DNA from: Sphingomonas ginsengisoli An et al. 2013
Lineage (GTDB): Bacteria > Pseudomonadota > Alphaproteobacteria > Sphingomonadales > Sphingomonadaceae
Direction of reading: 5' to 3'
DNA: 64,000 bases
NCBI RefSeq assembly: GCF_009363895.1
Contig: NZ_CP045434.1
Span: 1,426,001-1,490,000, forward strand
Shown: in pieces, positions 1 to 64,000 of the stretch
Numbering within the stretch: the first letter of the stretch is position 1
Layout: the number at the start of each line of letters is the position of its first letter
Translations under genes and position numbers: made by a program
Notes under the pieces: model-generated
Told to the model about the DNA's origin: nothing
The model's database searches: none
The model's input: the letters and a program-made list of their open reading frames with translations, nothing else

Positions 1-3000
1 CCCCAGGCCGGCCCACCCGCCGGCACCGTCACCACCGGCGCCGGCGACAGCGCACCGCAGGGCAAGAGCGGCGACGCCACCAGCGGCACCAGCCAGAGCG
101 CCACCCCCGGCCGGCCGAGCACCACCGACACCGGCGGCGACATCATCGTCACCGCCCAGCGCCGCTCCGAAGCGCTCCAGCAAGTGCCGATCTCGGTCTC
201 GGCCTTCACCGGCCAGGCGCTCGAGCGGCAGCAAATCAGCAATGCCAGCGACCTTCAGCTGTCGCTGCCCAACGTCACCTTCACCAAGACCAACTTCACT
301 TCGTCGAGCTTCACCATCCGCGGCATCGGCGACCTCTGCACCGGCTTCAGCTGCGACGCGGCGACCGGCATCCACGTCAACGACATGCCGCTCGTTTCCA
401 CCCGCCTGTTCGAGACCGAATATTTCGACCTCGAGCGGGTCGAGGTGCTGCGCGGTCCGCAGGGCACGCTGTTCGGCCGCAACGCGACCTCGGGCGTGGT
501 CAACTTCATCACCGCGCGGCCCAACCTCAGCCGCGCGGCGGCCTCGGCCAGCGTCGAGGTCGGCAATTACCAGTCGGTCAAACTGAACGCGATGGTCAAC
601 CTGCCGCTGACCGACACGCTCGGCGTGCGCGTGGCGGGCTATCTGCTCGGCCGCGACGGCTACACGAAGAACCTGTTCGACAATTCGCGGATCGACGGGC
701 GCGACCTGTGGGCGCTGCGCGGTTCGATCCGCTGGAAGCCGTCGGCGGGCACCACGCTCGACGTCATCGGCTATGCCTTTAACGAGGACGACGACCGCTC
801 GCGCATCCAGAAGCAGCTCTGCCACCGCGACCCGACCGGCGTCCTGGGCTGCCTCCCCGACCGCCTCGCCAACGAAGTGGTCAACGGCAATTCGACCCTC
901 TCGGCGACGCTCTCATCACGGCAGTTCATCAACGCTGCGGCCGGCTTCAACCCGCTGATCGCGAGCTTCGGGCTCGGCCTCACCAACTTGAACAGCGGGG
1001 TCGATCCCTTCTTCGGCGGGATCACCAACCCGTCCGACCTGCGCACCGTCAACGCCGACTTCAACCCGACCTACCGCGCGAAGGAATATTTCGTGATGGG
1101 CCGGCTCGAGCAGAATCTCGGCGACCAGTTCAGCGCCACGCTGACCGGCGGCTGGGCCAAGAACAGCGTCGACAGCCGCACCGACTACAACCTCCTCGCC
1201 GGCAACAGCCTCGCCGGCAATTCGGGCCTGGTAAACCTCTACGGCCTGAGCCTCGCCCCCGGCGCCGCCTTCCCGGGTGGGGTCAACCCGTTCACCAACG
1301 CGGTGCGGGCGCTGATCCCCAACGGTCCGCTCGGCAACATCTGCACCTCGGAAACCAACCTCAACTACACCGGCATCTACGGCGGCTTCACCAACCGCTG
1401 CACGCCCGGCAGCACAGACTACGACCGGTCGCAAAGCTACTACCGGCAATATTCGCTCGAGGGGCACATCGATTCCAACTTCAAGGGGCCGTTCAATTTC
1501 CTCTTGGGCGGCATCTATCTCGACGGCCGCTTCACCAACTCCAACTATTATGTCGCCAGCGCCGGCCTCGATTATGCCTCGGGCGTGCTCGGCGCGATCC
1601 AGGCGCTCGGCCAGCGCGCGGCGGGGGCGACCTTCCCCAACAGCTTCCTCGCCCCGCCCTTCTTCAACTCGGAGGTCAGCGACTTCCGCCTGAAGAGCTA
1701 CGGCCTGTTCGGCGAGGCCTATTTCCAGGCCAGCGACAAATTGAAGTTCACGCTCGGCGCCCGCTACAGCCACGACGACAAATTGCAGGTGGCGCGCGCG
1801 CCGATCTTGAGCTTCCTCGTCCCCTTCGGCCTGACCGACGCCAACCAGTCGCCGTTCCTCGGCCTCTACGACGCCGACGCCTCGACCGCCGGCAACCAGG
1901 CCAATGCGGTCGGCCGGGTCAAGTTCGGGCGGCTCACCGGCCGGCTCGTCGCCGACTATCAGATGACGCCCAACAACCTGCTCTACGCGTCCTATTCGCG
2001 CGGCTATAAGTCGGGCGGCCTCAACCCGCCAATCGACCCCTCGTTCAACGTCTCGCCGACCTTCAAGCCCGAATCGATCGACGCGTTCGAGCTTGGCAGC
2101 AAGAACACCTTCGCCGGCGGCGCGGTGCGGCTCAACCTCTCGGCCTTCTACTACAACTACAAGGGCCTCCAGCTCAGCCGCATCGTCGCCCGCACCTCGG
2201 TCAACGACAACACCGACGCCGGTATCTACGGCGCCGAGGCGGAGGCGGTGTTCAAGCCGACGCCCGACTTGCTCCTCAACCTCACCGGCTCCTACCTCCA
2301 CACCAAGATCAAGGGGTTGAGCCTGGTCGACCCGCGCGACCCGTCGGGCGGACGCAGCGACGCGGTGATCATCAAGGACCTCCAGGGCGGCGCCAATTGC
2401 GTCGTCTCGCCGGCTGTCGCGGGCGTGCCCGCGGCGGCGGTCAACGGCTTCGTCGGGGCGGTCAACGGCGCGCTCGGCCTCAATCCGCCGACCCCGATCC
2501 CCAGCACCAACACCACCGGCGCCTTCTCGCTCTGCTCGGCGCTGCAGGGCGCCGCGGCCAACCCGTCGGCGGCGCTGCGCACGGCCTTCGGCGTTCCTGC
2601 CGGCCCGCTCCCCTTCCTCGTCAACGAAGGCATCGCGCAGAATCTCAGCGGCAACCAGCTGCCCCAGTCGCCGCACTGGAAGGTCGGCGGCGGCGCGCAA
2701 TATACGCTGCGGCTCGGCAACGGGATGACGCTCGTCCCCCGTGCCGACGTCAACTATACGGGCAGCTTCTACGCGCGCAGCTTCAACCAGCCGATCGACA
2801 AGGTAAAGGGCTTCACCGTGGTCAACGCGCAGGTCCAGCTGAACGGCGCCGCCGACAAGTGGTTCGTCCGCGCCTTCGTCCAGAACCTCACCAACAACGA
2901 CGCGATCACCGGCCAGTTCGTCGCCGACGCGTCGTCGGGCCTGTTCACCAACGTCTTCACCCTCGAGCCGCGGCGCTTCGGCGCGGCGATCGGCGTGAAG

Positions 3001-3006
3001 TTCTGA
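1..3006 (+). CDS. TonB-dependent receptor, 5' end missing
   Basis: Outer-membrane active transporter driven by TonB. The reading frame is open from base 1. It begins in a Gly/Ser/Thr-rich linker and then shows a TonB-box/plug start (GGDIIVTAQRRSEALQQVP) at about 133-192, so the true start lies upstream and the GTG at 184 is internal. The plug contains RGIGD and the VLRGPQGTLFGRNATSG signature, followed by a long beta-barrel ending in a terminal aromatic strand (GAAIGVKF). Cys-containing extracellular-type loops (about bp 810-870 and 1330-1420) are large. The IIVTAQRR-type plug is common in sphingomonad receptors for plant-derived or aromatic substrates. The substrate cannot be read from sequence. 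Confidence 0.93.
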   Translation, partial: PQAGPPAGTVTTGAGDSAPQGKSGDATSGTSQSATPGRPSTTDTGGDIIVTAQRRSEALQQVPISVSAFTGQALERQQISNASDLQLSLPNVTFTKTNFTSSSFTIRGIGDLCTGFSCDAATGIHVNDMPLVSTRLFETEYFDLERVEVLRGPQGTLFGRNATSGVVNFITARPNLSRAAASASVEVGNYQSVKLNAMVNLPLTDTLGVRVAGYLLGRDGYTKNLFDNSRIDGRDLWALRGSIRWKPSAGTTLDVIGYAFNEDDDRSRIQKQLCHRDPTGVLGCLPDRLANEVVNGNSTLSATLSSRQFINAAAGFNPLIASFGLGLTNLNSGVDPFFGGITNPSDLRTVNADFNPTYRAKEYFVMGRLEQNLGDQFSATLTGGWAKNSVDSRTDYNLLAGNSLAGNSGLVNLYGLSLAPGAAFPGGVNPFTNAVRALIPNGPLGNICTSETNLNYTGIYGGFTNRCTPGSTDYDRSQSYYRQYSLEGHIDSNFKGPFNFLLGGIYLDGRFTNSNYYVASAGLDYASGVLGAIQALGQRAAGATFPNSFLAPPFFNSEVSDFRLKSYGLFGEAYFQASDKLKFTLGARYSHDDKLQVARAPILSFLVPFGLTDANQSPFLGLYDADASTAGNQANAVGRVKFGRLTGRLVADYQMTPNNLLYASYSRGYKSGGLNPPIDPSFNVSPTFKPESIDAFELGSKNTFAGGAVRLNLSAFYYNYKGLQLSRIVARTSVNDNTDAGIYGAEAEAVFKPTPDLLLNLTGSYLHTKIKGLSLVDPRDPSGGRSDAVIIKDLQGGANCVVSPAVAGVPAAAVNGFVGAVNGALGLNPPTPIPSTNTTGAFSLCSALQGAAANPSAALRTAFGVPAGPLPFLVNEGIAQNLSGNQLPQSPHWKVGGGAQYTLRLGNGMTLVPRADVNYTGSFYARSFNQPIDKVKGFTVVNAQVQLNGAADKWFVRAFVQNLTNNDAITGQFVADASSGLFTNVFTLEPRRFGAAIGVKF

Positions 3007-3021
3007 CAAGAGCCTGAGGCA

Positions 3022-3050
3022 GGCCGCGCCGGACCCGATCCGGCGCGGCC
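3022..3050. terminator. 12-bp perfect inverted repeat between convergent genes
   Basis: GGCCGCGCCGGA at 3022-3033 pairs perfectly with 3039-3050 across a 5-base loop. It lies between the stop of the receptor (3006) and the stop of the convergent DUF2141 gene (3057), so it could end transcripts from both sides. There is no T-run on either strand, so it is not a textbook intrinsic terminator. Confidence 0.6.
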
Positions 3051-3056
3051 GCTCCC

Positions 3057-3491
3057 TCAAAGCACGTAGCGCATCCGGATCGTCTCGGTGACGGTCCCCG
3101 CCGGCAGCACGAAGCGGATCTCGTCCCACCGCGGCGGCCGCGGCCGCATCGCCGGATTGGTCGAGAAACCGAACCCCTCGCGCGGAATACCGAAGGTCAT
3201 GTCGAGCTTGCCGTTGGCATTCTCGTCATGGATCACCAGCAACGCATAGGTCCCCGCCGGCACCCGCCCGAGCACCACCCGCGCCGCCTGCCCCGCCGGC
3301 ACCGTCCGCCCGACACTGCCGGGCACCTTCTGGCAATCGAGGAAGCGCTGCGCATCGCCGGTCAGGCAGACGTGCACCACCCCCTTGGCGTTGCGCAGCC
3401 CGTCGAGCTTGACCGTCAGCTCGCTCACCCCCGGCCCCGTCGCCGCACTGGAGACGAAGGCGGCGGCGGCGAGGAGGGCGAGGCGGATCAT
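3057..3491 (-). CDS. DUF2141 domain secreted protein
   Basis: 144 aa with an N-terminal signal peptide (MIRLALLAAAAFVSSAA). The body matches the DUF2141 family: a beta-rich domain with G-VHVCLTGDAQRFLDC near the start and the family hallmark HDENANGKLDMTFGIPREG at about residues 89-107, whose D-N-N-G-D pattern looks like a divalent-cation loop. Members are exported proteins of unknown function in proteobacteria. It is convergent with the receptor and divergent from the crt operon. Family assignment is firm; role unknown. Confidence 0.85.
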   Translation of the reverse strand: MIRLALLAAAAFVSSAATGPGVSELTVKLDGLRNAKGVVHVCLTGDAQRFLDCQKVPGSVGRTVPAGQAARVVLGRVPAGTYALLVIHDENANGKLDMTFGIPREGFGFSTNPAMRPRPPRWDEIRFVLPAGTVTETIRMRYVL

Positions 3492-3573
3492 GGCGCGGGT
3501 GCTATCAGCCCGAACCTAGCCGGTCCATTTACGGGGTTTCCCCTTATCCGCGCCCATGCCAAGGCACAGGGCG

Positions 3574-4716
3574 ATGGCCGCCGCCGACTTCGACCTGATC
3601 ATCCTGGGCGGCGGGCTGGCGGGTGGGCTGTGCGCGCTGGCGCTGGCGGCGCGGCGGCCCGAGCTCAGGGTCGCCATCGTCGAGCCGGGCGAGCGCATCG
3701 GCGGCAACCACCTGTGGTCCTTTTTCGCCAGCGATGTCGCGCCGGCCGACCGCTGGCTGGTCGACCCGCTGATCGGCCATCGCTGGCCGGGCTACGACGT
3801 CGCCTTCCCCGCGCACCGCCGCACGCTCGACCAGCCCTACCAGACGATTGCCAGCGAAGCGCTCGACGCCGCCGTCCGCGCCGCCCTCCCGCCCGAGGCG
3901 ATCATCCGCGACGCGGCGACCGCCATCACTCCCACCAGCGTCCGGCTCGAAGAAGGCGGCACGCTCCACGCCGGCGCCGTGCTCGACGCCCGCGGCGGGC
4001 AGGCCGAGGGCTTGAGCATCGGCTGGCAGAAATTCCTCGGCCAGTTGCTCGACATTCCCGCCGGCCACGGCCTCACCCAGCCGATCGTGATGGACGCCTC
4101 CGTCGACCAGACCGACGGCTATCGCTTCGTCTATTGCCTCCCCTTCAGCGCGACCCAGGTCTTCGTCGAGGACACCTATTACACCGACGGCCCCGAGCTC
4201 GATCGCGACACGCTCCACGAGCGCATCGCCGCTTACGCCGCCGCGCAGGGCTGGCGCGTGGCCGGAATCAGCCGCGAGGAAGTCGGCCAATTGCCTGTGC
4301 TCAAGGGCGGCGACTTCGATGCCTTCTGGCCCGCCGGCGACCCCGTCGCCCGCGCCGGCGCGCGCGGCGGCTTCTTCCATCCGCTCACCAGCTACTCGCT
4401 CCCCGACGCGGTCCGTTTCGCCAGCTGGCTCGCCACCCTCCCCGACTTCGGCGCGCTTGGCCCCGCCACCCGCGCCCGCGCGGCGGCGCACTGGCGACGC
4501 GGCGGCTTCGACCGCCTCCTCTCGCGGATGCTGTTCGACGCCGCCGATCCGCCGCGGCGCTACCGCGTGCTCGAGCGCTTCTACAGGCTTCCGGCCCCCT
4601 TGATCGCCCGCTTCTATGCGGGTGAGAGCAGCGCCATCGACCGCGCGCGCATCCTCTCGGGACGCCCGCCCGTTTCCGTTTTGCGCGCCGTGAAGGCGTT
4701 GAAGGAACCTCAGTGA
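3574..4716 (+). CDS. crtY: lycopene beta-cyclase
   Basis: Converts lycopene to beta-carotene by cyclising both ends; an FAD-binding enzyme of the CrtY/Lyc family. The N-terminal dinucleotide-binding motif is DLIILGGGLAGGLCALAL, followed by IGGNHLWSFF, and the later substrate-domain motif HPLTSYSLPDAV is present. I start at ATG 3574 (380 aa) because AAGG lies about 9 bases upstream. An in-frame ATG at 3556 has no ribosome-binding site. First gene of a crtY-crtI-crtB operon; its TGA overlaps the GTG of crtI. Length is normal for bacterial CrtY. Confidence 0.95.
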   Translation: MAAADFDLIILGGGLAGGLCALALAARRPELRVAIVEPGERIGGNHLWSFFASDVAPADRWLVDPLIGHRWPGYDVAFPAHRRTLDQPYQTIASEALDAAVRAALPPEAIIRDAATAITPTSVRLEEGGTLHAGAVLDARGGQAEGLSIGWQKFLGQLLDIPAGHGLTQPIVMDASVDQTDGYRFVYCLPFSATQVFVEDTYYTDGPELDRDTLHERIAAYAAAQGWRVAGISREEVGQLPVLKGGDFDAFWPAGDPVARAGARGGFFHPLTSYSLPDAVRFASWLATLPDFGALGPATRARAAAHWRRGGFDRLLSRMLFDAADPPRRYRVLERFYRLPAPLIARFYAGESSAIDRARILSGRPPVSVLRAVKALKEPQ

Positions 4717-6182
4717 AGAGTGCGATCGTCATCGGGGCGGGATTCGGCGGGCTCGCGCTCGCCATCCGCCTCCAGTCGGCGGGGGTCGCGACCACCGTGG
4801 TCGAGGCGCGCGACAAGCCCGGCGGCCGCGCCTACGTGTGGGAAAAGGACGGCCATGTGTTCGACGCCGGCCCCACCGTCATCACCGACCCCGACTGCCT
4901 CGAGCGGTTGTGGCGGCTCAGCGGCCATGAACTCGCCGAGGACGTCGAGCTGGTCCCGGTGAAGCCCTTCTACCGGCTCGCCTGGCCCGATGGCGTGGTG
5001 TTCGATTACACCAACGACGACGCCGAACTGAAGAGCGCGATGGACGCGCTCAACCCGGCCGACTGGACCGGCTACCAGCGCTTCCTCGCCTACAGCGCCG
5101 GGGTGTTCCGCGAGGGCTATCTCAAGCTCGGCACCAAGGCGTTTCAAAGCATCGGCGACATGCTCAAGGCCGCCCCGGCGCTGGCCAAATATCAGGCGTG
5201 GCGATCGGTCTATTCGATCGTCTCAAGCTATGTGCAGGACGAGCATCTCCGCCAGGCGCTGAGCTTCCACACCCTGCTGGTCGGCGGCAATCCGATGACC
5301 TGCTCGTCGATCTACGCGCTGATCCACAAGCTCGAGCGTGACGGCGGGGTATGGTTCGCCAAAGGCGGCACCAACCAGCTCATCGCCGGCATGGTCCGCC
5401 ATTTCGAGCGGCTCGGCGGCGTCCTCAGGCTCGATGATCCGGTCACCGCCATCACCACTGCCGGCAATCGCGTCACCGGCGTCCGCACCCGCTCGGGCTG
5501 GTCGGCCGAGGCCGACGCGGTCGCCTCGAACGGCGACGTGGTCCACAGCTACGGCCTGCTCGAAGGCTCGCCGCGCGGCCCACAGCAGGTTCGCGCGCTC
5601 AAGCGCAAGCGCTTCTCGCCCGGCCTGTTCGTGCTCCACTTCGGCCTCGAGGGGACCTTCCCCGATATCGCCCATCACACCATCCTGTTCGGCCCGCGCT
5701 ACAAGGAACTGCTCGGCGATATCTATTCGCGCGGGCGTCTCGCCACCGACCCCTCGCTCTACCTCCACCACCCCACCATCACCGATCCGAGCATGGCCCC
5801 GCCCGGCTGCTCGACCTTCTACGCGCTCGCTCCCGTTCCCAACCTCGGCAAGGCGCCGGTCGATTGGGCCAGCGAGGGCGACAAGTATCGTGAGGTCGTC
5901 CTCGACATCCTCGCCGAGCGCCTGATCCCCGACATCCGTCAGCGCATCCGCACCATCTTCCACTACACCCCCGACGACTTCGGCCGCGACCTCGCCGCCC
6001 ACTTGGGCTCGGCCTTCAGCCTTGAGCCCGTGCTGTGGCAGTCGGCCTGGTTCCGCACCCACAACCGCGACGACCAGCTGAAGAACCTCTACTTCGTCGG
6101 CGCCGGCACCCACCCGGGCGCGGGCATCCCCGGCGTGGTCGGCAGCGCCGAGGCCACCGCCGGGCTGATGCTCACCGCATGA
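4713..6182 (+). CDS. crtI: phytoene desaturase
   Basis: Desaturates phytoene to lycopene. 489 aa with the N-terminal FAD motif VIGAGFGGLALAIRLQSAG and GGRAYVWEKDGHVFDAGPT, plus the C-terminal signature VGAGTHPGAGIPGVVGSA that defines bacterial CrtI. The start codon is GTG at 4713, overlapping the crtY stop as GTGA, which implies translational coupling. It ends by overlapping the ATG of crtB. Context and both terminal motifs make this assignment secure. Confidence 0.96.
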   Translation: MKSAIVIGAGFGGLALAIRLQSAGVATTVVEARDKPGGRAYVWEKDGHVFDAGPTVITDPDCLERLWRLSGHELAEDVELVPVKPFYRLAWPDGVVFDYTNDDAELKSAMDALNPADWTGYQRFLAYSAGVFREGYLKLGTKAFQSIGDMLKAAPALAKYQAWRSVYSIVSSYVQDEHLRQALSFHTLLVGGNPMTCSSIYALIHKLERDGGVWFAKGGTNQLIAGMVRHFERLGGVLRLDDPVTAITTAGNRVTGVRTRSGWSAEADAVASNGDVVHSYGLLEGSPRGPQQVRALKRKRFSPGLFVLHFGLEGTFPDIAHHTILFGPRYKELLGDIYSRGRLATDPSLYLHHPTITDPSMAPPGCSTFYALAPVPNLGKAPVDWASEGDKYREVVLDILAERLIPDIRQRIRTIFHYTPDDFGRDLAAHLGSAFSLEPVLWQSAWFRTHNRDDQLKNLYFVGAGTHPGAGIPGVVGSAEATAGLMLTA

Positions 6183-7126
6183 GCGACGCCGACGATCGCG
6201 CCCGGCTGGTCGAGGCAGCGCTGGCCAGCATCTCGGTCGGCTCCAAGAGCTTCCGCTTCGCCAGCCAGTTGTTCGATCTTCCGACCCGCGAGCGGAGCTG
6301 GCTGCTCTACGCCTGGTGCCGCGCCTGCGACGACGTCACCGACGGCCAGACCCTCGGCCATGATGCGGTCGCGGTCGACGACGCCGCCGCGCGCATCGCC
6401 TTCCTGCGCGCGCGCACCGCCGAAGCGCTGGCGGGCGAGCCGACCGGCATCGTCGCCTTCGAGGCGCTGCGCACCGTCGCCGCCGAATGCCACATCCCCG
6501 CCGCCGTCACCGCCGACCACCTCGCCGGGTTCGAGCGCGACGCCGCCGGCTGGCGCCCCGCCACCACCGACGACCTTCTCTCTTATTGCTACCAGGTCGC
6601 CGGCGCGGTCGGCGTGATGATGGCCCACGTCATGGGGGTCGCTCCGGACGACAGTGACACGCTCGACCGCGCCGCCGACCTCGGCATCGCCTTCCAGCTC
6701 GCCAACATCGCGCGCGATATCGTCGAGGATGCGCGCGTCGGCCGCGTCTATCTCCCCACCGACTGGCTCCGCGCCGAGGGCCTCGAGGGCGCCGACCTCG
6801 CCGACCCGCGCCACCGGCCCGCGCTCGCGCGCATCGCCCGCCGCCTCAGCGAGCTCGCCGACGCCTATCGCCGCTCGGCGCGCGTCGGCGCCGCCCGCCT
6901 GCCCTTCCGCAGCCGCTGGGCAGTCCTCTCGGCAAGCGGCATCTACGGCGAGATCGCGACCCGTGCCGCCGCGCTCGGCCCCCGCGCCTGGGACGCGCGG
7001 ATCAGCACCGGCAAGGGCGAGAAAGCCGCGCTGGTGATGGAAGCCTTTTGGGAAGCGCTGTGGCCGGTCAGGCCGATCCCACGCGATGGTCTGTGGACTC
7101 GGCCGCGGACCCCCGCGGCGCCCTGA
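6179..7126 (+). CDS. crtB: phytoene synthase
   Basis: Condenses two geranylgeranyl diphosphates to phytoene, the committed carotenoid step. 315 aa from ATG 6179, which overlaps the crtI stop (ATGA). The two Asp-rich Mg-diphosphate sites are visible: CRACDDVTD (about residues 44-52) and QLANIARDIVEDARVGRVYLP (about 176-196). SKSFRFAS near the N-terminus is also typical. Its last 59 bases overlap the convergent crtZ tail on the opposite strand. Confidence 0.96.
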   Translation: MSDADDRARLVEAALASISVGSKSFRFASQLFDLPTRERSWLLYAWCRACDDVTDGQTLGHDAVAVDDAAARIAFLRARTAEALAGEPTGIVAFEALRTVAAECHIPAAVTADHLAGFERDAAGWRPATTDDLLSYCYQVAGAVGVMMAHVMGVAPDDSDTLDRAADLGIAFQLANIARDIVEDARVGRVYLPTDWLRAEGLEGADLADPRHRPALARIARRLSELADAYRRSARVGAARLPFRSRWAVLSASGIYGEIATRAAALGPRAWDARISTGKGEKAALVMEAFWEALWPVRPIPRDGLWTRPRTPAAP

Positions 7127-7616
7127 CCTCGGCCTTCGCGCTCGCACCGAGCGCGCGCTTCAATCGCTCGATCGGCGGCGCATAGACGAAGCCGAAGCTC
7201 ACCGCTCCTTCGCGCCCCTGCACCGCATGGTGCAGTTTGTGCGCCTGGACGATCCGCCGGAAATAGCGGCTGCGCGGCACGATCCGGTGGGCGATGCGCC
7301 CGTGGACGATGACGTCGTGGAAGCCGAAATAGATGAGGCCGTACCCCGCGATCCCCGCCCCGACCCACGCCGCCCACGGCCCCAATTGCTCGTGCACCCC
7401 GGCATAGATTAGCGCCACCGACGGCAGCGCGAACAGCATCCCGTAAAGATCGTTCGCCTCGAACCAGCCCGCCCGCTCGCGATGATGGCTCGCATGCAGC
7501 CGCCACCCCAGCCGCGAATGCATCACCCATCGATGCAGCCCGTAGGCGACCGCCTCCATGGCGATCACGGTGGCGGCGAATAGGGCAAGGCCGGCGGGCA
7601 GCGACATGGCCGTCAT
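7068..7616 (-). CDS. crtZ: beta-carotene hydroxylase
   Basis: Non-heme di-iron membrane hydroxylase adding 3- and 3'-OH to beta-carotene to give zeaxanthin. 182 aa with the four His clusters of the fatty-acid-hydroxylase fold: HRWVMH, HASHHRE, HDVIVHGR and HKLHH, between hydrophobic segments. A second ATG nine bases downstream (MSLPAG) is an alternative start. With crtYIB it completes the GGPP-to-zeaxanthin route. No crtG-like 2-hydroxylase for nostoxanthin is present in the window. Confidence 0.94.
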   Translation of the reverse strand: MTAMSLPAGLALFAATVIAMEAVAYGLHRWVMHSRLGWRLHASHHRERAGWFEANDLYGMLFALPSVALIYAGVHEQLGPWAAWVGAGIAGYGLIYFGFHDVIVHGRIAHRIVPRSRYFRRIVQAHKLHHAVQGREGAVSFGFVYAPPIERLKRALGASAKAEVRAPRGSAAESTDHRVGSA

Positions 7617-7639
7617 ATAGCGGCCGCGACCGTTAAATG

Positions 7640-7930
7640 TCAGTGCTGCTCCGCCAAGTAGCGCATCAGCTCGGCGAGCGTGCTTTCCATCTGGTCCTGC
7701 ATCTGGCTGACCAGCTCATTCTCGCGCATGCCTTCGTGGTCGAGGGGCTTGGAATAGCTATCGCTGAACGCCTTCAAGTCGTTGGCGTCGAACACCCCGC
7801 GCGCGACCAGCTTGGCGAGGATCACCAGCAGCCCGTTGGTGTTGGCGATGGTTCCGGCGACCAGCGCCTCGTCGACCATCGACAGGTCGGAAGTCGGGGT
7901 TTCGGCGTCGTCGCTTAACTCTTCGGCCAT
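7640..7930 (-). CDS. small acidic hypothetical protein, 96 aa
   Basis: I start at ATG 7930 (MAEELSDDAETPTSDL), because the upstream extension of the frame is low-complexity Arg-rich and overlaps the next gene. The protein has an acidic N-terminus, a hydrophobic helix around NGLLVILAKLVARGVFDANDLKAF, and a Glu/Gln-rich amphipathic C-terminal helix. No family recognised with certainty. It lies 32 bases downstream of the inosine glycosylase gene and may be co-transcribed with it. Confidence 0.7.
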   Translation of the reverse strand: MAEELSDDAETPTSDLSMVDEALVAGTIANTNGLLVILAKLVARGVFDANDLKAFSDSYSKPLDHEGMRENELVSQMQDQMESTLAELMRYLAEQH

Positions 7931-7962
7931 GTCCGAATGGGTGGAATGGGGCGGCGCGGCTG

Positions 7963-8469
7963 TCAACCGACGAGGTCGCGCAGCGCGGCCCAGCGCGCGG
8001 CCTTGGCGGCGAACGACAGCGTATGGGCCGGGCTCGACGAGGGCAGGTCGACGAGCGTCAGCCCCGCGCTCCCCGCCAGTGACCGCCGCCCGATCCGCGC
8101 GGCGGTCAGCCCATTGAACGCGACCGCGCGCACCGCCGGATGCGCCGCGACCAACTCGCCAAGCGGGGTCGCCGCCACCCCCCGCAGCGCCTGGTCGAGG
8201 CTGCCCCGCCGCCGCGCGCTCGCGACCACGTCCCACAGCCCGACCCCGCGCTCGAGCAACCGCGCCAGCCGCTCTTCGTAAGCCAACTCCGCCAGTGGCT
8301 CGCCAAGCGCCGCGCCGAGCAACCGCCAGAACTGGTTCTGCGGATGCGCATAATAGCGCCCGGCGGCGAGCGACGCCTCGCCCGGCAGGCTGCCGCAGAC
8401 CAGCAGCCGCGTGCCGGCATCGATCACCGGCGGAAAGGAGGACTTGGGTTCATCGCCGCGCATCGCCAT
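7963..8469 (-). CDS. DNA-deoxyinosine glycosylase (uracil-DNA glycosylase superfamily)
   Basis: Base-excision repair enzyme that removes hypoxanthine from deaminated adenine. 168 aa. Family-6 (HDG-type) UDG motifs are visible in order: LLVCGSLPGEASL, YYAHPQNQFWRLLG, GLWDVV, AFNG and LPSSSPAH. The YYAHPQNQFW block replaces the water-activating motif of classical UDGs and is the diagnostic feature. A start at the second Met (ATG 8463) is equally possible. Confidence 0.87.
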   Translation of the reverse strand: MAMRGDEPKSSFPPVIDAGTRLLVCGSLPGEASLAAGRYYAHPQNQFWRLLGAALGEPLAELAYEERLARLLERGVGLWDVVASARRRGSLDQALRGVAATPLGELVAAHPAVRAVAFNGLTAARIGRRSLAGSAGLTLVDLPSSSPAHTLSFAAKAARWAALRDLVG

Positions 8470-8628
8470 CTTGCTGCCATGCCGCGCCTCCTCCGCCTAG
8501 CCGCCGTCGTTGCCCTCGGCCTCCTCCTCCGCTCGAGCCGGCGCCGCGCCGATTGATCGTGCAGCGCGGCACTCGCGCCGCGTTCGGGCGTTGAACCGCC
8601 GAACCTCGCGAACATCCGGAGCATCATC

Positions 8629-8892
8629 ATGAACATCGACACCGCCATCGGCACCGGCACCGACCTCAAGGGCCAGCTCAAGCAGAACATCGGCGAGGCG
8701 ACCAACGATCCCGCGCTGCAGCAGGACGGCACCCTCGACCAGATTTCGGGCCAGGCGCGCAAGGGCTTCGGCGCGGTGCGCGATTTCGCCAAGCGCCAGC
8801 CGGTCGCCGCCGCCGTCGCCGGCGCGCTCGGCCTCGCCTTCATCAGCAAGCTCCTCGGCCACCCGCTCGCCCCCGGCCGCAACGGCCGCTAA
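8629..8892 (+). CDS. CsbD-like stress protein
   Basis: 87 aa. Residues about 11-55 resemble the CsbD domain (TDLKGQLKQNIGEATNDPALQQDGTL repeated by QISGQARKGFGAVRDF), usually found in small abundant general-stress proteins. It is followed by a short hydrophobic helix (PVAAAVAGALGLAFISKLLG), so this version is probably membrane-tethered. Biochemical role unknown. Stands alone between the glycosylase and the glycosyltransferase genes. Confidence 0.78.
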   Translation: MNIDTAIGTGTDLKGQLKQNIGEATNDPALQQDGTLDQISGQARKGFGAVRDFAKRQPVAAAVAGALGLAFISKLLGHPLAPGRNGR

Positions 8893-8941
8893 CGGCGCGT
8901 TCATTGGCAAACCTCCGGCCATCTCGTTAAGGGGTGGCCGG

Positions 8942-10111
8942 ATGGACGCCTCGGACCTCCGCATCGCGCTCGTCTCGGGCAATTACAATTACGTTCGCGA
9001 CGGCGCCAACCAGGCGCTGAACCGCCTCGTCGGCTACCTGCTTCGCCAGGGCGCGCAGGTCCGCGTCTATTCGCCGACGGTCGAGCATCCCGCCTTCCCC
9101 CCGACCGGTGACCTCGTCTCGCTGCCGTCGATCGCCATCCCCGGTGAGCGCGACGAATATCGCCTGCCGATGGGCCTCCCCGCGCGCATCCGCCGCGACC
9201 TCGAGACCTTCAAGCCCGACGTCATGCACGTCGCCAGCCCCGACCTCTCCTCGCACCGCGCGGTGACCTGGGCGCGCCGCCGCAACCTGCCGGTGGTCGC
9301 CTCGGTCCACACCCGCTTCGAAACCTACCTCGCTTACTACCACCTGCAGGCGTTCGAGCCGCTGCTGCGCGCGATGCTGCGCCGTTTCTACCTGCGCTGC
9401 GACGCGCTGCTGGTCCCGGCGGAGTCCACCGCCGCGGTGCTCCGCGCGCAGCGGATGAACCGCAACATCACCATCTGGGCGCGCGGGGTCGACCGCGAGC
9501 AATTCAATCCCCAGCGCCGCGACCTCGGCTGGCGCCGCGGGCTCGGCTTCGCCGACGAGGATTTCGTGATCGCCTTCCTCGGCCGGATCGTGATGGAGAA
9601 AGGGCTCGACGTCTTTTCCGACACCATCGCCGAGCTGACCGCGCGCGGCGTCGCGCACAAGGTGATGGTGATCGGCGACGGCCCCGCGCGCGGCTGGTTC
9701 GCCGAGCGGCTGCCCGGCGCCTGCTTCCTCGGGCAGCAGGTCGGCCCCGACCTCGCCCGCGCGCTCGCCAGCGCCGACGTCCTCCTCAATCCCTCGGTGA
9801 CCGAGGCGTTCGGCAACGTCACGCTGGAAGCGATGGCGACCGGCCTGCCGGTGGTCGCCGCCGCCGCGACCGGGGCCAACAGCTTGGTCTGCGGCGGCAC
9901 CACCGGAATGCTGGTCGAGCCGGGCGACATCGACGGCTTCGCCGCTGCGCTGACCGCTTATGCGGCCGACCCGGCGCTTCGCCACGCCCACGGCCAGGCC
10001 GGGCTCGCCTACGCCGAAACCCAGGACTGGGACCATATCAACGAAGCCGTCATCCGCACCTACCGCCGCGCCATCCAACGGCGCGAGCGGCTGGCGCGGA
10101 TGAAGGGCTAG
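8942..10111 (+). CDS. glycosyltransferase family 4 (alpha-mannosyltransferase type)
   Basis: 389 aa GT-B fold enzyme. The N-terminal Glycos_transf_4 domain begins RIALVSGNYNYVRDGANQALNRLVGYL. The C-terminal GT4 domain carries FLGRIVMEKGLDVF and the EAFGNVTLEAMATGLPVVA donor-binding E-x7-E motif. This arrangement resembles MgtA/SQD2-type enzymes that transfer mannose or another hexose to a lipid acceptor. Donor and acceptor cannot be fixed from sequence. Converges with the PadR gene, 4 bases apart. Confidence 0.9.
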   Translation: MDASDLRIALVSGNYNYVRDGANQALNRLVGYLLRQGAQVRVYSPTVEHPAFPPTGDLVSLPSIAIPGERDEYRLPMGLPARIRRDLETFKPDVMHVASPDLSSHRAVTWARRRNLPVVASVHTRFETYLAYYHLQAFEPLLRAMLRRFYLRCDALLVPAESTAAVLRAQRMNRNITIWARGVDREQFNPQRRDLGWRRGLGFADEDFVIAFLGRIVMEKGLDVFSDTIAELTARGVAHKVMVIGDGPARGWFAERLPGACFLGQQVGPDLARALASADVLLNPSVTEAFGNVTLEAMATGLPVVAAAATGANSLVCGGTTGMLVEPGDIDGFAAALTAYAADPALRHAHGQAGLAYAETQDWDHINEAVIRTYRRAIQRRERLARMKG

Positions 10112-10115
10112 CGGC

Positions 10116-10772
10116 CTACTTCAGCCGCTCGATCCGCTTGGCGGCGTCGTCGAGGATGTCGGTGACGTCGGCGAGCAGTTCGTCGGTCCAGCCGTCGCGC
10201 TGCACCCGGTTCTTGAGCGCGTGCATCAGATTGCCCATCGCCCGCCCGATCTCGGGCCGCTGGCTTTCGCGCCGCGACGAGCCGGTCGCCTCGAGCCGCT
10301 CCATCAGCGCCGCGACCTCTTCCTCATTGTCCGCGAGTTCCTTGCGGCCGTCGTCGGTGATCGCGAACTTCTTGCGCGAGCCGCCGCCGTCCTGCTCCTC
10401 GATCGCGCCCTCGTCGGAAAGCAGGCTCAAGGTCGGATAAAGCACGCCCGGGCTCGGCGCATAGACGCCGTGGGTCAGCTCCTCGAGCGCCTTGATGAGG
10501 TCGTAGCCATGCCGCGGCTCGTCTGCGATCAGCTTCAGCAGCACCAGTCGCAATTCGCCCGCGCCGAAGAAGCGGCCGCGCCGCCCGCCACCACCGCCGC
10601 CACCGCCGCCATAAGGCCCATCGCGGCCGAAGGGCCCGCTCGGTCCGAACGGACCGGCGGGCCCGAACGGACCGTCCGGCCCAAACCCGCCCCAGCCGCC
10701 ACCGCGGCCCATCATGAACATCGCGCGTCCGCGGCGGCCTTCGTGACCGCAACCCATATGATATCTACTCAA
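10116..10772 (-). CDS. PadR-family transcriptional regulator with Gly/Pro-rich N-terminus
   Basis: 218 aa. The winged-helix PadR domain spans about residues 70-150 (LRLVLLKLIADEPRHGYDLIKALEE, PSPGVLYPTLSLLSDEGAI), followed by a dimerisation helix. The N-terminal 65 residues are a low-complexity GPFGPxGPFG / polyglycine tail. I place the start at TTG 10772 because AGGAG sits 7 bases upstream. The downstream ATG at 10757 would be about 20 bases from it. Dyads overlapping the start suggest autoregulation. Confidence 0.88.
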   Translation of the reverse strand: MSRYHMGCGHEGRRGRAMFMMGRGGGWGGFGPDGPFGPAGPFGPSGPFGRDGPYGGGGGGGGGRRGRFFGAGELRLVLLKLIADEPRHGYDLIKALEELTHGVYAPSPGVLYPTLSLLSDEGAIEEQDGGGSRKKFAITDDGRKELADNEEEVAALMERLEATGSSRRESQRPEIGRAMGNLMHALKNRVQRDGWTDELLADVTDILDDAAKRIERLK

Positions 10773-10814
10773 TTGTTTTCTCCTGTCTGAGTAGCATCTA
10801 GATATATCTTAGAT
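10765..10814. promoter_or_regulatory. Putative PadR operator: two overlapping-promoter dyads
   Basis: CTACTCA at 10765-10771 is perfectly inverted at 10788-10794 (TGAGTAG), with the padR ribosome-binding site in the 16-base spacer. Next to it, ATCTA 10796-10800 pairs with TAGAT 10810-10814 around the palindrome GATATATC (10801-10808). AT-rich dyads of this kind are typical of PadR targets. Position between divergent padR and rarA fits autorepression; binding is inferred. Confidence 0.55.
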
Positions 10815-10869
10815 AACCACCTGACAAGTCCCGCTGGAAAGTTTTGCGCGAGCTTCTAGAGACGAAGGC

Positions 10870-12192
10870 ATGGCGGACCTGTTCGACGATAGCCTGTCCG
10901 CGGGCGCGCCGCCCGACGCCGCCGCGGGATCCGCGCCGCTGGCCGACCGCCTGCGCCCCGCCGCCCTCGCCGAGGTCGTCGGCCAGGATCATCTGACCGG
11001 CCCCGACGGCCCGATCGGCCGCATGGTCGCCGCCGGCAAGTTGTCGAGCCTGATCCTGTGGGGCCCGCCGGGCACCGGCAAGACCAGCATCGCCCGCCTC
11101 CTCGCCGCCGCCGTCGGCTTGCGCTTCGTCGCCCTCTCCGCCGTGTTCAGCGGGGTCGCCGACCTCAAGAAGGTGTTCGCCGAAGCCAAGACCGCCGCCC
11201 GCGCCGGCCAGCGCACCCTCCTCTTTGTGGACGAGATCCACCGCTTCAACCGCTCGCAGCAGGACGGCTTCCTCCCCTTCGTCGAGGACGGCACCGTGGT
11301 CCTCGTCGGTGCCACCACCGAAAACCCCAGCTTCGAATTGAACGCCGCGCTGCTCAGCCGCTGCCAAGTCCTCGTCCTCCACCGGCTCGACGCGGCGGCG
11401 ATGGAGGGCCTGCTCGCCCGCGCCGAAGCCGAGGTCGGCCGCCCGCTCCCCCTCATTCCCGCCGCCCGCGAAGCGCTAGTCGCCACCGCCGACGGCGACG
11501 GCCGCTTCCTCCTCAACCAGGCTGAACTGCTGTTCGACGTCGCCTCCGGCGAGGCGCTCGACCCCGCCGCCCTGCGCGACCTCCTCCAGCGCCGCCTGCC
11601 CGTCTACGACAAGGACCGCGAGGGCCACTACGGCCTCATCTCCGCGCTCCACAAATCGATCCGCGGCTCCGACCCCGACGCCGCGCTCTACTATCTCGCC
11701 CGCATGCTCACCGCGGGCGAGGAGCCGCTCTACCTCCTCCGCCGGCTGACCCGCGCCGCGGTCGAGGACATCGGCCTCGCTGACCCCCAGGCGCTCGTCC
11801 AATGCATGGCCGCCAAGGACAGCTACGACTTCCTCGGCTCCCCCGAGGGCGAGCTGGGAATCGTCCAGGCCTGCCTCTACCTCGCCACCGCCCCCAAATC
11901 GAACGCGGTCTACAAGGCCCAATCGGCCGCCTGGAAGAGCGCGAAGGAGCATGGCTCGCTCTCTCCGCCCAAGCATATCCTCGGCGCTCCCACCCGGCTG
12001 ATGCGCGACCTCGGCTACGGCAAAGGCTATCAATACGACCACGACCAGGACGAGGCCTTCTCGGGCGCCAATTACTGGCCCGAGGAGATGCGGCCCGAGA
12101 CCTATTACCAGCCGACCGACCGCGGCTTCGAGCGCAAGCTCGCCGAACGCCTTGCATGGTGGGCCGAACGCCGGGCACAAGCCGAGGACTGA
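10870..12192 (+). CDS. rarA: replication-associated recombination protein A
   Basis: Clamp-loader-like AAA+ ATPase acting at stalled or gapped replication forks (RarA/MgsA/WRNIP1). 440 aa. RPAALAEVVGQDHL precedes Walker A GPPGTGKTS (about residues 62-70) and Walker B LLFVDEIHRFNRSQQD, with sensor-1 ATTENPSFE. The C-terminal tetramerisation domain contains DREGHYGLISALHKSIRGSDPDAALY and the terminal YW-pattern typical of MgsA. Full length. Confidence 0.95.
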   Translation: MADLFDDSLSAGAPPDAAAGSAPLADRLRPAALAEVVGQDHLTGPDGPIGRMVAAGKLSSLILWGPPGTGKTSIARLLAAAVGLRFVALSAVFSGVADLKKVFAEAKTAARAGQRTLLFVDEIHRFNRSQQDGFLPFVEDGTVVLVGATTENPSFELNAALLSRCQVLVLHRLDAAAMEGLLARAEAEVGRPLPLIPAAREALVATADGDGRFLLNQAELLFDVASGEALDPAALRDLLQRRLPVYDKDREGHYGLISALHKSIRGSDPDAALYYLARMLTAGEEPLYLLRRLTRAAVEDIGLADPQALVQCMAAKDSYDFLGSPEGELGIVQACLYLATAPKSNAVYKAQSAAWKSAKEHGSLSPPKHILGAPTRLMRDLGYGKGYQYDHDQDEAFSGANYWPEEMRPETYYQPTDRGFERKLAERLAWWAERRAQAED

Positions 12193-12206
12193 GCAGGAGG
12201 CGAGCC

Positions 12207-13517
12207 ATGTACCAGACACCGACCACCGATTATTATCGCGACCAGCTGGTCCTGTGGGGCCCTCGCATCCTGATCGCGATCCTGATCCTGCTCGCCACCT
12301 GGGTGGTCGCGCGCGCGGTCCACTGGGCGATCAGCCGTGCGGTCGCCAAGACCCCGGCCCTCCAGAAGCACACGCCCGGCGACCAGCATGAGACGGTCGG
12401 CCACCAGCTCGGCACCATCGCCAAGCTCATCATCTGGCTGGTCGGGATCATGGCGGCGCTAAGCTACCTCGGCATCGGCGAAATCCTCGCCCCGATCAAT
12501 CAGCTCACCACCGAGATCTTCGCCTTCCTCCCCCGCCTGCTCGGCGCCGGGCTGATCTTCTTCGTCGGCATGATCGTCGCGCGGATCGCGCGGCGGCTGG
12601 TCGAGACGTTGCTCGCCGCCGCCAATGTCGACGGCTGGATGGCCCGCGCCGGCCTCGGCGATCACCCGAGCACCGTCGCTACCGATCCTTCGAGCGTGCC
12701 CCCCGGCACCGTCCCCGGCACCCCTCGCGCGACCTTCGCCAAGGCCGCCGGCACCCTCGTCTTCGCGCTGATCATCATCCCCGTCGCCATCGCCGCGTTG
12801 CAGGTGCTCGGCATCGAGGCAATCAGCGGCCCGGCGATCGCCATGCTCAACGAGATCGGCGCCGCCATCCCCCGCATCCTCACCGCCGCGCTGTGGCTCG
12901 GCATCGCGCTCGTCGCCGCGCGTTTCTTGAAGACCATCATCGAGGCGATCCTGCCGCCGACCGGCTTCGACGACGCGGTCCGCGCCACCGGCATCCTCCC
13001 CCCGCGCAGCGCGCCGAGCCGGATCGTCGCCAACATCGCCTTCATCGCGATCATGCTCGCCGCCGCGATCGAGGCCGCGCGCCAGCTCGGCGGCGACCAG
13101 GTCGCGATCTTCCTCATCCAGGTCACCGACCTCGGCTCCAAGGTCATTTTCGGAACGCTGATCATCGTCGCCGGCATCTTCCTCGCCCGGATCATCGCCA
13201 ACCTCGTCGGCTCGGGCACTGGCGAGGGCGGCTATGCCCAGACCATCGTCCGCTATGCGATCATCGCGTTGTTCACCGCGATCGGCCTGACCTTCATGGG
13301 ACTCGCCGACCAGATCGTGATCCTCGCCTTCGGCCTGATCCTCGGCTCGGCGGCGGTGGCGACGGCGCTGGCCTTCGGGCTCGGCGGCCGCGATGCGGCG
13401 GCGCGTTTGCTCGAGCGCTACACCGACGACGGCACGCCCAAGCCCCGCGCCCCGCGCCCCCCGCGGCTCGAAGGCACCCGCGACCAGCGCGACGACCGCC
13501 AGCCGCCCTTGGTGTGA
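12207..13517 (+). CDS. mechanosensitive-channel-like membrane protein (conserved TM helix family)
   Basis: 436 aa from ATG 12207, with AGGAGG 7 bases upstream. It contains several repeated hydrophobic helices separated by similar motifs (LPRLLGAGLIFFVGMIVARIARR, then IPRILTAALWLGIALVAARFLK, then LGSKVIFGTLIIVAGIFLARIIA), which matches the conserved-TM-helix family related to small-conductance MscS channels. Ends with a Pro/Arg-rich cytoplasmic tail. Overlaps the next gene by GTGA. Confidence 0.82.
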   Translation: MYQTPTTDYYRDQLVLWGPRILIAILILLATWVVARAVHWAISRAVAKTPALQKHTPGDQHETVGHQLGTIAKLIIWLVGIMAALSYLGIGEILAPINQLTTEIFAFLPRLLGAGLIFFVGMIVARIARRLVETLLAAANVDGWMARAGLGDHPSTVATDPSSVPPGTVPGTPRATFAKAAGTLVFALIIIPVAIAALQVLGIEAISGPAIAMLNEIGAAIPRILTAALWLGIALVAARFLKTIIEAILPPTGFDDAVRATGILPPRSAPSRIVANIAFIAIMLAAAIEAARQLGGDQVAIFLIQVTDLGSKVIFGTLIIVAGIFLARIIANLVGSGTGEGGYAQTIVRYAIIALFTAIGLTFMGLADQIVILAFGLILGSAAVATALAFGLGGRDAAARLLERYTDDGTPKPRAPRPPRLEGTRDQRDDRQPPLV

Positions 13518-14362
13518 GCCACTTCACGCGCTTCGTCGCCATCGACTGGTCGGGGGCGAAGGGGCGGCGGCACAAGGGAATCGCGGTCGCGCTGTGCGAG
13601 GCCGACGGCCCGCCCCGCCTCGTCCGCCCCGGCCATGTCTGGAGCCGCACCGAGGTCGCCGACTGGCTACTCAGGGAAGCCAAGCGCGCGCCAACCCTGT
13701 TCGGCTTCGACTTCAGCTTCGCCCCGCCCTTTGCCGAGCGCGGCGCCTATTTGCCCGGCGAAACCGGCGTCCCCGACACCGCCCGCGCCTTCTGGGCCTA
13801 TGTCGACACCCGAGCCCCCGACGAGGACCTCGGCGCCGCCAGCTTCCTCGAGGCGGTGCACCGCCGTCATTTCTATTTCGGGATCGCCGACGGGGTGAAG
13901 GCCGACTTCGTCCACTTCCGCCAGTGCGACACGCGGCTGAACGAGCAGGGCGGGCGCAAGACCGCCAGCGCCTATGACGCGATCGGCGCGGCGCAGGTCG
14001 CCAAGGCCAGCTTCTCCGGCATGCGCCTCCTCCACCGTCTCGACGGCCAGGTCGCCATCTGGCCGATGGATCCGTGGCCCGCTCACGGCAGCGCAGTGGT
14101 CGAAATCTACACCCGCATCTACCTCCGAATGGCAGGGATGGACGGCCGCAAACTGCGCACCCGCGCCCAGCTCAACCAGGCACTCGCCGGTCTCGGCAGC
14201 CCACCCGCCCGGCTCCGCTTCGAGCCCAGCGACCACCAGACCGACGCCCTCGTCACCGCAGCCGGGATGCGCGCACTCAGTCGCAATCCCGCCGCCTTCC
14301 GCCCCGCCGGCCTAACCCCCGCACTCGCGCGCACCGAAGGCTGGACCTTCGGCATCACCTGA
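13514..14362 (+). CDS. DUF429-like hypothetical protein
   Basis: 282 aa starting at GTG 13514, overlapping the previous stop (GTGA). The N-terminus VAIDWSGAKGRRHKGIAVAL followed by FGFDFSFAPPF resembles the RNase-H-like DUF429 group, in which conserved Asp residues lie on the first strands. EPSDHQTDALVTAAGMRAL near the C-terminus also fits that fold. Function unknown. Confidence 0.72.
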   Translation: MSHFTRFVAIDWSGAKGRRHKGIAVALCEADGPPRLVRPGHVWSRTEVADWLLREAKRAPTLFGFDFSFAPPFAERGAYLPGETGVPDTARAFWAYVDTRAPDEDLGAASFLEAVHRRHFYFGIADGVKADFVHFRQCDTRLNEQGGRKTASAYDAIGAAQVAKASFSGMRLLHRLDGQVAIWPMDPWPAHGSAVVEIYTRIYLRMAGMDGRKLRTRAQLNQALAGLGSPPARLRFEPSDHQTDALVTAAGMRALSRNPAAFRPAGLTPALARTEGWTFGIT

Positions 14363-14393
14363 CGCACCCTTGCTTTCGCCAAGGGATGATCGC

Positions 14394-14792
14394 ATGGACC
14401 GGGAACAGGCACTCGGCTTCGTCATGAAGGCCTATGCCGCGCGCGCCGCGGGCGACAAAGCGCTACTGGCGCAGATGTGGACCGAGGATGCCGAGTTTCG
14501 CATCGCCGGCGATCCCGCCCGGGTCGATGGCGTTGGTCTGGGCGACGGCAATCGCCCGATGGACACGGTCGCCGCGCTGATCGACCGCTTCCGCTTCGAG
14601 GATGTGACGCTGATCGATGCGGTGGTCGAAGGCCGCCGCCTCGCGCTTCACTGGCGGGTCATGGTGATCGCCGGTGATCACATGCCGGCGGTGACCGAGC
14701 TGATGGACCTCGTCACGCTGGCCGAGGACGGCCGCATCGCGTCGCTCGTCCAGTTCGCCGACACGGCGCTGATCCGCTACCTCGCGGCCTGA
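14394..14792 (+). CDS. NTF2/SnoaL-like small protein
   Basis: 132 aa. A cone-shaped alpha+beta pattern is suggested by AYAARAAGDKALLAQMWTEDAEFRIAG at the N-terminus and VTELMDLVTLAEDGRIASLVQFADTALI at the end, which is the usual SnoaL/NTF2-like layout. Such proteins range from isomerases to ligand-binding folds, and no catalytic residues can be named. ATG 14394 is preferred to the TTG at 14370. Confidence 0.72.
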   Translation: MDREQALGFVMKAYAARAAGDKALLAQMWTEDAEFRIAGDPARVDGVGLGDGNRPMDTVAALIDRFRFEDVTLIDAVVEGRRLALHWRVMVIAGDHMPAVTELMDLVTLAEDGRIASLVQFADTALIRYLAA

Positions 14793-14850
14793 CAGGCGGG
14801 ACTGGATTTTGGCCGGTCCGTGCCGCATGGGACGGCCACGCCACAGGCGC

Positions 14851-14889
14851 GCCGGCTTAGCACAGTGGTAGTGCAGCGGTTTTGTAAAC
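14851..14889 (+). repeat. Left att repeat: 5' half of tRNA-Thr
   Basis: Identical to bases 1-39 of the intact tRNA at 17071, through the anticodon TGT and into the 3' side of the anticodon stem. It then diverges (CGAAGG replaced by GTCTGAAG). Not a functional tRNA: no T arm or acceptor 3' strand follows. Interpreted as the attL core. Confidence 0.85.
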
Positions 14890-14958
14890 GTCTGAAGTCA
14901 CGCCGCCGGATTGTTGGAAATTCGCGATTTGTTGATTTTTCAACGCCTTAGATCGCCG

Positions 14959-14988
14959 CAAACTGCGAAACACACCCCAAACTGCGAA
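14959..14988. repeat. Tandem 11-bp repeats near left att
   Basis: CAAACTGCGAA occurs at 14959-14969 and 14978-14988, a spacing of 19 bp. CTGCGAA recurs near the right end at 16918-16924. Possible accessory recombinase or excisionase sites; inference only. Confidence 0.4.
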
Positions 14989-14996
14989 GTAAAAGG

Positions 14997-15015
14997 TGCA
15001 CAAAAGCCTGCACAC
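14997..15015 (+). repeat. 19-bp island-end repeat, left copy
   Basis: TGCACAAAAGCCTGCACAC, identical to 16995-17013 and in the same orientation. It lies 107 bases inside the left tRNA repeat. With the preceding G it forms a dyad (GTGCA, 8-base gap, TGCAC). Placement at both ends fits recombinase arm-type sites. Confidence 0.6.
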
Positions 15016-15092
15016 TTATAACGTCGCGTGAGCTGCCAGATTGGCCACAGCGAAATTCGGTGGCCGCGCTCGAGGAGCGCGGCCACTTCGCC

Positions 15093-15326
15093 TTAACCGG
15101 GGTAGCGCTTGGGGTCGTTCCCATAGGTCCATTCGGTGCGCCACTTGCCATGAGCGTTTTGGACATGAATCTGCGAATTCACCCCCAAAGCGAACTGCGC
15201 GACAGCATGTTGCCTCGCCGCGGCAATGGCCAGCGCCTGAGTGGCGTAGTGATAATCGGTGTTGTCCAGCCGAATTCGCCAGCCGTTCGGGCCAGGCAAA
15301 ATGTAGTATTCCTTCCTCGTACTCAT
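15093..15326 (-). CDS. DUF2188-like small protein of the island
   Basis: 77 aa from ATG 15326 (MSTRKEYYILPGPNGWRIR), chosen because GGAG lies 6 bases upstream. The frame continues to a TTG 24 bases earlier. The pattern YYILPGPNGWRIRLDNTDYH, then ATQALAIAAARQHA and SQIHVQNAHGKWRTEWTYGNDP resembles the DUF2188 fold (beta hairpin, helix, beta hairpin). Last gene of the toxin-antitoxin-chaperone operon, 33 bases after the chaperone stop. Role unknown. Confidence 0.68.
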   Translation of the reverse strand: MSTRKEYYILPGPNGWRIRLDNTDYHYATQALAIAAARQHAVAQFALGVNSQIHVQNAHGKWRTEWTYGNDPKRYPG

Positions 15327-15359
15327 AAGTTGCTCCATCAGGAGCGCCAATGGCGCTAG

Positions 15360-15875
15360 CTAGTCAGCGGGACGCTGACCCTCAGCTAGCTTCGGCTTCT
15401 TCTCGATATGAGCAGTCGACGCGATTGCCGGCAAAGGGGGAAGCTCGAGTCCCGCTCCCCATGCAAATTGCGCCATGAGGTTTCGGAAGTACGGGTAAGC
15501 AGCAAACGACCCCACATTGCGGCAGAAACCAACAGCTGCGGCATCGGCAGCGTCAGTCCTCACGTCGTAGCTAACAAAAAAGTCAGCCACGCAACTCAGG
15601 ACCTTCTTTCGACCAGCCTTGCCTGCAACGTTGTAGCGGAAGATCGCAGCGACCTCTCCCTCTCCGGGTGTGAATTCACAGGCGACCACCTCGCGGCCAT
15701 ACGAAAGTTGCATCTCAGGTCCGGCGAGGTTGAGCGCCTCAGCTTTGACGTCGAATTTCGAGGAAAGAAGACGGATGGCGTTCAAGCGCGACGAAATGGC
15801 CACGGCGTTGTATTCGTCCGCGCTGAAGCCTTTCTGGCGGGGTTCAACCACTGCAGGGGCTTGATTTTTCGTCAT
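15360..15875 (-). CDS. SecB-like chaperone of a toxin-antitoxin-chaperone system
   Basis: 171 aa. The C-terminal block FCRNVGSFAAYPYFRNLMAQFAWGAGLELPPLP (split here as FCRNVGSFAAYPYFRNLMA plus GAGLELPPLP) matches the SecB signature in which a YP-x-R element precedes a G-x-PPL-x-P motif. The N-terminal half has the beta-strand pattern of SecB (ISSRLNAIRLLSSKFDV, REVVACEFTPGEGEVAAIFRY). Start ATG 15875 overlaps the antitoxin stop (ATGA). In TAC systems such solitary SecB homologues fold and protect the antitoxin; that role is inferred here from the gene order. Confidence 0.8.
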   Translation of the reverse strand: MTKNQAPAVVEPRQKGFSADEYNAVAISSRLNAIRLLSSKFDVKAEALNLAGPEMQLSYGREVVACEFTPGEGEVAAIFRYNVAGKAGRKKVLSCVADFFVSYDVRTDAADAAAVGFCRNVGSFAAYPYFRNLMAQFAWGAGLELPPLPAIASTAHIEKKPKLAEGQRPAD

Positions 15876-16339
15876 TGTGCAACCGCCATTTCGGGCAATC
15901 GGGGTCGTCGTAGCGCTCCGAGAGCAAGGCCAAGCCGCTCATCCCCCGGGCACTCAAACAAACCCTCTTCCTCCTCGCGAACCTCTTCCTCGGCGTTGAG
16001 GTTTTCCCAGATGCTGGTCACGTTTTGGGCAGCCGCAATCAGGGCAGCACGCTCGGCGGAGGCTTCCTCTTCATCCAAACGCTTGCAGGAAGTGCAGGTA
16101 ACCTCAGCCACCTCACCCATCGCGTAAACAGCTCGTGCGAGAAGTTTAATCGTGAAGTTCTTACAATCGTCAGAGAAAATCTGAGACACGCGCGCCTTAG
16201 TGACACCCATCGCTTCAGCCAGCTCAGTACGCGACATGCCTTTTTCCTTCATCAACCGATGAAGAAAAGACTGCACGTCAACAACAAGCGCCTCCTCAGC
16301 ATAGACAGCAGAGCGCTTGTTCGCATTCTGCTCAAACAT
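15872..16339 (-). CDS. Xre-family antitoxin with C-terminal extension
   Basis: 155 aa from ATG 16339 (MFEQNANKRS), one base after the toxin stop; longer in-frame starts would overlap the toxin. The HTH_3/Xre domain spans about residues 18-75: FLHRLMKEKGMSRTELAEAMG, then VTKARVSQIFSDDCKNFTIK, LLARAVYAMG. A CTSC pair follows. The tail of about 60 residues is acidic and includes SIWENLNAEEEVREEEEGLF. In chaperone-dependent HigA-type antitoxins an extension of this kind is the chaperone-addiction region; the analogy is inferred. Confidence 0.82.
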   Translation of the reverse strand: MFEQNANKRSAVYAEEALVVDVQSFLHRLMKEKGMSRTELAEAMGVTKARVSQIFSDDCKNFTIKLLARAVYAMGEVAEVTCTSCKRLDEEEASAERAALIAAAQNVTSIWENLNAEEEVREEEEGLFECPGDERLGLALGALRRPRLPEMAVAQ

Positions 16340-16340
16340 C

Positions 16341-16742
16341 TCAGTTCCCTTTCCCAATTTCATCAACACGCGATTTAGCTCTCTTAAGAATTTTCGGATC
16401 TGCCTTATTCTGCTTTTTGGCAGTATCCATATCAACAATAATGAAAGTTTTCTTCAGTGATACTTGTCTCACAAATCCATATAGGCGGATTTTAAAGCCC
16501 TTGAATGCTTGAAGCATAAGATTGGTTCTGGTGGCCCGGCCCTCATTCGGATTGAACATCTCTTCGGTCAGTGGCCTGCCGTCGCACCACAGCTCCATGA
16601 TGCGCAGCAAACGCGACTGATACCTCTCCTCGATACCGTCAAAGTCAGGTTTGACGTGGGACAAGATCGCCACCTGCCCATTGCCGGTGCTCGCCACATG
16701 CTCACAACCGAGCTTTGCAAGTTCATCATTGCCATCGGTCAT
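16341..16742 (-). CDS. Putative RelE/HigB-fold toxin
   Basis: 133 aa. The C-terminal half (QAFKGFKIRLYGFVRQ, TFIIVDMDTAKKQNKADPKI, LKRAKSRVDEI) follows the RelE/HigB layout: strand pair with basic residues, a strand with KK, then a helix with spaced basic residues. The N-terminus has no recognised domain. First gene of the operon, directly followed by the Xre gene, which is the HigB-HigA order. No strong ribosome-binding site precedes ATG 16742. Assignment rests on pattern plus context. Confidence 0.65.
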   Translation of the reverse strand: MTDGNDELAKLGCEHVASTGNGQVAILSHVKPDFDGIEERYQSRLLRIMELWCDGRPLTEEMFNPNEGRATRTNLMLQAFKGFKIRLYGFVRQVSLKKTFIIVDMDTAKKQNKADPKILKRAKSRVDEIGKGN

Positions 16743-16755
16743 GCGCCACTGGGAG

Positions 16756-16770
16756 TTAAGAGTTCTCTAA
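16756..16770. promoter_or_regulatory. Dyad upstream of toxin gene, possible autoregulatory operator
   Basis: TTAAGAGTTCTCTAA is a near-perfect palindrome (AGAG/CTCT arms) located 14-28 bases upstream of the toxin start, where an Xre antitoxin would bind to repress its own operon. Binding is inferred. Confidence 0.4.
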
Positions 16771-17070
16771 ACCCGTTGCAAGGCATTTCTATCCGATGAT
16801 TGCGTCCGACCAACGACATTACGATTAGTTCATCGGTTTCCAGAACCCATGAACACTCCCAGGCCGCAGTGCGGAATTGCGCCCACTGTGCAGACTCAGG
16901 TCATGGATGGCGGCATTCTGCGAAATTTTGGGAGGCAGAAGGCAATTTAGATCGGATGGACAGTCTTGTTTTGATTGTGCAAAGGACGCGAGCATGCACA
17001 AAAGCCTGCACACATGCAGCGGTTTTACGCATCAAATAAGCGAAGAAAATCCTTTAGATTCAATAATTTA
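16771..17070. other. Right-end non-coding region of the island
   Basis: No convincing gene: the short open frames here have no ribosome-binding site and no recognisable protein pattern. It contains the right copy of the 19-bp repeat (16995-17013), a CTGCGAA motif (16918-16924) and an A/T-rich stretch (about 17040-17070). That stretch must now serve as the promoter region of the intact tRNA-Thr. Confidence 0.55.
16995..17013 (+). repeat. 19-bp island-end repeat, right copy
   Basis: Identical to 14997-15015, same orientation, 57 bases before the intact tRNA. See the left copy; together they bracket the cargo genes. Confidence 0.6.
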
Positions 17071-17145
17071 GCCGGCTTAGCACAGTGGTAGTGCAGCGGT
17101 TTTGTAAACCGAAGGTCGGGGGTTCAAATCCCTCAGCCGGCACCA
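17071..17145 (+). tRNA. tRNA-Thr (anticodon TGT)
   Basis: Complete cloverleaf with encoded CCA. Acceptor GCCGGCT pairs with AGCCGGC, D arm GCAC/GTGC, anticodon loop TTTGTAA with TGT at positions 34-36, T arm around GGTTCAAAT. The 27-43 pair is a G-A mismatch. Its first 39 bases are duplicated at 14851, and the sequence upstream belongs to the integrated island. Confidence 0.96.
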
Positions 17146-17202
17146 GCCTTCGGTGAGCCGCGAAGCGGCTCAGGACCGTCCGGGGGACGGTCCGACCGAA
17201 GG
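17146..17202 (+). repeat. Three-way-junction palindromic element 3' of tRNA-Thr
   Basis: Immediately after the CCA: outer stem CCTTCGGT (17147-17154) with ACCGAAGG (17195-17202), enclosing two perfect hairpins. These are GAGCCGC-GAA-GCGGCTC (17155-17171) and GGACCGTCC-GGG-GGACGGTCC (17173-17193). Every base except three is paired or in a tri-loop. It may act as transcript end or processing signal, or be a REP-like unit; no T-run follows. Confidence 0.7.
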
Positions 17203-17211
17203 TTCAAGGCG

Positions 17212-17511
17212 TTACGCCGCCTGCGCCAGCTCGCGCTGCTCGTTGTCGGCGCTGAGCACCGGCGCCGCCTCGACCGCCGTGGCCGGAGTCTCGACCGCCA
17301 CGCTCTTCACCGGCCACACCTTCCGCGTCACCAGCACCAGCGCGCACAGGAAGGCATAGGTCCCGAAGGCGATTTCCGGGCTGTAGAGGATGGTCGCGGC
17401 GAGCGGGATTCGCAGCCACAGGGCGCTGATCCCGAAATCGTCGGCCAGTCCCTGGCAGGCGCCGAACAGCGTGTCCTGGCGGAGGAACAGATTGCCCTTG
17501 GTCGTCGTCAC
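17212..17511 (-). CDS. PspC-domain small membrane protein
   Basis: 99 aa. RQDTLFGACQGLADDFGISALWLRI is the first helix-turn of the PspC domain (the family pattern is GVCAGLAeyfgi-x5-vR). A transmembrane segment AFGTYAFLCALVLVTRKVW follows, then an Ala/Glu-rich tail. Separate from the larger pspC at 26157. Role inferred as envelope-stress or membrane-associated; not part of a visible operon. Confidence 0.78.
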   Translation of the reverse strand: MTTTKGNLFLRQDTLFGACQGLADDFGISALWLRIPLAATILYSPEIAFGTYAFLCALVLVTRKVWPVKSVAVETPATAVEAAPVLSADNEQRELAQAA

Positions 17512-17631
17512 TGGTCGTCACTCCTGAAATGGCAAAAGGATTGCCATCTCCTATGCATGGCGCGTGCCATACGCGGCCGATCCTTGCTTTTTCCTTCACT
17601 TGGCCGCTGTCACACGGCCCCACGCACGGAA

Positions 17632-17674
17632 ATGCTGCAGTGCAGCATCCGCACAGTTGGGATTTCCTCCCAAC
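17632..17674. terminator. Two tandem perfect palindromes behind thrC
   Basis: ATGCTGCA-G-TGCAGCAT (17632-17648) and GTTGGGA-TTTCC-TCCCAAC (17656-17674). The second ends 13 bases from the thrC stop (thrC reads leftwards), so the pair can act as a factor-dependent terminator or 3'-end stabiliser. Neither is followed by a T-run. Confidence 0.45.
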
Positions 17675-17687
17675 TTCCGCAAGGGGT

Positions 17688-18920
17688 CTAGAGTGTCGTC
17701 CCGCTCGTTTCGGCGAGGCGGATTCGCGGCGCGGTGTCGGGCAGCGGATATTTGTTGCCGTTGGCGCAGTTGAACAGCACCACCGTCTCCTGCGCGCCCA
17801 CCAGCCCCAGCGCGCGCGCCTTGCGCCAGCCGGCCAGCGTCGCCCCGCCCTCGGGGCACAGCAGCGTCCCGTCGGCGTGGGCGGCGTCGCGTACGCCGGC
17901 GGCAATCGCCTCCTCGCTCACCGCCAGGGCCGCCCCGCCGCTCTCGCGCACCGCGCGGAGGATCAGGAAATCGCCGACCGCCTTGGGGACGCGGATGCCG
18001 GTCGCCATCGTCGCCGCGCCTTCCCACCGCTCGGCGAACTCGTCGCCATTCTCCCACGCACGGACCATCGGCGCGCAGCCCTCGGCCTGGATCGCGAACA
18101 TCCGTGGGCGCTCGGGCCCGATCAGCCCCGCCGCCTCGAGTTCGGCGAACGCCTTCCACATGCCGATCAGCCCGGTGCCCCCGCCGGTCGGGTAGAAGAT
18201 CGCGTCGGGCAGCGTCCAGCCGAGCTGCTCGGCGAGTTCCAGCCCCATCACCTTCTTGCCCTCGGCGCGATAGGGCTCTTTCAGCGTCGACATGTCGAAC
18301 CAGCGCCCCGCCGCCGCGCCTTCGCCGACCACTCGCCCGCACTCGTCGATCTGCCCATCGGCGACATAGACGTCGGCGCCATAAGCCGCGGTCTCAGCGA
18401 CGTTGAGGAGCGGCGTCTCGGCCGGGCAGATCACCGTCGCGCGCATCCCTGCCGCCGCGGCATAGGCCGCCAGCGCCGCCCCGGCATTGCCGTTGGTCGG
18501 CAGCGCCACGGCCTCGGTCCCGAAATGCTTCGCCATCGAGATCGCCATCGCCAGCCCGCGCGCCTTGAACGAGCCGGTCGGCAGCCGCCCTTCGTCCTTG
18601 ACCAGCAGCGGCGTCACCCCCTCGCGCACCGACAGCCGGGTCAGCGGCAACAGCGGGGTTTCGATCTCGCCCAGGCTGACCGGCTCAGACCCGGGCGGTA
18701 GCGGCAGCAGCTCGCGCCACTTCCACATCCCCGCCGGTCGCGCCGCCAGCACTTCGCGGGTCATCACCCGCCCCGCCGCCGCCGCGTCGTAGCGGACCAG
18801 CAACGGCCGCCCCGCCCGGCTGAGGTTGTGGATTTCGTCCGCCGCATAATGCTCGCCGGTCAGCGAGCATTCGAGGTGGGTGACGAACGATTGTTCATGG
18901 GAAGGCAAGGGCTGGGTCAT
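17688..18920 (-). CDS. thrC: threonine synthase
   Basis: PLP enzyme converting O-phosphohomoserine to threonine. 410 aa; the Schiff-base lysine is K119 in LPTGSFKARG. The phosphate-binding loop region NGNAGAALAAYAAAAGM and the C-terminal TGGGTGLIGMWKA motif fit the fold-type II threonine synthase class. The N-terminal FVTHLECSLTGEHYAAD segment is typical of the shorter archaeal/plant-like group. Related fold-type II enzymes (cysteate synthase) are a remote alternative. Confidence 0.88.
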   Translation of the reverse strand: MTQPLPSHEQSFVTHLECSLTGEHYAADEIHNLSRAGRPLLVRYDAAAAGRVMTREVLAARPAGMWKWRELLPLPPGSEPVSLGEIETPLLPLTRLSVREGVTPLLVKDEGRLPTGSFKARGLAMAISMAKHFGTEAVALPTNGNAGAALAAYAAAAGMRATVICPAETPLLNVAETAAYGADVYVADGQIDECGRVVGEGAAAGRWFDMSTLKEPYRAEGKKVMGLELAEQLGWTLPDAIFYPTGGGTGLIGMWKAFAELEAAGLIGPERPRMFAIQAEGCAPMVRAWENGDEFAERWEGAATMATGIRVPKAVGDFLILRAVRESGGAALAVSEEAIAAGVRDAAHADGTLLCPEGGATLAGWRKARALGLVGAQETVVLFNCANGNKYPLPDTAPRIRLAETSGTTL

Positions 18921-18989
18921 CCCTGCGCCCCTAGACGCTGCGCCTCGACGGGGCGAGCCCGCTCTTCGACCAACGGCGGCTCGTGCGGT

Positions 18990-19004
18990 TGTTATGATGT
19001 AACA
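18990..19004. promoter_or_regulatory. Putative Zur box upstream of znuD-like receptor
   Basis: TGTTA-TGATG-TAACA, containing the 13-mer GTTATGATGTAAC at 18991-19003, centred about 52 bases before the receptor start. This is one base from the GTTAT-N3-ATAAC dyad reported for alphaproteobacterial Zur. Zinc-dependent repression is inferred from the site and the receptor type. Confidence 0.5.
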
Positions 19005-19048
19005 TCGTCGGTAGAGCCCCTTCGCGTTCGCGTCATTGAAAGTTTCTC

Positions 19049-21157
19049 ATGTCCCCTGCCCTGATCCTCGCCGCCATTGCCGCCCAGCCGGTCGTCCCCG
19101 CCGACGCCGCGCAGCCGGTCGCTGCCGCCCCGGCGGCCACCGACGACGGCGCCCAGCCCGCGCCCGGCGCTCCCGCCGCCGCGCCCAGTTCCGGTAAGGA
19201 CATCGTCGTCACCGGGCGCCGCCGCCGCGACGATGACGTGCTCGGCAATGTCGCGGTATTGGGCGGGACCGAGCTCGCCGCGAGCATCCGCCCGACGCTC
19301 GGCGAGACCCTCGCCAACCAGCCCGGGGTCAGCGCCACCAGCAACGGCCCCAACGCCTCGCGCCCGGTCCTGCGCGGCTTCAGCGGCGACCGCATCCGCA
19401 TCCTCGCCGACGGCATCGGCAGCCTCGACGTCTCGACCTCGAGCCCCGACCACGCCGTCGCGATCAACCCGCTGACCGCCCAGTCGATCGAGGTCGTCCA
19501 CGGCCCCGCTGCCCTGCTGTTCGGCAGCTCGGCGATCGGCGGCGTGGTCAATGTCATCGACAACCGCATCCCGCGCTCCATCCCGCGCGATGGCGTCGGG
19601 GGTGAGGTCAACCTCGGCTACGGCACCGCCGCCAACGACCGGCTGGCGAGCGGCGTGGTCAACGTCGGTCTCGGCGGCGGCTTCGTCGCCCATGCCGACG
19701 GCAGCTACGCCAAGAACGACGACCTGCGCACCGGCGGCTATATCCTCGCCGACCCGCTGCGCGCCGCCGCCGCCGCCAGCCCCGACCCCGATATCCAGTC
19801 GCTCGCCGACCTCAAGGGCGACCTTCCCAACAGCGCTGGCCGCAGCGCCGAAGTCGCGGGCGGCCTCGCCTACGTCGACGGCGGGCTCAACATCGGCGTC
19901 TCGGCGACCCGCCGCACCTCGCTCTACGGCGTGCCGATCCGCTATTCGCTCGACCCCGCCATCGACAGCGAAAGCTCGCGCATCCACGTCCACCAGACCC
20001 GTTACGACGCCCGCGCCGAAATCCCGCTCTCCGGCGCCTTCCGCCAGCTCCGTTTCCGCGGCGGCCTGTCGAACTACATGCATGACGAGATCGCCCCCGA
20101 CGACAGCGTCAACAGCACCTTCTACTCCAAGGGCGGCGAAGGTCGGATCGACCTCGAGCAGGCCGACCGCGGCGGCTTCGGCGGGTCGAGCGGCGTCCAG
20201 TATCTCGACAAGCGCGAGCGCATCCGCGGCGACGAGAAATATCTCCCCGACAGCCGCCAGCGCCAGGCCGGGCTGTTCACCGTCCAGCATTACGAAACCG
20301 GCCCGCTCCGGGTCGAGGCCGGCGTCCGCTTCGAGAAATCGCGCCTGACCGCCGCCGCCGACAGCGTGGTCGGCAATCCCGACCTCACCCGCAACTATTC
20401 CACCGTCTCGGCCTCGCTCGGCGCCAGCTACAAGCTCGGCGACGACTGGCGCCTGAGCGGCGACCTCGCCCGCAACGCCCGCGCACCGTCGATCGACGAA
20501 CTGTTCGCCAACGGCCCGCACGGCGGCAGCGCTTCCTACGAGGTCGGCGATCCCAACCTCGCCACCGAACGCAGCATCGGCGGCGAGGCGAGCGTCCGCT
20601 ACACCCACGGCGACACCCACGTCGGGCTGACCGCCTACGCCAGCAAGTTCGGCAACTTCATCTACCAGACCGCCACCGGCGAGGTCCGCGACGACCTGCC
20701 GGTCTACGCCTTCCGCCAAGGCCGCGCGACCTACACCGGGTTCGAGCTCGACGCCGGCGCCCCGCTCGGCGCGGTCGGCGGCACCGACTTCGGGTTCGAA
20801 GGTTTCGCCGATTACGTCCGCGCGACCGTCAAGGGCGTCGGCCCTGCGCCGCAGATCCCGCCGCTTCGCATCCAGGGCGCGCTGACCGCCAAGCGCGGCA
20901 AGGTCGACGCCCGCTTCGAGGTCGAGCGCGACTTCGCCCAGCGCCGCACCGCGCCCAACGAGACCGACACCAACGGCTTCACCCTCGTCAACGCGGCGCT
21001 CAATTGGCACCCACTCGAGGATCGCCCCGGCCTGACGCTCGGCGTGTCGGCGAACAACCTCCTCGACGTCACCGCCCGCCGCGCGAGCAGCCTCCTCAAG
21101 GACTACGCCCCCCTCCCCGGCCGCGACATCCGCCTGACGGCGGCGCTGTCTTTCTGA
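19049..21157 (+). CDS. znuD: ZnuD-like TonB-dependent receptor (zinc uptake)
   Basis: 702 aa outer-membrane receptor. Signal region, Ala/Pro linker, then TonB box KDIVVTGRRRRDDD, plug with LGETLANQPGVSATSNGPNA, RPVLRGFSGDRIRILADGIG, SSPDHAVAINPLTAQSIEVV and HGPAALLFGSSAIGGVVNV. The SPDHAVA plus GSSAIGGVVNVIDNRIP pattern matches the ZnuD zinc-receptor group, as does the His/Asp-rich periplasmic/extracellular loop YMHDEIAPDD. Ends with a short C-terminal barrel strand (LTAALSF). A Zur-like palindrome upstream agrees with zinc. Confidence 0.82.
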   Translation: MSPALILAAIAAQPVVPADAAQPVAAAPAATDDGAQPAPGAPAAAPSSGKDIVVTGRRRRDDDVLGNVAVLGGTELAASIRPTLGETLANQPGVSATSNGPNASRPVLRGFSGDRIRILADGIGSLDVSTSSPDHAVAINPLTAQSIEVVHGPAALLFGSSAIGGVVNVIDNRIPRSIPRDGVGGEVNLGYGTAANDRLASGVVNVGLGGGFVAHADGSYAKNDDLRTGGYILADPLRAAAAASPDPDIQSLADLKGDLPNSAGRSAEVAGGLAYVDGGLNIGVSATRRTSLYGVPIRYSLDPAIDSESSRIHVHQTRYDARAEIPLSGAFRQLRFRGGLSNYMHDEIAPDDSVNSTFYSKGGEGRIDLEQADRGGFGGSSGVQYLDKRERIRGDEKYLPDSRQRQAGLFTVQHYETGPLRVEAGVRFEKSRLTAAADSVVGNPDLTRNYSTVSASLGASYKLGDDWRLSGDLARNARAPSIDELFANGPHGGSASYEVGDPNLATERSIGGEASVRYTHGDTHVGLTAYASKFGNFIYQTATGEVRDDLPVYAFRQGRATYTGFELDAGAPLGAVGGTDFGFEGFADYVRATVKGVGPAPQIPPLRIQGALTAKRGKVDARFEVERDFAQRRTAPNETDTNGFTLVNAALNWHPLEDRPGLTLGVSANNLLDVTARRASSLLKDYAPLPGRDIRLTAALSF

Positions 21158-21170
21158 CGGAGCGCGCTCG

Positions 21171-21797
21171 TCAGGACCCGACGAGGAAGCGCACCCGTGC
21201 GAGCTGGATCGAGCGCACGGGCTGACCGGAACGGTCCAGCGGGGGTTGAAGCCTCAACTGGCTGGTCGCCTGGGCGCAGGCGGTCGGCACCAGCGCGATC
21301 GCCGCGGACGGCTGGCGAGACTCCCGCGCCCGGCAGGCGACGATTGCCCCTTTCGCGCTCACCGCGACCTCCAGCAGGAGGTTGATAAACCCGGGAAAGC
21401 CCGCGGGCAGGCGTTGCACGGAGAGTTCGAGGTCGGGCGCGACGGCCCGCCGCGGGTCGGGGAGGCGCGTTCCGTTCATCCAAAGAAGCGGGGCACTGAA
21501 AACGCTGTAGGCCGGTGTCCCGTCGAGCCACCGCGCGGCGGTGAATTTTAGGCGGCGACTTATCGCGGCGCAGGCATAGGCATCCAGCTTCGCATCGCCG
21601 CTCGACTTTTCGCTGACGCACCCCTCGACCGTTCCGTCGTCGCGGACCGTGGTGCGCGTGTAGGTCACTCGCACCGCAGCGTCGCCGTTTACGAACGAGG
21701 GAGGCGGATCGAGGCTGCTGAGCAGGCCGGCAGTTTCAGGGAATCGATTTGGTGGCCACACAGATGCGGCGGCCTGCGCGAGGAGCAGCAAGAGCAT
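21171..21797 (-). CDS. Exported protein with two TonB C-terminal-like domains
   Basis: 208 aa. The N-terminus MLLLLLAQAAASVWP is a short signal. The first domain (about 40-115) has the TonB_C pattern VTYTRTTVRDDGTVEGCV, ekSSGDAKLDAYACAAISRR and FTAARWLDGTPAY. The second (about 130-205) repeats it weakly: LLEVAVSAKGAIVACRARE, QPPLDRSGQPV. It lacks the inner-membrane anchor and Pro-rich spanner of a working TonB. Lies between two TonB-dependent receptors and convergent with the first. Function unknown. Confidence 0.75.
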   Translation of the reverse strand: MLLLLLAQAAASVWPPNRFPETAGLLSSLDPPPSFVNGDAAVRVTYTRTTVRDDGTVEGCVSEKSSGDAKLDAYACAAISRRLKFTAARWLDGTPAYSVFSAPLLWMNGTRLPDPRRAVAPDLELSVQRLPAGFPGFINLLLEVAVSAKGAIVACRARESRQPSAAIALVPTACAQATSQLRLQPPLDRSGQPVRSIQLARVRFLVGS

Positions 21798-21844
21798 GCT
21801 CCGAGACTAGCCGGTATGGCCGACCTGTCGAGCCCGTCGCCGGC

Positions 21845-23941
21845 TTAGTTCGACGCTTTGCCCGCCCCGCCGAACGATTGCTTGAGCGTCAGCCCCAGCC
21901 GCACGTGGATGTTGCGGACGCGGTCTTCGCGCAGGTCCGGGTCGGGGACGCTGCGGTTGGGGGTAAAGAACAGCCGCTCGCGCTGGGCATTGGTGTCGAA
22001 CAGATTGTCGACGTCGAAGGTCAGCGAGGTGCGCTTGGCCGGCCGCCACTCGACGAAGGCGGTGCCATAGGGCCCGCCATTGAAATTGCTGTCGATCTCG
22101 TCGGCGCGGTAGAAGGCGAAGCGGTCGCGGTTCTGCACCGTCAGTCCGTAAGAGAAGGCTCCCGCATCGCGGCGCAGGTCGACGCCCCACTCCCAGTTGG
22201 GGAAATAGTCGCTCCAGTTGCGCGTCCGCCCCGAGATGAGGTCGCGCACCCGCGTCCGCTGCAGCTGCCCGTTGAGCTTGAGCCGCACCCCCTTGAGCCC
22301 GAGCGCCCCCAGCGGCGCGTCGAGCTCGGCCGAGACGAAACTGCGCGTCCCCGTGCCGAGGTTGCCCGGCGCCGAAAAGCCCTCGGCCGTGAGGATCAAA
22401 TCCTGCAGCTGCGACACCCGGTCGTAGCCGACATCCAGCTTGATCAGCCCCTCGCCCAGCACGCTCTTCTCGAGCGTCGCGCGCATCTCCCACGTCCGCT
22501 GCGGCAGCAGGTCGGCATTGCCCGCGTTGACCCGGTCGGTGCTCAGTTCAGCGACGCTGATGAAGTCGTAGAAGTTGAGCTGGGCGACCGTCCGCCGCAC
22601 CGACAGCCGGCCGTGCCAGCCGCCCTTGGGCCGCCAGTCGAGGCTCAGCGTCGGCTTGAGAAAACTGAGCGAGCGCCGCGCGGTGGCATCCCCGCTCACT
22701 CGCAGCCGCGAAAATTCGTAGGCAACCCCGCCATCCACCCGCAGATTCTTTGCCAGGTTGCGGCCGAGGTTGAGCGTCAGTTCGCCGCGCTTCTCGGCCA
22801 CCCGCGCATTGGCGATCGGCAGCACGATCGGCACCCTTTGCCCGTCCTCGTCGACCAGCGACAGCCGCGTCTCATTGTCGAGTTTGTTATAGGCGACCTC
22901 GGCGCCCAGCTCGACCGCGAAACCGGCGAGGTTCGACCGCGTCCAGCTCAGCTTGCCGATCGTCTCGCCCAGGCTCGCGATCTGCCGCTGCTCATAGCCG
23001 CCGACCTCGCTCGGGTTGCTCTCAAGCAGCCCGCCACGCTGGACGTAAGCGTCGAAATTGTCGCGCTTGCGGCGGGTGGCGAGCGCGACCAGCTTGATCG
23101 CCCCGCCCGCCAGCGGCCGGGTGACGTCGCCGCCCAGCTCGAACACTGGCAGCTTGTAATGCTCGTAGAGGCTGTCGTCATGCGGCGCGCCATCCGCCGG
23201 GGTCACCCGGTTGCGCTGCTCGAGTTCGAAGCTGCTCGGCTGCCAACGGACGTTGATCCTGACCGCCTTGTCGGCCGCCCGCTCGAGCGCCCAGCTCGCG
23301 CTCAGATACGGATCCTTGTTGATGTAGGTGTTGATCTTGCGCCGCGTCTCGAGCCGCATCCCCGACGGCAAGGCATCGACGTAGTCATAGCCTTCCTCGA
23401 CCTGGCGGTCGCGCCCCGTCCCGCCCGACAGGTTGATCGTCGCCGCCCCGCGCTTCACCTGCACCGAGCCCGAGGCATCGGTGTTGAAGCTGCCGTCGAA
23501 CAATCGCCGCGCGCCGAGCGTCAGATTGGCCTCGGTCCCGCCGCTCGCCGAGAGGATGAGGTTGAGCACCTGGCTCTTGGCCGCATAGTCCGAGCCATAG
23601 AGGTCGCCCGGCCCGACCTCGACCCGCACCACGCTGCTCGCCGGGATTCGCGCCAGCGTGGTCTGCAGCCCTTCGGCCTTGGAGCTCGGGCGCGCGCCGT
23701 TGATCACTACATTGCCCGCCGCCCCGGCGAACCCGCGGACGTCGGCATTGCCCTGGTCGAGCGTGAAGCCCGGCACCCGCGAGACGATGTCGAGCGCGGT
23801 CCGCGGCGCATAGCGCGAGAAGAAGTCGGGCGGATAGCTGATGACCCGGCTCGAGGTCGCCGGCGGCGCCTGCGCGGCGGCGCTGGCGGAAGCGGCGATG
23901 GCGGTCAGCCCGGCCGCGGCAAAAGCGGAAAACAGTCTCAC
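21845..23941 (-). CDS. TonB-dependent receptor
   Basis: 698 aa from GTG 23941, picked because AGGGGA lies 6 bases upstream and it opens directly into a signal peptide (RLFSAFAAAGLTAIAASASA). Plug domain: TALDIVSRVPGFTLDQGNAD, VRGFAGAAGNVVINGARPSS, VVRVEVGPGDLYGSDYAAKS. The barrel is large with Arg/Tyr-rich strands. No clear IVVTA-type TonB box is seen after the signal peptide (the segment reads SRVISYPPDFFSRY). Substrate unknown. Confidence 0.88.
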   Translation of the reverse strand: MRLFSAFAAAGLTAIAASASAAAQAPPATSSRVISYPPDFFSRYAPRTALDIVSRVPGFTLDQGNADVRGFAGAAGNVVINGARPSSKAEGLQTTLARIPASSVVRVEVGPGDLYGSDYAAKSQVLNLILSASGGTEANLTLGARRLFDGSFNTDASGSVQVKRGAATINLSGGTGRDRQVEEGYDYVDALPSGMRLETRRKINTYINKDPYLSASWALERAADKAVRINVRWQPSSFELEQRNRVTPADGAPHDDSLYEHYKLPVFELGGDVTRPLAGGAIKLVALATRRKRDNFDAYVQRGGLLESNPSEVGGYEQRQIASLGETIGKLSWTRSNLAGFAVELGAEVAYNKLDNETRLSLVDEDGQRVPIVLPIANARVAEKRGELTLNLGRNLAKNLRVDGGVAYEFSRLRVSGDATARRSLSFLKPTLSLDWRPKGGWHGRLSVRRTVAQLNFYDFISVAELSTDRVNAGNADLLPQRTWEMRATLEKSVLGEGLIKLDVGYDRVSQLQDLILTAEGFSAPGNLGTGTRSFVSAELDAPLGALGLKGVRLKLNGQLQRTRVRDLISGRTRNWSDYFPNWEWGVDLRRDAGAFSYGLTVQNRDRFAFYRADEIDSNFNGGPYGTAFVEWRPAKRTSLTFDVDNLFDTNAQRERLFFTPNRSVPDPDLREDRVRNIHVRLGLTLKQSFGGAGKASN

Positions 23942-24140
23942 AAATCGTCCCCTGTGAGCTTGGCCCTGCCCGCCCCCCAGCGCCGCGGCGAGCGGCAACC
24001 GATTGGGGGCCGTAACCATTCGACGAGCGCCGCCCGCCGCGGACGAACAACCCGCGTCGACCGACCAGCAGCAGCGGCTCGCTTCGGGCCTCGACAGGCG
24101 GCATGATGACCGCCGCCATCATCGCCGAGGGAGCTCCACG

Positions 24141-24617
24141 ATGCCGTCCGTCCTCACCGCCTGCTTCGCCGCGCTCGCCCTCGCCCCCGCGCCCGCGCCG
24201 CCGGCCTCACCCCTGCTCGGCAGCTGGGCGGTCGATGTCGCCACCCTCCCCGTCCCGCCCGCCGCCCGCCCGCGCGAAGTCACCTTCACCCTCGCCGACC
24301 GGGCCGACGGCAACTGGTCCTCGGTGGTGCGGATCGTCGGTCCCGACGGTGCGGTCCGGGCGATGACCGCGCTGGTCCCGCCCGACGGCAGCCAGACCGT
24401 CGCCATTTCGGGTGACCAGCTCGAAGCCGACCACGTCGCGCTCAAGCTCGTTTCGCCGACCGTGCTGGTGATGGCGCTCGCCAAAAGCGGCATCCCCGCC
24501 TCGACCCGCATCTACACGCTCGATCCCGATGCAAAGCACATGACCGAGACCGCGGTCTATCTGGGCGAAGACGGCGCGGCGGTGATGCGGACCAACCACT
24601 TCACCCGCCGCCCCTGA
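24141..24617 (+). CDS. Secreted hypothetical protein, 158 aa
   Basis: ATG 24141 begins a signal peptide ([22 protein letters not shown]), then a compact beta-rich domain: LLGSWAVDVATLPVPPAARP, EVTFTLADRADGNWSSVVRI, IYTLDPDAKHMTETAVYL, TNHFTR. The GSWxxDxxxLP opening resembles lipocalin-like or avidin-like secreted proteins, but I cannot assign a family. Single gene, divergent from the receptor at 23941. Confidence 0.72.
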   Translation: MPSVLTACFAALALAPAPAPPASPLLGSWAVDVATLPVPPAARPREVTFTLADRADGNWSSVVRIVGPDGAVRAMTALVPPDGSQTVAISGDQLEADHVALKLVSPTVLVMALAKSGIPASTRIYTLDPDAKHMTETAVYLGEDGAAVMRTNHFTRRP

Positions 24618-24636
24618 CGACCGGCCCGGCCAACGG

Positions 24637-24667
24637 AAAAAGGGCCCGGCGTTGCCGCCAGGCCCTT
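24637..24667 (-). terminator. Intrinsic terminator of the PEPxxWA gene
   Basis: Read on the minus strand: AAGGGCC stem (24667-24661) with an inner GGC/GCC extension, the closing GGCCCTT (24646-24640), then a T-run (the A stretch at 24637-24641 on the plus strand). Located 26 bases after the stop of the gene at 24693. The stem could also stop readthrough from the plus strand. Confidence 0.8.
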
Positions 24668-24692
24668 CCCGCTGACTGAAGAAGGGGGCTCG

Positions 24693-25535
24693 TCAGGCCG
24701 TCTTCAGTTGCAGCGTACGGGACGGTTTGCGCCGCATGGCCAGGCCGACGGCGCCGAAGCCGATCAGCATCAGCGCCCAGGTCGACGGCTCGGGCACCGC
24801 CGCTACCGCGGCGGAGGTCACGAAAGCCTCCGAATGGCCGATGTTGATCGTCCCGTTGAGCAACCGCGTCCCAGCCGCGAAATTGTTGAAGTTGAGCTGG
24901 ATCGCGTTGGTCGCGGTGCCGATCGAGTTGATTCCGTCGCCCAGCATCGACTGCTGGTTGAAGATCAGCGACAGGCCGGCGACGCTGAAGGTCGTGTTGG
25001 GCGCCGCGCTGACCAGCGCATTCACGTCGATCCCGAGGCTGCCGAGCAGCGTACCCGTGATCCGCAACCCTTCGATGAACGACGATCCCGAGGTGGTCAG
25101 CCCGCCGGCCGAGCTCGCCTGCGAGGTCGAGGTGATGGTCGTCGCGCCGATGCTCAGCACGTTGGCGTCGAACAGCCCGGTCAGCCCCGCCGACAGATTG
25201 TTGATCGTCGAGGTCGCGGTGGCGCTGGTCGGGGTGCCCGCGGCGGTCGAGGTGATCAGGCCGGTCGACAAATTCTGGTTGAGCGGAACGACACCGCCGA
25301 GCGCGGCGGATTCGGTCACCGAGGCGACCTGGTTCGAATTGTTGTAGCTGGGCGGCGCACTGCCCGAGGCGGGGGCGACCGGGGCCACGGTCGCGGTGAC
25401 GGTGGCGAGGCCGGGTACGGTCGCGGTCTCGTTGACCGACAGACCGTAAGCAGAACTGGACGCACTTTGTGCCAGCGCTGGAGTGGATGCTGCGAAGGCG
25501 GACAGTGCCGCCAGCATCGTTAGTGGCTTATTCAT
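24693..25535 (-). CDS. PEPxxWA-CTERM sorting-domain protein
   Basis: 280 aa from ATG 25535, with AAAGGA upstream. Signal peptide (MNKPLTMLAALSAFAASTPALAQ), a Ser/Thr/Ala/Asn-rich low-cysteine body, and a C-terminal sorting tail VPEPSTWALMLIGFGAVGLA followed by MRRKPSRT. The tail is the tripartite exosortase-type signal: PEP motif, hydrophobic helix, basic cluster. Such proteins are anchored or released at the cell surface with exopolysaccharide. No exosortase gene is in the window. Confidence 0.88.
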   Translation of the reverse strand: MNKPLTMLAALSAFAASTPALAQSASSSAYGLSVNETATVPGLATVTATVAPVAPASGSAPPSYNNSNQVASVTESAALGGVVPLNQNLSTGLITSTAAGTPTSATATSTINNLSAGLTGLFDANVLSIGATTITSTSQASSAGGLTTSGSSFIEGLRITGTLLGSLGIDVNALVSAAPNTTFSVAGLSLIFNQQSMLGDGINSIGTATNAIQLNFNNFAAGTRLLNGTINIGHSEAFVTSAAVAAVPEPSTWALMLIGFGAVGLAMRRKPSRTLQLKTA

Positions 25536-25590
25536 GATGAATCCTTTCACTTTTTTCTTCGGCTTATCCTCGTGTCGTTCTTCCGTTACT

Positions 25591-25616
25591 GCGTCGGAAA
25601 GGGGACTGTCCGACGC
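25591..25616. promoter_or_regulatory. 8-bp perfect inverted repeat in 5' region of PEPxxWA gene
   Basis: GCGTCGGA (25591-25598) pairs with TCCGACGC (25609-25616) across 10 bases, 56-81 bases upstream of the start at 25535. Could be an operator or a 5'-UTR hairpin. The TCCGAC half-site also occurs twice upstream of the PEPxxWA gene at 33506. Confidence 0.4.
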
Positions 25617-25842
25617 CTTACTTTTAGGGGATGAGCGATGACTGCGCAGCGCGCACGGCATGGCTGTACCGGCTCGGCACAGTTTATTGATTTGGCGCAA
25701 GTTTTCGTATGCTGGCGGACCATCGGCGGCCGCGCCAAGGTTCCGCGGCGTACCGAAGGGGCCGTCCTTTCGGTCGCTGGCGGACATTCGTCCGTTCTGG
25801 CGCGAAGGCCCCGGCGACCCGGTTCGCCGCGCGCGGGACGCA

Positions 25843-25875
25843 GAAAAGGGCGCGCCTCCATCCGGAAGCGCGCCC
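25843..25875 (-). terminator. Intrinsic terminator of the psp-like operon
   Basis: Minus-strand reading: GGGCGCGC (25875-25868), a 12-base loop, GCGCGCCC (25855-25848), then TTTT (25847-25844). It starts 40 bases after the stop of the pspB-like gene. Perfect 8-bp stem plus T-run. Confidence 0.78.
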
Positions 25876-25914
25876 CGAGTCGCCAGTCGATCGGTGGCCG
25901 GTCGGCCTGACCCC

Positions 25915-26157
25915 TTAAAGGTCGATCCCGCTGGCGATCTGCTCGAGCTTGCGGACCCGTTCCTTCAAGTCCGCCATCTCGATCCGTCCGCCGGTGAAGG
26001 TCGGCACCGTGTCCTCGCGATAGCCCGGCGTCCCATGCGCCAGTTCCATCTTTTTGAGTTCGAGCCAGCCGTTCCAGCCCTTGAGCGCGGCCAGCGCGGC
26101 GAGCCCCAGCCCGACCAGGGTCAGCGCCCCGATCGTCAGCACCGTCTCGAAGCCCAT
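25915..26157 (-). CDS. PspB-like small membrane protein
   Basis: 80 aa. One N-terminal transmembrane helix (VLTIGALTLVGLGLAALAALK) and a C-terminal coiled coil (RIEMADLKERVRKLEQIASGIDL), the PspB architecture (membrane anchor plus leucine-zipper-like helix). Start ATG 26157 overlaps the pspC stop (ATGA). Sequence identity to classical PspB is not obvious, so the call rests on topology and the pspC neighbour. Last gene of the operon, followed by a terminator. Confidence 0.66.
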   Translation of the reverse strand: MGFETVLTIGALTLVGLGLAALAALKGWNGWLELKKMELAHGTPGYREDTVPTFTGGRIEMADLKERVRKLEQIASGIDL

Positions 26158-26588
26158 CAGTTGGTCTCCTTTTCCGTCTTGCTGTCGTCGCGGCGCAGCG
26201 CCTCGATCTCGCGGGCCAGCGCGTCGCTGTCGGCACTGTGGAGGTGATCGTCGATCGCCATCAGCCGGCGGTCGGTCGCGTCGAGCTTGGTCCGGAGGTC
26301 ATGGATCGAGTGGCGCGGGCCGTAGTCGGCCATCCGCTCATAGTCGCTGCGCCGTTCCGTCCGCCGCTCGGGAAGGCTCAGCCGGCCCTTGGCGATGGCG
26401 CCGACTCCGGCGCAGATGAGGTAGATGACGATCACGTTCCAGATAGTGATCACCGGCAGCAGCGGGGCCGCGGCGAAACCGATCCGGATGAAGGTCGGGT
26501 CGATATTGAAGCTGCGACCCAGCCCGGCGCACACGCCAAGCAATTTCTTGTCGCGGCTGTCGAGGGCGAAGGGGATGCGGCTCGTCAT
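26157..26588 (-). CDS. pspC: phage shock protein C
   Basis: Inner-membrane envelope-stress protein. 143 aa: the PspC domain at about residues 8-70 (FALDSRDKKLLGVCAGLGRS, FNIDPTFIRIGF, then a TM segment through VIVIYLICAGVGAI). A cytoplasmic region with a helix rich in charged residues follows (SIHDLRTKLDATDRRLMAID, DSDALAREIEALRRD). AAGGA precedes the ATG. In classical systems PspB and PspC sense damage and release PspF through PspA, but no pspA or pspF is in this window. Confidence 0.9.
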   Translation of the reverse strand: MTSRIPFALDSRDKKLLGVCAGLGRSFNIDPTFIRIGFAAAPLLPVITIWNVIVIYLICAGVGAIAKGRLSLPERRTERRSDYERMADYGPRHSIHDLRTKLDATDRRLMAIDDHLHSADSDALAREIEALRRDDSKTEKETN

Positions 26589-26613
26589 GGGAAAGGCGTC
26601 CTTGTGAAAAGGT

Positions 26614-26793
26614 CTAGCGTTTGATCGCGGCGAACAGCGCGGTCAGCGCGCTCGCGGCAACGATATCGAGGAAGTCGAGCGTCCGGCCGACCGGCCCCAG
26701 CTCGACGCTGTCCGAAGCCTCGGCCGGGATCGGCCCGAGCCACTCGAGCCGGCCCCGCCGGGGCTCCAGCGCGGTGGCGCCGGCCTCAAGCAT
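26614..26793 (-). CDS. 59-aa microprotein in the psp-like operon
   Basis: ATG 26793 overlaps the stop of the preceding microprotein gene (ATGCTTGA arrangement), a typical coupled start. The sequence begins MLEAGATALEPRRGRLEWLG and ends with a hydrophobic stretch LDFLDIVAASALTALFAAIKR, so it may associate with the membrane. It stops 25 bases before pspC. No known family recognised. Its position inside a tight four-gene unit is the main support. Confidence 0.6.
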   Translation of the reverse strand: MLEAGATALEPRRGRLEWLGPIPAEASDSVELGPVGRTLDFLDIVAASALTALFAAIKR

Positions 26794-26917
26794 TGGCGAG
26801 GGTCCGCATCGGCAGGCTGATGGCCTGGGCCTGCGCCGGAACGACCGCCGCGCCGACCGCGATGCTGCTCACCAGAATGGCGGCGACCGCGGCGAAGAAT
26901 GAAGTCTTGGTGGTCAC
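26786..26917 (-). CDS. 43-aa exported microprotein, first gene of psp-like operon
   Basis: GTG 26917 with GGAG about 8 bases upstream. The frame encodes a signal-peptide-like N-terminus (TKTSFFAAVAAILVSSIAVG) ending in PAQAQA and a tail of about 12 residues (ISLPMRTLANA). The frame is open further upstream, but only this start has a ribosome-binding site. Lies 45 bases after a predicted sigma54 start point. Function unknown. Confidence 0.55.
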   Translation of the reverse strand: MTTKTSFFAAVAAILVSSIAVGAAVVPAQAQAISLPMRTLANA

Positions 26918-26970
26918 TGTTCTTACTCCCTTGTCTGTCCGCCGACTGGTTCGGCGAGGCATGACCATGA

Positions 26971-26990
26971 CAATACAAGAGCCGTGCCAA
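26971..26990 (-). promoter_or_regulatory. Putative sigma54 promoter of the psp-like operon
   Basis: On the minus strand TTGGCACGGCTCTTGTATTG contains TGGCACG-N4-TTGTA, a one-mismatch match to the -24/-12 consensus TGGCACG-N4-TTGC(A/T) with exact spacing. It lies 54 bases before the first microprotein start. Classical psp operons are sigma54-dependent, so context and motif agree. No dedicated activator gene is seen nearby. Confidence 0.6.
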
Positions 26991-27153
26991 TCCACATTTT
27001 CCGCCCTTTTCTGACGATCCGTTCAGCTATGGCGGGGCAAGTTGGGATTTTGCACCACCTCGGCATGGGAGCCTGCGCCAACCCGGCGCCCAGGGAACCG
27101 CCAGGGGCCGAGGCGCGCTGTACCGGGCAGATCGAACTTCACGGGAGTGAGTG

Positions 27154-27402
27154 ATGCTTGGAAAACTGGCCGGGGCGTTCCTCGGCAGCCGCGTGGCGGG
27201 ACGCCATGAGGGCGTCAAAGGCGCCATCCTCGGCGCCGCCGGCGCACGGATCGCGGCGCGCGGGCTCGGCCCGGTCGGCACCGCGCTGACCCTCGCCTGG
27301 GGCGCGAAGAAGCTTTATCAGTGGAACCGCGACCGCAAGGCCGCGCCGGTCTATCCGCGCTCGGCGACCCCGGCCGGAATGCCGCGCACCAACAGCCTGT
27401 AG
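27154..27402 (+). CDS. Small basic hypothetical protein, 82 aa
   Basis: ATG 27154 with GGGAG 7 bases upstream; the GTG directly before it is less likely. Gly/Ala-rich N-terminal half (LGKLAGAFLGSRVAGRHEGV, ILGAAGARIAARG) that looks like a glycine-zipper membrane or lipid-associated helix pair, then a basic C-terminus (KKLYQWNRDRKAAPVYP). Resembles short glycine-zipper-type proteins of alphaproteobacteria. Function unknown. Confidence 0.7.
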   Translation: MLGKLAGAFLGSRVAGRHEGVKGAILGAAGARIAARGLGPVGTALTLAWGAKKLYQWNRDRKAAPVYPRSATPAGMPRTNSL

Positions 27403-27425
27403 GAACGTCTCACGTCGGCGAGGCC

Positions 27426-27731
27426 TCAGGCCTCGTCGATGAGGTCCGTGCCGCCGTCGTCGCTCGCCTGCGTGCTTTCGGGCGCGGCGGCGCTGGCGTT
27501 CTGATAATAGGGCTCGACCTTGCCCTTGAGCTTCATCGTCATCGGGTTGCCGAAGCGGTCGCGGCTCTTGCCCGCGGCGACCTTGATCCAGCCTTCGCTG
27601 ACCGAATATTCCTCGACGTTGGTCTTCTCGTTGCCGTTGAAGCGAATACCCACCCCGCGCTGGAGCAGGTCGGCATCGAAGTGCGGGCTCGACGGGTCGA
27701 GGCTGAGGCGATCGGGGGGCGTGTCGGACAT
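27426..27731 (-). CDS. DUF3297 family protein
   Basis: 101 aa. Residues 1-78 match the DUF3297 pattern: MSDTPPDRLSLDPSSPHFDA, LLQRGVGIRFNGNEKTNVEE, YSVSEGWIKVAAGKSRDR, GNPMTMKLKGKVEPYY. An Ala/Ser/Asp-rich tail follows. Conserved in proteobacteria, function unknown. Converges with the gene at 27154. Confidence 0.86.
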   Translation of the reverse strand: MSDTPPDRLSLDPSSPHFDADLLQRGVGIRFNGNEKTNVEEYSVSEGWIKVAAGKSRDRFGNPMTMKLKGKVEPYYQNASAAAPESTQASDDGGTDLIDEA

Positions 27732-27784
27732 GGCGCCGCCCTACCCCCGCTCCCGAACAGCGGTCAACCGCAGCGCCGTCCTGA

Positions 27785-30555
<2,771 letters not shown>

Positions 30556-30556
<1 letters not shown>

Positions 30557-31569
30557 TGCCTACCCGCAACATGATCGAGGCGATCAACGACGCCCACAAG
30601 GTGGTGATGGCCGCCGACCCCGACGTGGTCGTCTTCGGCGAGGACGTCGGCTATTTCGGCGGCGTCTTCCGCGCCACCGCCGGCCTCCAGGCCGAGTTCG
30701 GCAAGCAGCGCTGCTTCGACGCGCCGATCAGCGAAGGCGGGATCGTCGGCGCCGCGGTCGGGATGGCGGCCTATGGCCTCAAACCGCTGATCGAAATCCA
30801 ATTCGCCGACTATATCTACCCCGGCTACGACCAGATCGTCTCCGAGGTGGCGCGGATGCGCTACCGCACCGCGGGCGAATGGACGATGCCGATGGTCATT
30901 CGCTCGCCCTATGGCGGGGGCATCTTCGGCGGCCAGACCCACAGCCAGAGCCCCGAGGCGCTGTTCACCCACGTCGCGGGCCTCAAGGTCGTCATCCCTT
31001 CGACCCCCTATGACGCCAAGGGCCTGCTGATCGCCGCGGTCGAGGACCCCGATCCGGTCGTCTTCTTCGAGCCCAAGCGCATCTACAACGGCCCGTTCGA
31101 CGGCCACCACGACCGCCCGGTCAAGCCGTGGTCCAAGCACCCCGACAGCGAGGTGCCCGACGGCCACTACACTGTCCCGCTCGGCAAGGCGCGGATCGTC
31201 CGCGAGGGCCAAGACCTCACCGTCCTCGCCTACGGCACGATGGTCCACGTCGCCCTCGCCGCGGTCGAGGAGAATGGGATCGACGCCGAGGTCATCGACC
31301 TACGCACCCTCCTCCCGCTCGACATGGCGACGATCGAGGAAAGCGTGAAGAAGACCGGCCGCTGCCTCGTCGTCCAGGAAGCGACCAAGACCAGCGGCTT
31401 CGCGGCCGAGCTCGCGACCCTCGTCCAGGAACGCTGCTTCTATCATTTGGAAGCGCCGGTCGGCCGGGTCGCCGGGTGGGACACGCCCTACCCCCACGCC
31501 TACGAATGGATCTACTTCCCCGGCCCGATCCGGATGAAACAGGCTCTTGAAAAAGTGATGGCTGACTAA
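30556..31569 (+). CDS. bkdA2: branched-chain 2-oxoacid dehydrogenase E1 beta subunit
   Basis: 337 aa transketolase-like beta subunit forming the E1 heterotetramer with BkdA1. VVVFGEDVGYFGGVFRAT and RCFDAPISEGGIVGAAVGMA contain the catalytic Glu region. FADYIYPGYDQIVSEVARMR and GGGIFGGQTHSQSPEALFTH complete the pyrimidine-binding domain, and the C-terminal transketolase_C domain follows. The stop codon is directly followed by a 274-bp palindromic element that separates it from bkdB. Confidence 0.93.
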
Positions 31570-31842
31570 GGGTGAGAACTCCTATTCGGCAGTGGTCGGG
31601 ATCGTCGTCAGGGCGCCGCCGACTAGGAACGCGGCGCAGCCGCGTAGCTGAAGCTACGCGCAAGCAAGTGACGACGTTCGGCGGCACCCTGACGGCGACC
31701 GCCAAGGCGGCGAAGTGGATTTGGCTGTCAGGGCTTCGTCGCTCGTCGATTGCGATGCGATCAGCATCGCGCTCTCCTCGCTTCTCGCCTGACAGCCAAA
31801 TCGACTTCGTCACGACCACTGCCGAATAGGAGTTCTCACCCT
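31569..31842. repeat. 274-bp nested palindromic (MITE-like) element inside the bkd operon
   Basis: Termini are perfect 30-bp inverted repeats (31569-31598 and 31813-31842, beginning GGGTGAGAACTCC after an A). Inside are two arms. Arm A is 31607-31622 with 31678-31693 (one mismatch), enclosing the perfect hairpin CGCGTAGCT-GA-AGCTACGCG (31641-31660). Arm B is 31711-31732 with 31788-31809 (one mismatch), enclosing GCGATGC-N5-GCATCGC (31752-31770). The fold is an outer stem with two branched arms. No transposase is coded. Its right terminus supplies AGGAG (31828-31832) ahead of bkdB. Confidence 0.85.
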
Positions 31843-31843
31843 C

Positions 31844-33190
31844 GTGGCTACGTATCAATTCAAGCTCCCCGACATCGGCGAAGGCATCGCCGAGGCCGAG
31901 ATTGTCGCCTGGCACGTCAAGGTCGGCGACCGCGTCGAGGAAGACCAGCAGCTCGCCGACATGATGACCGACAAGGCGACCGTCGAAATGGAATCGCCCG
32001 TCGCCGGCACCGTCACCGGTCTCGCCGGCGAAGTCGGCGACCAGATCGCGATCGGCTCGGTGCTGGTGACGATCGAGACCGAAGGCGCGGCTGCGGCCGA
32101 GCCAGCCGCTCCGGCCACCCAGGAAGTCCCCCTGGCCGACGGCGCCGAAGTGCCGACGCCCGCGCAGGAAAAGGCCAATCCCACGCTCGAAGTGGCCGAC
32201 ACCGAACAACCCGCTCGTGCCGAGCGGAGGGCGCAGCCCGAAGTCGAGGTGCGCTCACCCGCGCCGGCTTCGGCAGAACGCCCCTCGACTTCGCTCGGGA
32301 CGAGCGATGCGGGTGGCAGCGAGGCCGCGCACAAGCCCCAAATCCTCACCACCCCCGCGGTCCGCCAGCGCGCCCGCGACCTCGGCATCGACCTGGCGAA
32401 CGTCAAAACCGCCGACGGCCGCCTCCGCCACTCGGACCTCGACGCCTACCTCCTCTACAACGGCGGCAGCGTCGCCGGTCGCGGCGCCGGCGCCCCGCGC
32501 CAGGACGAGGCGATCAAGGTCGTCGGCCTGCGCCGCAAGATCGCAGAGAACATGCAGGCGGCCAAGCGCCGCATCCCGCATTTCGCGCTGGTCGAGGAAT
32601 TCGACGTCACCGCGCTCGAGGATGCGCGGGCAATGATGAACCGCGACCGCGGGTCGAACCCCAAGCTCACCATCCTCCCCTTCCTGATCACCGCGCTCTG
32701 CCGCGCCTTCGCCGATTTCCCGATGATCAACGCGACCTATGACGACGAGGCCAATGTCGTCACCCGCCACGGGTCGGTGCAGATGGGAATGGCGGCGCAG
32801 ACCCCCGGCGGCCTGATGGTCCCCGTGATCCGCAATGCCGAGCGCCTCTCGATCTGGCAGCTCGCGGCCGAGATCGCGCGCCTCTCCGACGCCGCCAAGT
32901 CGGGCAAGGCGACCCGCGAGGAATTGACCGGCCCGACCTTCACCATCTCCTCGCTCGGCCCGATGGGCGGGATCGCCTCGACCCCCGTCATCTCCCCGCC
33001 GCAGGTCGCGACCATCGCGGTCAACAAGCTCGAGGAGAAGGTCGTGCCGCTCAATGGCGAGCTCGAGATCCGCAAGCGGATGAACCTCTCCCTTTCCTGC
33101 GACCACCGCGTGGTCGACGGCTGGGACGCGGCGAGCTTCCTTCAGGCCTTGAAGCCCCTGATCGAGAACCCGCTGCGCCTGCTCGCCTGA
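31844..33190 (+). CDS. bkdB: branched-chain 2-oxoacid dehydrogenase E2, dihydrolipoyl acyltransferase
   Basis: 448 aa from GTG 31844; the AGGAG 11 bases upstream lies in the right terminus of the palindromic element. Lipoyl domain at 3-78, with the lipoyl lysine in MMTDKATVEMESPVAG. A linker of about 85 residues is partly encoded by a second palindromic repeat. The E1/E3-binding domain begins TTPAVRQRARDLGIDLANVK and is followed by the acyltransferase core ending DHRVVDGWDAASFL (catalytic His and Asp). The E3 gene is not in the window. Confidence 0.93.
   Translation: MATYQFKLPDIGEGIAEAEIVAWHVKVGDRVEEDQQLADMMTDKATVEMESPVAGTVTGLAGEVGDQIAIGSVLVTIETEGAAAAEPAAPATQEVPLADGAEVPTPAQEKANPTLEVADTEQPARAERRAQPEVEVRSPAPASAERPSTSLGTSDAGGSEAAHKPQILTTPAVRQRARDLGIDLANVKTADGRLRHSDLDAYLLYNGGSVAGRGAGAPRQDEAIKVVGLRRKIAENMQAAKRRIPHFALVEEFDVTALEDARAMMNRDRGSNPKLTILPFLITALCRAFADFPMINATYDDEANVVTRHGSVQMGMAAQTPGGLMVPVIRNAERLSIWQLAAEIARLSDAAKSGKATREELTGPTFTISSLGPMGGIASTPVISPPQVATIAVNKLEEKVVPLNGELEIRKRMNLSLSCDHRVVDGWDAASFLQALKPLIENPLRLLA
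32211..32306. repeat. Palindromic repeat embedded in the bkdB coding region
   Basis: CGCTCGTGCCGAGCG at 32212-32226 and AAGTCGAGG at 32241-32249 are mirrored by CCTCGACTTCGCTCGGGACG within 32281-32306. The left arm is interrupted by a 14-base GGGC/GCCC hairpin. The repeat is in frame and translated as a Pro/Ser/Ala/Glu-rich stretch (including ERPSTSLGTSDAGG) between the lipoyl and E3-binding domains, where insertions are tolerated. Confidence 0.7.
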
Positions 33191-33217
33191 CGCAGCGACG
33201 TCGGGCGCACTGTTGCC

Positions 33218-33263
33218 CCAAAAGCATATGACGATGCCAAACCCGATTTGGCACAGCTTTTGG
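33218..33263 (+). terminator. Nested hairpin downstream of bkdB
   Basis: CCAAAAGC (33218-33225) pairs with GCTTTTGG (33256-33263). Inside it TGCCAAA (33235-33241) pairs with TTTGGCA (33247-33253) around CCCGA. Starts 27 bases after the bkdB stop and is followed by an A/T-rich stretch. Probable end of the bkd transcript. Confidence 0.6.
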
Positions 33264-33505
33264 ACCAAATTAATTAATCGTTGAATTGACCGATTCAGTT
33301 AACACGGTTTAACAATCCTTCACCTTTCGGGGGAAGTGGTTGTTGCATTGCGTTTTTTCGTCGTCGGCCCCGTGTGGGCCGGCGCGATCAACAGTGATCG
33401 AAGCATCCGACATCGTCCGACAGCGCGAGGTCCGTCCAGCAGGTGGATGGACACCGTTTCCACTTGGGCTGGCTGTTTGGCCGTCCCCAGACTGAGGATG
33501 TTTCG
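33264..33505 (+). other. 5' region of the PEPxxWA gene pair, no gene seen
   Basis: The A/T-rich part (33264-33325, ATTAATTAATCG, GTTAACACGGTTTAAC) is the likeliest promoter. Further on, TCCGAC occurs twice (CATCCGACATCGTCCGAC, about 33404-33421), a half-site shared with the hairpin upstream of the PEPxxWA gene at 25535. No ribosome-binding site supports the open frames crossing this stretch. Confidence 0.4.
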
Positions 33506-34162
33506 ATGCGTTGCTTAACCATGGCGTTTGTCGCCACCCTGGCCTTCGTCTCCGCCGCTCCCGCCGCCGCCCAGTCGGTCGCCTACAATGCCAACCCGAC
33601 CACCGCCTTCACCTACGGCAGCGGCAATGATTATCTGCCCGCCAACGCCAGTGTGCTGACCGTCGGCGACAATCAGGCCGCCGTCCGCTTCCATCAGACC
33701 GGGCAGCAGGCGCTCGCTTCGGACAATGGCGTCTATTCGTTCGCGCTCGGCACCAGCAACATCAGCTTCGATTACGGCCTGTCGGGCTTCACCGACGCCA
33801 ACGTCCTGCTGACCAACCTCACCACCGGCGGCACTGCCAGCTTCAACACCCTGCTGCTTGGCGACGCCAACGGCGCGCTGCCCGGCATCCAGCAGAGCGA
33901 GCAGCTCGGCTTCGGCTTCCTCAACGGGGGTTTCTTCAACCTCGGCAACATCAACTTCGACCCCAACGCCAACGCTACCTATCGGCTCGACCTGACCGCC
34001 GGCGGCAACACGCTGACCTCGTTCGCGCAGGTCGGCACCGGCTCCGTCGCCGCAGTGCCGGAGCCCTCGACCTGGGCGCTGATGCTGTTCGGCTTCGGCG
34101 GGATGGGGGTCGCGATGCGCCGCCAGCGCCGCGGCTCCGCCCTCCTCGCCCAGGCCGCCTGA
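33506..34162 (+). CDS. PEPxxWA-CTERM sorting-domain protein
   Basis: 218 aa from ATG 33506 (GAGG 8-9 bases upstream). Signal peptide ending APAAAQ, then an extracellular beta-rich domain with Asn/Gly/Thr bias (YNANPTTAFTYGSGNDY, NISFDYGLSGFTDANVLLTN). The tail VPEPSTWALMLFGFGGMGVA plus MRRQRRGS is the sorting signal. First of two adjacent genes of the same class; a cyclically repeated Asn-rich pattern suggests a surface or matrix protein. Confidence 0.88.
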   Translation: MRCLTMAFVATLAFVSAAPAAAQSVAYNANPTTAFTYGSGNDYLPANASVLTVGDNQAAVRFHQTGQQALASDNGVYSFALGTSNISFDYGLSGFTDANVLLTNLTTGGTASFNTLLLGDANGALPGIQQSEQLGFGFLNGGFFNLGNINFDPNANATYRLDLTAGGNTLTSFAQVGTGSVAAVPEPSTWALMLFGFGGMGVAMRRQRRGSALLAQAA

Positions 34163-34187
34163 CCCCCTTTTTCCAGGAGAGAATACC

Positions 34188-34889
34188 ATGCGTAACGTGA
34201 TCCTCGGCGCGGCCCTCGCGCTCGCCGCCGTCCCCGCCTCGGCCCAGGTCGTCGACGGCCAGAACACCGGTGGCACCGAATATGCCGGCGGGGTCTCGGT
34301 CGCGAGCGATCCCAATGCACCGACGTCGAATTTCGGCACGCCGGGTAATACCGCCACCGCCGGCTATACGATCCAATTGAACGACACCAACGGCTCGCTC
34401 TACGGGCTGCTGACGCTCACCGACGGCTCGGCGGTCGGCTCGTTCGCGAACCTCTACTTCGACCTCGATCGCGCGACCCGCAGCGGGTCCGATCTCGGCT
34501 TCGAAATTGGTCAGAACGGGGTCAACGCCTTCATCCCCGAGAACGGATCGAAAGTCGCGCTCGACGCCTCGCTGTTCAGCGTGGCGACGACCGCCAACTC
34601 GCTCGAGTTCCGGCTCGACAACAGTCTGTTCAACGCGCCGATCGCCGGGCTGACGTACAACCCGAATGTCACCTTCACCGGCGACAATCGGCTCAACCTG
34701 TCGCAGAGCTTCAGTTACTCGGTCGCCGGCGGGACGAGCTATGGCGCGGGCCGCCTCGGGACCTTCGCCTCGACCGCCGCCGTCCCCGAGCCGTCGACCT
34801 GGGCGCTGATGCTGCTCGGCTTCGGCGGCATGGGGGTCGCGATGCGCCGCCAGCGGCGCTCGGCCACCCTCCTCGCGCAGGTCGCCTGA
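34188..34889 (+). CDS. PEPxxWA-CTERM sorting-domain protein
   Basis: 233 aa; CAGGAGAG lies 7 bases before the ATG. Signal peptide MRNVILGAALALAAVPASAQ, a beta-sandwich-like body (YTIQLNDTNGSLYGLLTLTD, NLYFDLDRATRSGSDLGFEI, VTFTGDNRLNLSQSFSYSVA) and sorting tail VPEPSTWALMLLGFGGMGVA, MRRQRRS. The tail is nearly identical to that of its neighbour while the bodies differ. Same operon as the preceding gene, 25 bases apart, ended by a strong terminator. Confidence 0.88.
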   Translation: MRNVILGAALALAAVPASAQVVDGQNTGGTEYAGGVSVASDPNAPTSNFGTPGNTATAGYTIQLNDTNGSLYGLLTLTDGSAVGSFANLYFDLDRATRSGSDLGFEIGQNGVNAFIPENGSKVALDASLFSVATTANSLEFRLDNSLFNAPIAGLTYNPNVTFTGDNRLNLSQSFSYSVAGGTSYGAGRLGTFASTAAVPEPSTWALMLLGFGGMGVAMRRQRRSATLLAQVA

Positions 34890-34917
34890 CCGTTTCACCT
34901 CAGTATGCGTAACCCCG

Positions 34918-34955
34918 GGGAGGGCGCGGCCACGGCCTCGCCCTCCCTTATTTTG
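34918..34955 (+). terminator. Intrinsic terminator after the PEPxxWA pair
   Basis: GGGAGGGCG (34918-34926) pairs with CGCCCTCCC (34939-34947), with an inner GGCC/GGCC stem, followed by TTATTTT (34948-34954). Good stem plus T-rich tail, 29 bases after the stop. Confidence 0.82.
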
Positions 34956-35020
34956 GCTCGCACCCGTTTTCCTTCACACGTCGGCTTGTCGACACAGTGT
35001 CGGCTCGCTACCGACGCGGC

Positions 35021-35194
35021 ATGGAAGAGCAACAGGAGGCGGCCGGTCTGCGGGCCAAGGCGGACAAATGCCGTCGCCTCGCCGCGGGCATGGCCGACGA
35101 GGAAACCATCGCCGCCCTGCTCCGCCTTGCCGCCGCCTACGAGCAGCGCGCCGCCGAGATAGAAGGGGCCGGCACGCCTCCGCCGGCCGCCTGA
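35021..35194 (+). CDS. Small helical hypothetical protein, 57 aa
   Basis: ATG 35021 opens MEEQQEAAGLRAKADKCRRL, AAGMADEETIAALLRLAAAY, EQRAAEIEG, an all-helical pair. The KAxxCRRLA-x-MxDEETxxxLLxLAxxYExxA pattern is one I know from many short uncharacterised alphaproteobacterial proteins. No obvious ribosome-binding site. Function unknown. Confidence 0.65.
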   Translation: MEEQQEAAGLRAKADKCRRLAAGMADEETIAALLRLAAAYEQRAAEIEGAGTPPPAA

Positions 35195-35252
35195 CGAACG
35201 CGGCCTTGTTCGCTGTCTCGCCGACCAGGCGGCCAGAGGGCCCGCGAACTGC

Positions 35253-35498
35253 TTACTTCTTCGCCTTGAGCTCGCGCCAGCTCTTTTCCTGCAGCTCGAC
35301 CCCATATTTCTTCGCCGCGCGCTCGATCCGGCCCCACGCCGCGTCGCGCTCGGCATCGCTGACGTCCTTGACCTGGTTGAACCGCGCCACCGCGTTGCGG
35401 ACATGGGCCGCATTTTCGAGCGGCTCCTTGCGCTCCTTGGGGAAGGCGAATTTGTCGTCGTCGAGATGGTTGCGCTCGTCTGCGGACAATGCGGTCAT
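35253..35498 (-). CDS. DUF6582-like small protein
   Basis: 81 aa; GAGGAG lies 9-10 bases before ATG 35498. The pattern LDDDKFAFPKERKEPLENAA, HVRNAVARFNQVKDVSDAER, DAAWGRIERAAKKYGVEL is a conserved stand-alone domain in many bacteria (DUF6582 as I recall it). Highly charged and helical. Function unknown; convergent with the 57-aa gene. Confidence 0.72.
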   Translation of the reverse strand: MTALSADERNHLDDDKFAFPKERKEPLENAAHVRNAVARFNQVKDVSDAERDAAWGRIERAAKKYGVELQEKSWRELKAKK

Positions 35499-35645
35499 GG
35501 CCTTTTCTCCTCGCGCTCCTCAACGCGCGGCCGCCGCGGCGGTGCCGAACAGACCCGCTCAGCCTGGCCCACAGCGCCCATTGACCGCCGCCCGCGCCCA
35601 CGCTTTGGCAGCGGCGGTCGTGCGTCGATGAGGAGCCCCTTGCCC

Positions 35646-36602
35646 ATGCCTGAGCGCGGTGCGCGGCGACTGGTCACGCGGCACGAATTCTCGGGACTCG
35701 CCGAGGTCGCGATCGGCCTCCTCGTCGCCGCCCTCGCGGTGTTCATCCGCTACCACCTGCCCCTCCCGCCCCAGCAGCTGCCCACCGTCACCACCGTCAT
35801 CGCGCTGGCGATCGTCACCGGCGCGGTGGGGACGCTCGCCGGGCTCACCACCGCCATCGTCGGCGGCGCGCTGTCCTGGTATTTCTTCTTCAACTCCGAG
35901 CGATGGGATTCGTCGGTCAACGGCTGGGTCCAGCTGCTCGGCTTCAGCGTGATCGCGCTGGTGATCGTCACCACCACCTCCTTCTTCCGCTCGAGCGAGC
36001 GCCAGCGCTACCGCCGCGAACTCGAGGTGCTGGCGCGAGAGACCGAGCAGGCCGAGCTGTTCGCGCGCGAGATGGCGCACCGCCTCAAGAATGCGCTGAC
36101 CATCGTCCAGAGCCTCGCCTTCCAGACCTTCGGCCACGACACCGCCCTCGCCCGCACCTTCGCCGGCCGCCTCAAGACCATCGTCGAGGCCAATCAATTG
36201 CTCAGCGAGCATATCAGCCGGCCGACCGCCGACGTCCGCGAGGTGGTGAAGAGCGCGCTCAAGCTGTTCGACAGCCAGCGGATGGACATCCGCCACGACT
36301 GCACCACCTGCCTGATCACCGACAGCCAGGTCATCTCGCTGGCGATGGCGATCCACGAACTCGGCACCAACGCGGTCAAATATGGCGCCTGGTCGACCCC
36401 CGCGGGACTGGTCACCATCCGCACCGCCGACGCCGGCGAGTGGCTGCGCTTCAGTTGGGAGGAGAGCGGCGGGCCGCCGGCGGTGCCGCCCACCGCGACC
36501 GGTTTCGGCACCCGCCTGCTCCACCGCGCCGGGCGCGAAGTCGCACTCGACTACGCGCCCGACGGTCTCCGTTACTCCGTGCTGCTGGCCCGCTCGGCCT
36601 GA
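35646..36602 (+). CDS. HWE-type sensor histidine kinase with DUF4118 membrane domain
   Basis: 318 aa from ATG 35646 (AGGAG 10 bases upstream; ATG 35628 is an alternative). The N-terminal four-helix membrane module resembles DUF4118 (KdpD-type). The kinase core has the phosphoacceptor EMAHRLKNALTIVQSLAFQT, the N-box AIHELGTNAVKYGAWS and FSWEESGGP, the W-x-E that names HWE kinases. No partner response regulator is adjacent. Likely a light- or envelope-related general-stress input in this group; that part is inference. Confidence 0.87.
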   Translation: MPERGARRLVTRHEFSGLAEVAIGLLVAALAVFIRYHLPLPPQQLPTVTTVIALAIVTGAVGTLAGLTTAIVGGALSWYFFFNSERWDSSVNGWVQLLGFSVIALVIVTTTSFFRSSERQRYRRELEVLARETEQAELFAREMAHRLKNALTIVQSLAFQTFGHDTALARTFAGRLKTIVEANQLLSEHISRPTADVREVVKSALKLFDSQRMDIRHDCTTCLITDSQVISLAMAIHELGTNAVKYGAWSTPAGLVTIRTADAGEWLRFSWEESGGPPAVPPTATGFGTRLLHRAGREVALDYAPDGLRYSVLLARSA

Positions 36603-36627
36603 CCCGGGCGGGCTTGAGCGCGCTGGC

Positions 36628-37185
36628 TCAGGCCGCCAGCCGCTCGACCTCGCCGAGCGCCTGTTCGACCCCGCGGCTCTTCGCCTCGGCGCCCAGGTTC
36701 AGCCCGTCGGCACGGACGAACTCGGGCGTGATGCCGATGAAGGCGAAGATGATCCGCAGATAGCTTTCGAGATGCTCGAAATCGGCATTGCCCAGCTCGG
36801 CCCCGTACACCCCGCCGCGGCTCAGCGCGACGATCACCCGCTTGCCGCCGGCGAGCCCCTCGGGCTTGCCCTCGGCCGAGTAGCGGAAGGTCGTCCCGTT
36901 CGACACGATCCGGTCGAGCCAGGCCTTCAGCTGCGTCGGCAGCGTGAAATTATACATCGGCGCCCCGATCACCACCGTGTCGGCGGCCATGAAGGCGTCG
37001 AGCTCGGCATTGGGACCGAGATGCTCGAGCGTCAGGTGCGGCAGCGGGTCGGCGGTCAGGTCGCGCTCGACCACCTCGGCGCTCGGATCGCTGGCGGTCA
37101 GCTGCTTAACGATATGCGCGGTCAACTGGCGGCTCACGCTGTGCTCGCCGGTGATGCTGCTGTCGATGCGAAGAATGCGGCTCAT
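36628..37185 (-). CDS. azoR: FMN-dependent NADH-azoreductase
   Basis: Reduces quinones and azo compounds with NADH. 185 aa flavodoxin-like fold; FMN-phosphate contact DSSITGEHSVSRQL at the N-terminus, IGAPMYNFTLPTQLKAWLDR and SRGGVYG are the family signatures. Start ATG 37185 (MSRILRIDSS) is preferred to GTG 37194 because AAGGGT lies about 7 bases upstream. Divergent from an HxlR regulator, which usually controls such reductases. Confidence 0.93.
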   Translation of the reverse strand: MSRILRIDSSITGEHSVSRQLTAHIVKQLTASDPSAEVVERDLTADPLPHLTLEHLGPNAELDAFMAADTVVIGAPMYNFTLPTQLKAWLDRIVSNGTTFRYSAEGKPEGLAGGKRVIVALSRGGVYGAELGNADFEHLESYLRIIFAFIGITPEFVRADGLNLGAEAKSRGVEQALGEVERLAA

Positions 37186-37206
37186 GGTAGTCACCCTTGG
37201 TTATCT

Positions 37207-37255
37207 GGTAACGAAGCATTACCTAGGCACGAAAGGTAACCGCCGAAATCGTGCC
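37207..37255. promoter_or_regulatory. Dyads between azoR and the hxlR-type gene
   Basis: GGTAA (37207-37211) is inverted as TTACC (37219-37223). GGCACGA (37226-37232) is inverted as TCGTGCC (37249-37255) with GGTAACC inside the spacer. These lie in the 102-base divergent promoter region and are candidate HxlR-family operators. Confidence 0.5.
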
Positions 37256-37287
37256 GACAAGAAGGCACAGAAAGGGTATCGGGGCAC

Positions 37288-37701
37288 ATGGCTGTAACCG
37301 CCCACGCCGCGCAGAACGACACCGAGCTCGAATTACAGCTCGAATCCGCCGGCTGCCGCAACGTCTCGCCGGTCCTCAATCGGGTCGGCGACAAATGGTC
37401 GATGCTGATCGTGATGATCCTCGGCGAGGGCCCGCGCCGCTTCAACGAATTGAAGCGCCAGATCGACGGGATCAGCCAGCGGATGCTGACGCTGAGCTTG
37501 CGCAGCCTCGAGCGCGACGGCCTCGTCAGCCGCACCGTCGAGCCGACCGTCCCCCCGCGCGTCACCTATGCGCTGACCGAGCTTGGCGGCTCGCTCAAGG
37601 AGCCGGTCGAGGCGCTCGGCCGCTGGGCGATGGCGCACATCGCCTGCATCCGCGCCGCCCAGCAACGCTTCGACGCGCGACTGGACGGGACGGAAGGCTG
37701 A
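37288..37701 (+). CDS. HxlR-family transcriptional regulator
   Basis: 137 aa winged-helix regulator. CRNVSPVLNRVGDKWSMLIV carries the family cysteine (C23) and DKWS, followed by GPRRFNELKRQIDGISQRML, LTLSLRSLERDGLVSRTV and VPPRVTYALTELGGSL. In YodB/HypR-type members the N-terminal Cys senses quinones, diamide or hypochlorite. Its divergent azoR partner makes quinone or electrophile sensing the likely role here. Confidence 0.9.
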   Translation: MAVTAHAAQNDTELELQLESAGCRNVSPVLNRVGDKWSMLIVMILGEGPRRFNELKRQIDGISQRMLTLSLRSLERDGLVSRTVEPTVPPRVTYALTELGGSLKEPVEALGRWAMAHIACIRAAQQRFDARLDGTEG

Positions 37702-37702
37702 C

Positions 37703-38341
37703 CTAGCCGCGCTCGCCCGGCCGGGTCGGCGCCGGGGCGGGCGCCATCGGGGCGCTGCCCATCGGGCTCATCATCGGCGCGGTCGTGTTGAGCGCCTGCG
37801 CTTCGGCCAGATGCTGCTGGATCAGCGGCACCGCCGCCGCCGCATTCTGCCGCAGCGCAGGCACATCCCCGCTCGCGGCATAGTTCTGATTGAGTTGCAG
37901 CGCCGCCTGGTGGGCCTGGATCTGCATCGCCTTATAGGCATCATCGAACGCCTGGCCCGAGCCGGCGGCGCGCAGCTGGTCGAGCATCTGCTGCTGCTGC
38001 GGCAGCATCGTCATCGGCGGCGGCGGCAGCCCGGCGCTCTGAGTCGCCGACATCAGCGCGGCCGAGGTCTGCTGATGTGCAGCAATCATCATGTTGGCGT
38101 AATTCTTGAGCGGGGTGTTGGCCGAGGCGGTCAGCGCCAGCTGGCTCGCCTGGATCTCGAACTGGTCGCCGCTAGCGGCCATCGGCACATAGCCTGACGC
38201 CATCAGCGGGTTCGACGGATCACCCGCCATCGCTCCGCCCGGGGCCATCGGCCCGGCCGGCGCCATGGGGTCGTCGCGGTTCATCGTGTTGCAGCCGGCC
38301 AGCGCGAGGCCGGCGGTCATCATTAGGGCAAGGGCACGCAT
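37703..38341 (-). CDS. DUF4142 lipoprotein
   Basis: 212 aa from ATG 38341. Lipobox LALAGC puts the lipidated Cys at residue 17. A Met/Pro/Gly-rich linker is followed by the DUF4142 ferritin-like helical domain (SGDQFEIQASQLALTASANT, LKNYANMMIAAHQQTSAALM, AFDDAYKAMQIQAHQAALQL). A Pro/Met-rich tail closes it. Members are periplasmic proteins of unknown function. Confidence 0.85.
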   Translation of the reverse strand: MRALALMMTAGLALAGCNTMNRDDPMAPAGPMAPGGAMAGDPSNPLMASGYVPMAASGDQFEIQASQLALTASANTPLKNYANMMIAAHQQTSAALMSATQSAGLPPPPMTMLPQQQQMLDQLRAAGSGQAFDDAYKAMQIQAHQAALQLNQNYAASGDVPALRQNAAAAVPLIQQHLAEAQALNTTAPMMSPMGSAPMAPAPAPTRPGERG

Positions 38342-38449
38342 TTTCGCTGATCTCCCGGGGTTTCCTGGCAGTGATGCAACCACGCGCCGCCGCGGTGGTT
38401 CCGATTGCCCGCTTGGCCTTGCTGGCCCCGGCGGCTAGGCGCTTCCCCC

Positions 38450-40765
38450 ATGCTCAAGCCCGCCGCGCCGCCCGCCGACCTTGCCGCCTTGAAGGCCGTC
38501 GAGGAGCGGCTGCGCTGGCTCAGCGCCTGGACCATCCACCACGCCAACCACCTGCGCGACAGCCCCGACGGCCTCAAGGTCGGCGGCCACCAGGCGAGCT
38601 GCGCCTCGATGACCGCGATCATGGCCGCGCTCTACTTCCATGCGCTCGGCCCCAACGACCGGGTCGCGGTGAAGCCCCACGCCGGCCCCGTCCTCCACGC
38701 GATCCACTATCTGCTCGGCAGCCAGACCCGCGTGCAGCTCGAGAATTTCCGCGGCTTCGGCGGGATGCAGAGCTACCCCAGCCGCACCAAGGACCGCATC
38801 CCCGTCGACTTCTCGACCGGCTCGGTGGGCCTCGGCGTCGCCATCACCGCCTTCGCCAGCCTGGTCCAGGATTGGCTGAGCGCGCGCGGCTGGCTGGCGG
38901 ACGAAGATCGCGGCCGCTTCGTCTCGCTGATCGGCGATGCCGAGCTCGACGAAGGCAACATCTACGAGGCGCTGATCGAGGGCGCCAAGCACGACGTCCG
39001 CAACCTGTGGTGGATCGTCGACTACAACCGCCAGAGCCTCGACGCGACCAGCACCGACCGCATGTTCGAGCGGTTCGACGACATCTTCCAGGCATGCGGC
39101 TGGCGCACGGTCGAGCTGCGCTACGGCAAGCGCCTCAGCGCCGCGCTCGCCGAGCAGCCGGCGGTCGCCGACTGGCTCGACCGCCTCCCCAACGCCGACC
39201 ATAGCGCCCTGACCTATCAGGGCGGCGCCGCCTGGCGCGCCCGCCTCGAGGCCGAGCTCGGCGATCAGGCCGCCCCCTTTCTCGCCGGCCACGACGACGC
39301 CCAGCTCGGCAGCCTGATGGCCGACCTTGGCGGCCACTGCATGAAAACGCTGGTCGAAGCATTCGACGCCGCCAGCACCGACGACGTGCCCACCCTGTTC
39401 ATCGCCTGGACGATCAAGGGCTTCGGCCTCCCCTTCGCGGGCCACAAGGACAATCACGCGGGCCTCATGAACCCGACCCAGATGAGCGCGCTCCGCGACC
39501 AGATGGGCATCGCCGAAGGCACCGAGTGGGAGCCGCTCGGCTCCTTGGGCGGCAATGCCCGCGCCGGGGTCGAGGCGCTGCTCGCCGACGCCCGCATCGC
39601 CCGCGACAAGCGCCCGCGCTCCTTCGGCCAGCTCGCCATCCCCGCCATCCCCGCCCCCGCCGGCGAGGAGCAGAGCACCCAGGCCGCCTTCGGCCGCATC
39701 CTCCTCGACCTCGCCAAGTCGGGTCACCCGCTCGCCGACCGCATCCTCACCACCTCGCCCGACGTCACCGTCTCGACCAACCTCGGCGCCTTCGTGAACC
39801 AGCGCGGGCTGTTCCGCCGCCGCGAGGTCGCCGACGCCTTCGCCAAGGCCAGGATCCCCAGCGCACAGAAATGGGGGATGACCGCCACCGGCCAGCACGT
39901 CGAACTGGGCATCGCCGAGAGCAACCTGTTCCTGATGCTCGCCGCCGCGGGCCTCGCGGGCGACCTGTTCGGCCAGCGGCTGGTGCCGATCGGGACGCTC
40001 TACGACCCGTTCATCGCCCGTGGCCTCGATGCGCTCAACTACGCCTGCTACCAGGACGCCCGCTTCCTCCTCGTCGCCACCCCGAGCGGCCTCACCCTCG
40101 GGCCCGAGGGCGGCGCGCACCAGTCGATCAATCCGCCGCTGATCGCGCTCGGCCAGCCGGGCCTGCGCCATTACGAGCCCGCCTTCGCCGACGAGCTCGC
40201 CCTGTTCATGCACGAGGCGTTGCGGCTGATCGACGATCCCCAAGGCGAGAGCACCTACCTCCGCCTCTCCACCCGCAACCTCGTCCAGCCCGAGCGCGAC
40301 GGCGACGGCTGGCAGGCCGACGCGCTGCAAGGCGCCTACTGGCTGCGCGAACCCGGGCCCAATAGCGAAGCCGCGATCGTCGCGATGGGCGCGGTCATGC
40401 CCGAGGCGCTCGCCGCCTGGGAGGAGCTGAGCGCCGACGTCCCCGGCCTCGGCCTTCTCTCGGTCACCTCGCCCGACCTCCTCCACCGCGGCTGGACCGC
40501 GGCGCAGGCCGCCCGCTGGCAGGGCCGCCGCGACCCCAGCCATGCCGAGCGCCTGCTCGGCCGCCTCTCGCGCGGCGCGGGCCTCGTCACCTTGTGCGAC
40601 GCCGCCCCCGCCTCACTGTCGTGGCTCGGCGGCGTTCTCGGCCAGCGCGTCGCCCCGCTCGGGGTCGAGCGGTTCGGCCAGACCGGCAACCTCCCCGACC
40701 TCTACGCCGCCTACCGGCTCGACGGCGACGCCATCACCGAGGCGATCGCCGAACTGCTCGTCTGA
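38450..40765 (+). CDS. AceE-like ThDP-dependent transketolase-family protein
   Basis: 771 aa, close in layout to homodimeric pyruvate dehydrogenase E1 but about 110 residues shorter. GGHQASCASMTAIMAALYFH at the N-terminus, ThDP-Mg motif GDAELDEGNIYEALIEGAKH to IVDYNRQSLD, AWTIKGFGLPFAGHKDNHAG. The second domain has GQHVELGIAESNLFLMLAAA and the third GAVMPEALAAWEEL. No E2 or E3 gene accompanies it. Such solitary AceE-like proteins are common in alphaproteobacteria and their reaction is uncertain. Confidence 0.85.
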   Translation: MLKPAAPPADLAALKAVEERLRWLSAWTIHHANHLRDSPDGLKVGGHQASCASMTAIMAALYFHALGPNDRVAVKPHAGPVLHAIHYLLGSQTRVQLENFRGFGGMQSYPSRTKDRIPVDFSTGSVGLGVAITAFASLVQDWLSARGWLADEDRGRFVSLIGDAELDEGNIYEALIEGAKHDVRNLWWIVDYNRQSLDATSTDRMFERFDDIFQACGWRTVELRYGKRLSAALAEQPAVADWLDRLPNADHSALTYQGGAAWRARLEAELGDQAAPFLAGHDDAQLGSLMADLGGHCMKTLVEAFDAASTDDVPTLFIAWTIKGFGLPFAGHKDNHAGLMNPTQMSALRDQMGIAEGTEWEPLGSLGGNARAGVEALLADARIARDKRPRSFGQLAIPAIPAPAGEEQSTQAAFGRILLDLAKSGHPLADRILTTSPDVTVSTNLGAFVNQRGLFRRREVADAFAKARIPSAQKWGMTATGQHVELGIAESNLFLMLAAAGLAGDLFGQRLVPIGTLYDPFIARGLDALNYACYQDARFLLVATPSGLTLGPEGGAHQSINPPLIALGQPGLRHYEPAFADELALFMHEALRLIDDPQGESTYLRLSTRNLVQPERDGDGWQADALQGAYWLREPGPNSEAAIVAMGAVMPEALAAWEELSADVPGLGLLSVTSPDLLHRGWTAAQAARWQGRRDPSHAERLLGRLSRGAGLVTLCDAAPASLSWLGGVLGQRVAPLGVERFGQTGNLPDLYAAYRLDGDAITEAIAELLV

Positions 40766-40858
40766 AAATTCATTCGGTAGCGAAACGAAGCGGCAAATTT
40801 TTCCTACAATCGAAGGGCGCGCCGGGGGGCGTGCCAACCGACTGGAGTCGCCCGACAT

Positions 40859-41245
40859 ATGAGCAAGGTGGTCCGTTTCCGCTCGCCCGAACAATTCCGT
40901 CAGCACGCCGTGATCGCGGTCGCGCCCGAGCGCCGCTCGATCCGCCGCACCGCCTGGCGGCATGAGGACCCGGTCCTCGATCCGACCGATAATGTCCTCC
41001 TCCAGCGCATCTCCGACGAGCTCGAATTCGCCTGGCGCCAGATCGACGGCGCGCGCGGCAACCTGTCGCGAGACAGCGTCACCGCCTTCCGCCACGGCGC
41101 CTCGCTCGCGACCATCGACGCGGTCGGCCAGGCGCTCGGCCAGCTCGCCGTCGTGCTCCGCTCGGCCGATCCCGAGGCCGCGGTCGGGCGGGTACTGATG
41201 CCCGACCTGCGCGGCCGCCTCCAGCGGACTGGCGGGATTCTCTAG
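40859..41245 (+). CDS. Hypothetical protein, 128 aa
   Basis: MSKVVRFRSPEQFRQHAVIA opens a basic N-terminal third, followed by helical segments (LLQRISDELEFAWRQIDGAR, TIDAVGQALGQLAVVLRSAD). No family recognised. GGAG lies about 14 bases before the ATG. Lies between the AceE-like gene and the MaoC operon on the same strand; may be a cytosolic helical protein. Confidence 0.65.
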   Translation: MSKVVRFRSPEQFRQHAVIAVAPERRSIRRTAWRHEDPVLDPTDNVLLQRISDELEFAWRQIDGARGNLSRDSVTAFRHGASLATIDAVGQALGQLAVVLRSADPEAAVGRVLMPDLRGRLQRTGGIL

Positions 41246-41285
41246 CAGGTTGGCAATCGGGGCACGGCTCGCCTAAGCGGGAGCC

Positions 41286-41741
41286 ATGCCCGGACGCTAT
41301 TTCGACGAATGGCAGGTCGGCGACACGGTCGCCCACCCGATCACCCGCACGGTCACCGAGACCGACAACCTCCTCATCTCGACGCTGACCCACAACCCGC
41401 AGCCGCTCCACCTCGACGCCGAGGCCGCCAGGGCAAGCGAGTTCGGCCAGATCCTCGTCAACAGCTGCTTCACCTTCAGCCTAGTGGTCGGGGTCTCGGT
41501 CGCCGAGACCACCATGGGCGTGCTCGTCGCCAACCTCGGCTTCGACGCGGTCAAATTCCCCAAGCCCGTCTTCGTCGGCGACACGCTGCGGGTCGAGAGC
41601 GAGGCGGTCGCCTTGCGCGAAAGCAACTCGCGCCCGACCGCCGGCCTCGTCACCTGGGAGCATCGCGCGATCAACCAGCGCGGCGAAACCGTCTGCACGA
41701 TGCAGCGCACCGCCATGCTCCACAAGAAGCCCGCGGCATGA
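41286..41741 (+). CDS. MaoC-family acyl-CoA hydratase
   Basis: 151 aa hot-dog fold. [41 protein letters not shown] contains the N-x-x-PLH-x-D hydratase motif. [15 protein letters not shown] and [20 protein letters not shown] follow. This N-terminal FDEWxVGD pattern is the one seen in mesaconyl-CoA hydratase-like proteins. Stop overlaps the lyase ATG (ATGA), so the hydratase and lyase probably work in sequence. Confidence 0.86.
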
Positions 41742-42580
41742 GCGGCCCCGCCCCGCGCAGCTGGCTGTTCGTCCCCGCCGACAGCGAAAAGAAGATCGCC
41801 CGCGCGCTCGACTGCGGCGCCGACGCGATCATCTTCGACCTTGAGGACAGCGTCGCCCCGTCCGAGAAGCCGCGCGCCCGCGACATCGTCAAAGGCCTCG
41901 GCCCGTCCGAGCGCAGCCAGCTTTGGGTCCGCATCAACCCCCTCACCAGCGAGTGGCACAAGGACGACCTCGACATCCTCGGCAATGCCGCGGTCCACGG
42001 CATCGTCCTCCCCAAGGCCGAGAGCGGCGCCGACGTCGAGACCCTCGCCCACCGCACCGGCAACATTCCCATCCACGCCATCGTCACCGAGACCGCCGCC
42101 AGCCTGTTCGGCTTGCTCAGCTACCGCGGCCAGAATGCCTTGAGCGCGATGAGCTGGGGCGCCGAGGACCTCTCCGCCGACCTCGGCGCGAGCGCCAAGA
42201 CCGACGAGGACGGCGCGCTCTCTTTCACCTACCGGCTCGCCCGCTCGCTCTGCCTCGCCGGCGCCCGCGCCGCCGGGGTCGCGGCGATCGACACCGTCTT
42301 CACCGACTATCGCGACGAGCCTGGCCTCATCCTCGAGACGCTCGCCGCGGCGCGCGAAGGGTTCGACGGCAAGCTCGCCATCCACCCGGCGCAGGTCGGC
42401 CCGATCAACGAGGCTTTCACCCCCGGCGCCGACGAAGTCGCCCACGCCCAGGCGGTGGTCGACGCCTTCGCCGCCCAGCCCGACGCCGGGGTGCTCAGTT
42501 TGGACGGCCGGATGATCGACCGCCCGCATCTTCTCCAGGCCCAGCGCGTTCTCGCCCGGACCACTCCTCCGACAGAATAG
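41738..42580 (+). CDS. HpcH/HpaI (CitE-like) CoA-ester lyase
   Basis: 280 aa TIM barrel. [97 protein letters not shown] are the CitE-like blocks, with Asp/Glu ligands for Mg. Family members cleave citramalyl-, malyl- or beta-methylmalyl-CoA. Coupling to a MaoC hydratase favours a malyl/methylmalyl-CoA-type reaction; inference. Confidence 0.86.
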
Positions 42581-42588
42581 GACCACCC

Positions 42589-43646
42589 ATGGGAACCGCC
42601 GCCATCGGCTGGGGCACCGACGCCCCCGACCAGCCCTTGAAGCCGATCGCCTTCGAGCGCCGCGACCTCCGCCCGAACGACGTCGCGATCGACATCAGCC
42701 ACGCGGGCATCTGCCACTCGGACCTCCACACCTGCCGCAACGACTGGCGCGGCACCCGCTACCCCGTCATCCCCGGCCATGAGATCGTCGGCACCGTCAC
42801 CGCGATCGGCGCCGAGGTCACCCGCCACCGCGTCGGCGACACCGTCGCGGTCGGTTGCATGGTCGACAGCTGCATGGAGTGCGACCAGTGCCTCGAGGGG
42901 TGGGAGATCTTCTGCCGCAAGGGCTGCGTCCAGACCTACAACAGCAAGGACTATCACGACGGCACCGTCAGCAAGGGCGGCTACACCGACCATATCGTCG
43001 TCCGCGACCACTTCGTCCTCAAGGTCCCCGCCGGCATGGACGTCAGCCGCGTCGCCCCGCTGCTGTGCGCCGGCATCACCACTTACTCGCCGCTGCGCCA
43101 ATATGACGTCGGCCCCAACAGCAAGGTCGCCGTCGTCGGCCTCGGCGGCCTCGGCCACATGGGGGTCAAGCTCGCCGCCGCCTTGGGCGCGCACGTCACC
43201 ATGATCACCACCACCCCGGCCAAGGGCGAGGACGCCCGCGCGTTGGGCGCGCACGACGTCATAATCTCGACCGACAAGGCGCAGATGAAGGCCGCCGCGA
43301 CCCGCTTCGACTTCATCTTGAACACGATCCCCGTCAGCCACGAGATCGACCCCTATCTCGAACTGCTCGGCCGCTCGGGGCGGATGGTGATCGTCGGCGC
43401 GCTGATGGAGATGCCACCCTTCACCGGCGGCAAGCTCGTCTTCTGGAACCGCGCGGTCGGCGGCTCGGCGATCGGCGGCATCCCCGAGACGCAGGAGATG
43501 CTCGACTTCTGCGCCGCCAAGGGCATCTATCCCGAGATCGAGACGATCCGGATGGACCAGGTCAACGACGCCTATGAGCGCCTGCTCAAGAACGACGTCC
43601 GCTATCGCTTCGTGATCGACATGAGCACGCTGGAGAAACCGCAGGC

Positions 43647-43650
<4 letters not shown>
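42589..43650 (+). CDS. Zinc-dependent NAD(P) alcohol dehydrogenase (CAD/YahK-type)
   Basis: 353 aa MDR enzyme. Catalytic zinc ligands in [14 protein letters not shown] and [12 protein letters not shown]; structural zinc cysteines [15 protein letters not shown]; cofactor motif [20 protein letters not shown]. The pattern matches the cinnamyl-alcohol-dehydrogenase-like group with broad aldehyde-reducing activity. Stop overlaps the acs ATG. Confidence 0.9.
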
Positions 43651-45575
<1,925 letters not shown>

Positions 45576-45604
45576 ACCGCGCCTTCGTGCGTTCTTGGGG
45601 TCGT

Positions 45605-46108
45605 ATGCGTCAGATTTTCGCCACGTCCGCGCTCGTCGCGCTCGCCGGCTGCACCGAAGTGCAGCTTCCCGCCACTGCGACCGCGTCGCTCGATCCGATC
45701 GCTTTCTTCACCGGCAGCAGTCACGGCGACGGCCAGTTCCACGAAGTCCTGTCGAGCCCGCACGGCGTCCAGGTCGACAGCAGCGGGCGCCGCCTGCCCG
45801 ACGGCGGCCTCCTCCTCACTCAGCGCATCGCCGAGGAAGGCAAGGCCCCGCGCACGCGCGAGTGGATCATGCGCCCCGCCGGCCCCGGCCGCTTCACCGG
45901 CAGCCTGACCGAGGCGGTCGGCCCGGTCGAGCTGACCGTCGAGGGCCCCCGCGCCGAGGTCCGTTATGCAATGAAGAAGGGCCTCAAGGTCACGCAGGAG
46001 CTGGCGCTCCAACCCGACGGGATGACCGTCCTCAACCACCTCGAGGTGCATAAGCTTGGGTTGCGGGTGGCGTGGCTCGACGAGACGATCCGCAAGGAAC
46101 GCCGCTGA
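45605..46108 (+). CDS. DUF3833-like lipoprotein
   Basis: 167 aa. The lipobox (LVALAGC) places the lipidated Cys at residue 16. The rest resembles the DUF3833 beta-barrel-like domain: PIAFFTGSSHGDGQFHEVLS, then RTREWIMRPAGPGRFTGSLT, VGPVELTVEGPRAEVRYAMK and MTVLNHLEVHKLGLRVAWLD. Function unknown. Follows acs by 29 bases; may be co-transcribed. Convergent with tonB. Confidence 0.75.
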   Translation: MRQIFATSALVALAGCTEVQLPATATASLDPIAFFTGSSHGDGQFHEVLSSPHGVQVDSSGRRLPDGGLLLTQRIAEEGKAPRTREWIMRPAGPGRFTGSLTEAVGPVELTVEGPRAEVRYAMKKGLKVTQELALQPDGMTVLNHLEVHKLGLRVAWLDETIRKERR

Positions 46109-46109
46109 T

Positions 46110-46862
46110 CTAGCGGTAGAGCGACCAGCTGCGGATCGCGCGAATGGTGATCTCGACCGGCTGGCCGCCAGCATCGCGCGCCGGCAGGTAGCGATAGCGC
46201 TGCTCGTAAAGCGCGCAGGTCCGCTGGTCGAGCAGCGGCGACCCGCTCGAGCGCACCACCTCGCAGCCGCGGACATAGCCGTCGGCCCCGACCCGATATT
46301 GAAGCGCCACTTCCTCATAGGGGATGTCGCGGTCGCGCAATTCGGCGGGATAGTCGCGGCGGGTGATCGACCCGGCGATCTGGCGCGGCCCGCTGGCGAT
46401 GCCCCCGCCGCCGCCCTGACCGGCGCCATTTCCGCCATTGCCTGCGCCCGTGCCCACGCCGACCCCGCCGGCCCCGGAGCCCGGCCCCGCCACGTCGGCC
46501 GCGCCCTGCGTCGCCGCGTTGCCGATCAGCGGCACGTCGCTCACCGCGATCTGCGGGATGACCGGCGGGCTGACCACCGGCACCGGCGTGGCGACCGGGG
46601 TCGCAACGCTGCGCAGGTTGACCGCGCTCGCCTCGGCCTCGGGCTGCGCCGCCTTGGGCAGCGGGCGCGCGCGATGCTGGAGCGGCGGCACCGCCGGCGC
46701 GCGCACCTCGAAGCTCTCGATCGGCGGCGGCTCGACCGTGCTGGTCAGCGTGACCCGGCCAGACGCGATCAGCGCGGCCAGCATCGCCAGCTGGATCAGC
46801 ACCACGGCCGCCAGCGCGCTCGCGCGGTCGCGCGGGGTCAGAGGAGAGAAACGTTGCACCAC
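46110..46862 (-). CDS. tonB: energy transducer TonB
   Basis: 250 aa. One N-terminal transmembrane helix (ASALAAVVLIQLAMLAALIA), a Pro-rich then Gly-rich periplasmic spacer (about 45-160), and the TonB C-terminal domain (RRDYPAELRDRDIPYEEVAL, GADGYVRGCEVVRSSGSPLL, ARDAGGQPVEITIRAI). No exbB or exbD is adjacent. Could energise any of the receptors in this window. Confidence 0.9.
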   Translation of the reverse strand: MVQRFSPLTPRDRASALAAVVLIQLAMLAALIASGRVTLTSTVEPPPIESFEVRAPAVPPLQHRARPLPKAAQPEAEASAVNLRSVATPVATPVPVVSPPVIPQIAVSDVPLIGNAATQGAADVAGPGSGAGGVGVGTGAGNGGNGAGQGGGGGIASGPRQIAGSITRRDYPAELRDRDIPYEEVALQYRVGADGYVRGCEVVRSSGSPLLDQRTCALYEQRYRYLPARDAGGQPVEITIRAIRSWSLYR

Positions 46863-46911
46863 GCGATCGATACCCGATCAGAAACTTAGGCTTTCCTAAC
46901 CGGCGTGCCAA

Positions 46912-47799
46912 TCAGCCGTGCGCAACTTCGATCCGCATCCTCAGCGTCACGTCCTCGCCCGGCCCCAGCACCCGCATCCCCAGCTCGGGCCAGCGCTCCT
47001 CGGGCGCGTTCAATGCCGCATTGGCGTGGGTGACCGGCTCGGCGACGTAAATCCCCCCGGTCGGCGGCGAATAGAGCTGGAAGAAATGCGCATCGGGCGA
47101 CGACATGATGAGCCGCCGCTCACCGCCCTCCTCCCACATCCGCGCCTCGCCGCCCCACCCGCCGAAACCGTGGTCGAGGCCCTGCCCGCACACCGCCCGA
47201 TCGCGCAGGTCGTAGCGCCCCTCCGCCGGCACCTCGCGAGTGGGCAAGACGTTTTCGTCGATCTCCCACACCGTCTTGACCACCGTATCGAGCCGGGTCC
47301 CGCCATCGCACGGAAAGTAAGGGTGCAAGCCCAGCCCGCACGGCATCGGCCGGTGCGACCGATTACGGCACTGCAGCCGCACGCTCAGCCCTTGAGGATC
47401 GAGCGCAAAGGTCTGCAGCGCCTCATAGGCCCACGGCCACTCCCCCGCCTCGTGGCGGAAGAACAGCTCGGCGTCCGCCGCCCCCGCGCTCTCGACCGAC
47501 CATTCTCCCAGCCACCCCTGCCCGTGCAGCGGGCTCGGGTCGCCCGCCATGTTCGGCGCGAGCCGGATCGTTTCGCCCCTGAACTCAAATTCGCCCCCGC
47601 GGATGCGATTGACGTAGGGCACTAGCGGGAAGCAGGCATGCTCGAGCACGGTTCGCTTGTCGCTGTGACTTTCGCGCAATAGCGGCGTCCGCCGCCCGCC
47701 CACTACTTGCGTGAAGTTCCGAATTGACCCGCCAATCGAAGGACTTAGCTCCAGGTGGAGCGTCCCGGCGGTAAGCGTCAAGTCACTGTGATCGACCAC
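46912..47799 (-). CDS. aldose 1-epimerase family protein
   Basis: 295 aa from GTG 47799 (AAGGG about 10 bases upstream; the frame continues further). Galactose-mutarotase fold: LELSPSIGGSIRNFTQ, FPLVPYVNRIRGGEFEF, HGQGWLGEWSVE with the catalytic His, LHPYF with the second His, and the C-terminal VAEPVTHANAALN with the catalytic Glu. Adjacent to the galactose pathway, so supplying the correct galactose anomer to the dehydrogenase is a plausible job. Confidence 0.85.
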   Translation of the reverse strand: MVDHSDLTLTAGTLHLELSPSIGGSIRNFTQVVGGRRTPLLRESHSDKRTVLEHACFPLVPYVNRIRGGEFEFRGETIRLAPNMAGDPSPLHGQGWLGEWSVESAGAADAELFFRHEAGEWPWAYEALQTFALDPQGLSVRLQCRNRSHRPMPCGLGLHPYFPCDGGTRLDTVVKTVWEIDENVLPTREVPAEGRYDLRDRAVCGQGLDHGFGGWGGEARMWEEGGERRLIMSSPDAHFFQLYSPPTGGIYVAEPVTHANAALNAPEERWPELGMRVLGPGEDVTLRMRIEVAHG

Positions 47800-47933
47800 G
47801 AAGCTGAACCCTTTTTGGCTGGGGTGTTCAGACGGTCGTAACTCGGCTGGGGATAAGTGCCAATTCTCGATTGCGTCGTGGAATCGCGCGGCGCAGAAAC
47901 CGCCCACGGGAGTAGTGGGGAGGAGAGTTGGCC

Positions 47934-48230
47934 ATGCGCACCCGCGTCAAGGACTTCATCGACATCAGCGATCACACGTCGCTCGATCGGCTGATCAACA
48001 CGCTGGTCGCGATCCGCGACAGCCTGCCGGACGGCGCCGAGCCCGAATTGAAGATGCGCGGCGACGACGTCTTCGGCCGCCGCCTGTCGATCAGCTATTT
48101 TCGGGAGCTGACCGCGCGCGAGGCTGAGCTTCACGACAAATATCATGCCGGGGTCGACACCCCCGATGCGGCGATCGACGCGCTGACCCGCGAGCTCGAC
48201 GCCGTCCACTACGACCGCAAGGCGGCGTAG
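47934..48230 (+). CDS. Hypothetical protein, 98 aa
   Basis: ATG 47934 after GGGGAGGAG; the TTG six bases earlier is too near that site. MRTRVKDFIDISDHTSLDRL, INTLVAIRDSLPDGAEPELK, MRGDDVFGRRLSISYFRELT, AREAELHDKYHAG: a mixed alpha/beta small protein. No family recognised. Divergent from the epimerase gene. Confidence 0.68.
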   Translation: MRTRVKDFIDISDHTSLDRLINTLVAIRDSLPDGAEPELKMRGDDVFGRRLSISYFRELTAREAELHDKYHAGVDTPDAAIDALTRELDAVHYDRKAA

Positions 48231-48240
48231 GCCCTAACCC

Positions 48241-48264
48241 CTCCCCGGCCTTTGCGCCGGGGAG
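48241..48264. terminator. 9-bp perfect hairpin between convergent genes
   Basis: CTCCCCGGC (48241-48249), CTTTGC loop, GCCGGGGAG (48256-48264). Located 10 bases after the stop of the 98-aa gene and 4 bases before that of dgoD. Strong stem, no T-run; serves either strand. Confidence 0.6.
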
Positions 48265-48268
48265 CGGC

Positions 48269-49423
48269 TCACCATTCGGCGAAGCTGCCGTCGCGCGTCC
48301 GCCAGATCGGATTGCGCCAGCGATGGCCTTCTTTCGCCACCTCGCGCACCTGCTGCTCGTCGATGGTGATGCCCAGGCCCGGCCCGGTCGGGATCGCCAG
48401 ATAGCCTTCCTGCGCGGTCAGCACCTCCGGATCCTTGACGTAGCTCGTCAGGTCGTGACCGACATTATAGTGGATGCCGATGCTCATCTCCTGGATCGCG
48501 ACGTTGGGCGCGGTCCCGGCGAGCTGGAGGCAGGCCGCCAGCGCCAGCGGCCCGAGCGGGCAATGCGGCGCCACCGCCACGTCATGCGCCTCGGCCATCG
48601 CCGCGATCCGCCGGCATTCGCTCAGGCCCCCCGCGTGGCTCAGATCCGGTTGGACGATGTCCACCGCCGCCTGCTCGAAGAAGCGCTTGAAATCCCACCG
48701 CGAGAACAAGCGTTCGCCCAGCGCGATCGGGGTCGAGACCAGCCCCGAAATCTCCTTCAGTCCCTCGAAATTCTCGCTCAGCAGCGGCTCCTCGATGAAC
48801 AACAGCCCGAGGGGTTCGAGCGCCGCCGCCAGCCTTTTGGCGAGCGGCCGGTGGACCCGTCCGTGGAAGTCGAGCCCGACGTCCATCCCCGCCGCCTGCG
48901 CCGCCTCGACCCGCGCAATCACGTCGTCGAACAGCTTGGGCGTTCCGATCCAGTCCATCTCGGCGGTCGCGTTCATCTTGATCGCGGTGAAGCCCTGGTC
49001 GTGACGCTCCTTCGCCGCCGCGCCGATGTCGTGCGGCCGGTCGCCGCCGATCCACGAGTAAGCGCGGATCTTGTCGCGCACCCGCCCGCCCATCATCTCC
49101 CACGCCGGCATCCCCGCGGCATGGCCCTTCAAATCCCACAGCGCCTGGTCGAGCCCGCTAAGCGCGCTCATCAGCACCGGCCCGCCGCGGTAGAAGCCGC
49201 CGCGATAGGCGATCTGCCAGATGTCCTCGATCCGCCGCGCGTCGTGGCCGATAAAGCGATCGCGGATCGGCTCGAACGCCCCCATCACCGCTTCGCCATA
49301 GCCTTCGAGGCTCGCCTCGCCCCAGCCGACCGCGCCGTCCCTGGTCTCGACCCGCACGAACAGCCAGCGCGGCGGGACCAGGAAGGTCTCGATCCGATCG
49401 ATGATCAGCTCGGGCAGCGCCAT
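48269..49423 (-). CDS. dgoD: D-galactonate dehydratase
   Basis: Enolase-superfamily enzyme dehydrating D-galactonate to 2-keto-3-deoxygalactonate. 384 aa. It follows E. coli DgoD along its length as I recall that sequence: PPRWLFVRVET, GWGEASLEGY, RGGFYRGGPVLMSALSG, AYSWIGGDRP, GLDFHGRVHRP, FIEEPLL, GERLFSRWDFK, QPDLSHAGGLSEC, APHCPLGPLALAAC, SIGIHYN and a C-terminal AEW. The catalytic His and metal-binding Asp/Glu/Glu sites are all present. Start ATG overlaps the stop of the upstream hydrolase. Confidence 0.95.
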   Translation of the reverse strand: MALPELIIDRIETFLVPPRWLFVRVETRDGAVGWGEASLEGYGEAVMGAFEPIRDRFIGHDARRIEDIWQIAYRGGFYRGGPVLMSALSGLDQALWDLKGHAAGMPAWEMMGGRVRDKIRAYSWIGGDRPHDIGAAAKERHDQGFTAIKMNATAEMDWIGTPKLFDDVIARVEAAQAAGMDVGLDFHGRVHRPLAKRLAAALEPLGLLFIEEPLLSENFEGLKEISGLVSTPIALGERLFSRWDFKRFFEQAAVDIVQPDLSHAGGLSECRRIAAMAEAHDVAVAPHCPLGPLALAACLQLAGTAPNVAIQEMSIGIHYNVGHDLTSYVKDPEVLTAQEGYLAIPTGPGLGITIDEQQVREVAKEGHRWRNPIWRTRDGSFAEW

Positions 49424-50709
49424 CACTCGTTCTCCGGATTCTGGACCGACTGCTGGGTCAGCGTGAGCCCCGCCGCCGCCGCGTCGTTGTTCGGCGGCCA
49501 GCATTCCTGGTCGAGCGGCTTGATCGGCACCGCCAGGCAGACCGACGAGGCCGGCAGCACGTCGCGCCAGTCGCGGATCAAATTCTTGTAGGCCTTACCG
49601 ACGTTGCGGATGTTGCGGTCGAGATCGAACAGCCCGAGCGGATTGACGTTGCCATTCTTCTCGCGGAGCGCGGTGTCCCAGTCGACCTGGTCGGTCAGGC
49701 TGTACCAGGTGAAGCCGACGGTCGGGATGCCGACGTTGCGCAGGCGAAGCACGTTCGCCCACTCCTTCCACAGCCACTGCACCGCTTCCTGCCCCGTCGG
49801 CCCTTCGCGCAAGTTGGTCTCGGTGTGCATGATCGGGAGGCGGTAGCGGTTGTGATATTGCCGCGTGATCTCCGAGTAACCGAACACCTCGCCCGAGCTT
49901 TCGGTGTGGCCGTCGGCGTGGACCCGATGCTCGTTGGTCCAGTAATAATCGTTGCCGAGGATGCAGTGCTGCTTCAGCCGGTTGTGGAGGAAGAAGTGAT
50001 ACTCCTCCCGCGTCATCCCGTTATCGAGCAGATATTCGTACATCTCGCTGTCGACCCGGCGCCCGTAATTGAGATCGAGGCTGAGGAAGCGACGCGCGTT
50101 CAACAGCTCGGCCGGGCCGATCGCGGCGGGGCTGTCGGCGTGGAAATATTCCGACGATTCCGACTGAATGAAGATGGCGTCGGGCCGCCGCTTCAAGATC
50201 TCGACCATCGCCAGCACATTGCCTTTGACGATGTGCTTCAAGGCGGTGACGAACCCCAGGTCGGTCCGCAGCTGCTCGTTCCACCAGCCATATTTGGCGC
50301 TGAAGACCGCGCAGATGAACATCTCGTTCACCGGGGTGTAGAGCTGCACCCACGGGAAGCGCTCGGCGAAGGCCGAGGCATAGGCCGCGAACAGGTCGGG
50401 GAAGTCGGGGTTCTGAAAATTGCCCATCCAGTCGGGCACGCCGAAGTGGCAGAGGTCGACGATCGGGGTGATGTTGCGGCGCTTCAAATCCGCCAGCGTC
50501 AGGTCGGCGAATTCCCAGTCGTATTTGCCGGGGCCCAGATAGCATTTGTGCAACGGCGGCCCGAAGCGGAGATACTCGATCCCGATCTCCTCGACGCAGT
50601 CGAAGTCCTGCCGCCACTTCTCGTAATGGTGGCTGGCCTCCATCTGATCGACCCGGACGCGGCCGTTCTGAATGGTGGGAATGCTGTTCTCGATCCCCGT
50701 CGCAAACAT
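49423..50709 (-). CDS. Family 1-like glycoside hydrolase
   Basis: 428 aa, no signal peptide, TIM-barrel clan-A features: IGIEYLRFGPP, PIVDLCHFGVPDWM, LYTPVNEMFI with the acid/base Glu (about E129), and IMHTETN with the nucleophile (about E297), then FTWYSLTDQVDWD. The WYSLTD-x-x-W pattern near the C-terminus resembles GH1 beta-glucosidase/beta-galactosidase. It lies between the lactonase and dgoD in one operon, so a beta-galactoside is the probable substrate; inference. Confidence 0.78.
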   Translation of the reverse strand: MFATGIENSIPTIQNGRVRVDQMEASHHYEKWRQDFDCVEEIGIEYLRFGPPLHKCYLGPGKYDWEFADLTLADLKRRNITPIVDLCHFGVPDWMGNFQNPDFPDLFAAYASAFAERFPWVQLYTPVNEMFICAVFSAKYGWWNEQLRTDLGFVTALKHIVKGNVLAMVEILKRRPDAIFIQSESSEYFHADSPAAIGPAELLNARRFLSLDLNYGRRVDSEMYEYLLDNGMTREEYHFFLHNRLKQHCILGNDYYWTNEHRVHADGHTESSGEVFGYSEITRQYHNRYRLPIMHTETNLREGPTGQEAVQWLWKEWANVLRLRNVGIPTVGFTWYSLTDQVDWDTALREKNGNVNPLGLFDLDRNIRNVGKAYKNLIRDWRDVLPASSVCLAVPIKPLDQECWPPNNDAAAAGLTLTQQSVQNPENE

Positions 50710-50757
50710 GAAGTTGGCGATTGTTCGAACTCCTGGTCGTGAAGGCTTAGATACGGC

Positions 50758-51633
50758 TCAGCCGGCGAACGGACGCTCGGCAATCCCGCTAACGCCTGGT
50801 TCGAGCATAAAGAGCCCGCCGGCATTCGGTTGCGACCTCAACGATAATTCATCCAGGCCGATGCTCGCGCTGGTGATGTAGAGCTTGTCCAGCATCAGCC
50901 CGCCGAAGGCGACGCTGGTCGGCCGCGACACCGGCATCCGCCACTCGCTCAGGCGCTCGCCCGCCGGCGATACCCGGCGGATGCACCCGCCGTCCCAGAA
51001 GGCGATCCACAGACAACCCTCGGCATCGACCGTCATCCCGTCGGGGAAGCCGTCGTCCTCGCCCCACTGGACGAAGGTCCGCTTGCCCGCGGGCGTCCCG
51101 TCGGGGGTGGCGGTGTAGGCGTAGGTCAGCCGCAGCGAACTGTCGTTGACGTACATTGTCCGCCCGTCGGGGCTGAAGGCGGGCCCGTTGGCGACCTTGA
51201 AGCCGTCGTCGACCCGCGCGCACAGCAGCGTCTTGTCGAGCCGGTAGACCGCCCCGCTCGCCTTCTCCTCATTGTCGTCCATCGTCCCGACGAAGAAGCG
51301 GCCCTGGCGGTCGACCTTGCCGTCGTTGAAGCGGTTGCTCGGCCGGTCCTCCTCGGGATCGAACAGCAGCTCGAACCGCCCCGCCTCGGGATCGACCTGG
51401 GCGAAGCCATGCTCGGTCCCGGCGATGAACCCGCCGCTCTCGCGCGGGGCGATGCTGCCGATCCGGAACGGCGTCGGCCACTCGTCGAGCCGGTTGCCCG
51501 AGCGCCAGCGGAACAGCTTGCGCCCCTTGATGTCGACCCACCACAGCGACTGCGTCGCCGCGACCCAGATGGGACCCTCGCCGAGCACGGCGTGAACATC
51601 GGCCAGCAGCCGAACAGTCGACTCTTCGCTCAT
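50758..51633 (-). CDS. SMP-30/gluconolactonase family lactonase
   Basis: 291 aa six-bladed propeller. LGEGPIWVAATQSLWWVDIK carries the first metal Glu, PSNRFNDGKVDRQGRFFVGT the N-D pair, NGPAFSPDGRTMYVNDS the later Asp, and DGFPDGMTVDAEGCLWIAFW closes the site. In this operon it most likely opens D-galactono-1,4- (or 1,5-) lactone made by the galactose dehydrogenase. Start at ATG 51633, first gene of the minus-strand operon. Confidence 0.9.
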   Translation of the reverse strand: MSEESTVRLLADVHAVLGEGPIWVAATQSLWWVDIKGRKLFRWRSGNRLDEWPTPFRIGSIAPRESGGFIAGTEHGFAQVDPEAGRFELLFDPEEDRPSNRFNDGKVDRQGRFFVGTMDDNEEKASGAVYRLDKTLLCARVDDGFKVANGPAFSPDGRTMYVNDSSLRLTYAYTATPDGTPAGKRTFVQWGEDDGFPDGMTVDAEGCLWIAFWDGGCIRRVSPAGERLSEWRMPVSRPTSVAFGGLMLDKLYITSASIGLDELSLRSQPNAGGLFMLEPGVSGIAERPFAG

Positions 51634-51703
51634 CGGCCGGATGAATAGCGGAGCATGAACCAAATAACATGGACCTTGTGGCCAGCTCGGTCGCTTTTCT
51701 GCC
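51634..51703. promoter_or_regulatory. Shared divergent promoter region of the galactose operons
   Basis: Only 70 bases separate the lactonase start and the dgoK start, so both operons are controlled from here. The middle (ATGAACCAAATAACATGG) is the only A/T-rich part. I see no long convincing palindrome. The regulator gene is not in the window. Confidence 0.55.
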
Positions 51704-52603
51704 ATGGCTGAACGCATGTGGACGAACGGCATCATCGCGGTCGACTGGGGCACCACCAACCGCCGCGCCTGGCGGCTCGACCCCAACGGCCGCAGCGAGG
51801 CCGAGTTCGAGGACGACCAGGGGATCACCGCGATCAAGCCCGGCGGCTTTCCCGCCGCGGTCGCCGACGTCCGCCAGCGCCTCGGCGACCTGCCCTTGCT
51901 GATGGCCGGGATGATCGGCTCCAACCGCGGCTGGGTCGAGGCGCCCTACGTCGCCTGTCCCGCCGGCCCCGCCGAGCTCGCCAAGCACCTCCAGCAGATC
52001 CCCGACCAGAAGGCCGCGATCGTCCCCGGCTTGAGCTATTGCGACGGCCACCGCGCCGACGTCATGCGCGGCGAGGAGGTGCAACTCTTCGGCGCGGTCG
52101 CCGCGGGCCTGAGCCCCCCCGACGCGCTCGTCTGCCACCCCGGCACCCACAACAAATGGGCGCTGCTCGAAGCCGGCCGCGTCGCCCGCTTCCGCACCGT
52201 GATGACCGGCGAGATGTTCAGCCTGCTCTCCAAGCAAAGCATCCTCGCCCAATGGCTCCACACCTCGGTCGTCCCGGGCGAACCCTTCCTCGCCGGGGTC
52301 CGCCAGGGCATGGCCGGCGACGCGCTCACCGCCGAGCTCTTCTCGGTCCGCGCCAGCGTCCTCCTCGGCATCCGCGAGGCGCATGAAGCGGCGAGTTTCA
52401 CCAGCGGCCTCCTCATCGGCGCCGACGTGAAGACCGGCCTCGCCGACGCCCCGCCCACCGGCGACGTCATCGTGATGGGCCGCCCCGACCTCACCCGCCT
52501 CTACGCCGCCGCGCTCAAGGAAGCCGGCCGAACCGCGCACGAGGTCGACGGGGAACGCGCCTTCCTCGCCGGCATTCAGGCGCTCGTGAAGGAACTCAAA
52601 TGA
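51704..52603 (+). CDS. dgoK: 2-dehydro-3-deoxygalactonokinase
   Basis: Phosphorylates 2-keto-3-deoxygalactonate with ATP. 299 aa of the DgoK family: IIAVDWGTTNRRAWRLD phosphate-1 motif, LLMAGMIGSNRGWVEAPYV, RGEEVQLFGA, CHPGTHNKWALLEAG and MTGEMFSLLSKQSIL. ATG 51704 is followed by a second in-frame ATG 12 bases on. First gene of the plus-strand operon; its stop overlaps dgoA (ATGA). Confidence 0.93.
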   Translation: MAERMWTNGIIAVDWGTTNRRAWRLDPNGRSEAEFEDDQGITAIKPGGFPAAVADVRQRLGDLPLLMAGMIGSNRGWVEAPYVACPAGPAELAKHLQQIPDQKAAIVPGLSYCDGHRADVMRGEEVQLFGAVAAGLSPPDALVCHPGTHNKWALLEAGRVARFRTVMTGEMFSLLSKQSILAQWLHTSVVPGEPFLAGVRQGMAGDALTAELFSVRASVLLGIREAHEAASFTSGLLIGADVKTGLADAPPTGDVIVMGRPDLTRLYAAALKEAGRTAHEVDGERAFLAGIQALVKELK

Positions 52604-53229
52604 CCGCCGTCGACGACTTCAAACGCTATCTTGCCGAATGCCCGCTGGTCGCGATCATCCGCGGCGTCACCCCCAACGAGGCCGAAGCGATCGGCGACGC
52701 GCTTTACGAAGGCGGCATCCGCATCATCGAGGTGCCGCTCAATAGCCCCGACCCCCTCGCCAGCATCCAGCGCCTCTCCGCCCGCCTCGGCGACAAGGCG
52801 CTGATCGGCGCCGGCACCGTCCTCAAGGCCACCCAGGTCGGCGAGGTCGCCGCCGCCGGCGGTCGGCTGATCGTCTCACCCAACACCGACGCCGCGGTCA
52901 TCACCGCCGCGGTCAACGCCGGCCTCGTCAGCAGCCCCGGCTACTTCACCCCGTCCGAAGCCTTCACCGCCATCCACGCCGGCGCCCATGCGCTGAAGCT
53001 CTTCCCCGCCGAGGGCGCCACCCCGGCCGTCCTCAAGGCGCAGAAGGCCGTCCTGCCCAAGGACCTGCCGATCCTCGTCGTCGGCGGGGTCAAGCCCGAC
53101 GGGCTGCAGCCGTGGCGCGACGCGGGCGCCGCCGGCTTCGGCCTCGGCAGCGGGGTCTACACGCCCGGCCAGTCGCCCGCCGACACGCTCGAGCGGACGC
53201 GCGCCTACGTCGCGGGGTGCCGGGCATGA
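52600..53229 (+). CDS. dgoA: 2-dehydro-3-deoxy-6-phosphogalactonate aldolase
   Basis: Cleaves KDPGal to pyruvate and glyceraldehyde-3-phosphate. 209 aa class I aldolase of the KDPG/KDPGal family: LVAIIRGVTPNEA, IEVPLNSPDP with catalytic Glu (E44), GAGTVLKATQV, and the Schiff-base lysine K133 in HALKLFPAEG. The IEVPLNSP version, rather than IEVTLRT, favours the galacto-specific enzyme. Overlaps genes on both sides by ATGA. Confidence 0.93.
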   Translation: MTAVDDFKRYLAECPLVAIIRGVTPNEAEAIGDALYEGGIRIIEVPLNSPDPLASIQRLSARLGDKALIGAGTVLKATQVGEVAAAGGRLIVSPNTDAAVITAAVNAGLVSSPGYFTPSEAFTAIHAGAHALKLFPAEGATPAVLKAQKAVLPKDLPILVVGGVKPDGLQPWRDAGAAGFGLGSGVYTPGQSPADTLERTRAYVAGCRA

Positions 53230-54155
53230 CCCCGCACAAGATCGCCATCATCGGCTTCGGCAAGATCGCCGCCGACCAGCACGTCCCCGCCATCGCCGGC
53301 AATCCCGACTTCACCCTCGCCGCCACCGTCGACCGCTCGGGCACCGGCCCCAAGCCCAACTTCACCAGCCACACCGACCTGCTCGCCGCGATCCACGACC
53401 TCGACAGCGCCGCCATCACCACCCCACCCGGCCCGCGTTACGAGATCGCCCGCGACTGCATCGCCGCCGGGCTCCACCTCCTGCTCGAAAAGCCGCCGTG
53501 CGTGACGCTGGGCGAGATCGTGGAGCTCGCCGCGCTGGCGAAAGCCAAGGGGACCACCCTCTTCACCAGCTGGCACGCGCAGGCCAATCCCGCGGTCACC
53601 GCCGCCGCCGACCTCCTCAAGGGCCAGCGCATTGCCGAGATGCGGATCACCTGGCACGAGGACGTCCACAAATGGCACCCCGGCCAGCAATGGGTGTGGG
53701 AAGCGGGCGGCTTCGGCGTGTTCGACCCCGGCATCAACGCCTTCTCGATCGCCACCTTCATCTTCCCCGGCGCCTTGTTCGTCCGCGACGCCGTGCTGAC
53801 CGTCCCCGCCAACGCCCAGACCCCGATCGCGGTCGAGCTCGAATTGGGCAGCGCCGCCGCCGACGGCCCGCTTCACTGCAGCCTCGACTGGCGCAAGACC
53901 GACGGCGAGGAATGGACGATCGCCGTCAAGACCGCCGCCGGCCAGAGCGTCGAGCTGCGCGAGGGCGGCAAGCGCTTGTTCGTCGACGGTCAGGAACGCG
54001 CCGCCCAGGGCCCCGGCGAATATCCGAGCCTCTACCAGCATTTCGCCGCACTCATCGCCGCCAAGGAGAGCTTGGTCGACACCGCCCCGCTGCGGCTGGT
54101 CGCCGACGCCCTGCTGGTCGGCCGCCGCGAAAGCTCGGTGGCGGTCACCGCCTGA
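53226..54155 (+). CDS. gal: D-galactose 1-dehydrogenase (Gfo/Idh family)
   Basis: 309 aa NAD(P)-dependent sugar dehydrogenase producing galactonolactone. Rossmann start [18 protein letters not shown], then [13 protein letters not shown] with the conserved EKP, and [32 protein letters not shown], which are characteristic of Pseudomonas-type galactose dehydrogenase. These enzymes also oxidise L-arabinose. Within the dgoK-dgoA operon the galactose role is well supported. Confidence 0.9.
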
Positions 54156-54177
54156 CCGGGCGACCCCGCCCCCGCGC

Positions 54178-55533
54178 ATGACCGCCGTCCCGACCTTCAC
54201 CGTCGCCGCCACCAGCGACGGCGCGGCGACCGACTTCCTCGTCACCAGCGACGGCCGCCAGCGCCACTACCGCGTCCCCGGCCCCGCGCAGGACGCCTAC
54301 ACGCTGATGTATGCCGAACTCGCCGCCGACTTCAGCCTGCGTCCCCCGGCCGCCGCCGCCGCGCCCCTCGCCCCCGACCCGAGCGCATCACGCTGGACCC
54401 CGCTGATCGTCGACAGCCTCGATCCGCGCACCCCCGCCGGCTACGGCGACCCGGCGGTGCTCCGCCTCGCCGACGGCTGGCTGCTCACCGCCACCTCGAA
54501 CGACGCGCCCGACGCCTTTCCCCTGCTTTTCTCGCCCGACCTCCACCGCTGGGAGCAGCGCGGCTTCATCTTCCCCGCCGGCCATGCCCCCGCCTGGACC
54601 CGCACCGGCCGCGCCGCCGGCGATTTCTGGGCGCCCGAGATCGCCAAGGTCGGCGACGAATATTGGGCCGCTTACACCGCCCGCCAGCAGTCGAACGCGC
54701 TCGCCATCGGCCTCGCCCGCGCCCCTTCTCCGTTCGGCCCGTGGGTCGACAATAATGCGCCACTGCTCACCGGCAGTGACGGCGAAGGCGTGATCGACAG
54801 CCACATCTTCGTCGACGCCGACGGCACCCCCTTCCTGTTCTGGAAGCGCGACAGCAATGGCCTGTGGCCGCGCCCGCTCGCCAGCCTGCTGCGCGACCAG
54901 CCCGAGCTCATCCCCCGCCTGTTCACCGACGAGCCCGCCCGCCGCTCGGTCGCCTTCGCCGCCGCCATCCTCGACTGGGCCAACACCCGCGCGCCGATGG
55001 AGCGCTTCTTCCTGATGCAGCCGCTGATCGAGGCGGTGCTCCACAATTGGGCCACCGTCCGGCCACTGCTCGCCACCTTCCCGGAGGCCGCCGCCATCGT
55101 CGCCGCGCTGACCACCCCGGTCCTCGCCCGCCGCCTCGCCCCCGACGGCCGCGGCTTCGTCGGCGCGGCGCAACCCGTCCTCACCAACGACCAACCGTGG
55201 GAAGGCCACTTGATCGAAGGCCCGTTCGTCACCCGCCAGGCCGGCCGCTATTGGCTGTTCTACGCCGGCAACGACTTCTCGACCCCCGCTTATGGCATCG
55301 GGGTCGCGGTCGCCGACCATCCGCTCGGCCCCTACACCAAGCGCGCCGAACCCTTCCTCCGCTCGGCCGAGCAATGGTGGGCGCCCGGCCATGCCTCGGT
55401 CGCGCCCGGCCCCGACGGCGCGCCGCAGCTCTTCTTCCATGCCTTCCATCCGGGACGCTGCGGCTACAACGCCTTCCGCGCCCTGCTCACCGCGCGGCTC
55501 GCCTTCACCGCGACCGACGTCAGCCTCTCCTGA
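54178..55533 (+). CDS. Family 43-like glycoside hydrolase
   Basis: 451 aa, no signal peptide. Five-bladed-propeller hallmarks: general base D91 in [10 protein letters not shown], pKa modulator about D207 in [19 protein letters not shown], and acid about E347 in [10 protein letters not shown] predicted helical insertion of about 100 residues (roughly 230-330, with [18 protein letters not shown]) separates the second and third sites, which is unusual for GH43. Likely removes arabinosyl, xylosyl or galactosyl residues intracellularly. Last gene of the dgoK operon, 22 bases after gal. Confidence 0.84.
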
Positions 55534-55536
55534 GCC

Positions 55537-56292
55537 TTAACCCCGCAGCAGCGCCAGCGCCTGATCGAACAGCGCATCGCTTGCCGCCGCGACCACGTCG
55601 CCGCCGCTGAGGTCGCTGCCGCCCTGCCAGTTGCCGACCACCCCGCCCGCGCCGCGCACCACCGGCACCAGCGCCGCCCAGTCGTGCGGCTTCAACCCAT
55701 TCTCGATCACCAGGTCGATGTCCCCGCTCGCCACCCGCGCATAAGCGAGCGCATCGAGCCCGTAACGCGTCACCCGCGCCGCTTGGCGCACCCGGTCGAA
55801 CCCCGCCATGCCTACCCCAAGCAAATGATAATCGGTCGTCGCCAGCCGCGCCTCGCGCAGGTCCGCGCAGCCGCTGGTCCGCAGCACCGCGCCGCCGCGC
55901 CGGCTCTCCCCATCGACGGCGACGTTGAGCTCGCCCAGCACCGGCGCGTCGATCGACCCGGCGACCGGCACCCCGTCCTCGACCAAAGCAATCAGCGTGG
56001 TCCAGCTCGGCAGCCCGCAGATCAGCGCCCGCGTTCCGTCGATCGGGTCGATCAGCCAGCGCCGCCGCGCCGCGCCGCGCTCCACCCCATATTCCTCGCC
56101 CTCGATCCCGTCGGCGGGAAAGCGCGCCGCGATCGCCGCCCGCAGCGCCCGCTCGGTCGCGCGGTCGAGTTCGGTGACCGGATCGTAGCCGCCGTCGCCC
56201 GCCTTATTGTCGGCGCGCGGCACCCCCGCCCCCAGCGTCAGAGCGCGGGCGACGGCGGACAGCTCTTCGAAAAAGGCGCGCAGGTCGGTCAT
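55537..56292 (-). CDS. Inositol-monophosphatase-family phosphatase (HisN-like)
   Basis: 251 aa. Metal-binding motifs in order: YDPVTELDRATE, EGEEYGVE, WLIDPIDGTRALICG and HDWAALVPVVRGAGGVV. The spacing fits alphaproteobacterial histidinol-phosphate phosphatase (HisN) as well as other IMPase members, so the substrate is not settled. Convergent with the GH43 gene, 3 bases apart. Confidence 0.85.
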   Translation of the reverse strand: MTDLRAFFEELSAVARALTLGAGVPRADNKAGDGGYDPVTELDRATERALRAAIAARFPADGIEGEEYGVERGAARRRWLIDPIDGTRALICGLPSWTTLIALVEDGVPVAGSIDAPVLGELNVAVDGESRRGGAVLRTSGCADLREARLATTDYHLLGVGMAGFDRVRQAARVTRYGLDALAYARVASGDIDLVIENGLKPHDWAALVPVVRGAGGVVGNWQGGSDLSGGDVVAAASDALFDQALALLRG

Positions 56293-56341
56293 CGCCCCGC
56301 CCTGTCACCCCGCGCGGAACGGCGCAATGCGGGGGCGGACG

Positions 56342-57322
56342 TCACGCGAAGCGATAGGTCTGCCCCACCTCGGCGGCGCGGAAGCGCTCGGACCTGATGC
56401 GCTTCGCCTTCAAGGCCTCGGCCAGCGCGATCACCGGCGCCTCGCGCGCTTCGTCGGTGAGCTGGAAGGTCCCCCAGTGGATGCCGAGCGCCGCTTCCGC
56501 CTCGACATCGGTCATGATCTGCACCGCCTCGGCCGGATTGGCGTGCTGCGGTTTCATGAACCAGCGCGGCTCGTAGGCGCCGATCGGGATCAGCGCGACG
56601 TTGGGCGCGCCGAACTTCGCGCGGATCTCGCGGAAGATCGCGCCGCTGCCATAGCCGGTGTCGCCCGCGAACCAGATGCTGCCCGCCGGCGTGTCGAGCC
56701 AGTGCCCCGCCCACAGCGCCATCCGCCGGTCGCGCACCCCGCGCGCCGACCAGTGGTTGGCCCGCGTCAGCGTGGTCGCATGACGCTCGCCCAGCGTGAG
56801 CCGCTCGCCCCAGTCGCCGACCAGCAGCCGCGCCCCGCGCACCGCCTTGCCGAAAATCGCATCGTTGCCGAGCGGCATCGCAAACAACGGATCGTGCTTT
56901 TGCTTCAACCGCCGCAGCGTCGCGACATCGAGATGGTCGTAATGGTTGTGGCTGAGCAGCACCGCGTCGATCGGCGGCAAGTCCTCGAACGCGATCCCCG
57001 GCGCGGTCACCCGCTTGGGTCCGGCGAAGGACAGCGGGCTCGCCCGCTCCGACCACACCGGATCGGTCAGCAAATTCATGCCCCCCGCCTGGATCAGCAG
57101 CGTGGCATGGCCGACCATCGTGATCACCAGCCCCTCGACCCGCGCCTCCGGCCGCGCCGGGGCCACCGCCACTTGCGCGGGCCACGGCGACACCACGCTG
57201 GTCCGCCGCCACTTGAGGATGTCGCGAAAGCCCTTGTCGGGCGCTTCCTCGCCCGGATTGAAGAAGCGCGTCCCGTCGAAATGGTCCGACGGCGGTCCGG
57301 CGTAATAGGGATTGCGGCTCAT
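56342..57322 (-). CDS. Metallo-beta-lactamase-fold hydrolase (NAPE-PLD/UlaG-like)
   Basis: 326 aa from ATG 57322 (GAGG upstream). The RNPYYAGPPSDHFDGTRFFN start, MVGHATLLIQAGGMNLLTDPVWSERA, LLSHNHYDHLD zinc motif, WFAGDTGYG, IPIGAYEPRWFM and ALGIHWGTFQLTDEA are typical of the NAPE-hydrolysing phospholipase D-like MBL group. No signal peptide. Probable phosphodiesterase or lipid-acting hydrolase; substrate unknown. Confidence 0.88.
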   Translation of the reverse strand: MSRNPYYAGPPSDHFDGTRFFNPGEEAPDKGFRDILKWRRTSVVSPWPAQVAVAPARPEARVEGLVITMVGHATLLIQAGGMNLLTDPVWSERASPLSFAGPKRVTAPGIAFEDLPPIDAVLLSHNHYDHLDVATLRRLKQKHDPLFAMPLGNDAIFGKAVRGARLLVGDWGERLTLGERHATTLTRANHWSARGVRDRRMALWAGHWLDTPAGSIWFAGDTGYGSGAIFREIRAKFGAPNVALIPIGAYEPRWFMKPQHANPAEAVQIMTDVEAEAALGIHWGTFQLTDEAREAPVIALAEALKAKRIRSERFRAAEVGQTYRFA

Positions 57323-57510
57323 CGAACCTCGAACGCTCACGTTGCGCCCCGGGCCTAGCCGCCCCGCCGCGCGCTTGGCCAGCCGGACCGCCGCAAATCC
57401 GGGGTTTATTTTTGGGAAAGTAAGCGCACAATAATTCTCGACCAACGCGAGTCGGCATTTGTCGCATTTGAATCCGCCAAATGTCGCAAAATCGGGGGTG
57501 AGGCGGGGCG

Positions 57511-58014
57511 ATGTGGCTCAATCTGATCGTGCTGGCGCAGGCCCTTTCCGCGCCCGGAGCAACCGATTTCGGTGAGCGGATCGTCCCCGGCAGCCACGTC
57601 CGCCCGATCGCCCCACCCCCGCCCCGTCCTCTCGCAAAAACCCCTCTCTCCCTCGGAACGCGCTCCCTTAACGAAGCCGTCGCGCTCGCCCGCGGCATGG
57701 GCCGGATCACCTCGACCCTCCGCTCGCCCGAACACAACCGCGCGGTCGGCGGCGTCCCCAACAGCTATCACCTCAGCGGCCGCGCCATCGACATCGTCCG
57801 CGCCCCCGGAATCACCCACCAGGCCCTCGCCGCCAGCTTCCGCCACGCCGGCTTCCAGCTCGTCGAAGCGCTCGACGAGGGGGATCACAGCCACGTCGCT
57901 TTCGCCTGGGGCCGAGCGCAGCCGGCCGGCTCGATCGACGTCGCCGCATTGCGCCCACACCTGACCCAGCTACCGGCCTGGAAGTGGATCAGCGCGCCGC
58001 GCTTCCGGCGCTAG
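57511..58014 (+). CDS. M15-family (peptidase M15A-like) secreted metallopeptidase
   Basis: 167 aa with an N-terminal hydrophobic segment (MWLNLIVLAQALSAPGA). ITSTLRSPEHNRAVGGVPNS, YHLSGRAIDIV and EGDHSHVAFAWG supply the zinc ligands (H-x6-D and H-x-H patterns) of the D-Ala-D-Ala carboxypeptidase-like fold. Short single-domain member, probably acting on peptidoglycan peptides. Convergent overlap of 4 bases with cpaA. Confidence 0.82.
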   Translation: MWLNLIVLAQALSAPGATDFGERIVPGSHVRPIAPPPPRPLAKTPLSLGTRSLNEAVALARGMGRITSTLRSPEHNRAVGGVPNSYHLSGRAIDIVRAPGITHQALAASFRHAGFQLVEALDEGDHSHVAFAWGRAQPAGSIDVAALRPHLTQLPAWKWISAPRFRR

Positions 58015-58490
58015 AACAGCCGCCCGTACCAGGTGACGAGAAGCGTCCCCGCCGCGATCGCGACCCCGTAGGGAACGCTGCGCCGGGCCCTCAGCGGACC
58101 GCCGCTTTCCCGATTGGGCAGCAGCACCCGCGCCAGCATGATCAGCGCGACCACCCCGCCGCTGATGAGGATCGCCGCCAGCAGCTTCGGCGCGGCAGCG
58201 AAATTGCTCCACAGCCCGACCGCGGCGAACAGTTTGACGTCGCCCCCGCCAAGCCACTGATGCGAAAAGGCAATTGTTCCCAGCGCAAGCAAGGCGACGA
58301 CGATCACGACGTTCTGCCACACCGTGGTGCGGATCCCGAGATAGGCCATCGCGGCAATGCCGAGCAGGACCACGCCAAGCACGAGCAGGTTCGAGATCTT
58401 GCGGACGAGCACGTCCTGGATCGCCGCCACCAGCAGGACCAAAGTGAGCAGCGCCACGAACCACCAGGGCGCCGTGCCAAGCAGGTTCAT
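58011..58490 (-). CDS. cpaA: prepilin peptidase of the tad/cpa system
   Basis: 159 aa integral membrane aspartic protease of type A24. The first catalytic Asp lies in LVAAIQDVLVRKISN and the second in QWLGGGDVKLFAAV (GGGD motif). Processes Flp prepilins. Last gene of the tad operon in this orientation; start overlaps the TPR gene stop (ATGA). Confidence 0.9.
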   Translation of the reverse strand: MNLLGTAPWWFVALLTLVLLVAAIQDVLVRKISNLLVLGVVLLGIAAMAYLGIRTTVWQNVVIVVALLALGTIAFSHQWLGGGDVKLFAAVGLWSNFAAAPKLLAAILISGGVVALIMLARVLLPNRESGGPLRARRSVPYGVAIAAGTLLVTWYGRLF

Positions 58491-59284
58491 CGCGCCGCCT
58501 GGATCGCGACGAGATTATTGTAGGCGCGCGCGTCCCAGTGACCGCTGACCTCGACCGCCCGAGAGAATGCGGCGATCGCACGCGGCCGGTCTCCGAGCAG
58601 CCGTGCCGCCATGCCGGCGTCGTTGAGGCGGGCGGCGAAGGCGGCGTCGTCCTCGCCCTGCCGTCGGCGCGGCAGTTCGGCCGCCAGCGCGGCCTCGGCC
58701 AGTTCGAGGTTGTTGGCGTAGAGGCGGTTGCCCGGCTGCGCCGCCGCGGCCTTCCGGAACAGCTCGGCCGCTGACGCCCACTTACCCCGCGCGAGCTGCG
58801 ACCAGCCGGCGTTGTTCTGCGCGGTCGACTCGCCCGGCGCGCGGCGCAAGGCATCGGCATAAGCGGCGTCGGCGGCCGCCCAGTCGCCGCGCCGGTCGGC
58901 GAGCACGCCGAGCAGGTTGAAGGTGCGCCAGTCCGCCCCCGTTTGCCGGGCCGCCTCGGTGGCGAGCGACAGCGCGGCCTTGTCGTCGAGCTGGCGCGCG
59001 GCGGCGGTCGCGGCGCCGGTCAGCAGGGCGGGATCGTGCGGCTGGGCTTTGAGCAATTGCTCGAAGCCGGCGCGGGCGACCTCGTCATGATGTTCGGCGA
59101 GCGCGAGCCGGGCGAGGAGGCGGTCGGTGTCGGCCCCGCTCCGCCCCTTGGCGAGCGCGTCGGCGATCATCAGCTGGGCCTGCTCGAGCCGGCCCTGGTC
59201 GAGCGCGTGGGTCGCCTCGGCCATGGCGGTCGCGGCAGGATCAGGCGCGCTGGCGACCGCCGCGAGCGCGAGCAGCCAGATCAT
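58487..59284 (-). CDS. TPR protein of the tad operon (TadD-like)
   Basis: 265 aa, N-terminal signal peptide (MIWLLALAAVASA) then tandem TPR helices (ATHALDQGRLEQAQLMIADA, LARLALAEHHDEVARAGFEQ, LGVLADRRGDWAAADAAYAD, NAGWSQLARGKWASAAELFR). TadD proteins are periplasmic pilotin-type assembly factors for the secretin or pilus. Start overlaps the stop of the upstream gene. Confidence 0.83.
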   Translation of the reverse strand: MIWLLALAAVASAPDPAATAMAEATHALDQGRLEQAQLMIADALAKGRSGADTDRLLARLALAEHHDEVARAGFEQLLKAQPHDPALLTGAATAAARQLDDKAALSLATEAARQTGADWRTFNLLGVLADRRGDWAAADAAYADALRRAPGESTAQNNAGWSQLARGKWASAAELFRKAAAAQPGNRLYANNLELAEAALAAELPRRRQGEDDAAFAARLNDAGMAARLLGDRPRAIAAFSRAVEVSGHWDARAYNNLVAIQAAR

Positions 59285-60195
59285 CGCGGGGACTGGCTCC
59301 CCGCCCGCAACCGGTCGCGGCCGAGCAGCATCACCAGCTCACCCCCGGTCGCCGGATGAAGCGCCGCGACGCCGAGCTGGCGACCGAGCCGCTCGGCGGT
59401 CCCCCGCCGCGCCGCGGGATAGAAGATGGCAGTCTTCGCCTGCACCGCGGGCGCGTCGCCGATTTCCATTCCGCGCCAGCCGAGTTGGCGTAGCCGCGCG
59501 CGGGTCTGCGCGGCCAAGCCCTGCGCGCGGGCGGCGTTCAGGATGCGGATGCTGGCGGGCGCTTCGTCGGGGCGGGCGGCGAGATCGCGCCACTGCACCG
59601 GCGGACCGGTGACCAGCGCGATCTCGGCGAGCGAGAGGCGCTCGAGCCGCGGGCCGGTGCGGCGCTCGGGGAGCTCGGGCGGGGTCGGCGGCAGGAGGGC
59701 GACGGTAACGCTGCTCGCGGGCGGCGGAAGGTCGGCGCGCTGCGGCGGCGCGACGGGAGCGGGAGCGAGCGCGACGGTGACCGCTGTCTCGCCGCGGACG
59801 CTCGCCTCCTGCCGCAGCGCGGCGGCGCCGACCGTATCGCCGGCCCGCTCGCGCGAGGTCGCCAGCCGGGTCAGCAGGCCGCGGTCGGTCGGGCGCAGCG
59901 CGAGCGCGTTCTGGAGGTAGCGCTGCGAGAGGTCGAACCGCTCCATCCGGTCGTAGCAATCGGCCATGCCGACCAGCGCAGCGACGCTGTCGGGCCGCTC
60001 GCGGTTGGCGCGGCGGTAGGATTCGAGCGCGAGCGCGACATTGCCGAGCGCGAGCTGGCCGTCGGCATAGTCGATCCGCTCCCCGGTCGGACGCGCCACC
60101 GCCGCCGCGCTCGACGCCACCGAACGCACCGCGATCGGATGCTGCGCCGCACAGCCCGCGAGCAGCACCAAAACCGAAATCCCCCCGACCCGCAT
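59281..60195 (-). CDS. TPR lipoprotein with LytR C-terminal-like domain
   Basis: 304 aa. Lipobox VLLAGC near the N-terminus. TPR region at about 40-125 (DYADGQLALGNVALALESYR, ADCYDRMERFDLSQRYLQNA), an Ala/Pro-rich linker, then at about 220-300 a LytR_C-like domain: IRILNAARAQGLAAQTRARL, WRGMEIGDAPAVQAKTAIFY and AERLGRQLGV. The TPR/LytR_C combination sits where tad operons carry a tadD gene, suggesting a pilus-assembly factor that also contacts the cell wall. Confidence 0.82.
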   Translation of the reverse strand: MRVGGISVLVLLAGCAAQHPIAVRSVASSAAAVARPTGERIDYADGQLALGNVALALESYRRANRERPDSVAALVGMADCYDRMERFDLSQRYLQNALALRPTDRGLLTRLATSRERAGDTVGAAALRQEASVRGETAVTVALAPAPVAPPQRADLPPPASSVTVALLPPTPPELPERRTGPRLERLSLAEIALVTGPPVQWRDLAARPDEAPASIRILNAARAQGLAAQTRARLRQLGWRGMEIGDAPAVQAKTAIFYPAARRGTAERLGRQLGVAALHPATGGELVMLLGRDRLRAGSQSPR

Positions 60196-60197
60196 GA

Positions 60198-61175
60198 TTA
60201 TTGTCCCGCCAAGAGTGGCATCACCGACCGCACGACCCGGATGGCCGCGGGCAGCATCAGTACGCCGATCATCACCGGCAGCATGCACGCCACCAGCGGC
60301 ACCGACAGCAGCACCGGCAGCCGGTGCGCTTTCTCTTCCGCGCGCATCCGGCGCTTCTCACGCATCTCCGACGCGTAGGTCCGCAGCGTCTGGCCGATCG
60401 AGGTGCCGAGCTTGGTCGACTGGATGAGCAGGGTCGCCAAGGCGCGGACTTCATCGACGCCCGAGCGGTCGCCCAGCCGGCGCAGCGCATCCTCGCGGCT
60501 GCGCCCCGCGCGAAGCTCGAGCACGACTTCGCCGAACTGCTCGGCGAGCAAGGGGTGGGTGTGGGTCAGCTCCATGCCCACCCGGCCGAAGGCGGCGTCG
60601 AGCCCGAGCCCACCCTCGACGCAGACCAGCAGCAGGTCGAGCGAGTCCGGAAAGGCACGGACGATCGCCTCGCGCCGCCGGCTGACCCGCGCGCTGACGA
60701 ACAGCGTCGGGGCGTAGAGGCCGATGACGGCGGCGACGACCAGGAAGAAATAGAGCTTGAGCAAGCTCGGGCTCGACCCGCTCAGCAGCAGCAGCGCGAA
60801 CACCAGCAGCGGCAGGCCGATCACCAGCGCGAGCCGGCTCAGCGTGTAGAGGCGCGGCGCGTAAGGCGCGGTGTAGCCGGCCGCGATCAGGCGGTTACGC
60901 AGCGTCTGGTCCTTGGTGTCGACCAGCGACAGACCGCGCCGCTCGATCGAGTCGACGAGCCGGGCCCAAGCGCTTTCGCCATGATGCGCGCGCAGCGAGC
61001 CGCCCTCGCCCCCGTAAGAGCCGCCGCTGGTCGCCAGCTCACCGACCCGGGCGCGGGCACGCTGGCGGGCGACGACTGCCTGCACCAGGCCGTAGCTGAA
61101 CAGCACCACCGCGACGAACAGCACTCCCATCAGGAGCAGGCGAACCATCGGGTAGCGGGCGAGCAGATCGATCAT
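60198..61175 (-). CDS. tadC: tad pilus inner-membrane protein TadC
   Basis: 325 aa type II secretion F domain protein. N-terminal transmembrane helix, central cytoplasmic region with [16 protein letters not shown] and [20 protein letters not shown], then [24 protein letters not shown] block ([20 protein letters not shown]) and two C-terminal helices. Pairs with TadB to form the platform of the Flp pilus. Seven bases separate it from tadB. Confidence 0.92.
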
Positions 61176-61182
61176 CGCGGCA

Positions 61183-62184
61183 TCAGACCTTGAGGTTCAC
61201 GAGCTTACGGATCCACACGAACCCACCGAGGTAGAGCAGCATCAGCGCGGCGAAGCCGGGGACGAAGGCCGGGTCGGCTGCGACGTCGAGATAGAAGCGC
61301 GGGTTGAACAGGAAGAGACCGGTGAAGGAGAGGAGCGGGAGCACCGTCAGCATGGTGGCGGTCATCCGCCCCTCGCTCGACAGCGCGCGCACCTTGAGCA
61401 GCATCGAATGGCGTTCGCGGACCACGGTGGAGAGGTTCTCGAGCACTTCGGCGAGGTTGCCGCCGGTCTCGCTCTGCACCGACAGGCAGGTGACGAACAT
61501 CCGCATGTCTTCCGAATCCCAGCGCTCCGCCATCGCGCCGAGCGCATCGCGGAGGTCGGCGCCGTAACTGACCTCGTCGACCACCAGCCCGAACTCGCTG
61601 CCGATCGGATCGGGCAGCTCGACTGTCAGCAGGTCGAGCGCGGCGGCGACCGGATAGCCCGCGCGCAGGCCGCGGACGAACACGTCGAGCGCGACCGGAA
61701 ACTGGTCCTCCATCTTCTTGCGCGCGCGCTCGGCCCGCACCTTGAGAAACATCAGCGGGAGCATGAAGCCGACCAGCAGCGCGAACACGGCGAGCATCAG
61801 CAGGCGGCCGAAATTGACTGCGAACCCCGCCCCGCTGGCGACCAGCAGGAAAATGAGGAACAGCACCATCGGCGCGACCAGCATGATGAGCATCAGCCGC
61901 TCGGTCGGGACCGCGATCTGCGCCGCCACCAAGGTCCGCTCGAGCCTCACCGCGGCGCCCTGGATGAGCGGCGGGAGGCCGGTCGGAACGACGCTGCGGC
62001 GACGGCGCAGCACGCTCAATTGCTGCGCGCCGGCGGGACCGCGCGCGATCAGCTTGAGCCGCTGGTTGATGATGCGCCCTTCGCCGCGGCTGCGCGCAAT
62101 CGCGCCGACCACCAGCTCGACCACCAGCAGCACGACCGCGAACACGCAGACCAGCAGCAGCGCTTTCAGCCAGACCGGGTTCAT
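61183..62184 (-). CDS. tadB: tad pilus inner-membrane protein TadB
   Basis: 333 aa. Type II secretion F domain with [80 protein letters not shown]. Two N-proximal and two C-proximal transmembrane segments. Partner of TadC. Its ATG overlaps the cpaF stop (ATGA). Confidence 0.92.
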
Positions 62185-63572
62185 GCGTCGAGCTTCGCGT
62201 CGGGGCGGAACAGGTCGTTCGACAGCGCCACGCCGTGGCTGGCGAGCAGGTCGAGGAAGCGCGGGCGGATGCCGGTCGCCTCGAACCGGCCGAGCACCTG
62301 GCCGTCGCCGCCCATGCCGGTCTGCCGAAAGCGGAAGATCTCCTGCATGGTGATGATGTCGCCCTCGATTCCGGTCAGCTCGGCGACGCTAATCAGCCGG
62401 CGGCGGCCGTCGGCGAGGCGGGCGACCTGGATGACGACATTGATCGCCGAGGCGACCTGCGCCCGCGCCGAGCGCGGCGGGATGTCGATTCCGCTCATCC
62501 CGATCATCTGCTCGATCCGGCTCAGCGCATCGCGCGGAGTGTTGGCATGGACGGTGGTCATCGACCCGTCGTGGCCGGTGTTCATCGCCTGGAGCATGTC
62601 GAACGCCTCGCCGGCGCGGACCTCGCCGATGATGATCCGATCGGGGCGCATGCGCAGCGCGTTCTTGAGCAGGTCGCGCTGGGTGATCTCGCCCTTGCCC
62701 TCGATGTTCGACGGGCGGGTCTCGAGCCGGGCGACGTGGCTCTGCTGAAGCTGGAGCTCGGCCGAATCCTCGATCGTCACGATCCGCTCGCGCGCATCGA
62801 TGAAGGCCGACATCGCGTTGAGCATGGTGGTCTTGCCCGAGCCGGTTCCGCCCGAGATGAGGACGTTGCGCCGCGCCGCGACGATCGCCTGCAGCACCTC
62901 GGCGACCGCCGGCGGGACCGAGCCGATCGCGACCAGCCGCTCCATGCTGATCGGGACCTTGGCGAACTTGCGGATCGACAGCAAAGGCCCGTCGAGCGCG
63001 AGCGGCGGGACCACCGCGTTGACGCGGCTGCCGTCGGCCAGCCGCGCGTCGACCAGCGGCGAGGATTCGTCGATCCGGCGCCCGACGCCCGAGACGATCT
63101 TCTGGATGATGCGGAGGAGGTGGCGGTCGTCCTTGAACCGCACGGGGGTCAGTTCGAGCAGGCCGAAGCGCTCGACGAACACCCGGTTGGCACCATTGAC
63201 CAGGATGTCGGTGATCGTCGTGTCCTTGAGCAAAGGCTCGAGCGGGCCGAGGCCGAGCAGTTCGTCGAGGACGTCGGCGACCAGCTGCTTGCGCTCGATC
63301 TGGTTGAGCGCCTTGTCCTGCTTGTCGAGTTCCTCGCGGATGATGTCGCCAACCTCGGCCTCGATCTGGTCGCGGCTGAGGCTGTCGAGCAGCGACAGGT
63401 TGATGAGGCTGATGAGGCGCTGGTGAAGCTCGACCTTGAGGTCGGTGTTGACGTCGCGCTGGGCGAAGGCGCCGGCGTCGCCGACCGTCATCAGCCGCCG
63501 TTCCTCGAGGCTGACCTCGGGCCGCGGCTCGGCGGTGGCGGCGGCGACGTCGGACTTGCGGAATTGCCACAT
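62181..63572 (-). CDS. cpaF: tad/cpa pilus assembly ATPase
   Basis: 463 aa VirB11/PulE-like secretion ATPase (TadA/CpaF). N-terminal domain [39 protein letters not shown]; Walker [20 protein letters not shown]; Asp box [12 protein letters not shown]; Walker [20 protein letters not shown]; His box [19 protein letters not shown]. Powers Flp pilus assembly. Three bases after the cpaE stop. Confidence 0.95.
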
Positions 63573-63575
63573 GGC

Positions 63576-64000
63576 TCAGCGCTCCCCGTCGAAGGCGGCG
63601 GCAAGCGCCGCGCGGATGACGTCGAGGTCCTTGCCGATCGCGCTCTTGCGGCGGACAGCGTCGATCGGGACGCCCTGCTGGAGCGCGGTCGAGAGGACGT
63701 CAGGATCGTCGCTGACAGTGAAGTCGATGGCGCGGCCGAGGACGCGTTCGACGTCGGCTTCCTTGAGCGGCTGCCCGCCGCCGAAGCGCTTGCGTACCGC
63801 GCGGTTGAGGATGAGCTGGAGCGGCACGTTGCCGAGGTCCTGCTCGGCGAGCAGGTCGAGCTGGCGGCGCGCACGGTTGAGCGCGGTGATGCTGAGCTCG
63901 GTCACCAGCAGCACCTTGTCGGCGCGCGCGATCAGCGACAGCGACCAGTTGGTCCAGTTGGCGGGAAGGTCGACGAATACCGTCGCATATTCGCGCACCG
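63576..64000 (-). CDS. cpaE: tad pilus protein CpaE/TadZ, N-terminus beyond the window
   Basis: The C-terminal about 140 residues of a MinD/ParA-like ATPase: YATVFVDLPANWTNWSLSLI is the degenerate switch-II region, ADKVLLVTELSITALNRARR and LILNRAVRKRFGGGQPLKEA follow. The nucleotide-binding P-loop and receiver-like domain would lie to the right of base 64000. TadZ/CpaE positions the pilus machine at the pole. Frame runs off the edge. Confidence 0.85.
   Translation of the reverse strand, partial: VREYATVFVDLPANWTNWSLSLIARADKVLLVTELSITALNRARRQLDLLAEQDLGNVPLQLILNRAVRKRFGGGQPLKEADVERVLGRAIDFTVSDDPDVLSTALQQGVPIDAVRRKSAIGKDLDVIRAALAAAFDGER

Follow-up and report, generated by a model that had tools for sequence, protein, structure and literature searches.

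A probable HigBA-type toxin–antitoxin–chaperone module in a small integrase-less island at a tRNA-Thr gene of Sphingomonas ginsengisoli

The window analysed here is a 64-kb stretch of Sphingomonas ginsengisoli NZ_CP045434.1, in which the ORF list and translations place four minus-strand genes at 15093..16742. We consider it probable (about 0.82) that these genes include a HigBA-type toxin–antitoxin–chaperone (TAC) module, carried in a site-specifically integrated mini-island without an integrase and acting in the manner proposed below. Gene order, protein folds, a conserved antitoxin tail, att-like repeats, empty sites in relatives and a sister island were observed; what triggers the module, how each step works biochemically and whether the island moves are what we infer. 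The features of the region, in window coordinates, are:

14370..14792, plus strand: SnoaL-like gene, chromosomal left flank, outside the island (PF12680, E 1.6e-8)
14851..14889, plus strand: left core (attL-like), the displaced 5′ 39 nt of tRNA-Thr, an exact direct repeat of 17071-17109
14997..15015, no strand assigned: left arm-like 19-bp repeat TGCACAAAAGCCTGCACAC, exact at both ends
15093..15326, minus strand: DUF2188 protein, 77 aa, passenger gene (PF09954, E 4.9e-7; PADLOC candidate PDC-S16, E 2e-8)
15360..15875, minus strand: SecB-like TAC chaperone, 171 aa (fold; profile match to Rv1957)
15872..16339, minus strand: Xre/HigA-like antitoxin, 155 aa (PF01381, E 2.8e-7; C-terminal extension, with Trp 45 residues from the end)
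16341..16742, minus strand: HigB/RelE-fold toxin, 133 aa (fold by structure comparison)
16995..17013, no strand assigned: right arm-like 19-bp repeat, exact at both ends
17071..17145, plus strand: intact tRNA-Thr(TGT), nt 1-39 being the right core (attR-like) (ARAGORN; repeat)

The four genes are as tightly ordered as a first, sequence-only reading of this DNA had described: the toxin stop (16341) and the antitoxin ATG (16339) are separated by a 1-base gap, and an ATGA overlap (15875-15872) joins the antitoxin and chaperone genes. The antitoxin start is placed at 16339 rather than 16438, where the mechanical Xre ORF (188 aa) begins and would overlap the toxin; the nearest homologs are 155-156 aa. 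The toxin, antitoxin and SecB-like genes, judged to form one operon by spacing alone, occur in the same order at 17 other loci (10 cellular and 7 IMG/VR contigs). At E ≤ 0.001, 89 proteins match the toxin and 162 match the chaperone. The four-gene observation is confirmed, and the recurrence and homologue counts exceed chance. Among the four products, Pfam and NCBIfam supply names for the antitoxin HTH and DUF2188 only.

By structure, the toxin has the HigB/RelE fold (best Foldseek match, E 3.7e-3); its sequence gave no match in Pfam or NCBIfam at E ≤ 1 or in PHROGs at E ≤ 0.01, and a single weak one in PADLOC (PDC-M28A, E 0.0011). A sequence-profile search for a solved relative returned only chance matches, for example pyruvate oxidase. 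The key residues reported for HigB(TAC) are E66, R68, N73, K95, K99, K58 and R77 (PMC9098466). In a register set by motif, and not from a printed structural alignment, E67, R69 and K109 are each present in 42/42 members of the toxin family, K113 in 39/42 and N74 in 32/42. HigB1 K58 is without a counterpart in this register, its place being taken by T59 in 36/42 homologues, and no position in the family could be assigned to HigB1 R77.

The 171-aa product had been called a SecB-like chaperone from a C-terminal signature, YP-x-R then G-x-PPL-x-P. This signature is present as AYPYFR and GLELPPLPAI, and the structure check specified beforehand for this protein found the SecB fold. There was no match in Pfam or NCBIfam at E ≤ 1, in PHROGs at E ≤ 0.01 or in PADLOC. 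A chaperone profile matched Rv1957 weakly (E 7e-4); the profile was needed for this, as the single sequence gave chance matches in the PDB. Rv1957 D27, which binds Trp108, falls here on A33, a position with alanine in 18/46 homologues and glycine in 12/46.

The antitoxin carries a C-terminal extension (ChAD) with an aromatic motif. In TAC antitoxins a variable C-terminal extension binds the chaperone via Trp108 and Tyr114 (PMC5105189), and a ClpX degron lies within that C-terminal region (PMC8165232). A Trp lies within the last 60 aa of the antitoxins at 17 of the 18 loci (the window plus the 17) and of all 31 antitoxin homologs, a set that overlaps the 18 loci and in which nine end in -AA. 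The -AA end is found in 12/18 antitoxins versus 16/429 mechanical ORFs of at least 150 aa from the same loci, and the C-terminus of CmdA is LAA (PMC11618068); the window antitoxin ends in -VAQ, not -AA. Its PADLOC matches were several weak ones to candidate HTH families.

Fold, the weak profile match to Rv1957 and gene order thus back the proposed membership of the HigB1-HigA1-SecB kind, and we hold the identification of the operon as a HigBA-type TAC with high confidence. It resembles HigB1-HigA1-SecB(TA) (Rv1955-1956-1957) in gene order and in toxin and chaperone folds, and the LPPLP chaperone tip and Trp-bearing antitoxin tail are common to both. However, aligned identity is just 15-16%, the equivalents of K58 and D27 are unconserved here, and the setting of the window family is a mini-island flanked by att-like repeats or a phage-like contig. 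The suggestion of an undescribed TAC lineage is narrowed: the sequences are divergent and no paper on a sphingomonad TAC was found among open papers with the words used, but the catalytic-site motif, fold and gene order are those of known TACs. What is new here is a sphingomonad branch of TAC, itself a known kind. That the operon is instead an ordinary chromosomal type II toxin–antitoxin pair, with an unrelated export chaperone as its SecB-like neighbour, is highly improbable; on its side, canonical SecB is encoded elsewhere in the genome (PF02556, 788 kb), and the same PF02556 scan did not match the TAC protein.

The DUF2188 gene lies on the same strand, 33 nt past the chaperone stop, and its product is itself a PADLOC candidate, as would suit a four-gene system with DUF2188 as a working component. 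Its start is likelier ATG 15326 than TTG 15350, a GGAG resembling a Shine–Dalgarno sequence standing, by eye, 6 nt upstream. Against a four-gene system, DUF2188 was absent beside all 17 other modules in a phmmer search that has low power for 77 aa, the closest homologs sitting on short metagenome contigs; and among the five TAC genomes PF09954 was found in the window genome (G000) only, once at the island and once near 2,528 kb. Given these searches we reject a conserved four-gene system, and DUF2188 is unlikely to be a working component. A tyrosine recombinase at 2,514.5 kb is located some 13 kb away from the second DUF2188 gene (near 2,528 kb, E 1e-19). The sequence-only interpretation was supported on TAC identity and not supported on the fourth gene, and it overlooked the att-flanked mini-island.

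Matches were found in 6/397 genomes of the family, one of them a degenerate piece, and the genome scan yielded 7 loci. Toxin, antitoxin and chaperone stand in order at 10/12 other cellular loci, which were drawn from two collections, so that one species may count twice; the two misses are L009, with a chaperone fragment only, and L068 (G157), a degenerate match with stops. The order is kept in 7/7 IMG/VR contigs found. A tyrosine integrase adjoins the TAC in three of these seven phage-like contigs (L070, L072 and L073), the module lies between the terminase large subunit and portal genes in another (L071:1853-3188), and a tape-measure gene is located within about 3.5 kb of it in L069 and L074. 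Plasmid matches were limited to three Sphingobium records (28-37% identity), and annotated phages gave no TAC match. No exact direct repeats of at least 17 nt surround the chaperone at any of the 17 loci, a weak result given the short contigs, and no tRNA-Thr was found near the other TAC loci; one tRNA-Tyr is present, in L072.

It is very likely that the operon sits in an integrated island. A 2,220-bp insertion, with two exact 39-bp copies of the tRNA-Thr 5′ half as its cores, encloses it; the match between the cores breaks off at nt 40 on one side and immediately before nt 1 on the other, and the two copies are the only ones in the genome at ≤ 3 mismatches. The 19-bp arm-like repeat lies 107 nt inward of the left core and 57 nt inward of the right core, and at ≤ 3 mismatches is likewise restricted to these two places genome-wide. 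The motif GCACA-N5-8-GCAC, picked after the ends had been seen, has just two occurrences in the 64 kb, each of them an island arm. No integrase was detected in the island: PF00589 is found at nine genomic places, all of them outside the stretch bounded by the repeats. Att-like direct repeats, an empty site in relatives and the lack of an internal integrase are thus all found for the window island. No consensus promoter for the restored tRNA was found in the window. The left arm repeat plus CTTTT (14996-15015) could equally be taken for a terminator-like hairpin directly past the operon on the minus strand. For the gene to the left of the SnoaL-like gene, a label of 'DUF429-like' was dropped, as a Pfam scan of an over-long ORF gave no support.

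Empty sites were found in same-genus genomes. In G197, G274 and G392 a single intact tRNA-Thr directly follows the gene whose window counterpart has its end at 14362, and in the genus-mate G405 a SnoaL-like stretch continues uninterrupted into tRNA-Thr, so the SnoaL gene is assigned to the flank. The 39-mer was matched in 47/397 family genomes, with two copies in three, and a search of the genus found two tRNA 5′-half copies close together in 3/71 genomes (G000, G401 and G408). Among further genomes with several copies, G022 has four, spread over as many contigs, and G254 has two, both at the edges of contigs. G168 was not counted, since its two complete tRNA-Thr(TGT) copies, with differing D-arm alleles and 14.1 kb apart (L141), are another arrangement.

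The same-genus genome G401 (L138) has two exact 39-nt tRNA-Thr 5′ copies 2,280 bp apart; its arm-like repeats, separated from the cores by 134 and 58 nt, are oriented like those of the window. Its cargo consists of one gene for an HNH protein (PF01844, E 7e-8) and one for a CAP12/Pycsar-type TIR protein (PF10137, E 1e-19), the latter matching a TIR effector and PDC-S35 in PADLOC; nothing in the insertion matched the G225/G144 integrases. In G408 (L139) a distance of 8,053 bp separates the copies, identical over 37 nt, with an integrase between them, an RNase H/PD-(D/E)XK protein and a trypsin-like protein matching PDC-S45 (E 7e-90); the window-type arm motif is absent. The copies in G225 and G144 are 44,867 and 49,822 bp apart, and the two related integrases (48% identical) lie just inside the left copy. 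In these elements the arm motif has the opposite orientation to the window and occurs up to three times at a single locus. By eye, TTGACC-N17-TAGGGA precedes the restored tRNA at their right ends (L058:8594-8634; same place in L060) and is perhaps an element-borne replacement promoter for tRNA-Thr. None of the nine PF00589 loci of the window genome is a close relative of the G225/G144 integrases (best about 30-33% over ~110 aa). The arm motif alone is not diagnostic of islands, since at ≤ 2 mismatches it is found in 70/397 family genomes, mostly at lone scattered places. Viral contigs gave no exact match for its 18-mer or for the left junction.

How the island lost or came to lack an integrase admits two accounts. 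It might be a decayed prophage or integrative element, a larger TAC-bearing element from which the integrase and most genes were deleted and which moves only by accretion with an incoming element. Such CIMEs are a defined class (PMC5704250) and, like the window island, retain attL and attR without an integrase; the TAC family occurs in phage-like contigs, with the integrase adjacent in 3/7, and the integrase-bearing 45-50-kb elements of G225 and G144 occupy the same site. The odds of this account are somewhat short of even. No integrase remnant was detected in the island by tblastn with the G225/G144 integrases, the two arms match each other exactly, as do the two cores, and the G401 island nearly equals this one in length and repeats its arm layout (right gap 58 and 59 nt) but carries unrelated cargo, so that decay would require the same deletion twice. 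A larger element directly ancestral to the island did not come to light. Decay is therefore not the sole reading: in contrast to a CIME, there are here two same-sized islands with different cargo, shared arms and one site. In the other account, which in full we advance only tentatively, the islands belong to a family of ~2.2-kb integrase-less cassettes with cores, arms and an exchangeable, putative defence module (TAC plus DUF2188 in the window, HNH plus TIR in G401), borrowing the tyrosine integrase of prophages at the same tRNA-Thr 5′-half site; as such they would be the smallest defence satellites that target a tRNA gene. The G401 sister island inclines us slightly towards a mobile cassette over a decayed element, and the flipped arms in G225/G144 and the few cases call for restraint.

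Islander tDNA islands also combine a split tRNA with a displaced fragment. The 5′ fragment type accounts for 159/3,919 tRNA islands in that resource, which by its own description rejects integrase-less candidates by design (PMC4383910). E. coli has defence islands of unclear mobility, which usually include an integrase (PMC10121019); among open papers with the words used, we found no integrase-less defence island at a tRNA gene of this kind.

For the TAC in its mini-island, by analogy with studied systems, we think an abortive-infection and addiction role likely. The antitoxin would neutralise the toxin and repress the operon. If the chaperone were drawn off, phage structural proteins being the probable cause, or if the island were lost, the antitoxin would be degraded and the freed toxin would cut mRNA on ribosomes; the resulting growth stop would abort infection and punish island loss. 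A tyrosine recombinase from elsewhere would have inserted the island itself into the tRNA-Thr 5′ half, with the right end of the island restoring the tRNA. The anti-phage modules higBAC (E. coli C496) and CmdTAC, in which the chaperone is relieved by structural proteins of the phage (PMC11980606, PMC11618068), follow the same TAC logic, with a defence role here presumed from theirs; CmdT is an ADP-ribosyltransferase, whereas the window toxin has the HigB/RelE fold. Counting against this explanation are the toxin's want of a sequence or profile match and its best Foldseek match of only E 3.7e-3, a residue register set by motif, the missing equivalents of K58 and D27, an R77 that could not be placed, the -VAQ end, an arm motif that is post hoc, flipped or multiple in G225/G144 and missing in G408, and the lack of a detected tRNA promoter.

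A sphingomonad TAC branch thus occurs in phage-like contigs, although in two TACs that have been studied the trigger is a phage structural protein. A phage of the L071 type might be expected to trigger the module with its own structural proteins, and how this is avoided can be tested. The window island packs a lone defence module into little beyond two recombination sites at one tRNA gene, and the island of this kind in a relative holds another defence-like gene pair, as if defence were exchanged in small packets. Because standard island finders ask for an integrase, they would overlook the window island; such packing could explain solitary defence genes with no mobility gene nearby.
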